A stretch of DNA of 64,000 nt. It comes from Larkinella terrae. Lineage in GTDB: Bacteria > Bacteroidota > Bacteroidia > Cytophagales > Spirosomataceae. Under the pieces are notes generated by a model that worked only from the letters and a program-made list of their open reading frames with translations, was not told where the DNA came from and made no database searches. The stretch's first letter is position 1. Each line of letters starts with the position of its first letter. Both the position numbers and the translations under genes were made by a program. The stretch spans positions 301,814-365,813 of the forward strand of contig NZ_WJXZ01000001.1 in NCBI RefSeq assembly GCF_009668025.1, written 5' to 3'. Below, in pieces: positions 1-64,000 of the stretch.

Positions 1-508
1 CGGGAAAAACCTTATGTGTTTTGCGGAACAACCGGTAAGGAATTTTCTTGAACAACGCGATAACAACCAAGACAACTGAACCGTAAAAAGCGAATTCCGC
101 CATTGTCACACCTGCCTGGAAAAGCGTGATTTCCAAGTCAGAAAAACGGGAGCCGTCGGTCAACTCGCCCGGATTGGGAACCAACCCCAGTTCAACCAGC
201 CACTCGGGTACAAGCTCGCATAGCCAATGAAAAATGAGTACTAACGTCGTACCTATTCCCGTCCATTTGTGAACAACATAGGCTTTGTCCAAGCCTTTCA
301 TAAGCCCGTTCATCCACGGCGTGCGTATGGAAATGACCATCGATAACACCATCAGTGACATTGCCGAGACGCCTGTCAGAAAAACAAGTTGTTCTCGAAG
401 TTCCCATCCGTCAGGGTGCGAAATAAAATGTGCAGGGCCGGGTGATAGGATATAAATCACACCAGCCCACACCAGTGCGCCGGTGATCCATTTCGTTGAT
501 AAACTCAT
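1..508 (-). CDS. Ferric-reductase-like transmembrane protein (N-terminal part; runs off the window)
   Basis: The frame opens at an ATG read leftwards from 508 and stays open to base 1, giving 169 residues without a stop. It has hydrophobic segments at about residues 7-22, 40-61, 85-97 and 139-153. His80 and His94 are separated by 13 residues, the heme-ligand spacing of the ferric reductase / NADPH-oxidase transmembrane domain; a further His lies at 165. Proteins of this family pass electrons from a cytoplasmic flavin domain through two hemes across the inner membrane; the flavin/NAD part would lie left of the window. The gene follows a quinone-oxidoreductase-like gene with a 54-bp gap and may share its transcript. 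The family call rests on topology and heme ligands only, because the C-terminal part is missing. Confidence 0.68.
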   Translation of the reverse strand, partial: MSLSTKWITGALVWAGVIYILSPGPAHFISHPDGWELREQLVFLTGVSAMSLMVLSMVISIRTPWMNGLMKGLDKAYVVHKWTGIGTTLVLIFHWLCELVPEWLVELGLVPNPGELTDGSRFSDLEITLFQAGVTMAEFAFYGSVVLVVIALFKKIPYRLFRKTHKVFP

Positions 509-562
509 GTGAACCTGGGGATCAGATAAAAGACGAATCGATTTTTGAATAGGTGATACACC

Positions 563-1537
563 CTAGTTAAGGGTAACAACCAGCCGTTTTCCGTCTGTTA
601 ACGGAACATCATAGATGGATTCAATTTCAGCCAGGGGAACTGTCACTGTTTCAATGTGAAGTTTGTCGTTTGTGGCCAATTGAAACATTTCTGGCAGGAT
701 CACTGTAAAGAGTTTTTTAACATCCTCACGGGTCCAACTTCCAAGCCCCGATCCGCTAAGCAATAGATTTACACTGCGCAAATTCGCAGCTGATAAAGCA
801 ATCGTATCACCAGCCACGCTACCGACCGACACAAATCGGGTTTGCGCCGTAAAGTTTCCCTTACCTTTCAATGCGAGAAACAGCAGCTCTGCCGAATGGC
901 CCCATAAATAGTCGATGATTACATGAATGGGAGTAAGCTGATGTACGGCCTGAATTTGGGCGATGAATGCTTCGTCAGACTGCTGCAATGAGATTACTTC
1001 GTTAGCGCCTAAGGTGAGCAACGTCTTCAACGATTCCGGATCGCGACCTGTTGCGATTACTTTTTGGGCCCCGTAATATTTAGCAATTTGAACGGCAACG
1101 CGACCTGTAAAGCCGGTGGCTCCGTTAATTAATACGGTGTCGCCAGGCTGCATATCGGCGCGAAACCGCAGCCCCATGGCCGCTCCGATTACAGCATTTG
1201 GAAGGGCCGCGGCTATGACATGATCCAAACCCTGTGGCACGGTAACCATCCGATCTTTATCTACAACGGCATACTCGGCGGCCATACCACCGACGCCCAA
1301 TGCATAGACACGTGTCCCGTCGGCTAACAAGCCAACGCCATCTCCACCTATGATCCGGAAGTCACCAGCCTTCTTGGTACTCGAATAATGGGTTCCGCTT
1401 GCCCGACTTCGGTCAACATGCTTAATGGCAGCAGCCAGCATCTGGATCAGTACTTCGTCTTCATTTTGTATCGTAGGATTGGGAACTTCTCTATACTCAA
1501 CCCCTCCGGTTTGCGTATTTATGACGGCGGCTTTCAT
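563..1537 (-). CDS. Zinc-independent MDR-family oxidoreductase (quinone oxidoreductase-like)
   Basis: A 324-residue medium-chain dehydrogenase/reductase. The N-terminal GroES-like half runs to about residue 120, and the Rossmann half carries the nucleotide-binding stretch NGATGFTGRVAVQIAKYYGA. No structural zinc Cys cluster is visible, which fits the NADPH:quinone reductase branch. The predicted role is NAD(P)H-dependent reduction of a quinone or enone in the cytoplasm; the substrate cannot be read from sequence. I start at the Met of MKAAVI because MDR proteins usually begin there; an upstream start adding nine residues is possible. It lies 82 bp downstream of a Crp/Fnr-type gene on the same strand, and a perfect 16-bp palindrome (1592-1607) lies between them, suggesting control by that regulator. 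Confidence 0.85.
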   Translation of the reverse strand: MKAAVINTQTGGVEYREVPNPTIQNEDEVLIQMLAAAIKHVDRSRASGTHYSSTKKAGDFRIIGGDGVGLLADGTRVYALGVGGMAAEYAVVDKDRMVTVPQGLDHVIAAALPNAVIGAAMGLRFRADMQPGDTVLINGATGFTGRVAVQIAKYYGAQKVIATGRDPESLKTLLTLGANEVISLQQSDEAFIAQIQAVHQLTPIHVIIDYLWGHSAELLFLALKGKGNFTAQTRFVSVGSVAGDTIALSAANLRSVNLLLSGSGLGSWTREDVKKLFTVILPEMFQLATNDKLHIETVTVPLAEIESIYDVPLTDGKRLVVTLN

Positions 1538-1591
1538 CCTGCTTACAGTTAAATTGTAAGGCAAAATTAGGGGTCAATCCTGTAGTCAAAC

Positions 1592-1607
1592 GATAACATT
1601 TGTTATC
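1592..1607. promoter_or_regulatory. Perfect 7-2-7 palindrome, candidate operator
   Basis: GATAACA-TT-TGTTATC is a perfect inverted repeat lying 55 bp before the oxidoreductase start and just after the Crp/Fnr-type gene. It has the size and symmetry expected for a dimeric helix-turn-helix regulator. A wider imperfect symmetry, AAACGATA (1588) to TATCGTTT (1614), surrounds it and reaches the regulator stop codon. Binding by the neighbouring regulator is inferred from position only. Confidence 0.5.
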
Positions 1608-1619
1608 AAATACTATCGT

Positions 1620-2198
1620 TTACGATGCTTTTCGGGCAATTCTTGCCTTGATCCGGCTGAGGTGAACACTGCTTATTCCCAGGTAGGACGCGATATAATG
1701 TTGCGGGACGCGCTGGACCACATAGGGTTTTTGTTCCAATAGGTTAAGGTAACGTTGTTCAGGCGTGTCGCGAATAAAGGAAAGAAAATGGTGCATGTAG
1801 TTGATTGTTCGTTCGAACATCGTATTTAGGATTTGCTTTCGCATGGCCGGTATGGTGATGACCTCGTTTAAAATCCTTTCAATATCGGTCTTGTCAATCC
1901 ACCAGAGAGTGCAGGCTTCGACTGTTTCAATGGAAAATTCACTGGGTAAGCCTTTTGTAAAGCTTTCGATCGAAGACACGGTGCTATTCTCAAAGAAGAA
2001 CTGAAAGGTGACATCAGTGCCATTCTTGTCAAATGAAACGCGCAGACAACCTTTTTCAATTAGATAAGCTTTGTGTGAAATGTCACCTTCTTTTAAGAGG
2101 ATTGTTTTGGGGGCCACCTGCATGCGCTTAAAACAACTTATATAATCATCCCATCTGTCGTGTAGTAAAGGGAAGTTTGCTTTTAATCGTTCCAGCAT
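1620..2198 (-). CDS. Crp/Fnr-family transcriptional regulator
   Basis: A 192-residue protein with a cyclic-nucleotide-binding-like beta-roll (about residues 25-120; LLKEGDISHKAYLIEKGCLRV is typical) and a short C-terminal helix-turn-helix (about 165-190; VPQHYIASYLGISSVHLSRI). The length suits the small Bacteroidota Crp-like proteins that often sit beside a redox or detoxification gene. No Cys cluster for an Fnr-type iron-sulfur centre is seen, so the ligand is unknown. The gene precedes the MDR oxidoreductase and the ferric-reductase-like gene in the same direction, and a palindrome lies directly behind it. Regulation of these neighbours is likely but inferred. Confidence 0.9.
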   Translation of the reverse strand: MLERLKANFPLLHDRWDDYISCFKRMQVAPKTILLKEGDISHKAYLIEKGCLRVSFDKNGTDVTFQFFFENSTVSSIESFTKGLPSEFSIETVEACTLWWIDKTDIERILNEVITIPAMRKQILNTMFERTINYMHHFLSFIRDTPEQRYLNLLEQKPYVVQRVPQHYIASYLGISSVHLSRIKARIARKAS

Positions 2199-2460
2199 TG
2201 AGATTGCTTATTTATCCAAATAACTTTATACAACTTCAGTTTACGCAGATAATTGGCAAGCTGCAATGGGTAATATAAACAATAACTCGCAAAAACTACA
2301 TAACAAAGGATTAATCAGCCTACGAGCGTAAAACTTCAAAATCAACTGATTAGCCTTTTTAATAGTAAGCCTTCAGTGATGACCTGATCGAGTACTCAAC
2401 AACCAGAACCGGGTTTAGGCTGAAGAGTCCAGACAGGATCCGTACGGGCGGGCAAGCCGT

Positions 2461-3564
2461 TTAGTTGCGGTTACCCCAGTGGACAACGGCCCCGGTTTTG
2501 GTCACCACGCAGGGGCTGCTTTGGGTTTCTGCATTACTCCCGCCGGTGAAGAAAGACCATTTGCCAGTACCGGTGGCCGCATCCACTGCATAGAGCTTGG
2601 TGGGATCGCCGTTCAAATAAAGCACTCCGTTGCTCACCGTCGGGCTGCTGATATTTTTACTACCCGAAACCGACAGGTCCCATTTTTTGGTACCCGTGGC
2701 CGCATCCAGGGCATAAAGCTTGCCGTCAGCACTGCCAATATAAACCAGCCCGTTGCTCACCGTCGGGCTGCTATCAATCCTCCCTCCGGTCGTAAAATCC
2801 CATTTCTTGGCGCCACTGCCAGCGTCCAGAGCGTAAAGTTTTTTGTCACCGCTCCCGACATAGACGATGCCGTCGCTCACCATCGGGCTGCTGCTTACAT
2901 CACTCCCGGTCGTAAAATCCCATTTTTTGGCACCGCTGATCGCGTCCAGGGCGTAAAGCTTCTTGTCACTACTGCCTACGTAGACGATTCCGTTGCTCAC
3001 CATCGGGCTGCTATCGATTCTGGCTCCGGTCGTAAAGTCCCATTTTTTAGTACCGATAGCCGCATCCAGGGCATAGAGCTTCTTGTCAACGCTCCCTACA
3101 TAGACGAGTCCGTTACTCACCACGGGGCTACCCGGTATATAATCTCCGGTCGTAAAGTCCCATTTTTTGGTCCCGGCCGTCGCATCCAGGGCGTAGAGCT
3201 TCTTGTCATAACTCCCTACATAGACGATTCCGTTGCTCACTACCGGGCTGCTATCTACAAAACTGCCGGTCGTAAAGTCCCATTTTTTGGCGCCGGTGGT
3301 CGCATCCAGGGCATAGAACTTTTTGTCACCACTTCCGACATAAACGAGCCCGTTACTCACGACCGGGCTGCCAAATACCGGAGCTCCGGTGGGAAACTCC
3401 CATTTTTTGGTGCCGGTAGCGGCATCCACCGCATAGAGCTTCCGGTTTTCACTACCCACATACACCACGTCGTCGGTACTGGCGTTAGGATCCTTTTGCT
3501 GACAGGACAGCAGGCAACCCATCAGTCCGAGGGCAGCCAGTAGGGAAAACAGGATGTTTTTCAT
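2461..3564 (-). CDS. PQQ-type beta-propeller repeat lipoprotein
   Basis: A 367-residue lipoprotein: hydrophobic signal peptide with the lipobox LLSC (Cys21; Cys17 is a second candidate), then eight repeats of 40 residues. Each repeat reads approximately VYVGS.DKKLYALDA.TG.KKWDFTTG...SSPVVSNG, matching the PQQ/BamB-like propeller motif with its Trp-docking Trp. Eight units would close an eight-bladed propeller. Units 2 to 6 are nearly identical in DNA, so the 120-bp unit has probably been amplified recently. No quinoprotein active-site residues or c-type heme motif are visible, so it may be a binding or scaffold protein rather than a dehydrogenase. It is probably anchored in the outer membrane. 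Function unknown. Confidence 0.85.
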   Translation of the reverse strand: MKNILFSLLAALGLMGCLLSCQQKDPNASTDDVVYVGSENRKLYAVDAATGTKKWEFPTGAPVFGSPVVSNGLVYVGSGDKKFYALDATTGAKKWDFTTGSFVDSSPVVSNGIVYVGSYDKKLYALDATAGTKKWDFTTGDYIPGSPVVSNGLVYVGSVDKKLYALDAAIGTKKWDFTTGARIDSSPMVSNGIVYVGSSDKKLYALDAISGAKKWDFTTGSDVSSSPMVSDGIVYVGSGDKKLYALDAGSGAKKWDFTTGGRIDSSPTVSNGLVYIGSADGKLYALDAATGTKKWDLSVSGSKNISSPTVSNGVLYLNGDPTKLYAVDAATGTGKWSFFTGGSNAETQSSPCVVTKTGAVVHWGNRN

Positions 3565-3886
3565 TAGGGTTGTGATTTTTTTTCACCCAATATAATTCGT
3601 TGGCTAACTACTTGTTACAGGTATCTATTTAGCGGTTTTTCGCAGAAAGGTCAGTGGCTCAAAAAGGCCTTTGAACGTCATTGCTCCTTCGTCCCATTTT
3701 TAGCCCTATTTACCCCATTTTTTCATTCGGCTTGTGCCAGTCCGGTATTTTGCGGTAGATTACCCGTGCCTGCTTCGATAAGAAGCAGGATAGGCTCGGA
3801 ACTAATCTACTGCATCGATGCCTTCCGGTTTTCCGCAAGGTAACTGGTGCAAATTCCCAAACTTGTTAACCTTTTTCAACCGGATC

Positions 3887-6328
3887 ATGATCGGAAGCTA
3901 CATCAAAACATCGAGACGCAACTTACTGCGCAATAAGCTGTTTTCGGCCATCAATGTCGTTGGCCTGGCCATCAGCATGTCCGTCGGGTTACTGCTGATC
4001 GCGTTCGTCCTCGACCTGCATTCATACGACAAGTTCCACAAAAACGGGGAGCGAATCTACCGGATCACCAACGTAGTGACCGAAACTAGTAAACAAAGCC
4101 GGTCGCGGCCCGGCGGCAAGTTTGCGACCACCTCCCTGAAAACCGGTAAGCTGATCCGGCAGAAAGTGACCGGCGTGGAGGAAGTAGCGATTTTACGCAA
4201 CGACTTTTCGCAGGACGCGAAGATTGGTAACAAAGTCCTGCCCATCAAGGGTTTCTGGGCGGACCCGTCGCTCTTCAAAGTGTTTACGTTTCCGATGCTG
4301 GAAGGCAATCCCGAAACGGCGCTGAAAGATCCGTACTCGATTGTTCTGACGGAAACGGCCGCGAAAAAGCTCTTCGGCAGCGACGACGCACTGGGCAAAG
4401 TGATCCGGTTTGATACGCTTGATTACCAGGTAACCGGCGTTATGCAGGACGTTCCGTTCTTTTCGCACCTCAGTTTCGAAGCGCTGGTCTCGCTGTCGAC
4501 AGCCGAGCAGCTCAACCGGAAGAACCTCAACTTCGCCAACTGGACCAACATGTCGTCAAACTTCGTGTACGTTCGGCTGACCGAAACCGCCGACCTGGCG
4601 TCCATCCAGTCGCAGCTTAACGCTGTTGCCAGGGAGGAAAACCGGGCCGACGAGAATACGAAAATTCAGCTCGAGCTGCTTCCTTTGTACAATATCGTGG
4701 TCGGAGAAAGTTTCCGGGCCTCGGAGGGCGGGCCGGGCTCCGTGGGTCCGCACATGCCGCCGGTGGTGCTCTGGCTTGTTGGCGGGCTGGCCCTCGTGGT
4801 GATCCTGTCGGCCTGTTTCAACTACACCAATCTTTCGATCGCCCGGGCCCTGCGCCGTTTCAAGGAAGTGGGTCTGCGCAAAGCAATCGGTGCCGGCAAG
4901 AATCAGGTCCGGCAACAGTTTCTGGTAGAAGCCATCATGATTTCCCTGGCCGCTCTGCTGCTTTCCTTCATCCTTTTTCTCGTTTTGCGGCCACTGCTGA
5001 TCAATCTGGCGCCGGAGATGCAGGGCATGGTGAAGCTCGCGCTGACGCCGTCGATGGTCATCGCCTTTCTCCTCTTTTCGGTCTCCGTGGGCGTTTTGGC
5101 CGGTTTTCTGCCTGCTCTGTTCTTTTCGAAAGTCAGCGCGATCAGTGCGCTCCGAAATGTATCGACGGTGAAAGTCTTCAAACACGTCAACCTCCGGCGC
5201 GCTCTGGTGGTGATTCAATACACGCTCACCCTGATCTTCATCACCACCACCGCCATCGGCTACGTGCAGTACAAAAACATCCTTTCGTTCGACCTGGGAT
5301 TCAATACCGAAAACATTCTCAACATTCCGATGCAGGGCAATAAACCCGATGCCTTTCTCAACGAACTGCGGGAGATGCCGGAAGTGACGGGCGTATCCCG
5401 GTCGATCATCGTCACCAGCGTCGGGAATGCCTGGGGCGGTTTTATCAAATACAAAGACTCACGCGACTCGGCGCTGGTCATGACCAACAACGTCGATGAA
5501 AATTACCTGGCGCTGCACGAATACAAGCTCATTGCCGGTGGAAATTTCAGGGCTAGGCCCACAACCGCTAAAGCCGCAACAGAAGTGATCGTGAACCAGC
5601 AATTCCTGAAACGATTTAACATTGCGGGCAATGATCCCGGGAAAGCCATCGGGGAGGAAATCACGTTCACCAATTTCAGCGTAAAGGGGCGCCGGATGAC
5701 CATCGTTGGCGTCATGAAAGACTTTCACTATGGTAAGGTCGACAATCTCATCGAGCCGGTTGCCTTCATGTTCTGGACACCCGAAGACCAGGCCACCCTG
5801 AACGTCAAAATTCAAAGCGCCGATCCGCTGGCCACCCGGGCCAAAATCGAGTCGGCCTGGAAGAAAATCGATCGTGTTCACCCTTTCAAGGCTAAATTCT
5901 TTGACGAAGCAATCGAAGAAGCCTACAGCGAATTTTCCATTCTGATCAAAATCATCGGTTTTCTGTCCATTCTCGCCATTTCGATCGCATCGATGGGCCT
6001 GTTCGGCATGGTGGCCTACACGACTGAAACCCGGCTGAAGGAAATCAGCATCCGCAAAGTGATGGGTGCCAGTTCGGGCAACCTGATCTACTTATTGAGT
6101 CGTGGTTTTCTCATTCAACTGGCGATCTCGGCCCTCATCGCGCTGCCCGTCACGTACCTTTTCTTCGAAAAATTTGTGCTCACCAACTTTCCGTATCACA
6201 CACCTGTACGAATCATAGAGTTGTTCGTTGGCCTGCTGGCGGTATTGCTGGTTGCGTTCCTCCTGATCGGATCGCAGACGATGAAGGCGGCCAAAAGCAA
6301 TCCGGCGGACGTTCTGAAGAACGAATAG
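3887..6328 (+). CDS. ABC transporter permease, FtsX/MacB type
   Basis: An 813-residue permease with two copies of a MacB-like periplasmic core followed by an FtsX domain. The first membrane segment is at about residues 20-43; clusters near 290-420 include the FtsX-type stretch FKEVGLRKAIGAGKNQVRQQ, and the last three helices near 675-805 carry LKEISIRKVMGASSGNLIYL. Such proteins are mechanotransmission permeases that pair with a separate ATPase; none is encoded next to it here. I use the ATG at 3887 (MIGSYIKTSRRNLLRNK), the normal start of this family; an upstream ATG at 3818 would add a poorly fitting extension. Substrate unknown. The stop lies only 15 bp from the stop of the convergent downstream gene. 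Confidence 0.9.
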   Translation: MIGSYIKTSRRNLLRNKLFSAINVVGLAISMSVGLLLIAFVLDLHSYDKFHKNGERIYRITNVVTETSKQSRSRPGGKFATTSLKTGKLIRQKVTGVEEVAILRNDFSQDAKIGNKVLPIKGFWADPSLFKVFTFPMLEGNPETALKDPYSIVLTETAAKKLFGSDDALGKVIRFDTLDYQVTGVMQDVPFFSHLSFEALVSLSTAEQLNRKNLNFANWTNMSSNFVYVRLTETADLASIQSQLNAVAREENRADENTKIQLELLPLYNIVVGESFRASEGGPGSVGPHMPPVVLWLVGGLALVVILSACFNYTNLSIARALRRFKEVGLRKAIGAGKNQVRQQFLVEAIMISLAALLLSFILFLVLRPLLINLAPEMQGMVKLALTPSMVIAFLLFSVSVGVLAGFLPALFFSKVSAISALRNVSTVKVFKHVNLRRALVVIQYTLTLIFITTTAIGYVQYKNILSFDLGFNTENILNIPMQGNKPDAFLNELREMPEVTGVSRSIIVTSVGNAWGGFIKYKDSRDSALVMTNNVDENYLALHEYKLIAGGNFRARPTTAKAATEVIVNQQFLKRFNIAGNDPGKAIGEEITFTNFSVKGRRMTIVGVMKDFHYGKVDNLIEPVAFMFWTPEDQATLNVKIQSADPLATRAKIESAWKKIDRVHPFKAKFFDEAIEEAYSEFSILIKIIGFLSILAISIASMGLFGMVAYTTETRLKEISIRKVMGASSGNLIYLLSRGFLIQLAISALIALPVTYLFFEKFVLTNFPYHTPVRIIELFVGLLAVLLVAFLLIGSQTMKAAKSNPADVLKNE

Positions 6329-6343
6329 CGGTCCAATACTTGA

Positions 6344-7288
6344 TCAGGGAATGGTTACACGGGATATGCTAAAGGGTAAAACCGGTGGTGTTGGTCCCGA
6401 ACGACGGTTGAGCTGGCCATTGACCACCAGAAAATAAGGCCCCGCTTTGGCCATCGTGGTGTTAAACAGCAAATTATCGCCAAAACCGGCACCGACAGTT
6501 CCCTGCAGATAATCACCGCTAAGCGTTACCGGAAAAATCTGATTGGTTACGTTTCGGGAAACATACAGGGTTTGGTTTTCCAGCCACAATCCATCCCCGG
6601 CGTTCACGGGCGTGTTCAACTGGATTTCAGCAATGGCTTTCGTACTGGTATCGATCCGGTATAGTTTTCCGGAAGAGGAAATGACCACGATCAGGTAGTT
6701 TCCGTCGGCGGTCAGCACAATGCCGTTGGCATTGACGCCCGGTGAGGTATACGGAATCTGCTGATCGGTAAACGTCAGCCACTGCTCCATGTCGCCCGGC
6801 TGGGCCAAGGCTACACTGGTGCGGTAGAGTTGTTTATTCTGAGAATCCGTAAAATACACGTATTTATCGTCCAGAATGCAGTCATTGATAAAACCGGTTG
6901 CCGCAAAAGCCGACAGGTCCCAGTTCTTGAGTAAAGTCCCGTCCGGATTGAGCACCTGGATTTTATTCTGCGTACCTCCGCAGACCCACAAACGTCCTTT
7001 TGAGTCGAGTTTTAAGCCGTTGCAGGTTGGGCGGTTTTGGGCGGCACCGGCGGCAAACAGGCTGGTCTCACCAGTCTGAACATTCACTTTCAAAATATCG
7101 CCATTGCCGATGCTGCCGGTATAAAAGAATCCCTGGCTGGCATCGTAGGCAATTCCTTCCGGGAAAAATGTGTCACCGGGAATGGGGTACGTTTCCTGCT
7201 TCACTTCGATTGGTTGGACAATATGGTCTCTAAAACAGGCACTGCAAACGGCCAGAAGCACCAGTAACAGGGAGAAAGAACGGTTCAT
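6344..7288 (-). CDS. SMP-30/gluconolactonase-like beta-propeller lipoprotein
   Basis: A 314-residue secreted protein. The N-terminus is a lipoprotein-type signal with Cys15 and Cys18 as candidate anchor residues. The body shows propeller-like strands with short motifs such as FPEGIAYDASQGFFYTGS and NGLKLDSKGRLWVCGG, typical of the SMP-30/gluconolactonase/LRE group and NHL-like propellers. Family enzymes hydrolyse sugar lactones with a bound divalent metal; the metal-binding Glu, Asn and Asp candidates are E44 (PEGIAY), N90 (CNGLKL) and the NDC stretch, so activity is possible but unproven. The gene is convergent with the ABC permease and has no operon partner. A non-enzymatic binding role is the main alternative. 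Confidence 0.72.
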   Translation of the reverse strand: MNRSFSLLLVLLAVCSACFRDHIVQPIEVKQETYPIPGDTFFPEGIAYDASQGFFYTGSIGNGDILKVNVQTGETSLFAAGAAQNRPTCNGLKLDSKGRLWVCGGTQNKIQVLNPDGTLLKNWDLSAFAATGFINDCILDDKYVYFTDSQNKQLYRTSVALAQPGDMEQWLTFTDQQIPYTSPGVNANGIVLTADGNYLIVVISSSGKLYRIDTSTKAIAEIQLNTPVNAGDGLWLENQTLYVSRNVTNQIFPVTLSGDYLQGTVGAGFGDNLLFNTTMAKAGPYFLVVNGQLNRRSGPTPPVLPFSISRVTIP

Positions 7289-7703
7289 AATGTGGATGAG
7301 TTAGCGATTATTCATCCAGTAACTGCCAACTCCGAAAAGCGTTTGGATTCCGGCGCTGAATCTTAGCAAAACCGCTGAAAACATACTGTACGGCCTTTAC
7401 CGATGCATTTATTCTAGAAGTATTAATTGAGAATCCGGGGATTCTGATACCATTTTCGGTAATACATGGAGATTTTATGTGGCGGCAGGAACCCGTTCCT
7501 GGGCAATCGGCCGGAACTCCGATCCGACTCTCCGAATACTCATTTTAGTTGGCTATTCTTTTCGTAAAAACGATAAACCCTAAACCGCTTTTAATGAATT
7601 TATCCGCCGGAATTAATTTGGATTCAGCCCGTTGGTCATGGGTATGATCGACCGAAGGACGTCTTTTGTTGACAGTCTTGTTCGACCGTAACCTTCCCGC
7701 GCA
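7289..7703. other. Intergenic region without a supported gene
   Basis: A 415-bp divergent spacer between the SMP-30-like gene and the Abhydrolase_10 gene. It should hold promoters for both, but I find no clear TAnnTTTG box. The only structure noted is a short palindrome, CAGGAAC-CC-GTTCCTG, at 7486-7501. Confidence 0.6.
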
Positions 7704-9728
7704 GTGATCTTCCGTCTGAGTCAATCGCTTCTTTTCCTGTTGGTTAGCGCCCTGGCCGTGCAGGCCCGGATTGTCCGCATCGAGATTAGCAGTCGGCAGA
7801 CACCTACATTTGAGGGGCGCGTGTTCGGGTCGGTGGGCGCGTATGAAAAACTGCGCGGAAAAGCGTACGGCGAGCTTGATCCGAATCTGCCGCAAAATGC
7901 CGGGATCACCGACATTCGGCTGGCCCCCCGCAATGCCCGGGGAATGGTCGAATACGCAATGGATATTTACATTCTGAAACCGGTTGACCTCAAAACCGGT
8001 AATCACAAACTCTTTCTGGAAGTCAACAACCGGGGCGGCAAACTTTTCGGCGGATTAAACAACAGCACCGGCGGCAACGACCCGACAACGGCGGCCCAGG
8101 CCGGGGAAGGGTTTCTGATGAACCGGGGCTACACGCTTGCCTGGAACGGCTGGGACCCGTCGGCCGCTGCCGTCAATAACAACCTGACCATCAGCATCCC
8201 CGTTGCCCGGCAGGCCGACAGTTCTGCAATTACCGGGCCTTCATACGAGTACATTTCCTTTGACAATGCCACCACCGGTTCCTACGCGCTGGCGTACCCG
8301 GCGGCTAATCTCGACAAATCCCGGGCGGTTTTAACGGTTCGCGATCAGTTGCAGGATGCCCCCACCCCGGTTCCGGCCGACGGCTGGGAATACGTCAATG
8401 AACGGACCATTCGGCTGACACCCGCCGGAGCGGCTTTTCGGCAGAGTGCGGTGTATGAGTTTGTTTACCTCGCCCGCGATCCCATCGTTGCGGGCATTGG
8501 CTTTGCCGCCACCCGGGATTTTGTGTCGTTTCTGCGTTACGCCAAAACCGATGATTTTGGCCACCCGAACCCACTGGCGGACGATGTTCAGTACACGTTT
8601 TCGTACACGCTTTCGCAGCCCGCGCGGTATCTGAACGATTTTCAGACGCTGGGTTTCAACGCCGACGAGCAAAACCGGCGCGTGATCGACGGCATGGAAA
8701 ACTGGCTGGGCGGAGGCAGTGGCATTGGCCTGAACGTGCGGTTTGCCCAACCGTCGCGCACCGAACGCAACCGGCAGAATCACCTGTATCCGGAAGGCGT
8801 TTTTCCGTTTGCTTACCCGGTTCTGACCGATCCGCTTTCCGGGAAAACCGCCGGGCGCGGAGCGGCCTGTTCCGCTACGAATACCTGCCCGAAGGTTTTT
8901 GAGATCAATTCGGCCAACGAATACTGGGTGAAAGCCGCTTCGCTGCTGCATACCGACGGGCAGGGAAACGACCTGCCCGATCCCGAAAACGTGCGGTTTT
9001 TTCTGGTATCGGGTGCCCAGCACGGCACCGGGAACGCCACTTCTCAGGGCATCTGCCAGCAATTGCAGAATCCGACCAATGCCGAACCCCTGCTGCGGGC
9101 GCTTTTCGTTGCGCTGGACGAATGGGTGACGAAAGGCACCAAACCACCCGAGAGCGCGGTTCCGCGTCGGTCGGATGGCACGGCGGCCGTGGCGGTTTCC
9201 CAACCGGGCCGACAAACCGGGCTGGTTCCGCGGGCGGAGCTGGGTTGGCCCACGATTCCGGGCGTGATGTATACCGGTCTGATTACCACGCGCTATCAGC
9301 TCGATTTCGGTCCGGCTTTCGCGAAGGGCATTGTGGCGAATTACCCGCCCAGTGTAACCGATCGACCGGTTTATGTAAACTTCGTATCGAAAGTCGATCA
9401 GGACGGAAATGAGGTGGCCGGAATTCGGCTGCCGCCGGTTGCAGTGCCGGTGGCAACAACCACCGGCTGGGCGCTGCGTCAGGGCGGTTTTGCCGAAAAC
9501 GAAGGTTGTGAGGGGTCCGGGCAATACATTCCGTTTAAAACCACCAAAGCCGAACGGCTGGCGGCCCACGACCCGCGTCTGTCGTTGCAGGAACGTTATC
9601 CGACGCACGCCAGTTACGTCGAAGCAGTCCGGAAAGCCGCCCAGAACCTGGCCAAAAAGCGTCTTTTGCTGGACGAAGACGTTCAGAAATACACCAAAGC
9701 CGCCGAAGCCAGTCTTGTTTTGAAGTAA
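7704..9728 (+). CDS. Secreted alpha/beta hydrolase domain protein (Abhydrolase_10 type)
   Basis: A 674-residue protein with a signal peptide ending near residue 21 (FLLVSALAVQA). It follows the pattern of the Abhydrolase_10 family: N-terminal VGAYEKLRGKAYGELDP, central LEVNNRGGK and GYTLAWNGWD stretches, and C-terminal stretches such as FFLVSGAQHGTG (the likely catalytic His region) and WPTIPGVMYTGL. Family members are putative esterases of unknown substrate, exported to the periplasm or outside. The start is a GTG: an in-frame stop lies 15 bp upstream and no ATG is available before the signal peptide. It appears to stand alone, with no operon partner. Catalytic residues cannot be assigned with confidence without an alignment. 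Confidence 0.8.
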   Translation: MIFRLSQSLLFLLVSALAVQARIVRIEISSRQTPTFEGRVFGSVGAYEKLRGKAYGELDPNLPQNAGITDIRLAPRNARGMVEYAMDIYILKPVDLKTGNHKLFLEVNNRGGKLFGGLNNSTGGNDPTTAAQAGEGFLMNRGYTLAWNGWDPSAAAVNNNLTISIPVARQADSSAITGPSYEYISFDNATTGSYALAYPAANLDKSRAVLTVRDQLQDAPTPVPADGWEYVNERTIRLTPAGAAFRQSAVYEFVYLARDPIVAGIGFAATRDFVSFLRYAKTDDFGHPNPLADDVQYTFSYTLSQPARYLNDFQTLGFNADEQNRRVIDGMENWLGGGSGIGLNVRFAQPSRTERNRQNHLYPEGVFPFAYPVLTDPLSGKTAGRGAACSATNTCPKVFEINSANEYWVKAASLLHTDGQGNDLPDPENVRFFLVSGAQHGTGNATSQGICQQLQNPTNAEPLLRALFVALDEWVTKGTKPPESAVPRRSDGTAAVAVSQPGRQTGLVPRAELGWPTIPGVMYTGLITTRYQLDFGPAFAKGIVANYPPSVTDRPVYVNFVSKVDQDGNEVAGIRLPPVAVPVATTTGWALRQGGFAENEGCEGSGQYIPFKTTKAERLAAHDPRLSLQERYPTHASYVEAVRKAAQNLAKKRLLLDEDVQKYTKAAEASLVLK

Positions 9729-9873
9729 AAATGGCCCCGCAAAACCGGCTAATTCGTCGTCTTTAACTGAATTTAGCAAAACAACTCGCTCCCGTACAGG
9801 TTAAAAATATACGCATCCTCGGTCTGGCTGCGGAATTCATTGTAGTTGAACCTGGAACTTTGAAGCGAGAAAT

Positions 9874-12800
9874 ATGGTGACGAAAAAAAAAGTTTTAGAC
9901 GATAAACTTCATTGGTACAAAGACGCCGTCATTTACGAGTTACATATTAAAGCCTTCCGCGACAGCAGCAGCGATGGCATCGGCGACTTTCAGGGATTGC
10001 TGGAAAAGCTGGATTATTTGCAGGATTTGGGCGTTACGGCCATTTGGGTTCTGCCTTTTTATCCCTCACCCCTGCGCGACGACGGTTACGATATTGCCGA
10101 TTATTACAGCATCAATCCGTCGTACGGTAACATCGAGCAGTTTCAGGAATTTTTGCAGGAAGCCCACAACCGGAACCTGAAAGTCATCACGGAGCTCGTT
10201 ATCAATCATACCTCCGATCAGCATCCGTGGTTTCAGCGGGCCCGAAAAGCCCCGAAAGGATCGCCTGAACGAGATTATTACGTCTGGACCGACGACCCCA
10301 ACCAATACAAGGATGTCCGGATCATTTTCCAGGATTACGAAGCTTCCAACTGGACCTGGGACCCCGTGGCGCAGCAATATTACTGGCACCGGTTTTTTCA
10401 CCACCAGCCCGATCTGAACTACGACAATCCGCTGGTGCAGGAAGAAGTTTTCAAAATTCTCGATTACTGGTGCGCGATGGGCGTCGACGGTTTTCGGCTC
10501 GATGCCATTCCCTATCTTTTTGAGCGGGAAGGCACCAACGGCGAGAATCTGCCGGAAACTCACGCTTTTCTAAAGAAACTGCGGGCGCACGTCGATAAAA
10601 CTTACCCCGAAACCGTGTTGCTGGCCGAAGCGAATATGTGGCCGGAAGACTCGGCTTCGTACTTCGGCGACGGCGACGAATGCCACATGAACTACCATTT
10701 TCCGGTCATGCCGCGCATGTTCATGGCCGTTCAGATGGAAGATCGATATCCGATTACCGACATTTTCGACCAGACGCCCGAGATTCCGGAAACCTGCCAG
10801 TGGGCGATTTTTCTCCGGAATCACGACGAGCTGACGCTCGAAATGGTGACCGACGACGAGCGGGATTACATGTATAAAATGTACGCCAAAAACCCGAAAG
10901 CGCGCATTAACCTGGGAATCCGGCACCGGCTGGCTCCACTCATGGACAACGACCGGCGCAAGATCGAGCTGCTGAACAGCCTGTTGTTTTCGCTGGCCGG
11001 GACACCGGTTTTGTACTACGGCGACGAAATTGGAATGGGTGATAACGTCTATTTGGGCGACCGCGACGGCGTTCGGACCCCGATGCAGTGGTCGCCCGAC
11101 CGAAATGCCGGTTTTTCGGTTACCAATCCGCAGAAACTGTATCTGCCGGTCATTCTCGATCCGGCCTACCACTACGAAGCCGTCAATGTGGAAACGCAGT
11201 GGCAAAATACCTCTTCGCTGTTGTGGTTTACGAAACGGATGATCAACATGCGGAAACGCTACAAGGCGTTCGGTCGGGGAAATCTGACGTTTCTGAACGT
11301 TGAAAATCCGAAAGTACTGGCGTATACGCGCAGCTACGAAGACGAAACGCTGCTGATTGTGGTCAATCTGTCCAAGCATTCGCAACCGGCGGAAGTGGAT
11401 CTGAGCAATTACAAGGGATATCGGCCCGTGGAGGTGTTCAGCAAAAACCGCTTTCCGCTCATTCAGGAAAACGACACCTATCCATTTACACTGGCACCCT
11501 ATGATTATCAGTGGTTTGTGCTTCAAAAAGTGCATTCCGATGTCGATCTGGAAAGTACGCTTCCGTCGCTGACGCTGACCAAATGGGACGACCTGACCTC
11601 GCTTAAAGGACGGACGGCACTCGAAAACGACGTTCTTCCCGGCTATCTGTCGAAAGCCACCTGGTTTATCGGCAAGGGGCGCGAGATCGATAGTTTCACC
11701 ATTGCCGATCAGTCGATTATTGAGCTGGATGACAAAACCGGTACGCTGCTGCTGGTGGAAGTTTCGTACGAACAGGGACTACCCGAACTGTATCAGGTTC
11801 CGGTAACGTTCGTGCAGGGCGACCGGGCCAGCCAGATCACGACGAGTTGTCCGCAGTCGGTTTTGGCCAGATTAAAGCTCGGCGAGGAAGAAGGTTTGCT
11901 CTGTGACGCGTTTTTTACCGGCCGCTTGCAGCAAATGCTGTTTAGCAAACTGACGGCCAGTCAGGCGGTTTCGGCCAAAAAAGGCAAGCTGGTGTTTACG
12001 GGCAATGAAGCCCTGAAGAAATACGAACCGGCGGCCGGGGAGATCAAGTCCAAAATGCACACCTCCGACCGGGAATATACGGCCATTACCTACGACAACC
12101 GGTTTTTCCTGAAAATGTACCGGAAGGTGGACTGGAACATCAATCCGGATGTGGAAATAACCCGGTTTCTGAGCGAAGAAGCCGGTTTTGAATACGTTCC
12201 GCCGTTCATCGGGACCATCGAGTGGCAGTCGGAAAAAGGTACGATTGCGCTGGGAATGATGGAAGATATGGTGGAAAACCACGGCGACGGCCACGGTTTT
12301 ATGCTGGAACGGATTCAGAACTACATCGAGCGGATTCTGGCCCGGAGCAAGGAAACGCTGGCGTCCATCAGTCGGCAGGGAAGCTGGATCGAACCGCTCG
12401 GCTTGGAAGACCTGACCGCCGAAAGCCGGGAATTGCTGGGGAGTTCGGCTTCGGAACAGGCGCGGTTACTGGGCATCCGAACCGCCCAAATGCACCTGGC
12501 GCTGGTGTCGAAAACAAACAAAGATTTTACGCCCGAAGAATTTTCCCTGCACTACCAGCGGTCGCTGTTTTCGGGCATGCAATCGCTCGTTCGGGAAAGT
12601 TACCAGAGTCAGCATAAAAATCTGAAGAACCTCCCGGAAAGCAGCCAGCAGGAAATCGAAGACATTCTCGACAAAAAGCAGGCGGTTCTGGACGCCATGA
12701 AGCGGATTTACGATCACAAGATTGACGCCTTAAAAATCCGCATTCACGGGAATTATCACCTGGGGCAGGTGCTGCTGACGGGGAAAGACCTTGCTATTCA

Positions 12801-13185
12801 GGACTTTGGCGGCAATCCGCTGCGGAGTTTCAGTACCCGGCGGATCAAACGGTCGCCGTTGCGGGATGTAGCCGCCATGATCCGGTCGTTCTATTACGTG
12901 GCCTACGAAGGCGTCCGGTCGACGAGTCAGGTCCCGAAAAAAGAGGTCGAAAACCTGCTGCCGTACGCCGAATGGTGGGCTTTTCAGCTCAGCCAGATTT
13001 TCATCAAAGCGTATTTCGATACGGTTCAGGAAGGCGGTTTTTACCCGGAAAACAAGAACGATCTGCAAGTTATGCTGGAAGCTTATTTGCTGGAACGCGC
13101 CATTTTTGACCTGAATTATGAATTGCAAAACCGTCCGGATCATGTACTGGCACCGGTACGGATAATCAAAACCATTATTGAATAA
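9874..13185 (+). CDS. treS: Trehalose synthase fused to maltokinase-like domain (TreS-Mak), kinase motif altered
   Basis: A 1103-residue fusion. Residues 1-550 are a GH13 trehalose synthase (maltose alpha-D-glucosyltransferase), which interconverts maltose and trehalose; the nucleophile Asp210 (GFRLDA), acid/base Glu252 (LLAEAN) and Asp318 (RNHDEL) are present. Residues about 565-1100 resemble maltokinase, which phosphorylates maltose for GlgE glucan synthesis, with an N-cap (LPGYLSKATWFIGKGREI) and an aminoglycoside-phosphotransferase-like fold. The usual HGD catalytic loop reads HGNYHLGQ, with Asn960 in place of the catalytic Asp, and the later D-F-E-G-E-P motif reads DFGGNP (metal Asp977 kept). 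The kinase half may therefore be inactive or altered. No GlgE gene is in the window. The otsA-otsB fusion follows on the same strand, so the locus is about trehalose. Confidence 0.93.
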   Translation: MVTKKKVLDDKLHWYKDAVIYELHIKAFRDSSSDGIGDFQGLLEKLDYLQDLGVTAIWVLPFYPSPLRDDGYDIADYYSINPSYGNIEQFQEFLQEAHNRNLKVITELVINHTSDQHPWFQRARKAPKGSPERDYYVWTDDPNQYKDVRIIFQDYEASNWTWDPVAQQYYWHRFFHHQPDLNYDNPLVQEEVFKILDYWCAMGVDGFRLDAIPYLFEREGTNGENLPETHAFLKKLRAHVDKTYPETVLLAEANMWPEDSASYFGDGDECHMNYHFPVMPRMFMAVQMEDRYPITDIFDQTPEIPETCQWAIFLRNHDELTLEMVTDDERDYMYKMYAKNPKARINLGIRHRLAPLMDNDRRKIELLNSLLFSLAGTPVLYYGDEIGMGDNVYLGDRDGVRTPMQWSPDRNAGFSVTNPQKLYLPVILDPAYHYEAVNVETQWQNTSSLLWFTKRMINMRKRYKAFGRGNLTFLNVENPKVLAYTRSYEDETLLIVVNLSKHSQPAEVDLSNYKGYRPVEVFSKNRFPLIQENDTYPFTLAPYDYQWFVLQKVHSDVDLESTLPSLTLTKWDDLTSLKGRTALENDVLPGYLSKATWFIGKGREIDSFTIADQSIIELDDKTGTLLLVEVSYEQGLPELYQVPVTFVQGDRASQITTSCPQSVLARLKLGEEEGLLCDAFFTGRLQQMLFSKLTASQAVSAKKGKLVFTGNEALKKYEPAAGEIKSKMHTSDREYTAITYDNRFFLKMYRKVDWNINPDVEITRFLSEEAGFEYVPPFIGTIEWQSEKGTIALGMMEDMVENHGDGHGFMLERIQNYIERILARSKETLASISRQGSWIEPLGLEDLTAESRELLGSSASEQARLLGIRTAQMHLALVSKTNKDFTPEEFSLHYQRSLFSGMQSLVRESYQSQHKNLKNLPESSQQEIEDILDKKQAVLDAMKRIYDHKIDALKIRIHGNYHLGQVLLTGKDLAIQDFGGNPLRSFSTRRIKRSPLRDVAAMIRSFYYVAYEGVRSTSQVPKKEVENLLPYAEWWAFQLSQIFIKAYFDTVQEGGFYPENKNDLQVMLEAYLLERAIFDLNYELQNRPDHVLAPVRIIKTIIE

Positions 13186-13198
13186 GTACGAATTTTAA

Positions 13199-13244
13199 GG
13201 CATACAGTTATACAGGAAAAAACGTTCTTATATAACTGTATGCC
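13199..13244 (+). terminator. Perfect 14-bp hairpin downstream of treS-mak
   Basis: The arms GGCATACAGTTATA (13199-13212) and TATAACTGTATGCC (13231-13244) are perfectly complementary around an 18-nt loop. The hairpin begins 13 bp after the treS-mak stop and is followed by a T-rich stretch, so a transcription terminator is the simplest reading. The long loop and AT-rich stem leave room for an operator function ahead of the otsA-otsB gene. Confidence 0.55.
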
Positions 13245-13386
13245 ACTATTTTACTCCACGCTCTTCTCCTATTTTCAGTCGTAGAAACCCGGATTAGAAT
13301 TCCTCAAATTACCCGGCTTCCCGAACCATTCTGCGCCGAATAACCTTATTTAAGTACTCAACCTGATTCGTATAAAACCGTACGTT

Positions 13387-15588
13387 ATGAAGAACAATCG
13401 ACTCATTATCGTATCCTATCGGTTACCTTTTGCTTTCGAAACCGTTAACGGCAGCACGACCTTAAAAGCTTCATCCGGCGGGTTGGTAACGGCAATGAAA
13501 TCGCTGGATTTTAGCAATGCGGCAGAAAAACCGGTTTGGGTGGGGTGCGCCGACTTTTCCCGCCGTACCTGGGAAAAATACAAGCATCTGGTCAACAGTG
13601 ATTTTGAATACATCCCGGTTTTTTTAGATCGCAAAATTCAGCAGGATTTCTACAACGGTTTTTCCAATTCCGTCATCTGGCCGCTTTTTCACTATTTCAC
13701 GACCTATGTGGATTACCAGGAAAAGGATTTTGTGGCCTACCAGAAAGCCAATGAAGCCGTGAGCGAAACCCTCGCGCAGTTGATGAAACCGCAGGACATT
13801 GTCTGGGTTCATGATTATCATTTCATGGGTTTGCCCAAACTAATCCGCGAAAGGCAGTCTGATGCAACCATTGGTTTTTTCCTGCACATTCCGTTTCCTT
13901 CCTACGAACTGATCCGGATTTTGCCCCAGAAATGCAAAGAATACCTACTCACTGGTCTGCTTGGGGCCGATTTGATCGGTTTTCATACGAACGATTACAA
14001 CATCCATTTTCTCCAATCCATCCAAATCAACCTGGGTGTTCAGCACAAAATCTGGAAAGTCAATTACCAGAACCGGTTTATTCAGTCGGATGCGTTTCCG
14101 GTCGGGATCAATTATTCGCTCTACCACGATTCCTACGATAACGCCGATGTAGTGGAAGAGCGGGCGGCTTTGAAAAACGCCTACAAAGGCAATAAAATTA
14201 TATTTTCGGTCGACAGATTGGATTATACCAAGGGCGTTATGCAGCGGCTCGACGCGCTGGAAGCATTTTTCCGGAAATACCCCGAATGGACCGAAAAACT
14301 GACTTTTATCCTGGTGGTGGTGCCTTCGCGAGATGAAATTCTGAAATACGGTGAGCGGAAAGTCATGATCGAGCAGGCCGTCGGCCGGATTAACGGAAAG
14401 TACGGAACCCTGATCTGGCGACCGATCGTTTACCGCTACGGTTCGGTGCCTTTTCCGCAACTGGTGGCCCTTTATACGGCCTGCGATGTAGCCCTCATTA
14501 CGCCCATTCGCGACGGGATGAATCTGGTGGCCAAGGAGTTTGTAGCCTCCCGCAAAGACCACCAGGGCGTGCTGATTCTCAGCGAAATGACCGGTGCCGC
14601 CAACGAACTCAGTACGGCTTTGCACATTAATCCGTTCGACGAAAACGACGTGGCCGACAAGATGCGGATTGCGCTCGAAATGGAACCGGAAGAACAGGCC
14701 CGGCGAATTGCCATCATGCAACGGCGGCTGAAAGAATACGATGTAAAAAAATGGGCGAACAGTTTCGTCGAATCTCTCCTGAACATGCACAGCGCACAGC
14801 AAGTCGAACCGACCCCTTTGTTGAAACTCGAAACCAATTTCTCGCTGCAGGAACGCTACGCCCAGGCCCGGTCGCGGTTGCTGCTGCTCGACTACGACGG
14901 CACGCTGGTGAACTACAAAACGAAACCGGAACAGGCTGCCCCTCCGCTCGAAGTCATCAACGTGTTGGGGCGGCTGGCGAGTCGGCGGGAGAATTACGTG
15001 GTGATTATCAGCGGCCGCGACCAGCAAACGCTTGACGAATGGCTCGGTTTCCTGCCCATCGACATGGTGGCCGAACACGGCTCGTACATCAAACAGCAGG
15101 GCCTGTGGCGACGCGATATCCTGGACGACGGTTCCTGGAAACAGATCGTCAGCCCGGTTTTGATCGATTTTGTGACCCGCTGTCCGGGTTCATTTGTCGA
15201 AGAAAAAAGTCATTCGCTGGCCTGGCATTACCGCAGTGCCGAATCGGAAACCGGTTTTGTTCGTTCCCGCGAGCTGATCAATACGCTGGAAAATCTGCTG
15301 CCGTACCAACTGCGGGTGATCGACGGCAATTGCGTAGTCGAAATCAAAAGCACGGAAACCGATAAAGGCAAGGTTGCCAAGCAGTTATCCCTGGCTCGGC
15401 CTTACGATTTTGTGCTGGCCATCGGCGACGATCGCACCGACGAAGACATGTTTTCGGCCCTGACGCTGGAAAACCAGTATACCGTCAAAGTTGGCCCCGG
15501 CACCACCAGTGCCGCCTACCGGGTCGAGGGCGTTCGCGAAGTGCTGGGTTTATTAAAAGACTTCACATCGGAAACCGTACCGCAGTAG
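13387..15588 (+). CDS. otsA: Bifunctional trehalose-6-phosphate synthase / phosphatase (OtsA-OtsB fusion)
   Basis: A 733-residue fusion making trehalose from UDP- or GDP-glucose and glucose-6-phosphate. Residues 1-475 are a GT20 synthase: HDYHFMGLPKLIRER, FFLHIPFPSYELIRILP, GADLIGFHTNDY and the donor-site stretch VDRLDYTKGVMQRLDALEAF are all present. Residues about 490-730 are a HAD-type trehalose phosphatase with the nucleophile motif DYDGTL (Asp502, Asp504) and the metal motif GDDRTDEDMF (Asp681, Asp685). Both active sites look intact. This architecture is common in Bacteroidota. It acts in the cytoplasm in osmoprotectant or stress-sugar synthesis, and its product can be drawn off by the TreS encoded upstream. 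The 200-bp gap and hairpin before it suggest its own promoter. Confidence 0.96.
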   Translation: MKNNRLIIVSYRLPFAFETVNGSTTLKASSGGLVTAMKSLDFSNAAEKPVWVGCADFSRRTWEKYKHLVNSDFEYIPVFLDRKIQQDFYNGFSNSVIWPLFHYFTTYVDYQEKDFVAYQKANEAVSETLAQLMKPQDIVWVHDYHFMGLPKLIRERQSDATIGFFLHIPFPSYELIRILPQKCKEYLLTGLLGADLIGFHTNDYNIHFLQSIQINLGVQHKIWKVNYQNRFIQSDAFPVGINYSLYHDSYDNADVVEERAALKNAYKGNKIIFSVDRLDYTKGVMQRLDALEAFFRKYPEWTEKLTFILVVVPSRDEILKYGERKVMIEQAVGRINGKYGTLIWRPIVYRYGSVPFPQLVALYTACDVALITPIRDGMNLVAKEFVASRKDHQGVLILSEMTGAANELSTALHINPFDENDVADKMRIALEMEPEEQARRIAIMQRRLKEYDVKKWANSFVESLLNMHSAQQVEPTPLLKLETNFSLQERYAQARSRLLLLDYDGTLVNYKTKPEQAAPPLEVINVLGRLASRRENYVVIISGRDQQTLDEWLGFLPIDMVAEHGSYIKQQGLWRRDILDDGSWKQIVSPVLIDFVTRCPGSFVEEKSHSLAWHYRSAESETGFVRSRELINTLENLLPYQLRVIDGNCVVEIKSTETDKGKVAKQLSLARPYDFVLAIGDDRTDEDMFSALTLENQYTVKVGPGTTSAAYRVEGVREVLGLLKDFTSETVPQ

Positions 15589-15603
15589 ATTGGCTCCCTT
15601 GCG

Positions 15604-15611
15604 TATCTTTG
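15604..15611 (+). promoter_or_regulatory. Bacteroidota-type -7 promoter box upstream of the two-component system
   Basis: TATCTTTG fits the Bacteroidota primary-sigma -7 consensus TAnnTTTG exactly and is followed by CACC, a frequent continuation. It lies 33 bp before the response-regulator ATG. A matching -33 TTG at the usual distance is not clear. Confidence 0.6.
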
Positions 15612-15644
15612 CACCATTGGACCCGCACGAATCAATATCTTTTC

Positions 15645-16316
15645 ATGAAAATCCTTTTGGTTGAAGACGAAGAGCGGCTGGCCTCCTTTATTCGCAAAGG
15701 GATGCTGGCCGAAGGCTTTGATGTCGACGTTGCTTACGACGGCCAGATTGGTCTGCTGTTGTTTCAAAAGGAAGTTTACGATATTATCGTCCTGGATGTC
15801 AACCTGCCGCACATGAACGGCATTGAGCTTTGTCGGCTGATTCGGTCGGAAAACGAAACCGTACCCGTTCTGATGCTGACGGCTCTGGACAGCCTGGCCG
15901 ACAAATCGGATGGTTTCAACGCCGGAGCCGACGATTACCTGGCCAAACCCTTTGAGTTTCAGGAGTTGCTGCTGCGGGTCCGGGCCTTGACGCGACGCAA
16001 CAGTTCCCGACAAAAGCAGATTTTAAGGCTGGCCGATTTGGAGTTAAATCTGGATACTCAAACCGTCACCCGGGCGGGCAAGCCCATCGACCTGACCACC
16101 CGCGAGTACGCGCTGATGGAATACCTGATGCTCAACAAGGGCAAAACCATCTCCCGGATCGAGATCAGCGAGCGGGTCTGGAATCTGAACTTCGACAGTA
16201 ACACCAACGTTATCGACGTATATATCAGCTATTTGCGCAAAAAAATTGACAAAGGTTTTTCGCCCCGGCTGTTGCATACCATCGTTGGCATGGGATACGT
16301 TCTCCGGGAGGGGTAA
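15645..16316 (+). CDS. OmpR/PhoB-family response regulator
   Basis: A 223-residue response regulator. The receiver domain (residues 1-115) has the acidic pair Glu7/Asp8, phospho-acceptor Asp51 (IIVLDVNLPHMNG) and the conserved TALD and Lys region (DDYLAKPF). The C-terminal winged helix (about 125-222) carries LTTREYALMEYLMLNKGKTISR and IDVYISYLRKKID, typical of OmpR-type DNA binding. I use the ATG at 15645, giving MKILLVEDE; an earlier start would add 12 unlikely residues. The histidine kinase follows after 45 bp. A TAnnTTTG promoter box precedes the gene. The RND efflux operon 2 kb downstream is a plausible target, by position only. Confidence 0.94.
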   Translation: MKILLVEDEERLASFIRKGMLAEGFDVDVAYDGQIGLLLFQKEVYDIIVLDVNLPHMNGIELCRLIRSENETVPVLMLTALDSLADKSDGFNAGADDYLAKPFEFQELLLRVRALTRRNSSRQKQILRLADLELNLDTQTVTRAGKPIDLTTREYALMEYLMLNKGKTISRIEISERVWNLNFDSNTNVIDVYISYLRKKIDKGFSPRLLHTIVGMGYVLREG

Positions 16317-16361
16317 TTCCCTCTTTTGCCCCGAAAACCGGCTTTTTTTTTAACCATTTTC

Positions 16362-17717
16362 ATGCTCATTCGAAACCGCCTGACGATCATTTTCACCTTG
16401 CTGGCAACGGCCATTCAGGTTACGCTGTCGCTGCTGGTGTGGTATTTCTATTCGCTGTACCGGCAGGAGGAGTTTTACAGCCGACTGGAAGGAAAAGCCC
16501 GCGTTACCGGCCGGGTGCTGATTTCCCGGCGGCATTTGCACGATGATTTTTTCAAGAACATGGTCCGCACCGACCTGCTGTCCATCGTGGAAGAACGGAT
16601 CAGCATTTACGACAGTCGGCGCCATCTGGTGTTTACCAACCGGCCGGTAACAGAATCCGATTTTTACAAAGAAAAAATACCGCAGCTGGCCACCAATTCG
16701 CTGCTTGAATTCAAAAGCGGCCACCTCGAATCCATCCTGATTCCTTACGAAAACCGCGGGCAGCGGTTTTACATCTTTGCCTCGGGTTACGACCGCATCG
16801 GTTTTGCCAAGCTCGCAACCCTGCAGCAAATCCTGATTCTGGCGAATTTGCTGGGTTTTACGCTCATTGTACTGGCCGGCTGGTATTTTTCCGGGCGCGT
16901 GCTGAAGCCCATTTCCCAGATTGTGGATGAGGTGGAACAAATTACCGCCGTGGATTTACACAAGCGGGTGCACGAAGGAAACCGGCGCGACGAAATTGCC
17001 CAGCTCGCCATGACCTTTAATCAAATGCTGTTTCGGCTGGAAGATGCGTTTGTTTCACAACGGAGCTTTGTTTCCCACGCTTCCCACGAACTGCGCACCC
17101 CACTCACCAATACCTTGGGTACGCTCGAAACCTCCCTGCGCTACGACCAGAATCCGGCCGAATGGCGCGAAAGCATGGAAGTCGCCGTTGAAGAACTAAA
17201 AAAAGTTATTTCCCTGACCAATAGCCTGTTGGGACTGGCCAAAGTTACCGGCGGCACCGTGGCGCTGGCGCCGGTTCAGGTGGACGATTGCCTGCTGACC
17301 GCCATCGAACAGGTCCAAACCAAGTATCCGGGCCGGAGTCTGCCCCTTCAGTTTACGACGGGTGAGGAAGATTCGCTCGCCGTGAAAGGCAATGCAACGC
17401 TGCTGACCACCGCGTTTCTGAATGTGCTCGACAATGCCTGCAAATATTCCGGCGAAGCGGTTTCGGTGGAATTGCAGGCCAAAGAAGATCAGATTACCGT
17501 AACCGTGACCGACCAGGGGCGCGGTATTACCGAAGCCGATACCGCTCACATTCTGGATCCGCTGTACCGGGGAAAGAATGTGGCGGGCGTGCCCGGTTAC
17601 GGTATTGGGCTGGCCATTACGCAGAAAATTATCGATTTTCATCAGGGCTTCATTCAGATCGCATCCAAAGTCGATCAGGGAACTTCCGTGACCATCCGCC
17701 TGCCGAGTCTGGCTTAA
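16362..17717 (+). CDS. Sensor histidine kinase (HAMP-HisKA-HATPase)
   Basis: A 451-residue inner-membrane sensor kinase. A first transmembrane helix (about residues 6-28), a periplasmic sensor of about 130 residues and a second helix (about 157-177) are followed by a HAMP domain (VLKPISQIVDEVEQI), the HisKA box SHASHELRTPL with phospho-acceptor His242, and an ATPase domain with the N box NVLDNACKYS and GYGIGLAI. It is the partner of the response regulator 45 bp upstream. The start is the ATG at 16362; a TTG at 16326 would add residues ahead of the first helix. The layout is like CusS/CpxA-type kinases that often control efflux pumps; the signal cannot be read from sequence. Confidence 0.93.
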   Translation: MLIRNRLTIIFTLLATAIQVTLSLLVWYFYSLYRQEEFYSRLEGKARVTGRVLISRRHLHDDFFKNMVRTDLLSIVEERISIYDSRRHLVFTNRPVTESDFYKEKIPQLATNSLLEFKSGHLESILIPYENRGQRFYIFASGYDRIGFAKLATLQQILILANLLGFTLIVLAGWYFSGRVLKPISQIVDEVEQITAVDLHKRVHEGNRRDEIAQLAMTFNQMLFRLEDAFVSQRSFVSHASHELRTPLTNTLGTLETSLRYDQNPAEWRESMEVAVEELKKVISLTNSLLGLAKVTGGTVALAPVQVDDCLLTAIEQVQTKYPGRSLPLQFTTGEEDSLAVKGNATLLTTAFLNVLDNACKYSGEAVSVELQAKEDQITVTVTDQGRGITEADTAHILDPLYRGKNVAGVPGYGIGLAITQKIIDFHQGFIQIASKVDQGTSVTIRLPSLA

Positions 17718-18035
17718 TCTTTCTAATTTTTTGCGTTTACAGATCACCGGAAGGTGAGAAAAGCTTATTATGCAACAAATGTGAGTAGACGGTATCTTGT
17801 CACATTAACATATTAAATAGAACTTTTTCATTATTGCAATTTTCCCAGAAAGCGGTTTTTTCTAAAATATTCTTCAAATCTTCCAGATTTAATCAATTTT
17901 ACGGAGATAATCCCGAAATACTGCTTGAGGAGCCGCAAAGCGGTTTTAAACTTTTCTAATATCTTCTAATTTCCTTTTCATACCATTTTAATGTCTTAGC
18001 GATTGCTTTGTCTCAAAGCAACACAGACATTAGCT
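17718..18035. other. AT-rich intergenic region, no supported gene
   Basis: A 318-bp spacer between the kinase gene and a small membrane protein gene. It is clearly richer in A and T than the neighbours and should contain the promoter of the following genes, but no exact TAnnTTTG box or strong terminator hairpin is visible. Confidence 0.5.
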
Positions 18036-18323
18036 ATGCATCGCCGGAATTTCCCCTCCATTTTGCTCTACGGCTTTGGGCTGGCACTGGCACTTTCGCT
18101 GGTGTTCAATGGCTTTCTCCTGTATCAACAAAACCATCGAAGAAGCCTTTCCGAATACGAGTTGGATCACTCTGTCAATCTCCTGGATCACGACGAATTT
18201 CAGCAACAGTTGTCCGACTGTATGCGCGCTAACCAACAGAAAGACAGCTTAATCCACCAATTGGAACACCCGCCCAACCCGACCGGTTCGGCGGTATTGG
18301 GTCAGCATCCTGGTTCAAATTAA
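18036..18323 (+). CDS. Small single-pass membrane protein of unknown function
   Basis: A 95-residue protein not recognised as any family. One membrane helix at about residues 9-27 (LLYGFGLALALSLVFNGFLL) follows a basic N-terminus, and the C-terminal part is polar and probably helical, with QQQLSDCMRANQQKDSLIHQLE suggesting a short coiled coil in the periplasm. The ATG at 18036 is used; a TTG at 18003 is less likely. It lies between the two-component system and the RND efflux genes on the same strand, so an accessory or regulatory role in envelope stress or efflux is possible, but only position supports that. Confidence 0.6.
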   Translation: MHRRNFPSILLYGFGLALALSLVFNGFLLYQQNHRRSLSEYELDHSVNLLDHDEFQQQLSDCMRANQQKDSLIHQLEHPPNPTGSAVLGQHPGSN

Positions 18324-18465
18324 TGAGTCCCTAAACCGTAAACCACCGACCGGAAGTCGCCGTTTGAAGCCCTTCACGCCAACACAATAAACCAAACCGA
18401 ATGGGCTTTCGCCCGAATCTTACTTACTAATTGTCAGTTCAGTTCCGCTAAAAAATAGAATCAAA

Positions 18466-19548
18466 ATGAAAAGATTTCTCATGTTCCTCAGTTTGTGCGG
18501 CTTGTTGTACACGACAGGTTGTACGCACAAAGAGGAAGAAAAGGAAGAAGAAACCAAATTTTTGGTTACCAATCCGCTAAAAAATGACACGACGATCACA
18601 AATCAGTACGTGTGTCAGGTTCGGTCGATTCAGCACATCGAATTAAGAGCCCTGGAAAAAGGCTATTTACAGAAGATTTTTGTGGATGAAGGCCAGGTTG
18701 TGCAACAGGGACAAATCATGTTTCAAATTCTGCCGATCCAGTATCAGGCCGAACTCCAGAAGGCGCAGGCTGAAGCCAATTTTGCGGAAGTTGAATACAA
18801 GAATACCAAATCACTGGCCGATAGCAACATTGTGTCGAAGGCTGAACTGGCCCTGGCGAAAGCCAAACTGGACAAGGCCAATGCCGAAGTAACCGTCGCG
18901 AAAGTCCACCTCGGTTTTACCGAAATCCGGGCGCCCTTTACCGGCATCATGGACCACTTTTATGTGCGGGAAGGAAGCTTGTTGAACGAAGGTGATTTGC
19001 TGACCACCATCTCCGACAACAGTAAAATGTGGGTGTATTTCAACGTTCCGGAAGCCGAATACCTGAATTATAAAACCCACGCGCAGGAGGAAAACCTGGA
19101 CCACGTCAACCTGCTGATGGCTAACCAGCAGGTGTTTGATTATCCCGGCGTGGTGAAAACCATCGAAGCCGACTTTAACAACGAAACCGGTAACATTGCT
19201 TTCCGGGCGACGTTCCCGAATCCGAAAGGGCTGCTCCGGCACGGCGAAACCGGCAATATCCAGATGACATTGCCGCTTAAAAACGCCCTGATCATTCCGC
19301 AGAAAGCCACCTTCGAAGTGCTGGAAAAGAAATACGTGTACGTGCTGGATAAAGACGACAAGATTCGGTCACGGGAAGTAGCCATCGCAGCGGAATTGCC
19401 GCACATTTTCGTCATTAAAAGTGGTCTGAAACCGGATGACAAAATCCTCCTGGAAGGCTTGCGTCAGGTGAAGGAGAACGAAAAAATCCACTACAAGTTC
19501 CTGAAGCCGGATTCGGTCATCAACAATTTAAGTCTCTATGCCGAATAA
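18466..19548 (+). CDS. RND efflux periplasmic adaptor (membrane fusion protein)
   Basis: A 360-residue lipoprotein (lipobox TTGC, Cys19) with a charged linker rich in Glu and Lys. The barrel-sandwich (lipoyl) halves lie near residues 60-95 and 145-185 (EIRAPFTGIMDHFYVREGSLL), with a helical hairpin of about 60 residues between them (AELQKAQAEANF to KAKLDKANAEV), then the beta-barrel and membrane-proximal domains. The length and motifs match AcrA/MexA-type adaptors linking the inner-membrane pump to the outer-membrane channel. It is the first gene of a three-gene operon, 25 bp before the pump gene. Confidence 0.95.
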   Translation: MKRFLMFLSLCGLLYTTGCTHKEEEKEEETKFLVTNPLKNDTTITNQYVCQVRSIQHIELRALEKGYLQKIFVDEGQVVQQGQIMFQILPIQYQAELQKAQAEANFAEVEYKNTKSLADSNIVSKAELALAKAKLDKANAEVTVAKVHLGFTEIRAPFTGIMDHFYVREGSLLNEGDLLTTISDNSKMWVYFNVPEAEYLNYKTHAQEENLDHVNLLMANQQVFDYPGVVKTIEADFNNETGNIAFRATFPNPKGLLRHGETGNIQMTLPLKNALIIPQKATFEVLEKKYVYVLDKDDKIRSREVAIAAELPHIFVIKSGLKPDDKILLEGLRQVKENEKIHYKFLKPDSVINNLSLYAE

Positions 19549-19573
19549 TCAGCGATTCTAAACAGCAGAAGAC

Positions 19574-22500
19574 ATGTTTAACAAATTCATACGCCGGCCC
19601 GTATTCGCTATCGTGATTTCAATCATGATCGTCTTTATTGGGATCCTGGCGATCAGACAGTTACCTATTTCCCAATTTCCGGATATTGCGCCGACCACCG
19701 TCAATATCTTTATTGCCTATCCCGGTTCCAGTGCCGACGTTCTGGTGAAATCCACGCTGATTACGCTGGAACAGGCCATTAACGGGGTGCAGGACATGCG
19801 GTACATCGCGACGGATGCCACCAGTGCGGGGGAAGCCACCCTCCGGATCATTTTTGAGCCCGGCACCGACCCGAACGACGCCGTTATCCGGGTGAAAACC
19901 CGGGTGGACCAGGTGATGCCGCTGCTGCCCGAACTGGTTCAGCGGGAAGGGGTTATTATTACGCCCATCCAGCCTTCGATGTTGATGTACGTCAACCTCT
20001 ACTCCAAGGAGAAGAGCATGGACGAAAAATTCCTGTTTAACTACGCTACCGTTAAAATGATCCCCGAAATCCAGCGGACCCGGGGGGTTGCACGGGCGCA
20101 GATCCTGGGTAGCCGCCGGTACGCCATGCGGATTTGGCTCAACCCCGACCGCATGCGGGCGTACAGCATCTCCACCGAAGATGTAATGAAAGCGGTTGGC
20201 GAACAAAGTATCATTGGTCGGCCGGGTCGGATCGGGCAAAGCTCCGGTATTGCCGCCCAGTCCCTGGAGTATGTACTTACCTACAAAGGACGATACAGTG
20301 ACCCGAAGGAGTACGAAGATATCATCATCCGGGCCAACGCGCAGGGGGAAAGTATTCACCTGAAAGATATTGCCACGGTTGAATTGGGAAGTGAGTTTTT
20401 TGACATTTATTCCAACCTGGACGGCCACCCGTCGGCCGCTATTGTATTGCGGCAAAACTACGGCAGTAACGCCAGTGAGGTTATTGAAGAAGTAAAAAAG
20501 AAGCTCGAAGTGATGAAGGAGTCCTTTCCTCCGGGCATGGATTATCAGATCAGTTATGACGTTTCCAAATTTCTGGATGCGTCGATCGAGCAGGTAATTG
20601 ACACCTTACGGGATGCATTTATTCTCGTCGCGCTGGTGGTTTTCGTGTTCCTGGGCGACTGGCGGTCCACGCTGATCCCGATTCTGGCGGTTCCGGTTTC
20701 GCTGATCGGGGCGTTTTTCGTGATACAGGCGTTTGGGCTTTCCATCAACCTGATTACGCTCTTTGCCCTTGTGTTGGCCATTGGTATTGTAGTCGATGAC
20801 GCCATTGTGGTGGTGGAAGCCGTGCACGCCAAAATGGAGGAAGAACCGCATCTAACGCCCTTTGGCGCGGTCAAAAAGGTATTAGGCGAAATCAGCGGAG
20901 CCATTATCGCCATCACGGCCGTCATGGTTTCGGTATTCCTCCCGATTTCCTTCATGTCGGGTCCGGTGGGTACGTTCTACCGGCAGTTCTCGATTACGAT
21001 GGCCAGTTCCATTGTGATTTCGGCGCTGATCGCCTTGACACTGACCCCGGTTTTGTGCGCCATGCTGTTGAAAAACCACCACGGGCACGTCAAAAAGAAA
21101 AACCTGTTGGACCGCGCGATTGGCAGTTTCAACCGGGGCTTTGATAAAATGACCGGCGGATACGTCGGTCTCCTGAAACGGATCGTCAACCGGCGCGTTG
21201 TTACGTTCCTGGTCCTGGCCGCTTTTTGCGTGGGAATTGTCTATGAGAATCAGATTCTGCCTGCCGGTTTTATTCCGAACGAAGACCAGAGTACGATTTA
21301 CGCCATTATCCAGACTCCTCCCGGTTCGACGCTGGAAAAAACCAATGAGGTTTCCCGGCGTCTTCAGAAAATCTGCGAGGAAGTGCCGGGCATCGAGTCG
21401 GTTTCTTCCCTGGCGGGTTACGAGATCATGACGGAAGGTCGGGGTTCCAACGCCGGTACTTGTCTGATCAACCTGAAACCGTGGTCGGAGCGCGATCACA
21501 ACGTGAAGGAGATCATGGAAGAACTGGAGGTAAAATCCAAAGGACTCGGCGCGACGGTCGAATTCTTCGAACCACCAGCCATTCCAGGCTTCGGTACGTC
21601 GGGCGGTTTTTCGATGCGTCTGCTGGACAAAACCACCGATACCGATTACCGCGAATTCGATAAAATCAACAAGGATTTTATGGAAGCTTTGGGCAAACGG
21701 AAAGAGCTGACCGGTTTGTTTACCTTTTTTGCCGCCAACTATCCGCAGTATGAACTGGAAATCGATAACAAACTGGCCATGCAGAAAGGCGTGTCGATCG
21801 GAAAAGCGATGGACAACCTCAACATCATGATCGGTAGTACGTACGAACAGGGTTTCATCAAGTTCAACCAGTTCTTCAAAGTATACGTACAATCTGATCC
21901 GAGCTTCCGACGGCTGCCGACGGATCTGTTGAAGCTGTTCGTAAAGAACGAAGCCGGTGAAATGGTGCCCTACTCGTCGTTCATGCGGCTGAAAAAAGGC
22001 CAGGGTCCCAACGAAATTACCCGGTTTAACCTCTACAACTCGGCGGCTATTCAGGGACTTCCGGCCAAAGGCTATACCACGGCGGATGCGATTCAGGCAA
22101 TCCGGGAAGTGGCCGCCAAAACGCTGCCGAAAGGCTACGACATCGCCTTTGAAGGTCTTTCCTATGATGAATCGATTCGGGGTAATGAGTCGCTGTATGT
22201 GTTCCTGGTGGTGGTAGCCTTCGTCTACCTGGTGCTGGCCGCTCAGTACGAAAGCTTTATCATTCCGCTGGCGGTTTTATTCTCGCTGCCGGTCGGGATC
22301 TTCGGTTCGTTCCTATTGCTGAAACTGATGGGGCTGGAAAACAACATCTACGCCCAGATTGGTCTGATCATGCTCGTCGGTCTGTTGGGGAAAAACGCCG
22401 TACTGATCGTCGAATTTGCGGTGCAGAAGCGCCAGCAGGGCGACACGATTCTGAACGCAGCCATCGAAGGAGCCAAAGTTCGTTTCCGTCCGATCCTGAT

Positions 22501-22780
22501 GACGTCCTTTGCTTTTGTGGCCGGTTTGATTCCGTTAATCATTGCCAAGGGCGCCGGAGCAATTGGTAACCGAACCATTGGTGCATCGGCCATGGGCGGC
22601 ATGCTTTTCGGAACCGTTTTTGGGGTCATCATCATCCCTGGCCTATACTATATATTTGGCAAATTGGCCGATGGAAGGAAGCTGATTAAGGGTGAAGAAG
22701 ATGACTCGTTGACCGACAATCTGGTCCATTCAGTAGACAGTTTTCCCCAACTTGAAGAAAGTGAAGTCAATGAGAAATAA
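19574..22780 (+). CDS. RND multidrug efflux pump, HAE1 (AcrB-like) family
   Basis: A 1068-residue inner-membrane proton/drug antiporter. It starts with MFNKFIRRPVFAIVISIMIV (TM1) and has the two large periplasmic loops and twelve predicted helices of AcrB-type pumps. TM4 contains the paired Asp of the proton relay (GIVVDDAIVVVEAV), and the second half has the QYESFIIPLAVLFSLPVG and GLLGKNAVLIVEFA signatures. Length is normal for the family. It is encoded between the adaptor and outer-membrane genes and overlaps the latter by 11 bp, so the three are translated from one mRNA. Drug specificity cannot be told. Confidence 0.97.
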   Translation: MFNKFIRRPVFAIVISIMIVFIGILAIRQLPISQFPDIAPTTVNIFIAYPGSSADVLVKSTLITLEQAINGVQDMRYIATDATSAGEATLRIIFEPGTDPNDAVIRVKTRVDQVMPLLPELVQREGVIITPIQPSMLMYVNLYSKEKSMDEKFLFNYATVKMIPEIQRTRGVARAQILGSRRYAMRIWLNPDRMRAYSISTEDVMKAVGEQSIIGRPGRIGQSSGIAAQSLEYVLTYKGRYSDPKEYEDIIIRANAQGESIHLKDIATVELGSEFFDIYSNLDGHPSAAIVLRQNYGSNASEVIEEVKKKLEVMKESFPPGMDYQISYDVSKFLDASIEQVIDTLRDAFILVALVVFVFLGDWRSTLIPILAVPVSLIGAFFVIQAFGLSINLITLFALVLAIGIVVDDAIVVVEAVHAKMEEEPHLTPFGAVKKVLGEISGAIIAITAVMVSVFLPISFMSGPVGTFYRQFSITMASSIVISALIALTLTPVLCAMLLKNHHGHVKKKNLLDRAIGSFNRGFDKMTGGYVGLLKRIVNRRVVTFLVLAAFCVGIVYENQILPAGFIPNEDQSTIYAIIQTPPGSTLEKTNEVSRRLQKICEEVPGIESVSSLAGYEIMTEGRGSNAGTCLINLKPWSERDHNVKEIMEELEVKSKGLGATVEFFEPPAIPGFGTSGGFSMRLLDKTTDTDYREFDKINKDFMEALGKRKELTGLFTFFAANYPQYELEIDNKLAMQKGVSIGKAMDNLNIMIGSTYEQGFIKFNQFFKVYVQSDPSFRRLPTDLLKLFVKNEAGEMVPYSSFMRLKKGQGPNEITRFNLYNSAAIQGLPAKGYTTADAIQAIREVAAKTLPKGYDIAFEGLSYDESIRGNESLYVFLVVVAFVYLVLAAQYESFIIPLAVLFSLPVGIFGSFLLLKLMGLENNIYAQIGLIMLVGLLGKNAVLIVEFAVQKRQQGDTILNAAIEGAKVRFRPILMTSFAFVAGLIPLIIAKGAGAIGNRTIGASAMGGMLFGTVFGVIIIPGLYYIFGKLADGRKLIKGEEDDSLTDNLVHSVDSFPQLEESEVNEK

Positions 22781-24206
22781 TAGAATCTTGAATGGGCTGG
22801 GGGTTGTGTTTGCCATTACCCTGCTCAACGCGGCCTGTACCGTCCCGCGCGTGGTTTCGAAAACGGAGAATAAAAACGTACCTGCGAGCTACAATGACTC
22901 GCAGGACACGACGAATTCCGCCAGTACGAAGTGGCGGGATTATTTTACCGACCCCAATCTGGCGGCCCTGATCGACACTGCGCTGTATAACAACCAGGAA
23001 TTAAACATTACGCTTCAGGAAATTGCGATTTCCAACAATGAAATTCTGGCCCGCAAAGGGGAGTATTTACCGTTCGTAACGGTGGGCGGTGGCTCCGGCG
23101 TCGAAAAGGTTTCCCGCTACACCAGCCAGGGTGCCGCCGACGCCGTAACGGACATCAAACCGGGCAAGGCGACGCCGGATGTATTGCCGAATACCTACGT
23201 GGGTGCCTTTGCGAGTTGGGAAGTCGATATCTGGCACAAACTGCGGAATGCCCGGAAAGCGGCCGTTTCAAATTACCTCGCTTCTATCGAAGGGCGGAAT
23301 TTCCAGGTCACGAATCTGGTATCCGAAATCGCCAATTCGTATTACGAACTGCTGGCGCTGGACAGTCAACTGGAAATCATCCGGCGCAACATCGACATCC
23401 TGAACAACGCGCTTTCGATCATCAAACAGGAAAAAGAAGCCGCGAAGGTAACCGAGCTGGCCGTTCGTCGATTTGAAGCGGAAGTTTACAAAACGCAGAA
23501 TCTGCGGTACGACATTCAGCAAAAAATTGTGGAAGCCGAAAACCGGATCAACTTTCTGGTGGGGCGGTATCCGCAACGCGTTCAGCGCAACTCCCAGAAT
23601 TTTGTCGAGCAGCCCCCGGCCAGAGTCAGTATCGGAACGCCGGTGCAATTGCTGGAAAACCGCCCGGATATCCGCCAGGCCGAACGCCAGCTGGAAGCGG
23701 CCAAGATCAGTGTCAATGTGGCCCGGGCCAACTTCTATCCTTCGCTGCACCTTTCGGCTTCGCTGGGTTTCATGGCCTTCAACCCGATTTACCTGTTCAA
23801 TGCGCCCGAATCCCTGATCGCGTCGCTGATCGGCGATCTGGTGGGGCCGGTTGTCAACAAGAATGCCATTACGGCGACGTATAAAAGTGCGAGTGCGAAG
23901 CAAATTCAGGCCGTTTACAACTACGAGCGCACGGTTTTGAACGCGTATATCGAGGTGGTCAATCAGTTGTCGAACATAAATAACCTGGAGCAGAGTTACA
24001 GCACGAAAAATAACCAGGTGCAGGCGCTGACGCAGTCTACCAGCATTTCGCTCAAGCTTTTCACCTCCGCCCGGGCCGACTACATGGAAGTATTGCTGAC
24101 CCAGCGTGACGTGCTCGAATCCCGCATGGAGCTGATCGAAACCCGCATGCGGCAAATGAATGCGCAGGTCAACATGTACCGCGCATTGGGTGGTGGCTGG
24201 CGGTAA
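22770..24206 (+). CDS. RND efflux outer-membrane channel (OprM/NodT-type lipoprotein)
   Basis: A 478-residue TolC-superfamily protein with a lipoprotein signal (LLNAAC). Two homologous outer-membrane efflux repeats are visible, including WRDYFTDPNLAALIDTAL near the N-terminus, VSEIANSYYELLALDSQLEI, and the late stretch LENRPDIRQAERQLEAAKI typical of NodT/OprM proteins. It forms the exit duct for the pump encoded upstream. I start at the ATG at 22770, which overlaps the pump gene by 11 bp; a GTG at 22761 or TTG at 22752 would only lengthen the cytoplasmic end of the signal. The overlap suggests translational coupling. Confidence 0.94.
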   Translation: MRNNRILNGLGVVFAITLLNAACTVPRVVSKTENKNVPASYNDSQDTTNSASTKWRDYFTDPNLAALIDTALYNNQELNITLQEIAISNNEILARKGEYLPFVTVGGGSGVEKVSRYTSQGAADAVTDIKPGKATPDVLPNTYVGAFASWEVDIWHKLRNARKAAVSNYLASIEGRNFQVTNLVSEIANSYYELLALDSQLEIIRRNIDILNNALSIIKQEKEAAKVTELAVRRFEAEVYKTQNLRYDIQQKIVEAENRINFLVGRYPQRVQRNSQNFVEQPPARVSIGTPVQLLENRPDIRQAERQLEAAKISVNVARANFYPSLHLSASLGFMAFNPIYLFNAPESLIASLIGDLVGPVVNKNAITATYKSASAKQIQAVYNYERTVLNAYIEVVNQLSNINNLEQSYSTKNNQVQALTQSTSISLKLFTSARADYMEVLLTQRDVLESRMELIETRMRQMNAQVNMYRALGGGWR

Positions 24207-24294
24207 TACCGCAACGTAGTTAGGTACAAAAAAAGGGCAGTAAAATACAAGGGTTTTATTCTTTGGTAGGGTGATACGTCAAGCAAACCCACCG

Positions 24295-25689
24295 ATGGAT
24301 GTCCTCCTTGTTTTACTGCCCTTGGCTTTTTTGATTTTTGTAGCCTACCGGGGATTTAACGTCATCTTGTTTGCGCCGGTTGCCGCTTTGCTGGCGGTAT
24401 TACTAGCCGATCCGGCGCTGGTTCTGCCGTTTTTTTCGGGTGTTTTTCTCGATAAAATGGCCGGTTTTATCAAGCTCTATTTCCCGGTCTTTATGCTGGG
24501 GGCCGTTCTGGGAAAACTGATCGAAATGGCGGGGTACGCCAAATCCATTTCGGTGGCGGTTATCCGGTTGATTGGTAAAGACCGGGCCATTCTGGCGGTG
24601 GTGCTGGTCGGTGCTATTCTGAGTTACGGCGGAGTTTCCCTGTTTGTGGTCGTCTTTGCGGTTTATCCGTTTGCGGCCGAACTCTTCAAAGCCAGCGACA
24701 TTCCCAAACGACTGATTCCGGCCACGATTGGCCTCGGCGCGTTCACGTTTACGATGGATGCGCTGCCGGGAACCCCTCAGATTCAGAACATTATTCCGAC
24801 TACTTTTTTCAATACCGATGCCTGGGCCGCTCCGTGGCTGGGCGTTTCGGGCAGTATTTTCGTCCTTGCAATTGCTCTTTCTTATTTACAATGGCAACGA
24901 AATCTGGCGGTTAAACGGGGCGAAGGGTACGGAAAAAACCACATCAATGAACCGGAAAACCGGGATCAGAAGGCTTTACCTTCCATCTATCTGGCGGTTT
25001 TACCACTGCTTATCGTGACGGTTTTTAATAAAGTCTTTACGTGGGGCATTCCACAGGTCTACGGAAAAACGTTTGACTTTGCGAGCCTGGGGATGGACGC
25101 GATACCGGCCATCGACATTTCAAAACTGACCGCCGTCTGGGCCGTCGAAGGAGCGCTGATTTTGGGAATAATTACCGTGCTGGTTTTTGCATTTCGGGCG
25201 ATAAAAACCGGTTTTACGACCGGACTGAATCTGGCCATTGGCGGTGCGTTGCTGGCGACATTAAATACGGCATCCGAATACGGTTTTGGGGCGGTTATCG
25301 CGGCTCTTCCCGGTTTTAAAGTGGTGAGCGCGGCAATTGCTTCGGCCTTTACAGATCCGCTGATCAACGAAGCCGTTACGACGACAACGCTCGCCGGCAT
25401 TACCGGTTCGGGATCGGGCGGTTTGAGTATCAGCCTGGCCCTGATGGGTAAAACGTATCTGGAACAGGCCACCCAACTCGGAATCGACCCGGAAGTGCTG
25501 CACCGCGTGGCGGCAATGGCCTGTGGCGGTATGGATTCGCTGCCGCACAACGGCGCCCTCATCACGTTGCTGGCCGTCACCGGTTTAACGCACCGACAAG
25601 CTTATAAAGACATTTTTATCCTGACGCTCGTCAAAACCGCAGCGGTCTTTTTTGTCATTGCACTCTATTATTTGTTCGGGCTGGTCTAG
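24295..25689 (+). CDS. GntP-family transporter (gluconate/organic acid:H+ symporter)
   Basis: A 464-residue membrane protein with about 12-14 hydrophobic segments and the layout of the GntP/ion transporter superfamily. Conserved-looking stretches include LSYGGVSLFVVVFAVYPFA, TFTMDALPGTPQIQNIIPT and the C-terminal GGMDSLPHNGALITLLAVTG. Family members import gluconate or related hydroxy acids with protons. The start is the ATG at 24295; an in-frame GTG at 24271 would add eight residues. No gluconate kinase or dehydratase is adjacent, so the substrate is open; lactone or aldonic-acid products of the sugar oxidases encoded nearby are conceivable. The gene is convergent with the aquaporin gene and followed by a shared terminator-like hairpin. 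Confidence 0.87.
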   Translation: MDVLLVLLPLAFLIFVAYRGFNVILFAPVAALLAVLLADPALVLPFFSGVFLDKMAGFIKLYFPVFMLGAVLGKLIEMAGYAKSISVAVIRLIGKDRAILAVVLVGAILSYGGVSLFVVVFAVYPFAAELFKASDIPKRLIPATIGLGAFTFTMDALPGTPQIQNIIPTTFFNTDAWAAPWLGVSGSIFVLAIALSYLQWQRNLAVKRGEGYGKNHINEPENRDQKALPSIYLAVLPLLIVTVFNKVFTWGIPQVYGKTFDFASLGMDAIPAIDISKLTAVWAVEGALILGIITVLVFAFRAIKTGFTTGLNLAIGGALLATLNTASEYGFGAVIAALPGFKVVSAAIASAFTDPLINEAVTTTTLAGITGSGSGGLSISLALMGKTYLEQATQLGIDPEVLHRVAAMACGGMDSLPHNGALITLLAVTGLTHRQAYKDIFILTLVKTAAVFFVIALYYLFGLV

Positions 25690-25696
25690 AAACAGG

Positions 25697-25770
25697 AAGA
25701 AGGGAAAAACGAAATAAGGGAAAAAAGGCGAGGCAACTCCTTCTCTCCTTTACATCCCTTTTCCCTTCTT
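25697..25770. terminator. Bidirectional terminator-like hairpin between convergent genes
   Basis: AAGAAGGGAAAA (25697-25708) pairs perfectly with TTTTCCCTTCTT (25759-25770). It lies between the converging GntP and aquaporin genes. The sequence between the arms is also purine-rich then pyrimidine-rich, so a longer imperfect stem may form. Confidence 0.5.
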
Positions 25771-25777
25771 GCCTTTC

Positions 25778-26470
25778 TTAATTTTCAAAAACGCTCTTAT
25801 GGACTAATGCGGCCACCACACCACCAACGATGGGAGCTACAATGAACAACCACAATTGTTTCATGGCCAAACCGCCCGCAAAAATCGCCGGGCCAAAGCT
25901 TCGCGCCGGATTGACGGACGTTCCCGTGACCGGAATTGCCACCAAATGGATCAGAACCAGCGTCAAACCAATGGCCAGACCGGCCATTGTGCCATTGCCA
26001 AAGCGGGATGTCGTGTTGAAAATAACCGTTAAAAACAGGAAGGTCATCACGGCTTCGGTAATAAAAGCGGCAGTCGTATTATAAGCCCCGAGGTAACCCG
26101 GCCCCCAGCCGTTGGAGCCCAGTGCCCATTCGCCCAGCGTAAAACCGGGGGCACCATCTTTAATCAGATACAGAACGCCCACGCCCAGCGTAGCACCGAT
26201 AAACTGGGCAATAATGTAGGAAACAGCGTCACCGGTTTTTATTTTTCCTGCCACCAGCATTGAAATGGTGATGGCCGGGTTGATGTGACAGCCCGAAATT
26301 GGCCCGATGGCGTACGCCATTACCACCACTGCCAGCCCGAAAGCAAATGAAATTCCCAAAAGACCGATTCCGGCGGGACCAGTAGAAGAAATGCCGGAAA
26401 TGGTGGCGGCCCCGCATCCAAAAAGAACCAGCGAAAAGGTGCCGACGAGTTCGGCCAACGGCTTTTTCAT
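25778..26470 (-). CDS. aqpZ: Aquaporin Z-like MIP-family channel
   Basis: A 230-residue channel with six membrane helices and both Asn-Pro-Ala loops: HINPAITIS and SVNPARSFGPA. The second motif, with Arg directly after NPA and the SFGPA extension, is typical of water-selective AqpZ rather than glycerol facilitators, which usually carry an Asp after the second NPA. It begins MKKPLAELVGTFSLVLFGCG as in AqpZ. It would move water across the inner membrane, which may fit the osmolyte theme of the trehalose genes, but there is no operon link. Confidence 0.94.
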   Translation of the reverse strand: MKKPLAELVGTFSLVLFGCGAATISGISSTGPAGIGLLGISFAFGLAVVVMAYAIGPISGCHINPAITISMLVAGKIKTGDAVSYIIAQFIGATLGVGVLYLIKDGAPGFTLGEWALGSNGWGPGYLGAYNTTAAFITEAVMTFLFLTVIFNTTSRFGNGTMAGLAIGLTLVLIHLVAIPVTGTSVNPARSFGPAIFAGGLAMKQLWLFIVAPIVGGVVAALVHKSVFEN

Positions 26471-26552
26471 ACGAAAGTTTCGAGTTTAAGAGAAAGGATT
26501 ATTTTAGTTTCTCTTTTGACCTTGAAACCCGTATAAAGTCACAGAAGAAAAA

Positions 26553-26650
26553 GGAATGATAAATATTAAATGATGAATGGTGAATGTAAAAGTGTCGGAC
26601 TAGAAAAACTTTTACATTCACCATTCATCATTTTACATTTATTATTCCCT
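26553..26650. repeat. Long palindrome upstream of the aquaporin gene
   Basis: A perfect 25-bp inverted repeat (26568-26592 with 26609-26633, 16-nt loop) begins AAATGATGAATGG. It extends outwards imperfectly for about 17 more bases per arm (13 of 17 match), so the whole element is close to 100 bp. It fills the space between the DUF1080 stop and the aquaporin start, in the right place to terminate DUF1080 transcription, but the stem is far longer than usual for a terminator. Confidence 0.85.
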
Positions 26651-27334
26651 TTATTTCAGTTCTTTAATCTTCATATTCTTGAAGTAAATCGGAGCACCGG
26701 CGTGTTTGCCCTGGAAGCCGACATAGCCTTCGTTCGGTAATTCGGCCCAGGGTTTGTTAAGCCAGTTCGGGATGGTCGAACCGTCGGGGTTGTTTTTGCC
26801 GGACGTCCACAGGCTCATGTCGATCTGGTTGACCAGCTGTCCGTTGAGCAAAACCGTAACGTTTTTTCCCTGACATGTGATCGTGTAGCGGTTCCACTCG
26901 CCCGCCGACTTAACGACTTTGGGCAAAATAGCGGGTTTATGACCAAAAAACGCTCCGCACTGCCACGAAGCCGGAGCTTTGGACCACTGATCGCTGTAGT
27001 CGTCGGCAATCTGAATTTCCACCGAGTTCGGAATAAAATTGGCGGTATCGCTGCAATAGACGAAAACCCCGCTGTTGGTACCCGGCGCGTTTTTAAATTC
27101 GAGGTCCAGAATGAAGTTTTTATACGTTTTTTTCGTCCAGATCGGAATGTCCTGCGTGGCCGTCAGCACGCCGTTCTCGACACTCCAGATGCCTTTCGGA
27201 AAACCGGCATCGGACAAATCAGCGGCAAAAAGCGGTTTCCAGTCTTTACCGGACGTATCGGGATGTTTCTGGGCAGTTTGGGCAAACGTCAGACCAGTCA
27301 GTAAGCAGCAGATCAACAGGAGAATTTTGTTCAT
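26651..27334 (-). CDS. DUF1080 / 3-keto-disaccharide hydrolase-domain protein, secreted
   Basis: A 227-residue protein with a signal peptide ending near TFAQ, followed by a single concanavalin-like DUF1080 domain: WSVENGVLTATQDIPIWTKK, FILDLEFKNAPGTNSGVFVY, SVEIQIADDY and the C-terminal NEGYVGFQGKHAGAPIYFKN. Members of this Pfam family act on 3-keto-glycosides formed by dehydrogenases, or bind sugars. The location is periplasmic or extracellular. It stands between long palindromes and has no direct operon partner, but a TIM-barrel isomerase-like protein and a PQQ sugar dehydrogenase are encoded 16-20 kb away. The exact substrate is unknown. Confidence 0.87.
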   Translation of the reverse strand: MNKILLLICCLLTGLTFAQTAQKHPDTSGKDWKPLFAADLSDAGFPKGIWSVENGVLTATQDIPIWTKKTYKNFILDLEFKNAPGTNSGVFVYCSDTANFIPNSVEIQIADDYSDQWSKAPASWQCGAFFGHKPAILPKVVKSAGEWNRYTITCQGKNVTVLLNGQLVNQIDMSLWTSGKNNPDGSTIPNWLNKPWAELPNEGYVGFQGKHAGAPIYFKNMKIKELK

Positions 27335-27458
27335 GGGTCAATTGGTTACAAAATAGATTAGTCCCCCGAAGTTGCCGGTCTTTTTCGAAAAAGAAAAGTT
27401 TTATTAAACCATCCGGCGGTACGGGTGTTTACTATTGACCAATCAACGTTCGAAAAAC

Positions 27459-27740
27459 ATGGATAAGGCACAGAAATTTGAGTTAATGAATAAAGTCGTT
27501 CGTGAACTGGAAGACCTCCAAAACAGCCAGACGGCGCTGATCACCAAAATCAGTCAGATCGAGGTCGACAACATGAACGGTCTGAACGATTCCTTTCTGG
27601 AAAAACAACTGGACGATATGCACGCTAAAATTGCGGACAATGTCGATACCATCAATACTATTTTCAGTCACTTTGAAGGCACCCGCGACGATTTTGCGAA
27701 AGCAAACAACCTGGGGGCAGAAGCCGAAGAATCAGTATAG
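27459..27740 (+). CDS. Small coiled-coil protein of unknown function
   Basis: A 93-residue acidic protein, no family recognised. Almost the whole sequence should be helical, with heptad-like spacing in MDKAQKFELMNKVVRELEDL and FLEKQLDDMHAKIADNVDTI; there is no signal peptide or membrane helix, so it is likely cytoplasmic. The ATG at 27459 is chosen; a TTG at 27435 is weaker. It is alone on the plus strand and ends in a very long palindrome shared with the convergent GH43 gene. Confidence 0.62.
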   Translation: MDKAQKFELMNKVVRELEDLQNSQTALITKISQIEVDNMNGLNDSFLEKQLDDMHAKIADNVDTINTIFSHFEGTRDDFAKANNLGAEAEESV

Positions 27741-27745
27741 AAAGC

Positions 27746-27828
27746 AATAAATAAAAGAGGTGAGACAAGAGAAGTGAGAAAAACTTAAAGATATTCTCAC
27801 TTCTCTTGTCTCACCTCTTTTATCTATT
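27746..27828. terminator. 30-bp perfect palindrome between convergent genes
   Basis: Bases 27751-27780 and 27794-27823 are perfect inverted repeats (inner end GAAGTGAGAA / TTCTCACTTC) with a 13-nt loop, and four more pairs follow after one mismatch. It lies between the small coiled-coil gene and the GH43 gene and includes the GH43 stop codon (27820-27822). It is A/T-rich at both outer ends, so it can end transcription from both sides. Confidence 0.8.
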
Positions 27829-29589
27829 TACTACCTCGCTCACCGCCGAAACGCCGTTTTCGTTGAAACTTTCAATCGCGAAATAATACGGCACTCCGAC
27901 GTTCAAGGCTCGCAATTCCAGCTTATTCGGCTGATCGTTCCAGATCTGATACGTTTGATACAGCTTATCCTTGGCGATGCCCCACAAAATATTGTACCCC
28001 ACGGCGCCGGGGACTTTCTCCCACGAAATATCGGCATTCCGCTGGTCTTTTTGCCGCACCACGGCCAGCTTGGCGGGCGTCGCCGGGGCTTTTCCCAACC
28101 CGTTGCCAAACACCCGAAAACCGTTGATCGCAACGTACGGCCCGGCGGTATAGACGTGCTCATACCGCACATACCGGGCGCGAACCGGCGCAGGCAGTTC
28201 AACGTAGGCACAGGCCCGGTCGCGTTTGGGTTGTTCGGTCAGGTCCGCAATTTTAGTCCACTTTTTTCCGTCTCTTGACGCATACAGCCGGAACTGCGTA
28301 TAAACCGTAGAGTCACTGTCGAAAACCGTATTCTTGTGATCCACATAATTAACCTGCACCGCCCGAACATCGTGCTCGGCACCGAGATCGGAAGTCAGGG
28401 TTTCGCCCGGTTTGTTTTTCGTCGGGACCCAAAACGTACGCGGATTTTCATCCACGGCCAGTTCGGCACGCAACGTATCCAGTGTCGACGAAGCCGTGAC
28501 CGGTTTTTTGTAATTCAGCAACATCCAGCCGGTAAACAGTTCGTTACTGTTCGTCCACTTTTTCGTGGTCAGGTGGTGCGGAAAATCGCCGAAACGCGTG
28601 TTGGCATATAGCTGATCGTCTTTGTCGAAACCGGCGGGATGCATCACAATCCGCCGTTCCATGCCCCAGACGATGCCCAGCCAGGTGGTACCGGTATTCC
28701 AGTAATTCCCGAAATGATCCTGAAACGTATTGCCATGACCGGTACCGGTGGCGTAACCGCCCGGTTTGTAGGCAATGGGGTTGTAAGGGGCGTATTCAAA
28801 CGGCCCCAGGGGATCTTTTCCGACGTAGGTTCCGTTGGCGTACACGTTGTATTCGGTGCCCGGTGCCCCGTATTGGAGGTAGTATTTGCCGTTGTATTTA
28901 GTCATCCAGGCACCTTCCGTAAAGGGTTTGATCGGATCGGAATGGTTCGGCCCGAAGCGTTCCCAGCCATGTTGCCACGGATCGAGCCAGAACATCGGCT
29001 GATAGGCTTTCGACGGTTCGGGATTCAGGTAGGTCAACCGGCGACGGTGATCGAGTTCGGCACCAAAAATGGGGTACACGTTCGAAGAACCCCAGTACAT
29101 GAACCACCGGTCGGTATCGGGATCATGAAAAAGTGCCGGGTCCCAGGGGCCGATGTCTTTGGGCAGGCGCGGAAGCCAGCGGTTGTAAAACTTCAATTTG
29201 CCCTTTTCCGGCTCGGTCGAATAAAAAATCGGCCGTTGCTCAAACGTTGACTGGAACAAAAACAGCGTATCGTGCACCGACAAAGCCGCCGGAGCGCACA
29301 TGTCTTCCATCGGCCATTTATCGGGCACTACGTACTGCCAACTGACCAGATCCTTTGATTTCCACCAGCCACCCGATATGGTTACAAACAGGAAATACTC
29401 ACCTTTGTGGTTGATAATCACCGGGTCGGCGCCGGAACGGTAGGAAATCCGCTCGTTCAACTGCTCAAAATTATACCGATAGCTGATGTCCATCGGATTG
29501 CAGTACGTCCGCTGCTGAGCCAACACGGACGGTATTCCGAACCAGGCGAGGCAAATCCACAGCGTATTGATCAGCACGGTTTTTTTCAT
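27820..29589 (-). CDS. Family 43 glycoside hydrolase with discoidin-like and Fn3-like domains
   Basis: A 589-residue secreted enzyme. The signal peptide ends near PSVLAQ. A five-bladed GH43 propeller covers about residues 30-370 with candidate catalytic acids in SGADPVIINHKGEYF (base), GPWDPALFHDPD (pKa Asp) and PFTEGAWMTKYNGKYY (acid Glu). A discoidin/F5-8C-like domain (about 375-490; ARYVRYEHVY) and an Fn3-like domain (about 500-589; ISWEKVPGAVGYNILWG) follow, probably for binding polysaccharide. GH43 enzymes release arabinose, xylose or galactose from plant polysaccharides. The ATG at 29589 is chosen because it gives the signal peptide MKKTVLINTLW. The stop codon is inside the terminator palindrome. 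Confidence 0.88.
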   Translation of the reverse strand: MKKTVLINTLWICLAWFGIPSVLAQQRTYCNPMDISYRYNFEQLNERISYRSGADPVIINHKGEYFLFVTISGGWWKSKDLVSWQYVVPDKWPMEDMCAPAALSVHDTLFLFQSTFEQRPIFYSTEPEKGKLKFYNRWLPRLPKDIGPWDPALFHDPDTDRWFMYWGSSNVYPIFGAELDHRRRLTYLNPEPSKAYQPMFWLDPWQHGWERFGPNHSDPIKPFTEGAWMTKYNGKYYLQYGAPGTEYNVYANGTYVGKDPLGPFEYAPYNPIAYKPGGYATGTGHGNTFQDHFGNYWNTGTTWLGIVWGMERRIVMHPAGFDKDDQLYANTRFGDFPHHLTTKKWTNSNELFTGWMLLNYKKPVTASSTLDTLRAELAVDENPRTFWVPTKNKPGETLTSDLGAEHDVRAVQVNYVDHKNTVFDSDSTVYTQFRLYASRDGKKWTKIADLTEQPKRDRACAYVELPAPVRARYVRYEHVYTAGPYVAINGFRVFGNGLGKAPATPAKLAVVRQKDQRNADISWEKVPGAVGYNILWGIAKDKLYQTYQIWNDQPNKLELRALNVGVPYYFAIESFNENGVSAVSEVVNR

Positions 29590-30142
29590 GACATTTTCTT
29601 TCGCTTCCATTTCATCCAATCCTGCTGTCTTTGTTCTTGGACCCGGTTTGCGTTAGCCAAAACAGTCCCAAGGGGACAAAGTCTTTGCAGGCAGAATGCT
29701 AAAACAAATTGAGTTCCAAAGGAACGACATCTCGTTCATAAGGCTGGCGGGTCAGATGTCGTTCCTCCGGAACTCTAAAAGCAAACCGCTTCTTACTGAA
29801 TAGCCAATCTGGTAATATTATCTTATTAGTTAGTAATAAAAGAACAAAAAAAAATACCAACTGAAGAATATTTAAAAAAAGCCCTCCAAGCTTAATACAT
29901 TAATTATCAGACTATAATCTCACCTATATATTTACTCAAAAATGAAACAAAAGCAATAAATCAAGGGTTTTAACAGACAAAACGATTAACTTTTGGTGCT
30001 TTTATACGCACGTTTTTTGCCTGAAGTATCAAAATGGTTTCTTTGATTTTGTATTGTTTGTTCCTTGGCAACGGCACTTTAAAGGCCATCGTTTATTGAA
30101 TGGACAATAGACTTCAGTGGTAGTAGCTGAACTGTCAACGTT
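29590..30142. other. Intergenic region, divergent promoters, one hairpin repeat
   Basis: A 553-bp AT-rich spacer between the divergent GH43 and sensor-kinase genes. Apart from the hairpin at 29711-29775 I see no gene or RNA. Promoters for both genes should lie here, but no exact TAnnTTTG box is clear. Confidence 0.55.
29711..29775. repeat. 22-bp imperfect inverted repeat
   Basis: Arm 29711-29732 (GAGTTCCAAAGGAACGACAT and two more bases) pairs with 29754-29775, with 20 of 22 positions matching; the loop is 21 nt. The two mismatches are adjacent (AA versus GG). The shape suggests a dispersed palindromic repeat of the REP kind rather than a terminator, since it lies upstream of both flanking genes. 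Confidence 0.65.
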
Positions 30143-31834
30143 ATGTATAAACTGGCCGAATTTCCCTTAAACTATGAACAGGACCTGGTTTTGGTGCATA
30201 AACGTGCCCTAAAACTGGGTGAACTGGCCGGGCTTCCGCTGATGACCCGAACCACTTTTGCCACGGCAGTTTCTGAAGTTTCGCGCGATGCCCTGCAGTA
30301 CGGTATCGACGCTTCCCTGACCCTGGGTATCACCCCGGAAATTGAGTCCAAGCGGTGTATTGTAGCTAAAATCAACGACCACGGACACCAAATTGCCAGA
30401 CAAAAAAGCAAACGACTCGATTCGGCTACCCGGCTGGTCGATGATTTTAGAATTTCGAAATCCGGAAACGGATTGGAAGTTCGGTTGTATATCCGGTTTC
30501 CAGCCAGTCAATGCGTGAATGAGGACAACATTGAGCACTGGAAAAAACAATTTAATACCGAATCGACCGAATCGCCAAACGACGAAATCAAGCGTAAAAA
30601 TAGTCAGTTGCAGGATCTGGCCGAGCGGTTTCGGACGAGCGAACGGCAATACCAGCTCTTGACGGATTCGCTTCCATTCCTGATTTTTACGGCTACTGCG
30701 GAGGGTAAAGTCCTGAATGCCAACAACTGGCTGAAAAAATATACCGGTGAGTCGGTGGCCCAGCTCAACAAAACCAAATGGGCAACGGTCATCCACGAAG
30801 ATGATGCGGACGATTGGTGGAGTCACTGGGGCGCAACCGCTCCGGCCGGCAATACGTTTCGGACTGAGATCCGAATCAGAAATGCGGAAACCGGTGCGTA
30901 TGCCTGGCATCAGGTGACGGCTACGGCCTTACGGGGCGAGAAAAATACGATTCTCTCCTGGAGTGTGGTCCTGATGGATACTAATGCCCAGAAAATGGTT
31001 GAACGCACTCTGAAAGACAATCAGGAGTTGATTGAGGCCAAACAGAAACTGGAGCAATCCCAGCACGAACTGAAATTGAATATCGGTGAATTGAATCGCA
31101 GCAATCAGGAACTGGCCGAATTTGCGTACGTAGCTTCCCACGATTTGCAGGAGCCACTGCGGAAAATTCAGTCGTTCGGCTCCTTGCTCGTTGAGCAATT
31201 TACCCATGAATTAAGTCCACCCGCGCAGGACCTGGTTCATCGGATGCACGTTGCCGCCGAACGGATGCACGTGCTGATCAAGGATTTACTGACGTATTCC
31301 CGGCTGAACACGCATCATCAACCTTTTAGCCTGGTCGACCTCAACGTCCTGCTCCAGGAAGTGCTGGAAGATCTGGAGATGACCATTCGCGAAAAAGAAG
31401 CCCGAATTGAGTTTAAATCATTGCCGAAGATCCAGGGGAACCCGGTACACCTGCGGCAAATGTTTCAGAACCTGCTCTCGAACGCGATGAAATTCATGTC
31501 CCCGGATCGAACACCACACATTCGGATTTTTGCCCAGGAAGTATCTATTTTCGAGATTCCCGCCCCCATGCGGCAGCGGGAGCCGTCGTATCTAGCCATT
31601 AGCATCGAAGACAACGGTATCGGTTTTGATGAACGCTACCACAATCGAATTTTTCAGCTTTTCCAGCGACTTCACAGCAAGGACCAGTATAGTGGCACGG
31701 GGATTGGGCTCACGATCTGCAAAAAAGTGGCCGAAATGCACGGTGGGACCATTGCGGCTCTTTCGCAACCGGGCCAGGGAACAACCTTTACGGTTTATTT
31801 ACCTCAAAGTGTGGTGGTTACCGTTGAGAAATAA
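30143..31834 (+). CDS. Cytoplasmic sensor histidine kinase with N-terminal RsbT-like domain and PAS
   Basis: A 563-residue protein without membrane helices. Residues 1-120 resemble the RsbT/RsbW ATPase fold (LPLMTRTTFATAVSEVSRDALQYG), but the usual N-box Asn is Asp49 and the later glycine motif reads INDHGHQIA, so ATP binding there is doubtful. A PAS domain (about 155-280; FLIFTATAEGKVLNANNW) and coiled coil follow, then HisKA with His333 (VASHDLQEPLRKIQSFG) and an HATPase with NLLSNAMKF, DNGIGFD and GTGIGL. It autophosphorylates and signals to an unknown regulator; no response regulator is adjacent. It converges with the beta-helix gene 14 bp downstream. Confidence 0.88.
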   Translation: MYKLAEFPLNYEQDLVLVHKRALKLGELAGLPLMTRTTFATAVSEVSRDALQYGIDASLTLGITPEIESKRCIVAKINDHGHQIARQKSKRLDSATRLVDDFRISKSGNGLEVRLYIRFPASQCVNEDNIEHWKKQFNTESTESPNDEIKRKNSQLQDLAERFRTSERQYQLLTDSLPFLIFTATAEGKVLNANNWLKKYTGESVAQLNKTKWATVIHEDDADDWWSHWGATAPAGNTFRTEIRIRNAETGAYAWHQVTATALRGEKNTILSWSVVLMDTNAQKMVERTLKDNQELIEAKQKLEQSQHELKLNIGELNRSNQELAEFAYVASHDLQEPLRKIQSFGSLLVEQFTHELSPPAQDLVHRMHVAAERMHVLIKDLLTYSRLNTHHQPFSLVDLNVLLQEVLEDLEMTIREKEARIEFKSLPKIQGNPVHLRQMFQNLLSNAMKFMSPDRTPHIRIFAQEVSIFEIPAPMRQREPSYLAISIEDNGIGFDERYHNRIFQLFQRLHSKDQYSGTGIGLTICKKVAEMHGGTIAALSQPGQGTTFTVYLPQSVVVTVEK

Positions 31835-31847
31835 GCCCGTAAGGTCG

Positions 31848-34406
31848 CTAAAATTTAATAAAACACTGACTGACCGGATCGCCCTGATCGGGTTGAACAA
31901 CCAGCAGATACGGGCCAATGGGAAACCGCTGTACATCCAGTCGGGCTTCCGTAGAATGGGTTTGCGTGTCCAGAAGCAAAGCCCCGGCAATCGAATAGAC
32001 CTTCAGGCGCCCTCCCGCAGTGGACATTTGCACGTGTAATTCGGTAACAACCGGGTTAGGGTATATTTTCACGAGATCCTGCGACTGTTCGTTGCCATCA
32101 GAAAGGCAGGACGCTGTCGCCACTGATGCGTGGTTTACCCGGTCCAGGGCTACATCGCTCACATCCCCCGAATTGGTCAGACGATGATTACAAACCAGGG
32201 TGTTGTAACTGCCGCTGTTCAAGTACAGGCCGTGGTCGCAGTTGATCGCCGTGTTGTTCTCGAAAATGCTTCCCAAAATTACCGGAATCTGCTCGTCCAC
32301 GTAATTCGCCGTCGGGTGATATTCCAGGTAATTCAAATACCCTTCCGGAAAATTCGCATCCACCACCGCGGGCACGTTCGGCACTCCCCCCCGCACTGTG
32401 TTGCCCCGGACTTCCAGCCCCACTACCGAGGTTCCAAACGTCTTTGCCTCCCGGTGTTGAACGGAATGTACGCCAATGAAAACGCCGTTGCTCCCGTCTG
32501 TATTCAACACCGAATTGCCAATAATCTGGTTGTTATACATCGGGATAAACTGCTGACGGCCATTGTATTGCTGCTGAATCGGCGTCAAATCGATCGAACC
32601 GCTGTTGGTCAAGGTATTGTTGACCACCGCCACATCCGCCGTCGCGTTGTGGTAAAACGTGATACCCCGGCGGTTTCCCTCCAGCCGGTTGCCCGACACC
32701 AGCCAGTTGCGCGAACCCCAGTTGAAAATCGCGTAATGACTTCCTGCGCCCGGAATCACATCCCAGGCCCGGTCCAGTTCCAGCGTTTTACCGCTCCGGC
32801 GGGTAATGCTGCGCCACTGGCCCATGCCCTTTCCGCTGACGATGGCTACGACCGGCAACCGCCGAAAACCGCCCCAGTTTTTGTTCTGGTCTTCCAGCGT
32901 AGTAGCCGAGGCTCCGGTGACGGTTCCAGCTTCTTCGTCAATACGATCGCTCGCTCCGCCCTCGCTGATGATGGTTTCGCCGTCGTTGCTATTTTGGGCC
33001 GGACCGTTGATAACCTTGAATTCGTTGTTGAGAATGGCCAGATTCTGCGTAAAATTGACAATCAGCACGTGGTGAATAGTCGTGGTCGGGTAGCGGGCCG
33101 AACCGTCGCGATACACCCGGTTATTTTCAAAAACCCCCTCATGCGTTTCGTTCAGATTCAACCCATCGACGGCATACGTGAAAGTATTGTCCCGAATCAC
33201 GAAATTACTGCACCCGTTCAACTGAAGTGGGCCGTGGTAATTAAAATTATTGTCGACGCCCTGGTTAATGTCGGTATTGGCAATAACGAGTTTCTCGCTA
33301 TTGGCCAGCCACAGCCAGTCGCTGCGGTTGAGGTCGAACCGCACCCGCTGCAGAAAAATCTCCGTGCCCTGTCCCCGGCTGCTGTTGAGCAAAGGGCTAC
33401 CGGTTTCGTCCACGTTCAGGAAAGATAAATCGGCCAGCCCAGCCTGCCGAACCGTTGGCCAGTCAAGCCCGATGTGCGCCACATTCGTTTCGTAACCAAA
33501 CTTGATGATCGTCTGGTCTTTCCCCGCTCCCTGAATCACCACCCGGTTACGCATTTGCAGGTATTCAAAGTTCGGATGAAGCAGTTTATACGTACCGGCG
33601 GGCAGATAAACGATGCCGCCCCCATCGGCTGCCGCCCGTTCGATGGCTTGTTGAATAGCGGGCCGATCGTTGGCCTGACCGTTTCCGACGGCTTTTAGGT
33701 TCAGACGGGGATCGGTTTTGACGTTGTATACATTATTATAGAAGTCGAGTTTGGTTGCCCAGCCCACTCCCAGCTGGAAAAAATCCGCTCTGGGCGAGGT
33801 GGCCGTGAGTATCAGTCCCATCGTGGTCGCGTTCGTCGCACCAGCCAGACCGTTGGTCAGTTGCACGTTATAGTTCCGCCCAAATGGCAACGTGCTGGGA
33901 AGTTTTAAACTAAGTTGGTAGGCATTGCTTTTACTGGAATCAACCGAAGCTTCAAAGACGGCAGCGGAACTCTGATCGACCAGCCGCACGCGGGGCATCA
34001 CGCCGGGAAACTGCAGATTACGGCCAAAAATGCGCACCGAGCCGCCGGGGATAACCTCGGGCGAATCGAAATGCATGCCTTTGGCCTGGTTGACAAAAAC
34101 GCTGGGGCTTCGTTGGCCCTGATCCTCCACCCAGATTTCGTAGAGTTCCCGATTGAGTTTAGCCGGAATCTGCACGGTCGCGTGGTTGGCGCTCTGCACC
34201 AGAATGGGCAGGGCTAAAGGGGTAGTAGCGGTTCCGGAAAGCAGGAACGCTTTGACCGTGGCGCCGAAGTTCCCCTGCAGGCTGACGGCTTCGCCGGGTT
34301 GCGCCGTAGGGCTGGCATTAAAAATAACGGTTTGGGCAAAGGCCGTTTGAAAACCGCTATAACTTCCAAGCAGAATGAATAATAGAACGAGTAAACGGTG
34401 GGTCAT
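31848..34406 (-). CDS. T9SS-exported right-handed beta-helix (pectate-lyase-like) protein
   Basis: An 852-residue protein. The signal peptide ends near TAFAQ. An N-terminal IPT/TIG-like beta-sandwich region (about 25-215) is followed by a pectate-lyase-superfamily helix starting at NDRPAIQQAIERAAADGGGI (about 255) with typical repeats such as NGCSNFVIRDNTFTYAVDG. The C-terminal 75 residues (VKIYPNPVVTELHVQM to GPYLLVVQ) form a type A sorting domain for the type IX secretion system, so it should reach the cell surface or medium. Catalytic residues are not evident; a polysaccharide lyase or glycosidase is likely given the neighbouring GH43 and GH78 genes. The ATG at 34406 is preferred for its signal peptide. 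Confidence 0.87.
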   Translation of the reverse strand: MTHRLLVLLFILLGSYSGFQTAFAQTVIFNASPTAQPGEAVSLQGNFGATVKAFLLSGTATTPLALPILVQSANHATVQIPAKLNRELYEIWVEDQGQRSPSVFVNQAKGMHFDSPEVIPGGSVRIFGRNLQFPGVMPRVRLVDQSSAAVFEASVDSSKSNAYQLSLKLPSTLPFGRNYNVQLTNGLAGATNATTMGLILTATSPRADFFQLGVGWATKLDFYNNVYNVKTDPRLNLKAVGNGQANDRPAIQQAIERAAADGGGIVYLPAGTYKLLHPNFEYLQMRNRVVIQGAGKDQTIIKFGYETNVAHIGLDWPTVRQAGLADLSFLNVDETGSPLLNSSRGQGTEIFLQRVRFDLNRSDWLWLANSEKLVIANTDINQGVDNNFNYHGPLQLNGCSNFVIRDNTFTYAVDGLNLNETHEGVFENNRVYRDGSARYPTTTIHHVLIVNFTQNLAILNNEFKVINGPAQNSNDGETIISEGGASDRIDEEAGTVTGASATTLEDQNKNWGGFRRLPVVAIVSGKGMGQWRSITRRSGKTLELDRAWDVIPGAGSHYAIFNWGSRNWLVSGNRLEGNRRGITFYHNATADVAVVNNTLTNSGSIDLTPIQQQYNGRQQFIPMYNNQIIGNSVLNTDGSNGVFIGVHSVQHREAKTFGTSVVGLEVRGNTVRGGVPNVPAVVDANFPEGYLNYLEYHPTANYVDEQIPVILGSIFENNTAINCDHGLYLNSGSYNTLVCNHRLTNSGDVSDVALDRVNHASVATASCLSDGNEQSQDLVKIYPNPVVTELHVQMSTAGGRLKVYSIAGALLLDTQTHSTEARLDVQRFPIGPYLLVVQPDQGDPVSQCFIKF

Positions 34407-34572
34407 TGAACAAAAAGATTTGCATCTCACATCGCGCGTGTAACGAATTCCATTGGCAGGCAAATTCTTGAAGTTCTAACCACCCGAACTACCTGAATTT
34501 ACCCGCTTCTGTAAAAGTACACATACGCGACCACAAAATGCTGAGAATCTTGCACGTACTACCCACGGTTTT

Positions 34573-36645
34573 TTACGTTAGAGGCAATTCGATGTAAAAA
34601 GTGGTTCCCCGGTTTTCTTCACTTTCAAACCAAAGTTTACCCTTATGGGCTTCGATGATCTGGCGGGAAATGGCAAGCCCCATACCGAACGGTTTTTCGT
34701 TCCAGGTTCCGGGCCGTTGCGCTTCGGTGAACAGCTCAAAAATGCTATCCTGCAAGTCTGCACTGATGCCAATTCCCTGGTCTTTTATGGATATCTGAAC
34801 GAGATCAGCCAGCTTTTTCATCCGAATCGTGATCGTGGTTTTGGGCTGACTGAACTTGATGGCATTGGTGAGAATATTGCTAACAACCTGCCAGATTTTC
34901 TGGCGATCTACAAAAAGATGAATGATTTCCGTTTTAAGATCAATCGATTGCTTCTTTTCAATGGCTTTCAACGTCAGCATCGCAACACAGGACGTTAAGA
35001 GTTCCTGCAATTCGACCAATTCTTTTTTATTGAGCTTAACCGTTCCTTGCAGCAGGCTGTCGATCAGACTAAGGGAGTTCGCCGAAGACGACTTGATCAT
35101 TTCCAGAAAAAACCGTGGTTTACTGGTTTTTGTTTGCTCATCCAGCAGCAGATCGGCGGCCATGCTGATAGCCCCAATCGGCGCCCGCAGATCATGCGCA
35201 ACAACCTGCAGCAAGCGCGTATTTTCCTGCTGACTTCGTTCCAGTACAGTTAAGGTAAGTTGAAGCTGAGCATTTTGACTGGTAATCTGCTGATTCAAAG
35301 CCGCCAGCTCACGCAGGTTTTTGCGGGTTTTCCGCCAGCTATACCCAATCAAAAAGGCAATGACGACGGCCATAACTGTAATTGTAACCGTTCCCAGCAA
35401 ATAAAAGCGGTTCAGTTCTTCTTTTTTATTTAACAGCTCAAGTTCATGTACATTCTCCATTTTCTGTAAAGCCTGATCCAAACGCGCAAAATTCCGTTGA
35501 GAATTTTCCGCTGAATCTTTCATTGCCATATAGTCCTTCAGGTATTTCTGTGATTTACCGATCTGGTTTACTTTTTCCCAATATTGCCATTCCAGATTAT
35601 ACCAGCGTAACTCAGCATCCGGATGAGTTAAAGTGTCGAGCGAAATCCGCAGATCCTGAAGCACTTTATGAGCTTTTTCCAGTTGATTATCAATCAAATA
35701 AATTTCAGAAAGCGTGGCCTGAGAAAACTGAGCATCTCGGTTGGCACGTCCTTTCTGGCTATTAATCAGTATACTCTCCTTCGCCAGGAATTCCGCCTGT
35801 TTAAAGTCTTTTTTCTTCTTATAAACAACCGCCAGATTGCCTAAAATTACTCCTCTGGCTACCGATATATAATCTCGTCTATTAGCATATTTTTTTTCAT
35901 TTAATCGAATAAAATGCAGAGCCTGATTGTAAAAATACATCGCAATATCGGTTTTATCCAACGCCGAATAACATAAAGCGATATTACACAAATAACCTTG
36001 CGGATTCGCAAACATATCGTCAAATCCTGATGTCTCTGTACATTTTATAACTTCATCATAGGCATGTTTATACAATGTAGCCGCCGAGGTATAATCTCTT
36101 TCCGAATATTTTATATTTGCCATTCGAGAAGTAAATTGACTATTCAAGCAGCTATCTACAGCTTCCTCTACCAACATTTTTCCCCGGTGTAAATAACTAA
36201 ATGCCTCATCGTACTTTTTTTGATGATACAAGGCCTCTGCTCGTAATAAATGAAGACGAGCATACTCTTTTTTATATTTCTTCTTGTTATCACCTCGATC
36301 AATTAGATAAAACATACTGTCGACATAGCTCTCACATTTATCGAAATTAGACTTATAATAAGTCGATTCATAGAGCCCTCTCAAATAATCATATTTACTA
36401 AATAAATCCCGAAAACCGGCTTCCGGAAAATGAGCATAAGCAGAGTTCATAAACTGCTTCGCCCCCTCATTTCCATATATCTTTTTTACAGCATCTGCCT
36501 GGCGGATCAAACTATCAACTTTATCCGGGTGATTAACATCTTTGACCAAGTCTTGATCGCAGGAAATGGCATTAATCAGGAGAGATAGTATTATTAATTT
36601 TATGTTATAGAATGAATTAATTTTGTTTTTCTTAATTGGATACAT
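34573..36645 (-). CDS. TPR-containing sensor histidine kinase
   Basis: A 690-residue protein. The N-terminal hydrophobic segment (about residues 15-29) ends in AISCDQD and may be a lipoprotein signal or an anchor. Residues about 40-390 are tetratricopeptide-like repeats (YHQKKYDEAFSYLHRGKMLV; YTSAATLYKHAYDEVI; ALCYSALDKTDIAMYFYNQA) that would lie in the periplasm. A membrane helix (about 415-435), HisKA with His484 (VVAHDLRAPIG) and an HATPase domain follow (NILTNAIKFS, DQGIGIS, PFGMGLAI). No response regulator is adjacent. The N-terminal two thirds are noticeably AT-rich compared with the kinase part and with neighbouring genes, suggesting separate origin or relaxed selection. The signal is unknown. 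Confidence 0.9.
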   Translation of the reverse strand: MYPIKKNKINSFYNIKLIILSLLINAISCDQDLVKDVNHPDKVDSLIRQADAVKKIYGNEGAKQFMNSAYAHFPEAGFRDLFSKYDYLRGLYESTYYKSNFDKCESYVDSMFYLIDRGDNKKKYKKEYARLHLLRAEALYHQKKYDEAFSYLHRGKMLVEEAVDSCLNSQFTSRMANIKYSERDYTSAATLYKHAYDEVIKCTETSGFDDMFANPQGYLCNIALCYSALDKTDIAMYFYNQALHFIRLNEKKYANRRDYISVARGVILGNLAVVYKKKKDFKQAEFLAKESILINSQKGRANRDAQFSQATLSEIYLIDNQLEKAHKVLQDLRISLDTLTHPDAELRWYNLEWQYWEKVNQIGKSQKYLKDYMAMKDSAENSQRNFARLDQALQKMENVHELELLNKKEELNRFYLLGTVTITVMAVVIAFLIGYSWRKTRKNLRELAALNQQITSQNAQLQLTLTVLERSQQENTRLLQVVAHDLRAPIGAISMAADLLLDEQTKTSKPRFFLEMIKSSSANSLSLIDSLLQGTVKLNKKELVELQELLTSCVAMLTLKAIEKKQSIDLKTEIIHLFVDRQKIWQVVSNILTNAIKFSQPKTTITIRMKKLADLVQISIKDQGIGISADLQDSIFELFTEAQRPGTWNEKPFGMGLAISRQIIEAHKGKLWFESEENRGTTFYIELPLT

Positions 36646-37444
36646 GGAATTATATTCTAATCATAAAAAGTTAAAAATTTCATCTTACTATTCGGGCAAT
36701 AAACTTCAAAAAACCACGATTATGTTAAAATTTAAAATCATTCATCATTACAAATAATCTCCTAAAATAAAAACACCACTGTTACTCCCTGTACATTCGT
36801 TAAAAAATGTTCCATTTCAACAAAGCCACTTTCGACTGAAAATGACAGGTGCTACTAAGGCGGTTTTACAAGACGCCGATTCACCAAACCGTATGGTAGA
36901 GATGCGTTTGAGAATGATCTCGATTTATTCTCAAAGTACGGATATATAAACATGACAATCCTGTCAAAACACTGAGGTAATCCCGCCATAACGCAGAAAA
37001 CAGAAAGTTTTGTGAAGCAATTTAACAGGCAGAAACCAGAAGAGGGTCTGATGAGAGACTTACGACGGAGATTATCGCAAGTGATCACAATTCAATGATA
37101 TCGGAGTTAAAATCTCTTGTTAGCTTACTCAGCTACTAACGATCATTCGAGTGGTTTCGGTTTGATGACGAATCTTCAGCGCCATCCCGGGCGGATAACC
37201 GATAGTCCTAAACGTTCGATCAGTATGGTTTTTATTCGTATTTGGCAGCGGTTTTTCGTTGTTCAATCTGGTCGGGAAGCCAATCCAAATGTGAATGATG
37301 AAAGAATCAGTAAGCAAAATAAAAAGCAATCAAGTGGACTACCCTTATCGCGGCATCCTTGATTGCTTTTATTTTTAATTTAATTGATGAGGTAACTTTA
37401 AGCGGTATTCAGTCAACTATCCTCAATTATAATAGAAATATGGC
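36646..37444. other. AT-rich region without a supported gene
   Basis: An 800-bp stretch between two minus-strand genes. It has short open frames on both strands (for example at 36855-37088 and 37117-37362), but none has recognisable motifs, codon use like the neighbours or a good start context, so I do not call them. It holds a hairpin (37322-37370) and, presumably, the promoter of the TPR kinase gene at its left end. A decayed gene or an unrecognised RNA remains possible. Confidence 0.55.
37322..37370 (-). terminator. 13-bp hairpin downstream of the T9SS protein gene
   Basis: AAAAGCAATCAAG (37322-37334) pairs perfectly with CTTGATTGCTTTT (37358-37370). Read on the minus strand, the hairpin lies 75 bp after the stop at 37445 and is followed by TTTTTATTTT, the form of an intrinsic terminator. 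It is also T-rich on the plus side, so it could work both ways. Confidence 0.7.
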
Positions 37445-38335
37445 TTAACGTGAAAGAGTAAATGAACGGGTAAATTTCCGACCATCGCTCAGCCGAATGC
37501 TATAGAAGTAGGTTCCGGTTGGTAAATTTTTATTGTTATCACGGCCATCCCAATCATTCTGATAGTTTTTCACTTCGTAAATCACTGTACCATTGCGATC
37601 GAATATAGTTATTTCTGCAGTTAGCTTACCTAAATTTCGAACTATAAATTTATCATTCAGACCATCACCATTCGGCGAAAAACCTTCTGGTATTACCAGT
37701 TCACCTTCCGATTCCGGATTTGTTCCAGTGCACAGTTCAGCCAACGATTTGATAGTCAGATTTTCAAATACACCGCCAGCTTTTGCGACATATGTATCAT
37801 AATCAAATTCGGTCGTATTTTTCTTTAAAACTATTTCACTAAGCCCAGTTACGGGAAAAGATTTGTCATCATTCCATTCAATAACCGTCCCGGTTTTCGA
37901 CTTTAAATCAACCAAATCAAACTGCAGCGTGGCAACCGAAAGCCAACTTGTTCCTACCGATGCGGCATTATGTTCCGAACCACTATAAATAATATTGAGC
38001 GAAACGATTCCTTTGGTTGCCCGTTCGGCAGACCCATTTAGCGATAAAGGATTGTAATTAAGGCTGGGATTCGACCCTGTGCTGGTAAAATTGACCTGAT
38101 CAACGATGGCCGGATTTTTAATAAGCTGGGCGTCGTACGAAAAACGAAAATTAGCGTTTCCCATCAGAAATGAACTACTTTCATCGTGCGCTTTTACCTC
38201 AACGGCGACGAGCAATTTCTGACTGGAACAATCCACTTTTTTAAGTTGTAAACGCACATCGAAACGACCATTTTGAGCTTTGGCAATGAGTGTCGAACAA
38301 ACCGCTAATAGAAAAAGAAACCGTTTCATATTCAT
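37445..38335 (-). CDS. Secreted cohesin-like protein with gliding-motility (T9SS type B) C-terminal domain
   Basis: A 296-residue protein with a signal peptide ending at AKAQ. Residues about 20-145 form a beta-rich domain (GRFDVRLQLKKVDC; FLMGNANFRFSYDAQLI; WLSVATLQFDLVD) resembling cohesin/Big-type sandwiches. The C-terminal 85 residues (IPEGFSPNGDGLNDKFIVRN to FYSIRLSDGRKFTRSF) are the gliding-motility-associated CHU_C/type B sorting domain used by the type IX secretion system. It is therefore predicted to be exported across the outer membrane. The upstream gene at 38414-39054 encodes a paralogue of the N-terminal domain with a different, dockerin-like tail. The function is unknown; adhesion or assembly with its paralogue is possible. 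Confidence 0.82.
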   Translation of the reverse strand: MNMKRFLFLLAVCSTLIAKAQNGRFDVRLQLKKVDCSSQKLLVAVEVKAHDESSSFLMGNANFRFSYDAQLIKNPAIVDQVNFTSTGSNPSLNYNPLSLNGSAERATKGIVSLNIIYSGSEHNAASVGTSWLSVATLQFDLVDLKSKTGTVIEWNDDKSFPVTGLSEIVLKKNTTEFDYDTYVAKAGGVFENLTIKSLAELCTGTNPESEGELVIPEGFSPNGDGLNDKFIVRNLGKLTAEITIFDRNGTVIYEVKNYQNDWDGRDNNKNLPTGTYFYSIRLSDGRKFTRSFTLSR

Positions 38336-38373
38336 TGATTTTGTTAAATCCTGGTCAATAGTCAGATTCGAAT

Positions 38374-38410
38374 AAACAGCGGGCCAACATGAACCGTTGG
38401 CCCGCTGTTT
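38374..38410 (-). terminator. 15-bp perfect hairpin after the frameshifted cohesin-like gene
   Basis: AAACAGCGGGCCAAC (38374-38388) pairs perfectly with GTTGGCCCGCTGTTT (38396-38410) around a 7-nt loop. On the minus strand it starts three bases after the restored stop codon at 38414-38416 and 65 bases beyond the frameshifted stop at 38476. The placement supports the restored reading frame as the original gene end. Confidence 0.8.
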
Positions 38411-38413
38411 TCC

Positions 38414-39054
38414 TTAATGTGGTACTTTAGAATAGCGACCGTTATTCTTTTTCCACAACACGCTATCGGAGAAGTTCACATCCGCATCCATGTTGAAGTC
38501 ACCATACTTGTACTGATCGAAAATACCGCTTTCGTCCTTCCACAATTTGGAAAATCGGCGGGTTTATCGGTGTGCCATACAATCGGAAAGCAGTTATTCT
38601 GAATTAACTGGGTATTGACAATGTTGAACTGAATCGTCGTGGTCGTGATCCAGTTGGTTCCGACGAGTGCCGCACCGGTTCCTGAACCGCCATACGTGGT
38701 GTTCAGCGAAACCGTGCCTTTCGTGGGGCCGAAGGTGCTGCCGTTCAGATTCTGAACGCCGTAACGCGCATCACTGGCGGGCGCCTGACTGGAAAAATTT
38801 TCCTGCGTCAGAATGGTGGGGTTATTGATGATTCGCGGGTCGTAGTCGAACCGGTAATTGGCATCACCCATGAGAAACGTGCTGTCAGCGCTACTGGCTT
38901 TCACCTGCACGTTGATCACAGCTTTTCCGGTGTTGCAATCAATGGTTTTAACTAAAAAGCGGACGTGGAACCTTCCATGCTGCGCAAACGAAGTGCTTAC
39001 CAAAAACAGGAGAAGACCCACCAGGAGGTAGAATTTTTTTTTCATATTCATCAA
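38414..39054 (-). pseudogene. Cohesin-like secreted protein with dockerin-like tail, broken by a 1-base frameshift
   Basis: As written, the frame encodes 192 residues (38476-39054): signal peptide ending at TSFAQ, a domain clearly homologous to the N-terminal part of the downstream neighbour (GRFHVRFLVKTIDC; FLMGDANYRFDYDPRII), then an unlikely tail ending STWMRM. Adding one base to the run at 38551-38554 (four A here, T on the coding strand) opens a better frame continuing SKLWKDESGIFDQYKYGDF and then a calcium-loop pattern like dockerins (D-x-N-x-D-x-D-V-N-x-x-D), ending in NNGRYSKVPH at 38414. The repaired protein has 213 residues and ends beside a hairpin. This is either a true frameshift mutation or a sequencing error in a homopolymer. 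Confidence 0.72.
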
Positions 39055-39570
39055 CGACTTACTGCTACAATTGCTATAACCCCAACTTGACTTACAACTC
39101 GCTTAACCCCTCCAAAATGAGTCCTGACGCATTTCTGGATGTCCGTTACGCGCGACTTTGTTTATGTAGACTGCTGATCCCAAAAAAAGTCACACTCGAT
39201 TGGAAACTAAGAGTTGAAGAAGAAAAAACCGGGGCTAAAAAGTGCGGATTACGACCGGTGGGTGACCCTTTCGGTCCGGTTTGGCGAGAGGAAAAACCAA
39301 AAAAATCCCCGGTGAGCGATCGAGTAGTAAATCGAATGCGGGTACTTTATTACTGCAGATACCAGGCCGACTCCCGACAGGTTGGCGCAGGGTGTTCCTG
39401 TTCAACAAAGCTGGCTACCATCTCTATTATAAAAGCCCGGACCATCCATCCGGGCTCTTTCACGCCTGATCCATCCACGACCGCCCGCGCATTGCCCAAC
39501 CTGGTTGAACGGAGGAAAACGGAAGAAATAAATGTACAATACGCCAGCGGAAAGAACTTCCGGGCAAGCG
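39055..39570. other. Intergenic region, no supported gene
   Basis: A 516-bp spacer. An open frame covers 39087-39593 on the plus strand, but it runs into the rhamnosidase gene, has no family motif and a composition unlike a protein, so I reject it. A terminator-like hairpin lies at 39434-39456. Confidence 0.55.
39434..39456 (-). terminator. GC-rich hairpin downstream of the rhamnosidase gene
   Basis: AGCCCGGA (39434-39441) pairs with TCCGGGCT (39449-39456), loop 7 nt. On the minus strand the stem is followed by TTTTATAATAG. It lies about 115 bp after the rhamnosidase stop and is probably its intrinsic terminator. Confidence 0.65.
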
Positions 39571-42303
39571 TTACTTCCCGACCGGCGCACTGAACCGGTA
39601 TTTGCCGGAACCGACTTTCAACACGACATACGCGCCTTCCGTCCCCGACACCTGCACCCCTTTGACCGACGCCAGCGCAGCCCCGCTTTCAGTAACGACA
39701 TCGGCGCTGGTTGCCGGAACGTACACCGCTGCGGTGGTATTGGCCGGGATTTCGATCGTCAGCAGCAGTTGATCCCCTTCCCGTTTCCAGCCCGACGCAA
39801 CTTTTCCGTACATCGACTCAAACGTGGCTTCCGCCGAGCTCAGCCCACCGCCGGGGTGCGGTTTGATGATCGTTTTTTTATACCCGGCCTCCTGTTCGTC
39901 GGTGTCCAGCCCGGCCACATCGCGGTAGAGCCAGTCGCCGACTGCCCCGTAGGCATAGTGGTTGAACGAGGTCATGCCGGGGTCCTGGAACGTGCTGTCC
40001 GGTTTCTGCGAATCCCAGCGTTCCCAAATTGTGGTGGCTCCCATTTTTACCGGAAACAGCCACGACGGATACGTATCCTGCAGGAGGAGTTTATAGGCCA
40101 CGTCGGTTTTGCCGAACCGGGTCAGAACGGGGGTCAGAAAAGGTGTCCCTAAAAAACCGGTGGTGAGGTGGTAGTTGTAACTTTTGATGTTGGCTTCCAG
40201 CCGGTCGACGGCCTGTTGCCGCCGGTTTTCGGGCAACATATCGAACTGCAACGCCAGAATGTAAGCGGTTTGCGTTTCGGAAATCAACCGGCCCGAAGCC
40301 GTCATGTATTCCTGCTGAAAGGCGGTTTTTACACGTTGCAGCAGGTTTTCGTAGTCATTCACGTCATCGGTTTTCCCCAGCAGCTTCGCCGATTTGATCA
40401 TCAGGCCGATGGAATACGCGTAGAAACACTGCGCCACCATATAATTATCGGTGATCGCCGATTTCTGCCCAACCATGCCTTTGGAGTCATCGACGCGGTA
40501 GGAAAGCCAGTCGGCAAATTGAAATCCGGTATTCCAGAGGTCATTTTTAGCCTCATTCCGCATGTAACCAAGGTAAGCTTTCATGCTCGGATACTGGGTT
40601 TCCACGATTCGTTTATCGCCGTAGACCACGTACATATTCCAGGGAATGATGATGCCCGCGTCGGACCAGCCAGCCGCACCGACGGGTCGGCCGAAGAAAG
40701 TACCTTTCAGAATGTCCGGAATCACAAACGGAATGGCACCGTTGTCGTATTGCTCGGCCGCAACGTCTTTGAGCCATTTGGCAAAAAAGTTGTTGACGTT
40801 GAAATTGTAGGCCGCCGTTCGGGAAAAAACTTCGGCGTCGCCGGTCCAGCCCAGCCGCTCATCGCGCTGCGGGCAATCCGTCGGCACGTCCAGGAAATTC
40901 CCTTTTTGCCCCCACTGAATATTTTTCTGCAACTGATTGACCAGCGGATTCGAACTGGTAAATGTGCCCGTCGGCTTCATGTCCGAATACAGCGCGATAG
41001 CCGTAAAATCCGCCGGATTCAGCGGGCCGCTGATGCCTTCGACCCGAACAAACCGAAAACCGTGGAAGGTGAAATGCGGCTCAAACGACTCGCGGCCCTG
41101 CCCCATTATAATATAGGTGTCCTGAGCCTTGGCGTTGCGCAGGTTGTCGAAATACAGATTCCCGAACTTGTCGAGCACCTCGACGTGCGACAGCACGATT
41201 TTGTCCCCGGCTTTTCCCGACACGGTCATGTTGACCCAGCCCACCAGATTCTGCCCGAAATCCAGCACCTGCTCGCCTTTGGGCGTCGTCAGGACCCGGA
41301 TCGGTTTGAAGGTTTCGTGCTTCCGGATCGGTTCGTGATTGGCCGCAAAGACAGTGGTTTTGGTGAAATCCTTCACGACGGCGGCCGACCATCCGGCCTC
41401 ATTAAAGTCGGCCGATGCCCAACCGGTTTTTTCCAGCCGGGCGTCGTATATCTCTCCATCGTAGATTTCCGACATTAGGATGGGCCCCAATGCCACTTTC
41501 CACGAACCGTCCGAACCGATTTTTTCACTACTGCCGTCGGCATAATGGATCACCAGTTGAAACAGCAGAGCGGTTTCGGTGCCGTAGGTCTGGGTTTTCT
41601 TTTCCCAGCCCAGTTCGCCCCGGTACCAGCCATTGCCAACCCGCACGCCGACAGCATTTTTGCCGCTTTGGAGGTGCTTCGTCACATCGAACGTCTGGTA
41701 CAATAACCGCTTGTTGTAGGCCGTCCAGCCCGGCGTCAGGTAGGCATCGCCCACCCGTTTTCCGTTGATGTACGCTTCGTAAACGCCTTTTGCGGTGATG
41801 AAGGCCGTGGCCGATTCGATCTTTTTAGTGGTCGAAAACTGCTTCCGGAACTGGGGAACAATGCCGTAAGCTGTATCGGCTTTCAGTCCCGACGAAATCC
41901 ACTGCGCCGAAAACTCCTGCGCCGGATTGAGCAAACCCATCTGCCAGTTTGCCGGTGCCGACCAGGCCGACTGGTTGCCCTGATTGTCCCACACCCGAAC
42001 CTGCCACGAATACCGCTTCCCCGATTGCAGCGATTTTCCGGCATACAGCACGTGAACCGACGTTTCCGCCAGTATTTTCGACGAATTCCAGACGCTGTTT
42101 TTCCCTTCTTTGACCTGAATCTCGTAGGCGGTTTGTTTCACCTCCCGCTTATCGGAAGTCAACGCCCAACTGAAACGCGGTTTTTCCACATCCAGCCCGA
42201 CGGGACTGGTCTGGTTTTCGGTGCGCAGGTTGGTCACGCTGAGTTGCGCCCATGCGGTCAGGCTCAGCAGGAAGAAAGCGCTGAAAAACGACGTTTTTTT
42301 CAT
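39571..42303 (-). CDS. Alpha-L-rhamnosidase, GH78
   Basis: A 910-residue exported enzyme with a signal peptide ending at AWAQ. The order of domains fits GH78 rhamnosidases: Fn3-like N-terminus (YEIQVKEGKNSVW; YSWQVRVWDNQGNQSAW), carbohydrate-binding beta-sandwich domains (AFITAKGVYEAYINGKRVGD; HYADGSSEKIGSDGSWKVA), a catalytic (alpha/alpha)6 barrel with DCPQRDERLGWTGDAEVF, the stretch that holds the family acid Glu, and a C-terminal beta-sandwich. It hydrolyses terminal alpha-L-rhamnose from glycosides or polysaccharides such as rhamnogalacturonan. The ATG at 42303 gives MKKTSFFSAFFLLSL; an upstream start is possible but lacks a signal. It precedes no SusC/SusD pair here. The Dabb-protein gene lies 105 bp upstream. 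Confidence 0.95.
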   Translation of the reverse strand: MKKTSFFSAFFLLSLTAWAQLSVTNLRTENQTSPVGLDVEKPRFSWALTSDKREVKQTAYEIQVKEGKNSVWNSSKILAETSVHVLYAGKSLQSGKRYSWQVRVWDNQGNQSAWSAPANWQMGLLNPAQEFSAQWISSGLKADTAYGIVPQFRKQFSTTKKIESATAFITAKGVYEAYINGKRVGDAYLTPGWTAYNKRLLYQTFDVTKHLQSGKNAVGVRVGNGWYRGELGWEKKTQTYGTETALLFQLVIHYADGSSEKIGSDGSWKVALGPILMSEIYDGEIYDARLEKTGWASADFNEAGWSAAVVKDFTKTTVFAANHEPIRKHETFKPIRVLTTPKGEQVLDFGQNLVGWVNMTVSGKAGDKIVLSHVEVLDKFGNLYFDNLRNAKAQDTYIIMGQGRESFEPHFTFHGFRFVRVEGISGPLNPADFTAIALYSDMKPTGTFTSSNPLVNQLQKNIQWGQKGNFLDVPTDCPQRDERLGWTGDAEVFSRTAAYNFNVNNFFAKWLKDVAAEQYDNGAIPFVIPDILKGTFFGRPVGAAGWSDAGIIIPWNMYVVYGDKRIVETQYPSMKAYLGYMRNEAKNDLWNTGFQFADWLSYRVDDSKGMVGQKSAITDNYMVAQCFYAYSIGLMIKSAKLLGKTDDVNDYENLLQRVKTAFQQEYMTASGRLISETQTAYILALQFDMLPENRRQQAVDRLEANIKSYNYHLTTGFLGTPFLTPVLTRFGKTDVAYKLLLQDTYPSWLFPVKMGATTIWERWDSQKPDSTFQDPGMTSFNHYAYGAVGDWLYRDVAGLDTDEQEAGYKKTIIKPHPGGGLSSAEATFESMYGKVASGWKREGDQLLLTIEIPANTTAAVYVPATSADVVTESGAALASVKGVQVSGTEGAYVVLKVGSGKYRFSAPVGK

Positions 42304-42331
42304 GAGAATAGAGATAAATAATCCGGCTAAT

Positions 42332-42403
42332 TCAGTCTTTTTGGGCAAAAACCGGTATGGCAAATAACGCAACGAACAGGCTCAGCAGGAATCGGATTTT
42401 CAC
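42332..42403 (-). other. Orphan signal-peptide micro-ORF
   Basis: From a GTG at 42403 the minus strand reads a perfect secretion signal (KIRFLLSLFVALFAIPVFAQ) followed by K-D and a stop, 23 residues in all. It occupies the gap between the Dabb-protein gene and the rhamnosidase gene, whose own signal peptide starts 29 bp further on. It may be the relic of a lost secreted protein, or a chance leader. There is no evidence that it is translated. Confidence 0.35.
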
Positions 42404-42407
42404 GATT

Positions 42408-42704
42408 TTATCCGGGGTAAGGCGTGTAATCGATTTCCAGAAACTCCGCGACTTCGTTGACCCAAAACCGCTGCACAAACTGAACATGGTCAGGATGGTT
42501 GTTGTAGTGATCGTACACTGCCGGATTGGCGAACTCCATCGACAGGCCAAAATCGTACGGATTTTTCGAGCTGACCTGCTTCAGGCATTCGAAGTTTTCG
42601 ACCCCGGCAATTGCACTCAGTTTGCGGGCTTCATGCAAAAAATGCTGTTCTTCCGCCGAACCGGCGGGGTGTTTCAGTTTGAAAACAACGGTATGACAGA
42701 TCAT
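42408..42704 (-). CDS. Dabb-family (stress-responsive alpha/beta barrel) protein
   Basis: A 98-residue ferredoxin-like alpha+beta barrel protein. It opens MICHTVVFKLKHPAGSAEE, with the conserved His-Val-Val start of Dabb proteins, and has the FGLSMEFANPAVYDHYNNHPDH stretch near residues 51-72 typical of the family. Dabb domains dimerise and serve varied roles, including small-molecule enzymes in plants and unknown roles in bacteria. It lacks a signal peptide, so it is cytoplasmic. It sits directly upstream of the rhamnosidase on the same strand and may be co-transcribed with it; in this phylum such genes often accompany sugar degradation genes. Confidence 0.86.
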   Translation of the reverse strand: MICHTVVFKLKHPAGSAEEQHFLHEARKLSAIAGVENFECLKQVSSKNPYDFGLSMEFANPAVYDHYNNHPDHVQFVQRFWVNEVAEFLEIDYTPYPG

Positions 42705-42760
42705 AAAGCGGTTAAAGATTGATTCACTCCCAAATTAAAGGGGAGAAGCGGTTATAGGGA

Positions 42761-42880
42761 AGTTTCTGGTCGCGTAGCGACCGAACAAATTGGGGAGGTG
42801 TTCGGACTCTACGCGACCAGGTGGAATGCGTATCCAAGATCTTTCTACAAACATTGAGTCGCTATGCGACCGGAAACCGC
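42761..42880. repeat. Cluster of three related GGTCGC...GCGACC hairpin repeats
   Basis: Copy 1 (42768-42782, GGTCGC-GTA-GCGACC) is a perfect small hairpin; copies 2 (42807-42821, CTCTACGCGACCAGG) and 3 (42856-42878, starting GAGTCGCTATGCGACC) are inverted and diverged versions. They lie in the 205-bp gap between the Dabb gene and the isomerase-like gene. They look like short dispersed palindromic repeats. Confidence 0.7.
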
Positions 42881-42909
42881 TCCAAAATCAAGGAATCTCT
42901 AACAAAGCC

Positions 42910-43779
42910 TCAACCCCAGCTTGCTTTCTGGATGTTGTCGATGCTGATTTTGATGCTTTCCAGCGGGGGGCGCTTGCAGACGTCCTGCTCCACAAAATAG
43001 TGCTTCATTCCGGCCTCACTGGCTTTGGCAAAGATGGCGGCAAAGTCAATCGAACCCGTCCCGACTTCGGCAAATTCCTTTTCCGGCGTTTTGGCCATGT
43101 CCTTGACGTGCCAGAGCGGGAAACGACCCGGGTATTTGGCAAAATAATCGGTCGGATTCTGACCGGTTTTGCTGATCCAGTACAAATCCATTTCCATCTG
43201 GACAGTCGTATTTTTCAGAATCAGTTCATACGGCATCTGGTCGTCCACACGCTCGTTGAACTCAAAATCGTGGTTGTGGTACCCCAGCGTCATCCCGGCT
43301 TTTTTCACCACTTCCTGTCCTTTCCCCAGCAGATCGACCAGTTGTTTGTAATCGTCCGGCTTGCGTTCGTCGGGAAACAAAAAGGCAATAATCACGTATT
43401 CCTGCCCGATGGCGGCCGCATCATCCACCACCCGTTGCCAGTTGCTGGTGAGTCCGTCCATGCCTTTCACCTGCGCCGAACGCGCCGTCAGGGTGTGACC
43501 GCTGGGGGCTTTCAGGCCGTTATCTTTCAGAATTTTCAGGTATTCCGCCGGGGTTTTCCCGAAAAATTTCCCGCCGTTGTACCCAAAATTTTCGACTTCC
43601 TTATACCCCAGCTTGGCAACCTGCGCCAGGATGGGTTCAATTCCCTCTTTCTGAATCTGCTCCCGAAGTGTATAGAGTTGAAGACCAACGGGTTTAACTT
43701 TTGCCGCACAGGCATTTACTCCAAGCACCGAGAGCGCCCCGAGTCCTAACGAGGTTCCAAGAAAGTTTCTGCGATTCAT
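42910..43779 (-). CDS. Tat-exported sugar isomerase/epimerase-like TIM-barrel protein
   Basis: A 289-residue AP-endonuclease-2 / xylose-isomerase-like TIM barrel. The N-terminus MNRRNFLGTSLGLGALSVLG is a twin-arginine signal (RRNFLG) with a possible lipid-anchor Cys at 24, so the folded, perhaps metal-loaded enzyme is exported to the periplasm. Putative metal ligands lie in GYHNHDFEF, VQMEMDLYW and LWHVKDM and near the C-terminal FVEQD. Family members isomerise or epimerise sugars or act on 3-keto sugars; the substrate is unknown. It sits just upstream of the Dabb and rhamnosidase genes and downstream of the sugar dehydrogenase gene, all on one strand. Confidence 0.9.
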   Translation of the reverse strand: MNRRNFLGTSLGLGALSVLGVNACAAKVKPVGLQLYTLREQIQKEGIEPILAQVAKLGYKEVENFGYNGGKFFGKTPAEYLKILKDNGLKAPSGHTLTARSAQVKGMDGLTSNWQRVVDDAAAIGQEYVIIAFLFPDERKPDDYKQLVDLLGKGQEVVKKAGMTLGYHNHDFEFNERVDDQMPYELILKNTTVQMEMDLYWISKTGQNPTDYFAKYPGRFPLWHVKDMAKTPEKEFAEVGTGSIDFAAIFAKASEAGMKHYFVEQDVCKRPPLESIKISIDNIQKASWG

Positions 43780-43828
43780 GTTTATCTGGTTTGTTGTAAT
43801 GGATGATCTAAAACAAATTGTAGCTGAG

Positions 43829-46582
43829 TTACGGAATAAACTGCACGGTTACCGGAACAAAAAGCATCCCCTTGGCAACTTTATCATTTTTAAAAACAAA
43901 ATACAGATCGTGCGCTCCGCTGGTTGGCGTCAGTTTCGCCTTTACCATCTCAGCCTTAAACATCGCGGCCCCGGCATGTTCCCTGGCGGGAACAATCTCG
44001 TCGGTTTGCGCCACCAACGGACCCGTCGGCGAATCCAGCCGAACCTCGATTCGCCCGCCCACCGGGCTAATCTGCGACGGCGTGCTGACGGCAAAGGCCA
44101 GCTCCCGAATGCCCGTCAGGTCAAGCTGGTTGAATTTCACGTACGTATCCGACGCCTGAACAATGACGTTGGGATACGGCTGAGCGCCCATTTTAAACAG
44201 CATGATGTTCTTCGACTGGCTGTCGGCCGCGCCCATTGCCACGGTCGGATTGCGGAGCGACAGCACGGTTTCGGTCGTTTGCGCCGGTAATCCATTCGCG
44301 CCTTTATCGGTGTACGACGCCCGGAACACCAGGTTTCCTTTGGCCTGCTCATCGAGGGCGTATGTGCCCTGAATCGGCAGGGTCGGGCGGACGGTTTTCT
44401 GGTTCGACAGCGTCAGAATGTATTTCACCATTTCACCGACATCGGCCGGAGACAGTTGCGGGTGCGCCGTCATGATCGCATCGCCCCAAACGCCCCCGCC
44501 CCCTTTGATAATCTTGTTCGACAGGCTCGCTACGGCATTCGCATCGCCTTTGTACTTCCGGGCCACCTCCACAAATGCCGGGCCGACCGATTTTTTATCG
44601 ACGAAATGACACGCCTTGCAATCGCTTTTTTCCATAAGACTTTGTCCGGTGGATAAATACTCAGCTTCGGCGTATTTATGACCGGATTCGGCCGGGGCCG
44701 CGCCTTCGTCCTGATAAGCCGCCCGAACCGCCACCTGTTGGGGCAAAATGCGGCCATTCGCCAGGCTGCCATCTTCTTTGTCTGAAACCGTCACCTGGTA
44801 ATCAATCGGTTGCCCGGAAAAATAAAAACTCCGGTTGCCTTTTGTCAGCAACGAAACCTGCGGGGGCTGGTTGCCCGCCATAATCCCGATTTCCCGGGTT
44901 TCTTTCAGTCCTTTGGCGTCGGTCACGGACAAAACCGCCTTGTACTGACCCGGTTTTCTGAAGGTAAAAACCGGATTCGCTTCGTTGAGCACGACCGGCT
45001 GACCACCGGTTTTCGGACTGATTTTCCACTGATACGTGAGCGGATCACCGTCGGCGTCCTGCGTTCCGGCCGACGATAAATGCACCGTCAGCGGCACCGC
45101 ACCGGCTTTCTGATCGACGGTGGCCTGCACGGCCGGTTTGCGGTTGCCGCCGTTGTATTCGATCCGCACCAGCCGGGAATCGTCATTCTGGGTGAACCAG
45201 CCCGTCCCGTATTCCAGCACGTACAGATCGCCGTTGGGGCCAAACGCCATATCGATCGGGTGGCTCAGCGGCAGGTCAGGCAAAAACCGCTCGATGTTGG
45301 TCATATCACCTTTTTCGTCGAACGAAACCGTCAGCATCATGTCCCGCATCCACTCGAACAGGAACAGTTTACCGTTGTAATAGTCGGGAAAAGGTCGTTT
45401 CGCGTTCGGAAAATCGGACTTGTAATAAACCGGTCCGGCCATCGCGCTGCGACCACCGCTGCCCATGATCGGAAACTTTTTGCTTTCGGAGGCCGGATAC
45501 GAAATCAACGCCGGTTGGGCCGCCGGTAAGTCCCGCAAACCGGTGTTGTTCGGCGATTCGTTGACCGGATGCGCCGGATCGAAAACCGGTCCGGATTTGT
45601 TGGTGGCGAAATCCACCTCGTTGTAGGCTTTGTTGGCACCCACAAAATAGGGCCAGCCGAAATTTCCCGGCTTTTTGGCCTGATTGTATTCATCCTCGGC
45701 CGTTGGTCCGACATTGACCGAATCGACACCGGCGTCGGGCCCTACATCGCCCCAATACAAATAACCGGTGTGTTTATCGACCGAAATCCGGTACGGGTTG
45801 CGGTGGCCCATCGTGTAAATTTCGGGGCGCGTTTTCGGAGTTCCTTTCGGGAAAAGGTTGCCGTCGGGAATGGTGTACGAACCGTCGGCTTCGGGATGGA
45901 TGCGGAGCACTTTACCCCGCAGATCGTTGGTATTTCCGGAGGATTTCTGGGCATCCCAGGGGCCGCGGCCCGGCCGCTCGTCGATGGGGGCGTAAAGCGT
46001 TGCGCGCGGGCTGGTGTTGTCGCCCGTCGACAGATACAGATTACCATCGCGGTCCCAGTCGATGGAGCCGCCCGTGTGGCAGCACTGTTCGCGCTGGGTG
46101 ATCACCTCCAGCAATACCTTTTTCGACGCCAGCACCAGTTCATCCCCGCGCAGTTCGTACCGCGTCAGAATATTCTTATCGACTCCGGGTTCGGAATAAA
46201 AAAGGTAAATCCAATGATTCTGATTAAACTTCGGGTCCAGATTAAGTCCCAGCAAACCGTCTTCCGCTTCCGTTTCAACGCCTTCCTTGTCCTTGTATTT
46301 GGTACTGACCGGAATGGTCGCAATCGTTTTGAGCTGCTTCGTCGCGGGCGTATATAGGCGAACCGCCCCGTGCCGTTCGATGAACAAAACCCGCTCATCG
46401 GGCAAAACCGCCATTTCCATCGGCTCATTCAGTTTTTCAGCCAGCACCACTTTGGTAAAGCGATTGGGTTCGGGAGCTTCTCCGCCAAAAGTCCGCAGGG
46501 GCCGTGCCGAATACGCCCACAATCCAATCGCGCCCACGCCCAAACTTAAAACCAGAACGGTTGATTTTAGTGAAGAAATCAT
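43829..46582 (-). CDS. PQQ-dependent sugar dehydrogenase with PKD, cytochrome c and CBM6-like domains
   Basis: A 917-residue exported protein. An N-terminal hydrophobic segment (about residues 7-25) precedes a soluble-glucose-dehydrogenase-like six-bladed propeller (about 40-480; EDGLLGLNLDPKFNQN, LRGKVLRIHPEADGSY, GHRNPYRIS, NFGWPYFVG). A PKD domain follows (about 485-570; DADGDPLTYQWK), then a c-type cytochrome with CKACH at 655-659, and a CBM6-like beta-sandwich (about 765-917). It should oxidise a sugar and pass electrons through its own heme to the respiratory chain. The substrate is unknown and PQQ binding is inferred from the fold. It is the distal gene from the divergent NUDIX-like regulator gene, 95 bp away. 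Confidence 0.9.
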   Translation of the reverse strand: MISSLKSTVLVLSLGVGAIGLWAYSARPLRTFGGEAPEPNRFTKVVLAEKLNEPMEMAVLPDERVLFIERHGAVRLYTPATKQLKTIATIPVSTKYKDKEGVETEAEDGLLGLNLDPKFNQNHWIYLFYSEPGVDKNILTRYELRGDELVLASKKVLLEVITQREQCCHTGGSIDWDRDGNLYLSTGDNTSPRATLYAPIDERPGRGPWDAQKSSGNTNDLRGKVLRIHPEADGSYTIPDGNLFPKGTPKTRPEIYTMGHRNPYRISVDKHTGYLYWGDVGPDAGVDSVNVGPTAEDEYNQAKKPGNFGWPYFVGANKAYNEVDFATNKSGPVFDPAHPVNESPNNTGLRDLPAAQPALISYPASESKKFPIMGSGGRSAMAGPVYYKSDFPNAKRPFPDYYNGKLFLFEWMRDMMLTVSFDEKGDMTNIERFLPDLPLSHPIDMAFGPNGDLYVLEYGTGWFTQNDDSRLVRIEYNGGNRKPAVQATVDQKAGAVPLTVHLSSAGTQDADGDPLTYQWKISPKTGGQPVVLNEANPVFTFRKPGQYKAVLSVTDAKGLKETREIGIMAGNQPPQVSLLTKGNRSFYFSGQPIDYQVTVSDKEDGSLANGRILPQQVAVRAAYQDEGAAPAESGHKYAEAEYLSTGQSLMEKSDCKACHFVDKKSVGPAFVEVARKYKGDANAVASLSNKIIKGGGGVWGDAIMTAHPQLSPADVGEMVKYILTLSNQKTVRPTLPIQGTYALDEQAKGNLVFRASYTDKGANGLPAQTTETVLSLRNPTVAMGAADSQSKNIMLFKMGAQPYPNVIVQASDTYVKFNQLDLTGIRELAFAVSTPSQISPVGGRIEVRLDSPTGPLVAQTDEIVPAREHAGAAMFKAEMVKAKLTPTSGAHDLYFVFKNDKVAKGMLFVPVTVQFIP

Positions 46583-46610
46583 TGGTTTCTGCTATTAATG
46601 CGTATTTTTA

Positions 46611-46652
46611 ACACAATGATACAGTATTTTTTCATTGTGTCTATCTTACACA
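46611..46652. promoter_or_regulatory. Inverted repeats in the divergent promoter of the regulator
   Basis: ACACAATGA (46611-46619) and TCATTGTGT (46632-46640) form a perfect 9-bp inverted repeat with a 12-bp spacer. The right arm partly overlaps a second one, TGTGT (46636-46640) to ACACA (46648-46652). Both lie in the 95-bp gap between the PQQ dehydrogenase gene and the NUDIX-like regulator gene, where the regulator would be expected to bind. Function inferred. Confidence 0.5.
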
Positions 46653-46677
46653 CTATAAATAATTTAATTTTTTCAGC

Positions 46678-47451
46678 ATGGAGTCCAGAAAAGAGGCTGA
46701 TTTACTGACCAAATGGGATGGCAGCGCGTTTGTCCCCCACGTTTCGATTGATCTCGTCATTTTCGGTTTCCACGACGGCCAGTTGAAAGTGCTGCTGCTG
46801 CACTGGCGAACGGGAACGGACTGGCTCCTGCCGAGCGGTTTTATTCACCACGACGAAAACATGGACGACGCGGCCCACCGGAGTTTGCAGGAGCGCACCG
46901 GTTTGCAGGCGGTTTTTCTGCAGCAGTTCCACACCTTCGGCGAAGCCGTTCGGTTCAAGCATTTTACGAAACAGGAAACGATGATCCGGCTCGGTTTTCC
47001 GGGCGATATTGACGAACCGCTGTTCCGGCGGCACGTCTCGATCGGGTATTATGCGCTGGTGGAATTTTCGGAGGTGGTGCCCACGCCCGACCAGTTTACG
47101 GACGAATGCCGCTGGTGGGACGTTGATGAGGTACCGCCCCTGCTGTTCGATCACAACGACATGATCAAACTGGCGCTGAAAACGCTCCGGCGGCAGCTCA
47201 GCTACCAGCCCATCGGCTACAATTTATTGCCCGAAAAATTCACGATGCCCGAGTTACAGCGGTTGTACGAAACCATTCTGGGCCAGCCCCTCGACCGCCG
47301 GAATTTCCAGAAACGGGTGTTAGGCTACGATATTCTGGAACGATTGGAAGAACGAAAAACCGGTGGCGCCCACAAAGCCCCGTACCTGTACCGCTTCGAT
47401 AAAGCCAGGTATGAGAAAGTCCTGGAAGATGGAATGAGTTTTGTAGGCTGA
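46678..47451 (+). CDS. NUDIX-domain transcriptional regulator (NrtR/AraR-like)
   Basis: A 257-residue protein with a NUDIX domain (about 20-165) and a winged-helix C-terminus (about 175-250; MPELQRLYETILGQPLDRRN, FQKRVLGYDILERLEER). The NUDIX box at 54-76 reads GFIHHDENMDDAAHRSLQER, so the usual Arg-Glu pair is Arg68-Ser69 and the second Glu is Arg73; hydrolysis is unlikely and a ligand-sensing role is expected. In Bacteroidota such NUDIX regulators control arabinose and other sugar genes. It is divergent from the PQQ sugar dehydrogenase gene, with inverted repeats in the shared promoter, so that gene cluster is its likely target. The sensed sugar is unknown. Confidence 0.9.
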   Translation: MESRKEADLLTKWDGSAFVPHVSIDLVIFGFHDGQLKVLLLHWRTGTDWLLPSGFIHHDENMDDAAHRSLQERTGLQAVFLQQFHTFGEAVRFKHFTKQETMIRLGFPGDIDEPLFRRHVSIGYYALVEFSEVVPTPDQFTDECRWWDVDEVPPLLFDHNDMIKLALKTLRRQLSYQPIGYNLLPEKFTMPELQRLYETILGQPLDRRNFQKRVLGYDILERLEERKTGGAHKAPYLYRFDKARYEKVLEDGMSFVG

Positions 47452-47483
47452 GGTAGCGTCCAGAGGAACGGCGACTTTTCACT

Positions 47484-48629
47484 TCAAAAACCGGTCACAG
47501 CCGCCTGATCCGGTTTCTCTTTTTTTCGGCCACTCCACGGCCAGAAGCGGTTAGCCGTTTGCAGCCCACGGGCGTAGCGACGTTCCACGAACTGAAATAG
47601 CAACATGGCCGCGAACAGGCAAACCGGAAACATCAGCAGGCGGGTTACGGCGCCGTACAGCAGGTTTCGACCCGGCAAAAAGTTCGATACGGCAAAGTTG
47701 AGCAGGTGAATCACCGAGACATGGGTGAGAAACAGCGAAAAAGAACGCTCGCCCAACCAGACGAATAAGGGGCGTTCAAACAACCGCTTCAGGCGGTTTT
47801 CCTGGAACATCAGGACGATCATTCCCGCATACACCAGACCACAGCCTGCATATCCAAAGGGCAAAAAGAACCAGGAAGCCGCAATTAACAGAATCCCCGC
47901 CAGAATGAACAACACAGCTTCTTTCGGATTACTGTCGGAAGCGGCCAGGTATACGCCCAGCAGAAAACAGATGGGGTAATCGATGAACTTGTAGAAGATA
48001 AGCCGGGTGGCGTGGTAGGAATAGATATGAGGGTGAGTGGCGTCCAGATATACCTGTGCGCAGGTGGTGAGTAGCAGCGTCAGGGTGATGAGTAGCCATA
48101 GCCTGCGATACGAAAACCGCCGGGCGGCCGCGAATCGGTGGATAATGACGGGCACCAGGATGTAAAACAAGATTTCAATCTGCAGGCTCCACCAGGCGAT
48201 GTTGAAATAGACCCCGTCGAAGTTGAAGATGAATGCCTGCTCGACCAGTTCGCGGAAGGAAAAGGGCAAAAGTTCCTCCGAATACCAGGTTGGAAAAGCG
48301 AGAATCACCCAGACGACAGCCGCCCCGAACACCAGTGCTGCGGCATAAGGCGGATAAATGCGCCGGAACCGCCGGTAATAGAAGTTCTTCACGTCCAGCC
48401 TGCGCCCGGAACGCAGGTAGGGCCGCAGCAGCACCACGCCACTCAGCACAAAGAACAGTTCCACGCCCGATTGCGTGAAGGTAAGCAGCAAAAAACCGGG
48501 TACCGACCAGCCGTGCTGGTCGAGGAAAGCGACAATATGAGTCGTAAAAGTATGATGGATGACGATCAGCAGCGAGGCAATACCGCGCAGCCCGTCGAGG
48601 AAATGAAATCGTTCCGTGTTGGATGGCAT
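47484..48629 (-). CDS. Acyltransferase 3 family membrane protein
   Basis: A 381-residue membrane protein with about ten helices. The N-terminal motif FHFLDGLRGIASLLIVIHH, with the conserved Arg and paired His, matches the Acyl_transf_3 (OafA/YrhL) family, and SGVVLLRPYLRSG and FYYRRFRRIYPPY are also typical. These proteins transfer acetyl or other acyl groups onto surface sugars such as O-antigen or exopolysaccharide. The start MPSNTER at 48629 is chosen because longer starts add a non-conserved leader. It converges with the NUDIX regulator gene, 33 bp apart. Confidence 0.9.
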   Translation of the reverse strand: MPSNTERFHFLDGLRGIASLLIVIHHTFTTHIVAFLDQHGWSVPGFLLLTFTQSGVELFFVLSGVVLLRPYLRSGRRLDVKNFYYRRFRRIYPPYAAALVFGAAVVWVILAFPTWYSEELLPFSFRELVEQAFIFNFDGVYFNIAWWSLQIEILFYILVPVIIHRFAAARRFSYRRLWLLITLTLLLTTCAQVYLDATHPHIYSYHATRLIFYKFIDYPICFLLGVYLAASDSNPKEAVLFILAGILLIAASWFFLPFGYAGCGLVYAGMIVLMFQENRLKRLFERPLFVWLGERSFSLFLTHVSVIHLLNFAVSNFLPGRNLLYGAVTRLLMFPVCLFAAMLLFQFVERRYARGLQTANRFWPWSGRKKEKPDQAAVTGF

Positions 48630-48788
48630 GAATACGTAATGGATGGGCAAGCCTTTTTTGACTCCGTTGACAATCGTAGAAATGGCTACAAAAGTCATGC
48701 TCCATTTTTCGGTATTCAGAATAAGTGGAATGTCAGGTGTTCCGTGGTGTGAAGAACCTGCTTATGGCCCCAAAAGTGGCCCGCTGCG

Positions 48789-49793
48789 TTACGGCAGATA
48801 CGGTTTTCCAACCACCAGTTTGTCGCCCGAAAAGTCTACTTCGAATAAATGAGGGTAGCGCATCGTCCGGCCGTTGACGCTTTTATGGCTGTGCACGGAC
48901 ATCAGCCATTTGCCCTCCAGCGTCTTGAACAGCATACCGTGGCCGTAATTCGGGGGCGTAATCGGTTCTTTTTCCTGTACCCAGGGACCATCCAGCGTGC
49001 CACTTTTTGAGTAGGCAACGCCCTGCGTGTACACGTCGTAGATCCAACTGGTCCAGATCATGCCCAGCCGACCGGTTCCGGTGCGGAAGAGCCAGGGACC
49101 GTCAGTCACTTTGTTCGGTGCAATCTTGGCTTTGTCTTTCGAATTTTCCCGGCTCCACGGGCTGTCGCTGGCCCGAAAAAGCAGTTTGCTTTCGCCAACC
49201 GAACCGCTTAAATCCGGCTTCAGCTCAATCTTTTCGATGGTTCCATTGAGGTTCTGCAGCCATTCGTAGCAATACACCATGTACGGTTTTCCGTCAGTAT
49301 CGACCCAAAAAGTACCGTCCAGCGTCGGTTTATCGGCGGGCAAATACATCGGATCTTTCATTGGCACGTACGGCCCCTCAGCTTTGTCGCTGACCAACAC
49401 GTGGCTGGCCCGGCGCTCAATGATGTTTTCGCCAACCGTGTCAATTTTCACCGCCCGGTTGGTGAAGGTGGCAAAGTAGTAGTATTTGTCCTTGTACTGG
49501 TGCAGTTCGGCGGCCCAGATCATCGGCATAGGTCCCATCCAGGAGTTGGGATCCGTCTGCGCGATGGCAACCGGGCCGGTCCATTTTTTCAGATCTTTGC
49601 TTTTCCAAAGCATACCGCCGGTACCGGTCATGTAGTAAGTGGCGTTTTTTTTATCCGCCAGAATACACGGGTCACTCAGGCGAATGGAATCCAGGGGAAC
49701 GTCCTGCCGAAATACCGGCACCCGGTTTTGCGAAAAACCGGAGGTCAGCGCACCGACAATCGATACAGCCAGCAAGAACGCTTTTTTTACCAT
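48789..49793 (-). CDS. Secreted GH43-family glycoside hydrolase
   Basis: A 334-residue enzyme with a signal peptide ending at TSGFSQ. A single five-bladed GH43 domain is present: base Asp in IRLSDPCILADKKNATYYM, an IWAAELHQYKDKYYYFAT stretch, TLDGTFWVDTDGKPYM for the pKa-setting Asp, and VTDGPWLFRTGTGRLGMIW near residue 229. Asp231 of the TDGPW motif stands where many GH43 members have Glu; this is probably normal for its subfamily rather than a lesion, but it should be compared. Likely substrates are arabinose- or xylose-containing side chains of plant polysaccharides. The ATG at 49793 is preferred for its signal peptide. Confidence 0.87.
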   Translation of the reverse strand: MVKKAFLLAVSIVGALTSGFSQNRVPVFRQDVPLDSIRLSDPCILADKKNATYYMTGTGGMLWKSKDLKKWTGPVAIAQTDPNSWMGPMPMIWAAELHQYKDKYYYFATFTNRAVKIDTVGENIIERRASHVLVSDKAEGPYVPMKDPMYLPADKPTLDGTFWVDTDGKPYMVYCYEWLQNLNGTIEKIELKPDLSGSVGESKLLFRASDSPWSRENSKDKAKIAPNKVTDGPWLFRTGTGRLGMIWTSWIYDVYTQGVAYSKSGTLDGPWVQEKEPITPPNYGHGMLFKTLEGKWLMSVHSHKSVNGRTMRYPHLFEVDFSGDKLVVGKPYLP

Positions 49794-49819
49794 TGACTTT
49801 TGATTCAGACATTCAAGGC

Positions 49820-49854
49820 TCAAACCTATCAGGTCTTCGAGACCTGATAGGTTT
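49820..49854. repeat. Perfect 16-3-16 palindrome
   Basis: CAAACCTATCAGGTCT (49820-49835), loop TCG, AGACCTGATAGGTTTG (49839-49854). It lies between the DUF1501 stop and the GH43 start and could end transcription of the DUF1501 unit. On each strand the outer arm also reads TAGGTTTG, which fits the TAnnTTTG promoter box. Confidence 0.75.
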
Positions 49855-49881
49855 GATAGTCAGCATACCGTAATCGAATCG

Positions 49882-51378
49882 CTACGCCAAAACCGGTTTG
49901 ACGACCTTCCCCGCCACGTCCGTCAGCCGGAACGGGCGACCCTGAAACTGGTACGTCAGCTTGGAATGATCGAAGCCGAGCAGGTGCAGAATCGTGGCCT
50001 GCAGGTCGTGCACGTGGACTTTGTCTTTCACGGCATAATACCCGATCGGGTCGGTTTCGCCGTAACTAAAACCGCGTTTCGCACCGCCACCGGCCATCCA
50101 GACCGTGAACGCATCCAGGTGGTGGTCGCGGCCCATGAACGGCAGCGTCTGGCCGTCGCGGTTTTCCTGCATCGGCGTGCGGCCAAATTCACCGCCCCAA
50201 ACCACCAGCGTTTCGTCGAGCAAACCGCGCTGTTTCAAATCCTTCAGCAAAGCCGTTACGGCCTGATCGGAAGCAGTGCATTTATCGCGCAAACCGGTTT
50301 CAATCGAACCGTCCTTGCTGGTGCCGTGTGTGTCCCAACCCCAGTCGAACAACTGCACAAACCGTACCCCACGTTCTACCAACCGTCTTGCCAGCAAGCA
50401 GTTACGCGCAAACGAACCTTTGTTCGGGTCGACGCCATAGGAATTCAGAATGTATTCGGGTTCGCTCTTGATGTCCATCGCATCCGGCACCGACATCTGC
50501 ATCTTGAACGCCATTTCGTACTGCGAAATCCGGGTCAGAATTTCCGGATCTTTCACGTCCTCGTACTGCTGACGGTTCACTTCATTGATGGCTTCGATGG
50601 TTTGCTTCCGAATGTCGCGGTTCATGCCCTGCGGATCGGAAACGTACAAAACCGGGTCGCCGTCGGTGCGGCACTGCACGCCCTGATAAACCGTCGGCAG
50701 AAAACCGCTGCCCCAGACCGACTTACCCGCATCCGGTTGTTTACCACCCGACGCCAGCACGATAAATCCCGGTAAATTATCATTTTCGGAACCCAACCCG
50801 TACGTCACCCAGGAGCCAATGCTGGGGCGGCCCAGCCGGGCGGCACCGGTGTGCATCAGCAACTGCGCCGGAGCGTGGTTGAACTGGTCGGTGTGCATCG
50901 ATTTGATGAACGTGATCTCGTCGGCGACGGTCTGCAAATGCGGCAGGTAATCGGAAATCCAGGCACCCGACTGGCCGTGTTGCGCAAACTTGCCCTGCGG
51001 CCCGAGCATCTTCGGAACGCCCCGGATGAACGCGAATTTCTTGCCTTCCAGCAACTCCTGCGGACAGTCTTTGCCGTGGTATTTCACCAGTTCCGGTTTG
51101 TAGTCGAACAGCTCCAGCTGCGACGGCGAACCGGCCATGTGGATGTAAATCACTCGTTTAGCCTTCGGCGAAAACTGCGATGGACGGGGCGTCATCGGCT
51201 CGCCCGATTGCGACGGAGCGGCCGCCGTTTGCGCTGTTTTCTTATCGAAAAAACCGCAACTGGTCAGCGCCGAACCCAACGCCATCGCACCTAGCCCCGT
51301 GGTGCAGGTGTGCAAAAAATGCCGCCGGGTTTCGCGTTGCAAAGCCGCTTCCTGAAGTTCTTTAAGGAGTTTGTTCAT
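49882..51378 (-). CDS. DUF1501 protein (Tat-exported, alkaline-phosphatase-superfamily-like)
   Basis: A 498-residue protein of the DUF1501 family, related to sulfatases and alkaline phosphatases. It has a Tat-like signal (TRRHFLHTC near residue 17, with a lipobox-like LTSC) and family motifs ARRLVERGVRFVQLFDWGWD, VVWGGEFGRTP and FMGRDHHLDAFTVWMAGGG, the last two being metal-ligand regions. The gene lies 4 bp downstream of the DUF1549/DUF1553 gene on the same strand, the usual pairing; the pair is best known from Planctomycetes. Activity and substrate are unknown; sulfated or phosphorylated glycans are possible because carbohydrate genes surround it. Confidence 0.92.
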   Translation of the reverse strand: MNKLLKELQEAALQRETRRHFLHTCTTGLGAMALGSALTSCGFFDKKTAQTAAAPSQSGEPMTPRPSQFSPKAKRVIYIHMAGSPSQLELFDYKPELVKYHGKDCPQELLEGKKFAFIRGVPKMLGPQGKFAQHGQSGAWISDYLPHLQTVADEITFIKSMHTDQFNHAPAQLLMHTGAARLGRPSIGSWVTYGLGSENDNLPGFIVLASGGKQPDAGKSVWGSGFLPTVYQGVQCRTDGDPVLYVSDPQGMNRDIRKQTIEAINEVNRQQYEDVKDPEILTRISQYEMAFKMQMSVPDAMDIKSEPEYILNSYGVDPNKGSFARNCLLARRLVERGVRFVQLFDWGWDTHGTSKDGSIETGLRDKCTASDQAVTALLKDLKQRGLLDETLVVWGGEFGRTPMQENRDGQTLPFMGRDHHLDAFTVWMAGGGAKRGFSYGETDPIGYYAVKDKVHVHDLQATILHLLGFDHSKLTYQFQGRPFRLTDVAGKVVKPVLA

Positions 51379-51382
51379 CGGT

Positions 51383-54130
51383 TTATTCTTTCGTAATCAC
51401 TTCATCCAGATTCAACATCGTATTGGCCGTCACGGTCAGAGCCGCCAGTTGCGGAGTCGCTTCTTCGCAGGCCAGTAACTTTTGCGCTTCTTTCGGATTT
51501 TGACGGTAATAGGTTTCGGTATTGCGATACAATTTCGTTAAAACCGCCAGCTTTTTCGGTGCCAGATTTCGGAGCATCACCAGCCGAAAACCGGCCTGAA
51601 TCTGCTGTTCCGGCGTATTTCCGCGTAATTTCATTGTCTCGGCCAGTCGCTGGGCGGCTTCCACATACACCGGATCGTTCAGCGTCACCAGGGCTTGCAG
51701 GGGCGTGTTGGTCCGCAGCCGCCGAAGCTGGCAAAACTCCCGACTCGGGCTGTCGAACGTAATCATCGACGGATACGGCGCGGTGCGTTTCCAGTAGGTA
51801 TACAGCGCCCGTCGGTAGCGGTCTTCGCCCTGGCTCAACAGCCATTTTTCTCCACTGTACGGTGACTGCCAGATACCGTCGGGTTGGGGCGGCATCACGC
51901 TCGGACCGTAGAGTTTGTTACTGAGCAAACCGGTTACGGCCAGTGCCTGATCGCGAACCTGCTCGGCCGCCAGCCGGACGCGGGGGCCGCGGGCCAGCAA
52001 TTTATTGAAAGGATCTTTGGCCAGTAAATCGGGCGAAACGTCGGATTGCTGACGGTATGTGGCCGAAATGACCATTTTCTTCAGTAATTTCTTGACGCTC
52101 CAGTGATCGGTTTCCATGAAATCGGCGGCCAGCCAATCGAGCATTTCGCGGTGCGTCGGCGGAATGCCCTGTGTACCAACGTCCTCGACGGTTTCCACAA
52201 TACCGGTTCCGAACAACTGTTCCCAAAACCGGTTGACCGCCACCCGCGCCGTCAGCGGATGCTCGCGGCTCACCATCCATTTCGCCAGACCCAGGCGGTT
52301 TTTGGGCAATTCCTTCGCCATCGGTGGCAGCGATTTCGGCACGTCGGGCTTCACTTCCTTGCCTTTCACCAGCCAGTTTCCACGTTGAAAAACGAATGTT
52401 TTCCGGGCCAGATCGCCGGTTCCGTCCTGCATGATCGGCGTTGTTTCGGGCCGGGTATTCAGGATTGCCATCAATTTCAAATCCATTTCGCCCAGTTCGG
52501 TTGCCGGTTGACCGGGCAATGCAGACTGAAACGACACCCACTTGACCTGAACCCAGTCTTTCGGCTCATCGGGATTCACCAGCGTCATGTACAGATCGTG
52601 TCGTCCCGAAACCGCCGGGAGCGCAAAAATCATGGTGGTATCCCGGCCGTTGGTAGGCGTTGGCGTGGCCAGTAAAACCGGACCGGTCAGGCTATCCTGG
52701 CGCAGGGTAAAAAAGGCTTTTTTAACCTTTGTACTCCATTGCATGATCAGGCGGTTTTTGCCCGTTAGATCGATGTTTTTCATTCGGCCGGAACCACCAT
52801 CGCGAACCCCGAAAAATTTGGCATCAATCAGCGATGCGTTGACGTATTCGTCGAAGTCGTGCGAATTGATTTTCGGCTCGGTAATCCGGACAAATTTCAT
52901 CATGTCCTGCGCCTGTTGGGGTTGTTTCGCATGGCCCTGCAACCAACTATTCAATTCCGCCACTTTCAGCGAATCGTCCTGTTTGTAAAACCGCAGCGTC
53001 GGCGTTTCGGTCGTCACGTCCTCGTCGCGGGAGTTGTTGAAGAACGCCAGGTATTTGTAATATTCTTCGTTGACAAACGGGTCGTAGGGATGACTGTGGC
53101 ATTGCACGCAGCTAAAGGTCGTTCCCTGCCAGACATCCCAGGTCGTATTGACGCGGTCGATGACGGCGGCCACCCGAAACTCTTCGTCCTGCGTTCCGCC
53201 TTCGTCGTTGGTCATCGTATTCCGGTGAAACCCGGTCGCAATCAGTTGATTATCCGTCGGCTTTGGCAGTAAATCCCCAGCGATTTGTTCAACGGTAAAC
53301 TGGTCGAACGGTTTGTCCTCGTTGAAGGCTTTGATGAGCCAGTCGCGATACCGCCAGATGGTACGGCCCGGGTCCCGTTCGTACCCTTTTGTGTCGGCGT
53401 AGCGCGCCAGATCGAGCCACATGCCCGTCCAGCGTTCGCCGTACGCCGGTGAGGCCAGCAAGCGATCAACCACTTTTTCATACGCGTTGGGGGACTTATC
53501 GGCCACAAAATCAGCGACTTCTTTTTCCGACGGCGGCAAACCGGTCAGGTCGAGCGACACCCGACGAATCAGCGTGGCGCGGTCGGCTTCGGCAGACGGT
53601 TTGAGGCCCTCCGGTTTGAGTTTGTCGATGACAAAATGGTCGATTTCATTTTTTGCCCACTTCAGTTCGTCGTTTTCGACGATGCCCAGCCGCGACCAGA
53701 ACGTCCCGATTTTCGGCACATCCGGTTTTTCGACGGATTGGTACGCCCAGTGATCCCCCCATTCGGCACCCTGGTCGATCCATTTCCGCAGCAGTTCGAT
53801 TTCTTCCGGTTTGAGCGGGGGCGCTTCGAGTGGCATCCGCTCGTCGTGATCGGTGAGCGTCAACCGGCGGATCAGTTCGCTGGCATCGGCGTCGCCGGGC
53901 ACAATGGCCAGTTTGCCGGATTTGGCGGGCGCCAACGCTTCGTGCTTGAAGAGGAGACTGTAATTGGAAGCCTTCTTGACACCCCCGTGACAGGCAATGC
54001 AATTCTTGTTGAGCAGGGGCTTGATTTGGGTATTAAAATCCACTTTATCCTCGAAAATTCCGAGGAACGAAGAGAGTGTAAGCGCAACCACCACGGCCAA
54101 CCCGCCAACTACCAGGAGTTGAGGTTTCAT
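51383..54130 (-). CDS. Planctomycete-type cytochrome c protein (PSCyt1-DUF1549-DUF1553)
   Basis: A 915-residue exported protein. An N-terminal helix (about residues 5-26) is followed by a c-type heme motif CIACH (44-48) in the PSCyt1 domain, the DUF1549/PSCyt2 domain (about 150-370; LKPSAEADRATLIRRVSLDL) with a second heme motif CVQCH (341-345), and the DUF1553/PSD1 domain (about 615-870; LGLAKWMVSREHPLTARVAV). Between them is a beta-sandwich region of about 180 residues. Together with the following DUF1501 gene (4-bp gap), it is a recognised but functionally undefined pair, proposed to take part in electron transfer or glycan breakdown. It would act in the periplasm. Confidence 0.93.
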   Translation of the reverse strand: MKPQLLVVGGLAVVVALTLSSFLGIFEDKVDFNTQIKPLLNKNCIACHGGVKKASNYSLLFKHEALAPAKSGKLAIVPGDADASELIRRLTLTDHDERMPLEAPPLKPEEIELLRKWIDQGAEWGDHWAYQSVEKPDVPKIGTFWSRLGIVENDELKWAKNEIDHFVIDKLKPEGLKPSAEADRATLIRRVSLDLTGLPPSEKEVADFVADKSPNAYEKVVDRLLASPAYGERWTGMWLDLARYADTKGYERDPGRTIWRYRDWLIKAFNEDKPFDQFTVEQIAGDLLPKPTDNQLIATGFHRNTMTNDEGGTQDEEFRVAAVIDRVNTTWDVWQGTTFSCVQCHSHPYDPFVNEEYYKYLAFFNNSRDEDVTTETPTLRFYKQDDSLKVAELNSWLQGHAKQPQQAQDMMKFVRITEPKINSHDFDEYVNASLIDAKFFGVRDGGSGRMKNIDLTGKNRLIMQWSTKVKKAFFTLRQDSLTGPVLLATPTPTNGRDTTMIFALPAVSGRHDLYMTLVNPDEPKDWVQVKWVSFQSALPGQPATELGEMDLKLMAILNTRPETTPIMQDGTGDLARKTFVFQRGNWLVKGKEVKPDVPKSLPPMAKELPKNRLGLAKWMVSREHPLTARVAVNRFWEQLFGTGIVETVEDVGTQGIPPTHREMLDWLAADFMETDHWSVKKLLKKMVISATYRQQSDVSPDLLAKDPFNKLLARGPRVRLAAEQVRDQALAVTGLLSNKLYGPSVMPPQPDGIWQSPYSGEKWLLSQGEDRYRRALYTYWKRTAPYPSMITFDSPSREFCQLRRLRTNTPLQALVTLNDPVYVEAAQRLAETMKLRGNTPEQQIQAGFRLVMLRNLAPKKLAVLTKLYRNTETYYRQNPKEAQKLLACEEATPQLAALTVTANTMLNLDEVITKE

Positions 54131-54313
54131 ACGTCAGGATTCAGGTTTCAATTGATCAACTCTTTATAAAGAGTTTGCAACGGGTAATGTACTGTATTCT
54201 ACTACAAAAATTATAAATTTTTCGGACTTATCCGCGATAAAATGCAGGAAAAACTGCAGTTCCGCTCCCCCAAGCCCGAAGTCCAGCCGCAATCCATCAC
54301 CATAAGACACAAA

Positions 54314-54766
54314 TAATCGCAGAATAGACCAACCCTAACGGGGTTGACCGTGGATAACCCCGGATGAAATCCGGGGACAGGGGAGCATGACAAGTGACGG
54401 TAACAATCGTAAAATAGACCAACCCCAACGGGGTTGACCGTGGATAACCCCGGATGAAATCCGGGGACAGGGGATAGGGGACAAGGGGAGCAGGACAAGA
54501 GCAAGCTCAGGATACCCCAACCCCGACGGGGTTGACTCAGCTATGGCTGGTCTAAACAGTCAACCCCGCTGGGGTTGATGCATGATGGATTACTGGTTGC
54601 GCTCCGGCCTCTGTCCCCTGTCCCCTGTCCCCTGTCCCCGGATTTCATCCGGGGTTATCCACGGTCAACCCCGCTGGGGTTGGTGCCCGATCGATTGCTG
54701 GTTGCGCTCCCCGAACTTTGTTCGGGGTTATCCATCGGCAAGCCCTTCGGGCTTGGGGTAGCTGCG
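54314..54766. repeat. Mosaic of direct and inverted hairpin repeats
   Basis: About 450 bp without a gene, built of repeated palindromes. A unit of about 60 bp (54325-54384; core hairpins CAACC..GGGGTTG and CCCCGGATGAAATCCGGGG) recurs as a near-identical direct copy (54415-54474), offset by exactly 90 bp, and as an inverted copy (54633-54684). Further CAACCCCnnnGGGGTTG hairpins lie at 54518-54534 and 54561-54577, and four tandem copies of CTGTCCC at 54611-54638. The block abuts the LdcA stop codon. This resembles a REP/BIME-type cluster. Open frames inside it are rejected. Confidence 0.85.
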
Positions 54767-55789
54767 CTAGCGGACGGCCGGTTCGAGCAGATGGAGTGTT
54801 CCGGCGTCGGCGTCGATTTCGGCCTCGATACCCAGCGGAACCGTGAATTTGTGCGTGATGTGGCCAATCATGGCACCGGAATAAGCGGGCTTTTTCAGCG
54901 GGACGATGTGGTCGCGGAAAACATCTTCCAGGGTGAGCGAACCGTAGCCTTTGCCGGGTTCGCAGTCGGTGCATTTTCCGAAAACAAAACCGCTGATCTG
55001 ATCGAGCACGCCCGCCAGTTTAAGCTGCGTGATCATGCGGTCCATCCGGTATACATCTTCGCCAATGTCTTCCAGAAACAGAAGGCAGCCGGTCCAGTCG
55101 GGTAGGTATTTCGAGCCCATCAAATGACTCAAAACCGTCAGGTTTCCGCCCACTAACCGGCCGCGTGCTTTGCCGGGATGCAGCGTCATCACCCGGTCTT
55201 TGACCTGCGCCAGCAAGTCGCCCTTGTCGTGCGGATTTTCCATCAAAACCGCCTGGGCATCCACCAGCGTTTGCCGGAAATAATTGACGGTAAATGGGTT
55301 GAACGTCGCCGATCCCACCGCGCCGTGCATCGTGACCAAACCGGTTTGGGCGTAAATGCCCAGCAGCAAAGCCGTAATATCGCTGTAGCCCACCAGAATT
55401 TTTGGGTTCCGCCGAATCAGATTGTAATCGAGCAGCGGCAACAAACGGGCGCAGCCCCAGCCGCCGTGCATCGCCATGATGGCGTTGACGCCGGAATCCG
55501 CAAACATTGCGTTGAGATCGGCCGCGCGGTCGGCGTCGGTTCCGGCGAGGTAGCCGTAGCGATCGAAAACGTGTTTGGCAATAACGGTTTTGAAGCCCAG
55601 CGCCTGCAGGGATTCAACCGCGATCTGCACGGTTTCGTGCGTGAAAGCCGGAGCCGCCGGACCCACCAGCGCGACGGTATCACCCGGTTTCAGCCGGGGC
55701 GGTTTGATGATCGAAACCGGCGGACGCAAAGCCGTTGAAGCTGCCGCAACGGTGAGGGTTTGCAGAAAATTTCGGCGGGAAAACGACAT
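54767..55789 (-). CDS. Tat-exported LD-carboxypeptidase (S66 family, LdcA-like)
   Basis: A 340-residue serine peptidase. The N-terminus MSFSRRNFLQTLTVAAAS is a Tat-type signal (RRNFLQ). The body matches S66 muramoyltetrapeptide carboxypeptidases: PGDTVALVGPAAPAFT, MHGGWGCARLLPLLDYNLI, and the catalytic Ser in LVGYSDITALLLGIY; the Glu and His of the triad should lie in the C-terminal half (KLAGVLDQISGFVFGK and SGAMIGHITHKFTVPLG). It trims the terminal D-Ala from peptidoglycan tetrapeptides during recycling; export suggests periplasmic action. A roughly 450-bp repeat mosaic begins right at its stop codon. It is divergent from the NagB-PIG-L gene. Confidence 0.92.
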   Translation of the reverse strand: MSFSRRNFLQTLTVAAASTALRPPVSIIKPPRLKPGDTVALVGPAAPAFTHETVQIAVESLQALGFKTVIAKHVFDRYGYLAGTDADRAADLNAMFADSGVNAIMAMHGGWGCARLLPLLDYNLIRRNPKILVGYSDITALLLGIYAQTGLVTMHGAVGSATFNPFTVNYFRQTLVDAQAVLMENPHDKGDLLAQVKDRVMTLHPGKARGRLVGGNLTVLSHLMGSKYLPDWTGCLLFLEDIGEDVYRMDRMITQLKLAGVLDQISGFVFGKCTDCEPGKGYGSLTLEDVFRDHIVPLKKPAYSGAMIGHITHKFTVPLGIEAEIDADAGTLHLLEPAVR

Positions 55790-55974
55790 GTTTGGCGGGA
55801 GCAGTAGGACGAATGAGACAAAAAACAGTACAAGATAAGGCAGAATACGCAGCGATTCCTTACTTTAGAAGGGATTCGTGCATTTTTAAAAAATTTTAAA
55901 ATATTTTTATTGGTGTTACGAAGAAGTATGCCGAATTTTGCCGCACCGCACGAACCACATTCTACTATTTCGTT

Positions 55975-57933
55975 ATGATTTCTGAACCTTCCGTTGTTGA
56001 AAACGCGTCGGGTCGCAAACCGGGCGAGCCAGTCCAGTCGGCCATCACGTATGAAAAAATTCCAACGCACATTTACGCCGATGCGAAAGATGCGTCCCGC
56101 GCCGTAGCCCAGGAAATTGCGGCCCTCATCCGCGAAAAGCAGCAGCAGGACAAATTATGTGTGCTGGGTCTGGCCACCGGCTCATCCCCTAAAACGGTTT
56201 ATGCCGAGCTGATCCGGCAGCACCGCGAAGAAGGTTTGAGCTTTCGTAACGTGGTGACTTTCAACCTGGACGAATATTATCCGATGGAGCCCGATTCGCT
56301 GCAAAGCTACGTTCGGTTCATGAAGGAACATCTGTTCGATCACGTCGACATTCCGGAAGGCAATTACTTTATTCCCGACGGCACCGTTCCGGCCAATAAA
56401 GTGGCCGAGTTCGGCCGGTCTTATGAAGACCAAATCCAGTCGTACGGTGGTCTGGACTTTCAATTGCTCGGGATTGGCGGAAACGGTCACATCGGTTTTA
56501 ACGAACCGGGTTCGCTGATCAATTCGCACACCCGCCTGATGATGCTCGATCATTCCACGCGGGCGGCTGCAGCCATGGACTTCGGCGGTTTGGCTAAAAC
56601 CCCGAAAAAGGCCATTACGATGGGCGTTAGTTCCATTCTGAGCGCCCGGCGGGTCGTACTGCTGGCCTGGGGCGAGCGCAAAGCTCCGGTGATCCGGGCG
56701 GCTCTCGAAGGAACCGTCACTGAATCCATCCCGGCATCTTACCTGCAAACCCACCCGAACGCCCTGTTCGTCATCGACGAAGCCGCAGCTTCGGATCTGA
56801 CACGTTTGCAAACGCCCTGGCTGGTCGATACCGTGGAGTGGGATAACCGCATGATCAAGAAAGCGGTGACTTACCTGTCGCGCACGCTGGGCAAACCGGT
56901 TTTGAAACTGACCAACAAGGATTATAACGACAACGGGATGAGCGACTTGCTGGCTCAGGTGGGCCAGGCATACGATCTGAACATCGACGTTTTCAACCAG
57001 TTACAACGTACAATTACGGGCTGGCCCGGCGGCAAACCGAATGCCGACGATACGAAGCGCCCCGAACGGGCTTTACCCGCCAGCAAACGCTGCCTGATTT
57101 TCAGCCCGCACCCCGACGACGATATCATTTCGATGGGCGGAACGTTCCAGCGGCTCCACGATCAGGGCCACGAAGTTCACGTGGGGTACCAGACCTCCGG
57201 TAACATCGCCGTTGCCGACGACGAAGCCCTCCGGTTTGCGGACTACGTCGTGGATTTCAACGAGAAATTCGGCATCGACAGCCCGGAAGCGACCCGGATT
57301 TTCAAGGATGCGGCTGAATTCCTGCGCGTGAAAAAAGACAGCGAAATGGATACGGACGAGGTTCGGTATGTCAAAGGTCTGATCCGGAAAGGCGAAGCAA
57401 AATCGACCTGCCGGTTTGTCGGAATTCCGGTCGAAAACGCTCACTTCCTCAACATGCCCTTCTACGAAACCGGTAAGGTGGAGAAAAAACCGCTGGGTGA
57501 AGAAGACATTCAGGTGGTGATGGATGTCATCAAAAAGGTGAAACCGCACCAGATTTATGCCGCCGGTGACCTGGCCGATCCGCACGGAACGCACAAGGTT
57601 TGTCTGGATGCCATTTTCGAAGCCGTTCGGCGGTTGAAAAACGAGGATTTCATGCAGGATTGCTGGGTGTGGCTCTACCGGGGCGCCTGGGCCGAGTGGA
57701 ATATTTACGAAATCGAGATGGCCGTGCCGATGTCGCCCGACCAGTTGCTGCGGAAACGGCTCGGAATTTTCAAACACCAGTCGCAGAAAGATGGCGTGGT
57801 GTATCAGGGAACCGATTCGCGCGAGTTCTGGCAACGGGCCGAAGAGCGCAACCGGGCCACAGCCGGACTTTACAACCAGTTGGGCCTGGCTGAATACGAA
57901 GCCATGGAAGCCTTCGTCCGCTGGCATTTTTAA
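55975..57933 (+). CDS. nagB: Glucosamine-6-phosphate deaminase fused to PIG-L deacetylase
   Basis: A 652-residue fusion. Residues about 25-300 are NagB-like: GLATGSSPKTVYAELIRQH, NLDEYYPM with the catalytic Asp, and GNGHIGFNEPGS for substrate binding. Residues about 365-645 are a PIG-L/LmbE deacetylase: FSPHPDDDIISMGGTFQ with zinc residues His379 and Asp382, and DLADPHGTHKVCLDAIF with the third zinc His. A NagB/PIG-L fusion suggests removal of the N-acetyl group and then deamination to fructose-6-phosphate in one protein, although its real substrate is unproven. The C-terminal Zn enzyme could instead act on another N-acetyl sugar. It precedes a NagX-like gene, and an intrinsic terminator follows it. 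Confidence 0.92.
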   Translation: MISEPSVVENASGRKPGEPVQSAITYEKIPTHIYADAKDASRAVAQEIAALIREKQQQDKLCVLGLATGSSPKTVYAELIRQHREEGLSFRNVVTFNLDEYYPMEPDSLQSYVRFMKEHLFDHVDIPEGNYFIPDGTVPANKVAEFGRSYEDQIQSYGGLDFQLLGIGGNGHIGFNEPGSLINSHTRLMMLDHSTRAAAAMDFGGLAKTPKKAITMGVSSILSARRVVLLAWGERKAPVIRAALEGTVTESIPASYLQTHPNALFVIDEAAASDLTRLQTPWLVDTVEWDNRMIKKAVTYLSRTLGKPVLKLTNKDYNDNGMSDLLAQVGQAYDLNIDVFNQLQRTITGWPGGKPNADDTKRPERALPASKRCLIFSPHPDDDIISMGGTFQRLHDQGHEVHVGYQTSGNIAVADDEALRFADYVVDFNEKFGIDSPEATRIFKDAAEFLRVKKDSEMDTDEVRYVKGLIRKGEAKSTCRFVGIPVENAHFLNMPFYETGKVEKKPLGEEDIQVVMDVIKKVKPHQIYAAGDLADPHGTHKVCLDAIFEAVRRLKNEDFMQDCWVWLYRGAWAEWNIYEIEMAVPMSPDQLLRKRLGIFKHQSQKDGVVYQGTDSREFWQRAEERNRATAGLYNQLGLAEYEAMEAFVRWHF

Positions 57934-57965
57934 GGTACCCACCGGATTTATTATAATCGCTTGAA

Positions 57966-58003
57966 CGCTGCCCCTTCTGCTTCAGTTGGGGCAGCGGTTT
58001 TTT
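57966..58003 (+). terminator. Intrinsic terminator after nagB-PIG-L
   Basis: CGCTGCCCC (57966-57974) pairs with GGGGCAGCG (57988-57996) around a 13-nt loop and is followed by GTTTTTT. It is the clearest classical terminator in the window, 32 bp after the stop. Confidence 0.9.
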
Positions 58004-58034
58004 AGCACCTTTGGGAATTGATACAAATTACCAG

Positions 58035-58173
58035 CCCGCGGTTTTAACCGTGGGGAAAAACGGACGGAGAATTTTGCTCCCAACCGTTTTAACGGTTTTG
58101 AAATTCTGAAACCGTTAAAACGGTTGGTATATTACGGTTGCGTTTCTGGCGAACCCACGATTGAAATCGTGGG
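58035..58173. repeat. Three neighbouring hairpin repeats
   Basis: Hairpin A at 58035-58054 (CCCGCGGTT..AACCGTGGG, one G-T wobble), hairpin B with perfect 19-bp arms at 58080-58098 and 58109-58127 (CCAACCGTTTTAACGGTTT), and hairpin C at 58154-58173 (CCCACGATT-GA-AATCGTGGG). They share the GTTTTAAC/GATTGAAATC theme and lie between a terminator and the NagX-like gene. They look like dispersed palindromic repeats rather than promoters. Confidence 0.75.
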
Positions 58174-58208
58174 CTAACAGTAAATTCCCTACCGTTTTCA
58201 ATTTATTT

Positions 58209-59354
58209 ATGCAACAAACCAGTTCTTCACGCACGGACATCAACCAACCCAGGGGTACGGTCCGACTCCTGTCCCTTGATACTTTCCGGGGAATCACCGT
58301 AGCCGCCATGATTCTGGTCAATAACCCCGGCGACTGGGGGCATATTTACGCCCCGCTCGGGCACGCGCACTGGCACGGCTGGACGCCCACTGACCTGATT
58401 TTCCCCTTTTTCCTGTTCATCGTTGGCGTATCGATTTCGTACGCTTTGCAGAATAAGGAAAAACCCGGGCTGGCCGGAAAAATCGTGAAGCGGAGCCTGA
58501 TTCTGTTTGGGTTGGGATTGTTCCTGAACCTGTTTCCGAAATTTGATTTTATGACGGTCCGGATTCCGGGCGTGTTGCAGCGGATCGCTTTGGTGTATCT
58601 GGCGTGTTCGCTGATTTACATTAAAACCGATACCAGAACGCAGGGCTGGCTGATTGCGGTTTTACTCGTCGGCTACTGGCTCCTGATGACGTTCGTACCC
58701 GTGCCGGATTTTGGGCCAGCCAACCTGGAGCCTGAAACCAACCTCGGCGCCTGGCTCGACCGGACACTGCTCGGTGGGCCACACCTTTGGAAAACCGCGA
58801 AAGTCTGGGACCCCGAAGGCTTGCTGAGCACGCTGCCCGCTATTGCCACCGGTTTGTCGGGAATTCGGGCCGGAACACTCCTGAAAAGCAAACGATCCGA
58901 AGCCGAAAAAACCGCCTGGCTGTTCGTCGCCGGTTGTCTGGCGCTGCTGGGCGCGTACATCTGGAACGGTTTCTTCCCGATCAATAAATCGCTCTGGACC
59001 AGCTCGTTCGTGTTGCTGACCTCCGGTCTGGCGTTACAGGGGCTGGCGCTCTGTTTCTGGCTAATCGACGTGCAGGGGTATAAACGCTGGACCAAACCGT
59101 TCGTTGCGTTTGGCGTCAATGCCATCACGGTTTTCTTTTTATCGGGTTTGATTCCTCGCCTTCTGAATATGATCAAAACGCAGCAGCCGGACGGAACGGA
59201 AATTGGCGGGAAAGAATGGCTGTATCAGACCTTTTTTGTGCCGTATTTCGAAAGTCCGTACAACGCGTCGCTGGCCGGAGCGCTGACGTTTGTATTGATC
59301 TGGTTTGTCATCTTATACGTGATGTATCAGAAAAAAATCATTATCAAAGTATAA
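58209..59354 (+). CDS. NagX-like membrane acyltransferase (DUF5009/HGSNAT family)
   Basis: A 381-residue membrane protein with about ten helices. The N-terminus carries LDTFRGITVAAMILVNNPGDW and then HWHGWTPTDLIFPFFLFIVG, the signature of the heparan-alpha-glucosaminide N-acetyltransferase/NagX family (COG4299). Family members transfer acetyl groups to glucosamine across the membrane. Its place behind the NagB-PIG-L gene suggests a shared role in amino-sugar use, although the terminator and repeats between them argue against a single operon. The start MQQTSSS at 58209 is preferred over an upstream ATG at 58161 that lies closer to the repeats. Confidence 0.9.
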   Translation: MQQTSSSRTDINQPRGTVRLLSLDTFRGITVAAMILVNNPGDWGHIYAPLGHAHWHGWTPTDLIFPFFLFIVGVSISYALQNKEKPGLAGKIVKRSLILFGLGLFLNLFPKFDFMTVRIPGVLQRIALVYLACSLIYIKTDTRTQGWLIAVLLVGYWLLMTFVPVPDFGPANLEPETNLGAWLDRTLLGGPHLWKTAKVWDPEGLLSTLPAIATGLSGIRAGTLLKSKRSEAEKTAWLFVAGCLALLGAYIWNGFFPINKSLWTSSFVLLTSGLALQGLALCFWLIDVQGYKRWTKPFVAFGVNAITVFFLSGLIPRLLNMIKTQQPDGTEIGGKEWLYQTFFVPYFESPYNASLAGALTFVLIWFVILYVMYQKKIIIKV

Positions 59355-59419
59355 ATAATACCACTAATTTCGGGTTAAATACGGGAATGCGCTAAAAACC
59401 GTATCGCCAACCTGACACG

Positions 59420-62290
59420 ATGAACAAGATTCTTGCTACCGGACTCTGCCTGGCTTTGCTGGTATCCGGTGCGAATGCCCAGAAACCCGCCAAAACCGGT
59501 CAAAAAAAAGCCGCTGTTCCTTCCAAAGCTGCGGTTGCGGCCGGTATACCCGCTGAACTCAAACAGCCAATTCCGTTCGATCCGGACGTAAAAGTGGGCA
59601 AATTACCCAATGGACTGACGTATTACATCCGCAAAAATGCCGAACCCAAAAACCGGGCGGAGTTGCGGCTGGCCATCAACGCCGGGTCGATTCTGGAAAC
59701 CGACGACCAGCAGGGGCTGGCGCACTTCATGGAACACATGGCGTTCAACGGCACGAAGAACTTCCCGAAAAACGAGCTGGTGAGCTTTCTGCAATCGTCG
59801 GGCATCCGGTTTGGAGCCGACCTGAACGCGTCGACCGGTTTTGACGAGACAGTTTACCAACTGCCCGTCCCGACCGATTCGGCGCGCCTGTTTGAGCGGG
59901 CGTTTCAGATTCTGGAAGACTGGGCGCATAACGTGACGATGGACCCCACCGAAATCGACAAGGAACGCGGGGTGATTCTGGAAGAAGCCCGCTCGGGGCG
60001 CGGGGCCGATCAGCGGATGCGCGAAAAGTATTATCCGCTGATTCTCAACAACGCCCGCTACACCACCCGGCTGCCCATCGGGAAAGATGAGATCATCAAA
60101 ACCTTTAAACCGGAGGCTCTCCAGCGGTTTTACAAAGACTGGTACCGACCGGATCTGATGGCCGTTGTGGCCGTCGGCGATTTCGACGTGGCGCAGGTCG
60201 AAGGAATTATTAAGGAGAAATTTGGTCGGATTCCGGCGGTGAGTAATCCGAAACCGCGCGTGGAATACCCGATTCCGCCCCACAAAGATACCAAAATCGC
60301 GATTGTAACGGACCCGGAGCAGCCAAACACGATGGTCCAGATCATGTACAAACGCCCCGAAATCAAGGAAAAAACCCTGTACGACGTTCGGGAAGCCATC
60401 AAGCGGGTGCTGTTCAATTCCATGATCGGAAACCGGATTAACGAACTCACGCAGCAGTCCGACCCGCCGTTTCTGGCCGGATACAGCAATTACGGCGGTT
60501 TTCTGGGCGATCAGGATGCGTTCAGTTCGTACGTCGTTGCCAAAGATGGGAACGTAAACCGCGCCGTTACGGCCATTCTGGACGAAAACGCCCGCGTCGA
60601 CCGGTTTGGGTTTACCGAAACGGAGCTGGATCGCGCCAAAAAGCAGTACCAGAAGTATGTGGACCGGGCGTATCGGGAACGCGACAAAACCCGCTCAACC
60701 AGCTACGTCGGCGAGTACGTCGAGAACTTTCTGCACGGCGACATCCCGGTCAGCATTTCGTTTTACAACGATTTCGTCAAAAAATACCTGAATGGCATTA
60801 CCGTCGGCGACGTCAACAATCTTGCGAAACAGTTCATTACGACCGAAAACCGGGCCGTTGTGATCATGGCTCCCGAGAAGGACAAGGCCAAATTGCCAAC
60901 GGAAAAAGAGATATTAGCCCTGATCGACAACGCGGGCAAAAGCCTTACGGCCTACGTGGATAAAACGCTGGACAAACCGCTGTTGCCGACGTTGCCCGTG
61001 GGCGGCCCCGTAACGAGCCAGAAAGAAATCAAGGACATCAACGTCACGGAGTGGACGCTCCGAAACGGCGTGAAAGTGGTGCTGAAACCCACGGATTTTA
61101 AAAACGATCAGATTATTTTTTCGGCCAGCAGCCCGGGCGGCACCTCGCTCTACAACGACAAGGATTTTGAATCGGCCCGGTTTGCCTCGACACTTACGCA
61201 GATGAGCGGGATCGGTGAATACAGCCAGATTCAACTGGGTAAATACCTGACCGGAAAAACCGTCAACGTCTCGCCCTACATCGGCGAAACGACGGAAGGG
61301 TTCAGTGGCAGCACGACGCCCGATGACCTGGAAACCGCGCTGCAACTGGTGTATGCCTACTTTACGGCGCCCCGGAAAGACGCCGACGTGATTAAGGGAT
61401 TTCTGTCGAACCAGAAAAGTTTTCTGCAGAATCAACAGGCAACGCCCACGCCCCAGAAGGTTTTTCAGGACACGGTGCAGTCGTTGCTGGGGGCGTATAA
61501 CTACCGCCGATTGCCCATGACGCCCGACCGGCTGGATAAAGTGGACGTGGACCGGGCCGGGACGATTTACAAAGACCGCTTTGCCGACGCCAGCGATTTT
61601 ACGTTTTTCTTCGTCGGAAATTTCAATGAAAAAGACATCAAACCGCTGATTGAGAAATATCTGGGCGGTTTGCCGGTGACGAACCGAAAGGAAAACTACC
61701 GCGATCTGGGCATCCGGATTCCGGCGGGAAAAATTGAAAAATCCGTTACGAAAGGACTGGAACCACGCAGCATCGTTCAACTGGTGTTCAGCGGTGATTT
61801 TGTCTGGAATACGGATAACACCACCCAGGTCGATGCGCTCGCCGAAGTGCTGGAAATCAAGCTGATCGAAACGCTGCGGGAGGAAGAAAGCGGGGTTTAC
61901 GGCGTGAGTGTCAGCGGGGCATACGCGAAAATACCGGCGCAACGCTATACCTTCCGCATCAGTTTTGGTTGCGCGCCCGAAAACGTGGACAAGCTGATTG
62001 CCCGCACCCTGGCCGAAATCGACAAGCTGAAGCAGAACGGTGCCGAAACTAAGGACATCGACAAGTTCAAGGCCGAAACCCGGCGCGAAACCGAGCTGCA
62101 ACTGAAGCAGAACGGTTTTTGGCTGGGCTATCTTTCAAATCAATACTTCAACAACGACGCCCCGGACGAAATCCTGCACGAAGCGGAGTTTCTGAAACAG
62201 GTAACGCCCGAAAGCACGAAACAGGCCGCCAATCTGTATTTTGGCAAGAATTTCATCAAACTGCTGCTGGTGCCGGAACGAAAACAGTAG
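59420..62290 (+). CDS. M16-family zinc metallopeptidase
   Basis: A 956-residue two-repeat (about 450 residues each) protein of the insulinase/pitrilysin-type M16 family. A signal peptide ends near ANAQ, and the first repeat contains the inverted zinc motif HFMEH (His102, Glu105, His106) followed by ERGVILEEARSGRG, which supplies the downstream acid ligand. The second half (from about 540, WTLRNGVKVVLKPTDFKNDQ) lacks a zinc site and closes the peptide cavity, as usual in the family. It probably degrades small peptides in the periplasm. It is alone on its strand, with 65 bp between it and the NagX-like gene. Confidence 0.95.
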   Translation: MNKILATGLCLALLVSGANAQKPAKTGQKKAAVPSKAAVAAGIPAELKQPIPFDPDVKVGKLPNGLTYYIRKNAEPKNRAELRLAINAGSILETDDQQGLAHFMEHMAFNGTKNFPKNELVSFLQSSGIRFGADLNASTGFDETVYQLPVPTDSARLFERAFQILEDWAHNVTMDPTEIDKERGVILEEARSGRGADQRMREKYYPLILNNARYTTRLPIGKDEIIKTFKPEALQRFYKDWYRPDLMAVVAVGDFDVAQVEGIIKEKFGRIPAVSNPKPRVEYPIPPHKDTKIAIVTDPEQPNTMVQIMYKRPEIKEKTLYDVREAIKRVLFNSMIGNRINELTQQSDPPFLAGYSNYGGFLGDQDAFSSYVVAKDGNVNRAVTAILDENARVDRFGFTETELDRAKKQYQKYVDRAYRERDKTRSTSYVGEYVENFLHGDIPVSISFYNDFVKKYLNGITVGDVNNLAKQFITTENRAVVIMAPEKDKAKLPTEKEILALIDNAGKSLTAYVDKTLDKPLLPTLPVGGPVTSQKEIKDINVTEWTLRNGVKVVLKPTDFKNDQIIFSASSPGGTSLYNDKDFESARFASTLTQMSGIGEYSQIQLGKYLTGKTVNVSPYIGETTEGFSGSTTPDDLETALQLVYAYFTAPRKDADVIKGFLSNQKSFLQNQQATPTPQKVFQDTVQSLLGAYNYRRLPMTPDRLDKVDVDRAGTIYKDRFADASDFTFFFVGNFNEKDIKPLIEKYLGGLPVTNRKENYRDLGIRIPAGKIEKSVTKGLEPRSIVQLVFSGDFVWNTDNTTQVDALAEVLEIKLIETLREEESGVYGVSVSGAYAKIPAQRYTFRISFGCAPENVDKLIARTLAEIDKLKQNGAETKDIDKFKAETRRETELQLKQNGFWLGYLSNQYFNNDAPDEILHEAEFLKQVTPESTKQAANLYFGKNFIKLLLVPERKQ

Positions 62291-62391
62291 TCATCAACCC
62301 GGCACGAGCACGCTACCAAAAATTTCCCTGCTTTTGGTTAGTAGAAAAGAAGTGGCATGATTTGCCGATGGCCCGAATTTGGTTTTTGTAT

Positions 62392-63966
62392 ATGAGACAC
62401 CTGATCCCATTTTGTATTTTATTCTATTTCCTGATTTCATGTACGGCCAAAAAGCAAAATCAAAATGACAAAATTGAATTTGAAGAACCACCGGTTTCGA
62501 CGCTTTCGGGGAAAGAGCTCGCGATGGCGCACTGCGGGCGGTGTCACGCGTATGTAAGTCCCGACTTATTACCCAAATCGAACTGGCGGGATGTTCTTCC
62601 GGCAATGGGGCACCGGATGGGGATCTACAGCAGCGGTTTTCGTCCCGACAGTTTATTTGATCCCGGCGAAAGTGGCACCGTCGTGCGCGATGCCGATATC
62701 TTTCCGGAAAAGCCTGTTCTGGCCAAAGCCGACTGGCGCAAAATTGAGAACTATTACCTGGAGAATGCGCCGGACACCCTCGCTCCTCCCCTGCGCAAAA
62801 GCCCGATTCGAATCGGTCTGAAGCATTTCAAATACCGGGAACCCGCCTTTTCGCACCGGCCTTCGCTGACCACGATGGTCAAAATCCTGCCCAAAAATCG
62901 GGGGATCGTCTTTAGTGACGGCAAAAGCCGACGGAATATCCTAACCTTTTTAACCCCCGATCTCAAGGAAAATTACAGCCTGCCGCTGGAATCGACGCCG
63001 ATTCATTTTTACGAAAAACCGGATGAATTACTCCTGACTACGGTTGGAAAAGGCGTTTTCCCCACGGATGCGTCCGACGGCGCGCTGCAACGATTCACAA
63101 AAAATGGCGCGGGCTATCAGGCGGGGGCGGTGGCCATTTCCGATTTACGACGACCGGTTTTTATGGCTTACGGCGACCTGAACAAAGATGGGCGCGAAGA
63201 TGTGGTGGCCTGTGAGTTCGGCAACCAGACCGGCCAATTGGCCTGGTACGAAAACAACGGCAGCGGAGGCTACACGAAGCGGGTTTTGCGGGAAAAACCC
63301 GGTGCCATTTCGGCCATTATCAGGGATGCCAATCACGACGGCCTGCCGGATATTTATGTGCTCATGGCGCAGGCCGACGAAGGCGTTTTCCTGTATGAAA
63401 ACCGGGGAGCGGGTCAATTTCAGGAAAAGCGGTTGCTTACTTTTTTACCGCTCAATGGCTCCCAGCACATTGAACTGGCCGATTTCAATAAAGATGGTTT
63501 TGACGATATCGTCTACGTTTGCGGTGATAACGCGGATAAAACCCCGATCCTGAAGAACTACCACGGTATTTATATTTTCCTCAACGACGGAAAATCGCAT
63601 TTTAAACAGGCGTTTTTCTACCAGCTGAACGGGGCTTACAAGGCGATGGTGCGCGATTACGACCTCGATGGTGACCTGGATATTGCGGCCATTTCGTTCT
63701 TTCCGGACTATCTGCGCTACCCGGAAGAAAGCTTTATCTATTTGGAGAACAAAGGAAAGCTGAAATTTGACGATTACTCATTTCCCGAAGCCGCCAACGG
63801 ACGCTGGGTGGTGATGGATGCCGGTGACATGGATGCGGATGGCGATATCGACCTGGTTTTGGGTTCATTCGTGTATTTTATTCCGCAGGGCGACACAACC
63901 GGACTAGGCAAAAAATGGCTGACAACCGGGCCTTCGGTCGTGGTTCTGGAAAACACAACTCGCTAG
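62392..63966 (+). CDS. Lipoprotein with c-type heme motif and FG-GAP/VCBS repeats
   Basis: A 524-residue secreted lipoprotein. The signal ends in LISC (lipid Cys17), followed by a CGRCH heme-binding motif at 48-52 and then a propeller with FG-GAP-type repeats (GDLNKDGREDVVACEFGNQT, DANHDGLPDIYVL, DFNKDGFDDIVYVCG, YDLDGDLDIAAIS, GDMDADGDIDLVLG), each with a calcium-binding D-x-D/N-x-D-G core. The start at 62392 (MRHLIPFCILFYFLISC) is chosen because it gives the clean lipoprotein signal; an ATG at 62368 is possible, and earlier in-frame codons overlap the M16 gene. It is likely outer-membrane or surface located. A c-type cytochrome with a propeller could serve in electron transfer or adhesion; the function is unknown. 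Confidence 0.85.
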   Translation: MRHLIPFCILFYFLISCTAKKQNQNDKIEFEEPPVSTLSGKELAMAHCGRCHAYVSPDLLPKSNWRDVLPAMGHRMGIYSSGFRPDSLFDPGESGTVVRDADIFPEKPVLAKADWRKIENYYLENAPDTLAPPLRKSPIRIGLKHFKYREPAFSHRPSLTTMVKILPKNRGIVFSDGKSRRNILTFLTPDLKENYSLPLESTPIHFYEKPDELLLTTVGKGVFPTDASDGALQRFTKNGAGYQAGAVAISDLRRPVFMAYGDLNKDGREDVVACEFGNQTGQLAWYENNGSGGYTKRVLREKPGAISAIIRDANHDGLPDIYVLMAQADEGVFLYENRGAGQFQEKRLLTFLPLNGSQHIELADFNKDGFDDIVYVCGDNADKTPILKNYHGIYIFLNDGKSHFKQAFFYQLNGAYKAMVRDYDLDGDLDIAAISFFPDYLRYPEESFIYLENKGKLKFDDYSFPEAANGRWVVMDAGDMDADGDIDLVLGSFVYFIPQGDTTGLGKKWLTTGPSVVVLENTTR

Positions 63967-64000
63967 ATTTTACCGGAATACGTCATATAATTTCCTGCAA

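Follow-up and report, generated by a model that had tools for sequence, protein, structure and literature searches.

Two overlapping reading frames, a −1 direction that stays fixed across species, a downstream frame selected as protein and two predicted products are shared by programmed −1 frameshifting of the dnaX type and the locus analysed here. The locus differs from that type in that a strict heptamer is not conserved, a downstream structure was not found and the shift itself is a prediction; it also looks like an out-of-frame join of neighbouring genes and encodes a secreted protein. A second likeness is to corrective, or compensatory, frameshifting, in which a frame break in the DNA is offset during decoding and a full-length product is still made. 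According to the accessible parts of a 2016 recoding review (PMC5009743), most known occurrences of this class are mitochondrial, and few cases of conserved frameshifting are known in chromosomal genes of non-mobile-element origin; unlike the corrective class as described there, the present break is kept in seven species of a genus. The accessible sections of the GeneTack paper (PMC3711429) name Bacteroidetes once, in a count table. Our literature searches returned no paper on frameshifting in Larkinella and, judged by title, none on this gene under conserved programmed ribosomal frameshifting in Bacteroidetes; for Spirosoma, only a fucosidase review surfaced under frameshifting and only a xylanase paper under dockerin and cohesin.

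The encoded protein recalls two further systems. As in the cohesin-dockerin pairs of cellulosomes (PF00963, PF00404), a cohesin-like model is combined with a D-x-N-x-D-x-D-V-N-x-x-D loop, which occurs as two tandem copies in relatives; unlike the cellulosomal modules, the protein has no Pfam dockerin match, holds one full loop and a half, and stands in a T9SS context. Binding to PorP-like proteins is reported for T9SS type B proteins (PMC9143113, in the portion available), and here too the product of the downstream gene has a type B sorting domain, while PorP/SprF-like genes recognised by eye adjoin cohesin and type B genes in genus g5, that of Spirosoma profusum (G222), at L064:8380-9000 and L100:2450-3442. 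In contrast to type B systems, the frameshifted protein has no T9SS domain and the contig of the window has no PorP/SprF match.

By the window we mean the whole 64,000-nucleotide stretch of Larkinella terrae DNA that was analysed; the gene lies on its minus strand (Table 1). The four A residues at 38551-38554 of the plus strand are TTTT on the coding strand, and the frame one base back reads FSKLWKDESGIFDQYKYGDFNMDADVNFSDSVLWKKNNGRYSKVPH up to the stop at 38414, with the loop D-F-N-M-D-A-D-V-N-F-S-D inside this tail. A preliminary description of the DNA had pointed out both the run with its continuation and a dockerin-type loop, and both are present in the sequence. It had also spoken of an annotated frame with 27 altered residues at its end; the ORF exists and its end is altered, but the frame was the earlier reader's own, taken from a list of ORFs, and the altered residues number about 24. 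The hairpin that it described stands as well, with a perfect 15-bp stem and a 7-nt loop beginning 3 nt after the −1 stop; the 0-frame stop lies 62 nt upstream of the −1 stop and thus 65 nt from the hairpin. The name of terminator fits less well, as no T run follows the stem and a terminator scan based on T runs gave no call on it. In a strict scan of eight genomes, four had perfect stems of 13 to 15 pairs 3 to 8 nt past the −1 stop, and in the remaining four, the inverted repeats at this place are imperfect and were recognised only by eye. The 0-frame stop of L. knui falls 55 nt past the −1 stop, i.e. beyond the hairpin.

Table 1. Features of the frameshifted gene and its surroundings, in window coordinates.
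Feature	Position	Strand	Basis or content
0-frame ORF, ATG 39051 to TGA 38478-38476	38476..39051	-	signal peptide, cohesin-like domain and about 24 unconstrained residues
Signal peptide MNMKKKFYLLVGLLLFLVSTSFA	38983..39051	-	translation read by eye
Cohesin-like domain, about 145 residues	38551..38985	-	AlphaFold2 model and VIA-align comparison
Mapped shift site T_TTT_CCA (0-frame codons TTT CCA)	38548..38554	-	junction table, 8 genomes
Open stretch in frame −1 with the EF-hand tail, ending at TAA 38416-38414	38414..38563	-	translation, pN/pS
Single complete calcium-type loop DFNMDADVNFSD	38465..38500	-	−1-frame translation
Terminator-like 15-bp hairpin, 3 nt past the −1 stop	38374..38410	-	inverted-repeat scan
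Downstream paralogue, cohesin-like domain and T9SS type B sorting domain	37445..38335	-	profile matches

A protein search with the cohesin-like ORF covered 59 genomes, and the genus sample comprised nine Larkinella genomes including that of the window. Seven of the nine have the cohesin-like ORF in frame 0 and, after it, the EF-hand tail in frame −1. Of these carriers, six are separately assembled named species: L. rosea (G008), L. knui (G005), L. humicola (G003), L. punicea (G006), L. arboricola (G004) and L. soli (G007). The offset between the two frames, taken modulo 3, is 2 in all seven full tails (those of L. soli and of a remnant in genome G002 among them) and in the shorter tail of L. 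arboricola, where a further 54 nt are missing beside the junction and the −1 relation is still kept. Alignments with L. humicola, L. knui, L. punicea and L. rosea run on through the 'wrong' end of the 0 frame, to residue 189 or 190 of 191, at 81 to 84% identity, and those with L. arboricola and L. soli reach residues 171 and 164. The −1 stretch of L. soli is 382 aa long and is entered at the same Phe-Pro junction. As for the two remaining genomes, G001 has no tail and gives only paralogue-level matches (42% identity and weaker), and in G002 a deletion has removed the cohesin domain and brought the signal peptide directly up to LAIVWHPD. A search with the tail matched eight of the nine genomes, once in each, and at E<=0.01 none of the genus genomes yielded a second copy. 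An in-frame donor for gene conversion is therefore not seen, and gene conversion from such a copy was rejected.

Selection acts on the tail as a protein read in frame −1. Over 44 tail codons of the window, L. rosea, L. humicola, L. knui and L. punicea, pN/pS is 0.034 in this frame, whereas frames 0 and +1 of the same region in the same species give 4.4 and 3.9; the variable columns of frame −1 number 3, 2 and 29 at the three codon positions (third positions 29 of 34). Depending on the species set, the −1 value ranges from 0.034 to 0.059, being 0.058 with G002 and L. soli included, and frame 0 over the tail region is unconstrained at 2.2 to 4.4. We compared pairs of the 132-nt tail with neutral simulations (20000 runs per pair). 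The window and L. rosea differ by 18 nucleotides and 1 amino acid (neutral mean 11.6), L. humicola and L. knui by 12 and 0 (8.5), and L. punicea and L. soli by 26 and 2 (17.4); for each pair, none of the 20000 runs gave so few amino acid changes. In a 14-row domain tree, the first two pairs have no branch in common. The tail of G002 differs from that of L. punicea by 11 nucleotides and 6 amino acids (neutral mean 7.6), a result reached in 4422 of 20000 runs, as without selection. Loss of the upstream cohesin part thus goes with release of the tail from selection, in this single case. In the same pairs, pS of the 0-frame domain upstream is similar to that of the tail, so that the tail and the domain appear to have one history.

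These results bear on the proposal in the preliminary description that the gene is now inactivated or misread at a homopolymer. The break does sit at a short homopolymer, as a sequencing error or a recent pseudogene might, but the out-of-frame junction is common to seven of the nine genus genomes, six of them from separately assembled named species, and the tail is under strong purifying selection among the species that share it. A break shared so widely cannot be put down to an error of sequencing or to a mutation of recent date; we consider error and pseudogene ruled out by the seven genomes together with the selection test, and such an origin would be barely credible. Inactivation is contradicted further by the finding that the tail is released from selection only in G002, the sole genome without the cohesin part. 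In the comparison with homologues that the description had called for, the carriers keep the tail out of frame at a shared junction. Its other reading, that of a secreted protein with a cohesin-like domain and a dockerin-like EF-hand tail, is upheld as the protein seen by evolution, both by the −1-frame selection on the tail and by single ORFs in genus g51. In three g51 genomes, the matches to the cohesin-like N-terminus and to the tail fall at fitting positions in open frames of identical length (2173, 3002 and 1777 aa), indicating that a protein with both ends is a natural architecture.

The DNA of the tail could also have been kept for a reason other than its −1 peptide, namely as an antisense ORF, as an RNA element or by phase variation that is off in every sequenced strain. 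We regard this as very improbable. One antisense frame does show a low pN/pS, 0.10 to 0.16, yet its third positions are also the third positions of the tail codons, and all five species compared have stops in it. The window also has a 61-aa antisense ORF, but this lies in a different antisense frame, whose pN/pS is 2.0 to 2.9, and the L. soli version has a stop. Antisense coding was rejected on these grounds. For phase variation, there is no suitable repeat tract, and all seven intact copies are in the same −1 state.

The position of the shift could be mapped closely. In L. rosea, a −1-frame TGA stands directly 5′ of TTT TCC AAA and the conserved −1 peptide starts at AAA, which confines the shift to about three codons, T_TTT_CCA_AA. 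The intact sites read T_TTT_CCA in the window, L. rosea and L. punicea, T_TTC_CCA in L. humicola and L. knui, C_TTC_CCA in L. arboricola and T_TTC_CGA in L. soli. A T thus precedes TTY in six of the seven, where the Phe tRNA could re-pair on TTT; such re-pairing would be poor at the L. arboricola site. The strict X_XXY_YYZ heptamer is present in two of the seven only, those of L. humicola and L. knui. CCA accounts for 58 of 837 proline codons in 30 long ORFs of the window, but this rarity is weak evidence and may be incidental because the codon of the conserved −1 lysine begins with the final A of CCA. The similar U_UUC_CCG is markedly over-represented in enterobacterial genomes according to the accessible part of the recoding review (PMC5009743), which does not suggest a strong shifter, and we consider the site weak. 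Minimum-energy, pseudoknot-free folds downstream of the site have z values of −1.8 to +1.65 in the seven species, and no stimulatory structure stood out among them. Over the 60 nt upstream, z is −2.04 in L. knui, −1.96 in L. arboricola and −1.60 in L. soli, and +0.10 to −0.66 in the other four. A small hairpin of the CAGTT..AACTG type was noticed about 35 nt upstream in several species, two of which have z near −2. In the Bacteroidota species studied (Flavobacterium johnsoniae; PMC8710568, as far as the available text goes), Shine-Dalgarno sequences are seldom used.

The out-of-frame join has probably been kept because a fraction of ribosomes slips by −1 at TTY-CCA, with a cohesin-only and a tailed form as the outcome. 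The P-site tRNA-Phe would leave UUY and pair with the overlapping UUU while CCA, a rare proline codon, is still to be decoded in the A site; the slipped fraction would continue in frame −1 to give the cohesin-like domain with its tail, and the unslipped ribosomes would terminate soon after, leaving the cohesin-only form. As judged from the sequences, the locus is neither an error nor a dead gene; seven species of the genus have retained it as a trans-frame gene, for which a −1 slip is the most likely mode of decoding. Given a weak site and the lack of a conspicuous fold downstream, we infer, rather than observe, that the shift is made by the ribosome and not by RNA polymerase. Its efficiency, an origin in a single deletion and the role of the tail are inferred as well.

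Transcriptional slippage is the main rival. RNA polymerase stuttering in the T/C run would insert a base in some transcripts and give the same trans-frame protein, and a T run does abut a C run at all seven intact sites (T4C2, T4C2, T3C3, T3C3, T5C2, T2C3 and T4C2). These runs, the longest of which is five T, are far below the usual eight or more bases, and their lengths differ among species while the direction of the shift is constant; in the accessible sections of the GeneTack paper (PMC3711429), runs of eight or more are the usual case and paired shorter runs are also reported. On balance, we think slippage by the polymerase unlikely. Still less probable is a separate translation of the tail, by re-initiation or from an internal start in frame −1. 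Translational coupling would also make selection on the tail track the upstream gene as it does in G002, and six of the seven intact copies have an in-frame ATG for the Met of NMDADV. However, L. soli has CTG at that position, and a start there would leave the conserved KLWKDESGIFDQYRYGDF untranslated. No start near the junction is common to all: the Leu codon is TTG in the window, L. rosea, L. humicola and L. knui but CTC in L. punicea, none occurs in the first codons of L. soli, and in L. rosea the −1 stop is directly 5′ of the TTT. The product would also lack a signal peptide and presumably remain in the cell.

The ribosomal slip that we favour would act on what seems to be a fusion. At locus L064 of G207, a genome of genus g5, three genes stand in a row: one for a 518-aa cohesin-like protein, one for a 1010-aa protein with a two-loop EF-hand tail, and one for a protein with a cohesin-like domain and CHU_C. 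Judging by these matches, the Larkinella gene seems to be the N-terminus of the first joined to the C-terminus of the second, one base out of frame. The 382-aa stretch of L. soli is 55% identical to the 1010-aa protein over 371 columns and keeps the full two-loop end of the tail. Two tandem loops occur in L. soli and in relatives of other genera, and a motif scan found two-loop tails in G194 and G195; in the window, L. rosea, L. humicola, L. knui and L. punicea, only about the last 44 residues are kept and the first loop is halved. The motif scan of short-frame tail matches in the family genomes G023, G029 and G086 found no tail. In an ancestor of these Larkinella species, a deletion may thus have fused two neighbouring surface-protein genes, one base out of frame, so that the cohesin-like N-terminus comes from one of them and the EF-hand tail at the C-terminus from the other. 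The 14-row domain tree, in which a branch with support of 79/91, not strong, sets the seven Larkinella copies apart from the other rows, is compatible with one origin. The first gene of the Spirosoma group (L064:2732-4285) ends in CVP-CTERM, a putative sorting motif (NF058574, 22 bits, cut-off 19), and the EF-hand tail is in its place in the Larkinella join. The giant tail gene of G189 contains a long stretch of N, masked or unresolved, at about 1640-3138 of L065.

If the proposal is right, the locus would add a conserved chromosomal case of frameshifting, seemingly born of an out-of-frame fusion of neighbouring genes, and would show a route by which programmed frameshifting arises, with the half-loss in G002 as a natural control. 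It would also mean that, in a Bacteroidota lineage, a plain Phe-Pro site can be enough even where no stimulator was detected downstream of it. An annotator who looks at one genome at a time will readily put such a break down to an error or a pseudogene.

The model of the cohesin-like domain (AlphaFold2, mean pLDDT 78) modestly resembles cohesins. When 999 Foldseek candidates were re-aligned by VIA-align, the 16 best rows were all cohesin, cohesin-dockerin or scaffoldin (best Z 8.8, rmsd 3.1, 119 aligned); non-cohesin rows start at Z 8.3, and the tool cautions that Z 7 to 8 is common. Foldseek alone gave no match to the model at E<=0.001, its first cohesin row being at rank 20 with E 0.05. Pfam had no match to the window ORF at E<=1, and hence no PF00963 above the cut-off, and a PDB sequence search with the cohesin-domain profile returned nothing at E<=5. 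The tail can be called dockerin-like by motif only and is not a confirmed dockerin. Pfam and NCBIfam gave no dockerin at E<=1 for the window tail, the −1 stretch of L. soli or gene 2 of L064; the window tail has a single complete loop besides half of the first one, rather than the two tandem calcium-binding repeats of about 22 residues of a dockerin, and the structure model of the L. soli tail has a pLDDT of 40. Its best match among solved sequences is 5n5p_B, a 'putative cellulosomal scaffoldin protein' (E 0.15), in a stretch that we take to be a dockerin.

The paralogue downstream matches PF13585 (CHU_C) at 79.3 bits against a cut-off of 27 and TIGR04131 at 70.1 bits against 35, as a T9SS type B protein does, and has a weak Cohesin match at 16.8 bits, below the cut-off of 24.1; the frameshifted protein has no T9SS domain match in Pfam or NCBIfam. 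A cohesin-like gene is also found downstream in the eight tail-bearing Larkinella genomes, and at all nine tail loci in a set of stretches from other genera (L062 to L070, read by eye except for L064, which was profile-scanned), the gene after the tail gene is cohesin-like and has a CHU_C-like end. This neighbourhood suggests that the tail may dock on the cohesin-like domain of the neighbour, which the T9SS would put on the surface. The role of the tail would then most likely be calcium-dependent docking on a cohesin-like partner such as the neighbouring type B protein. Against such a role, the window tail lacks half of the first loop, and in L. humicola the proposed partner has an internal stop, yet the tail is conserved there. 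We offer a broader scheme only as a tentative and rather doubtful possibility: the genus-wide −1 shift at an unassisted Phe-Pro site might fix the proportion between two surface proteins, one a cohesin-only cap and the other a cohesin with a docking tail that could chain or dock on the T9SS-anchored neighbour. This would amount to stoichiometry control in a non-cellulosomal cohesin-dockerin-like assembly, born from an out-of-frame fusion rescued by frameshifting.

The stop in the L. humicola paralogue (L075) is a TAA at about base 1750 of an otherwise intact coding sequence (SG*NPDADGELRIPEG); the same codon is TCA in L. punicea, and if the stop is real, the partner is truncated in L. humicola. 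The genome of the window has four PorP/SprF matches above the cut-off, all of them on other contigs.
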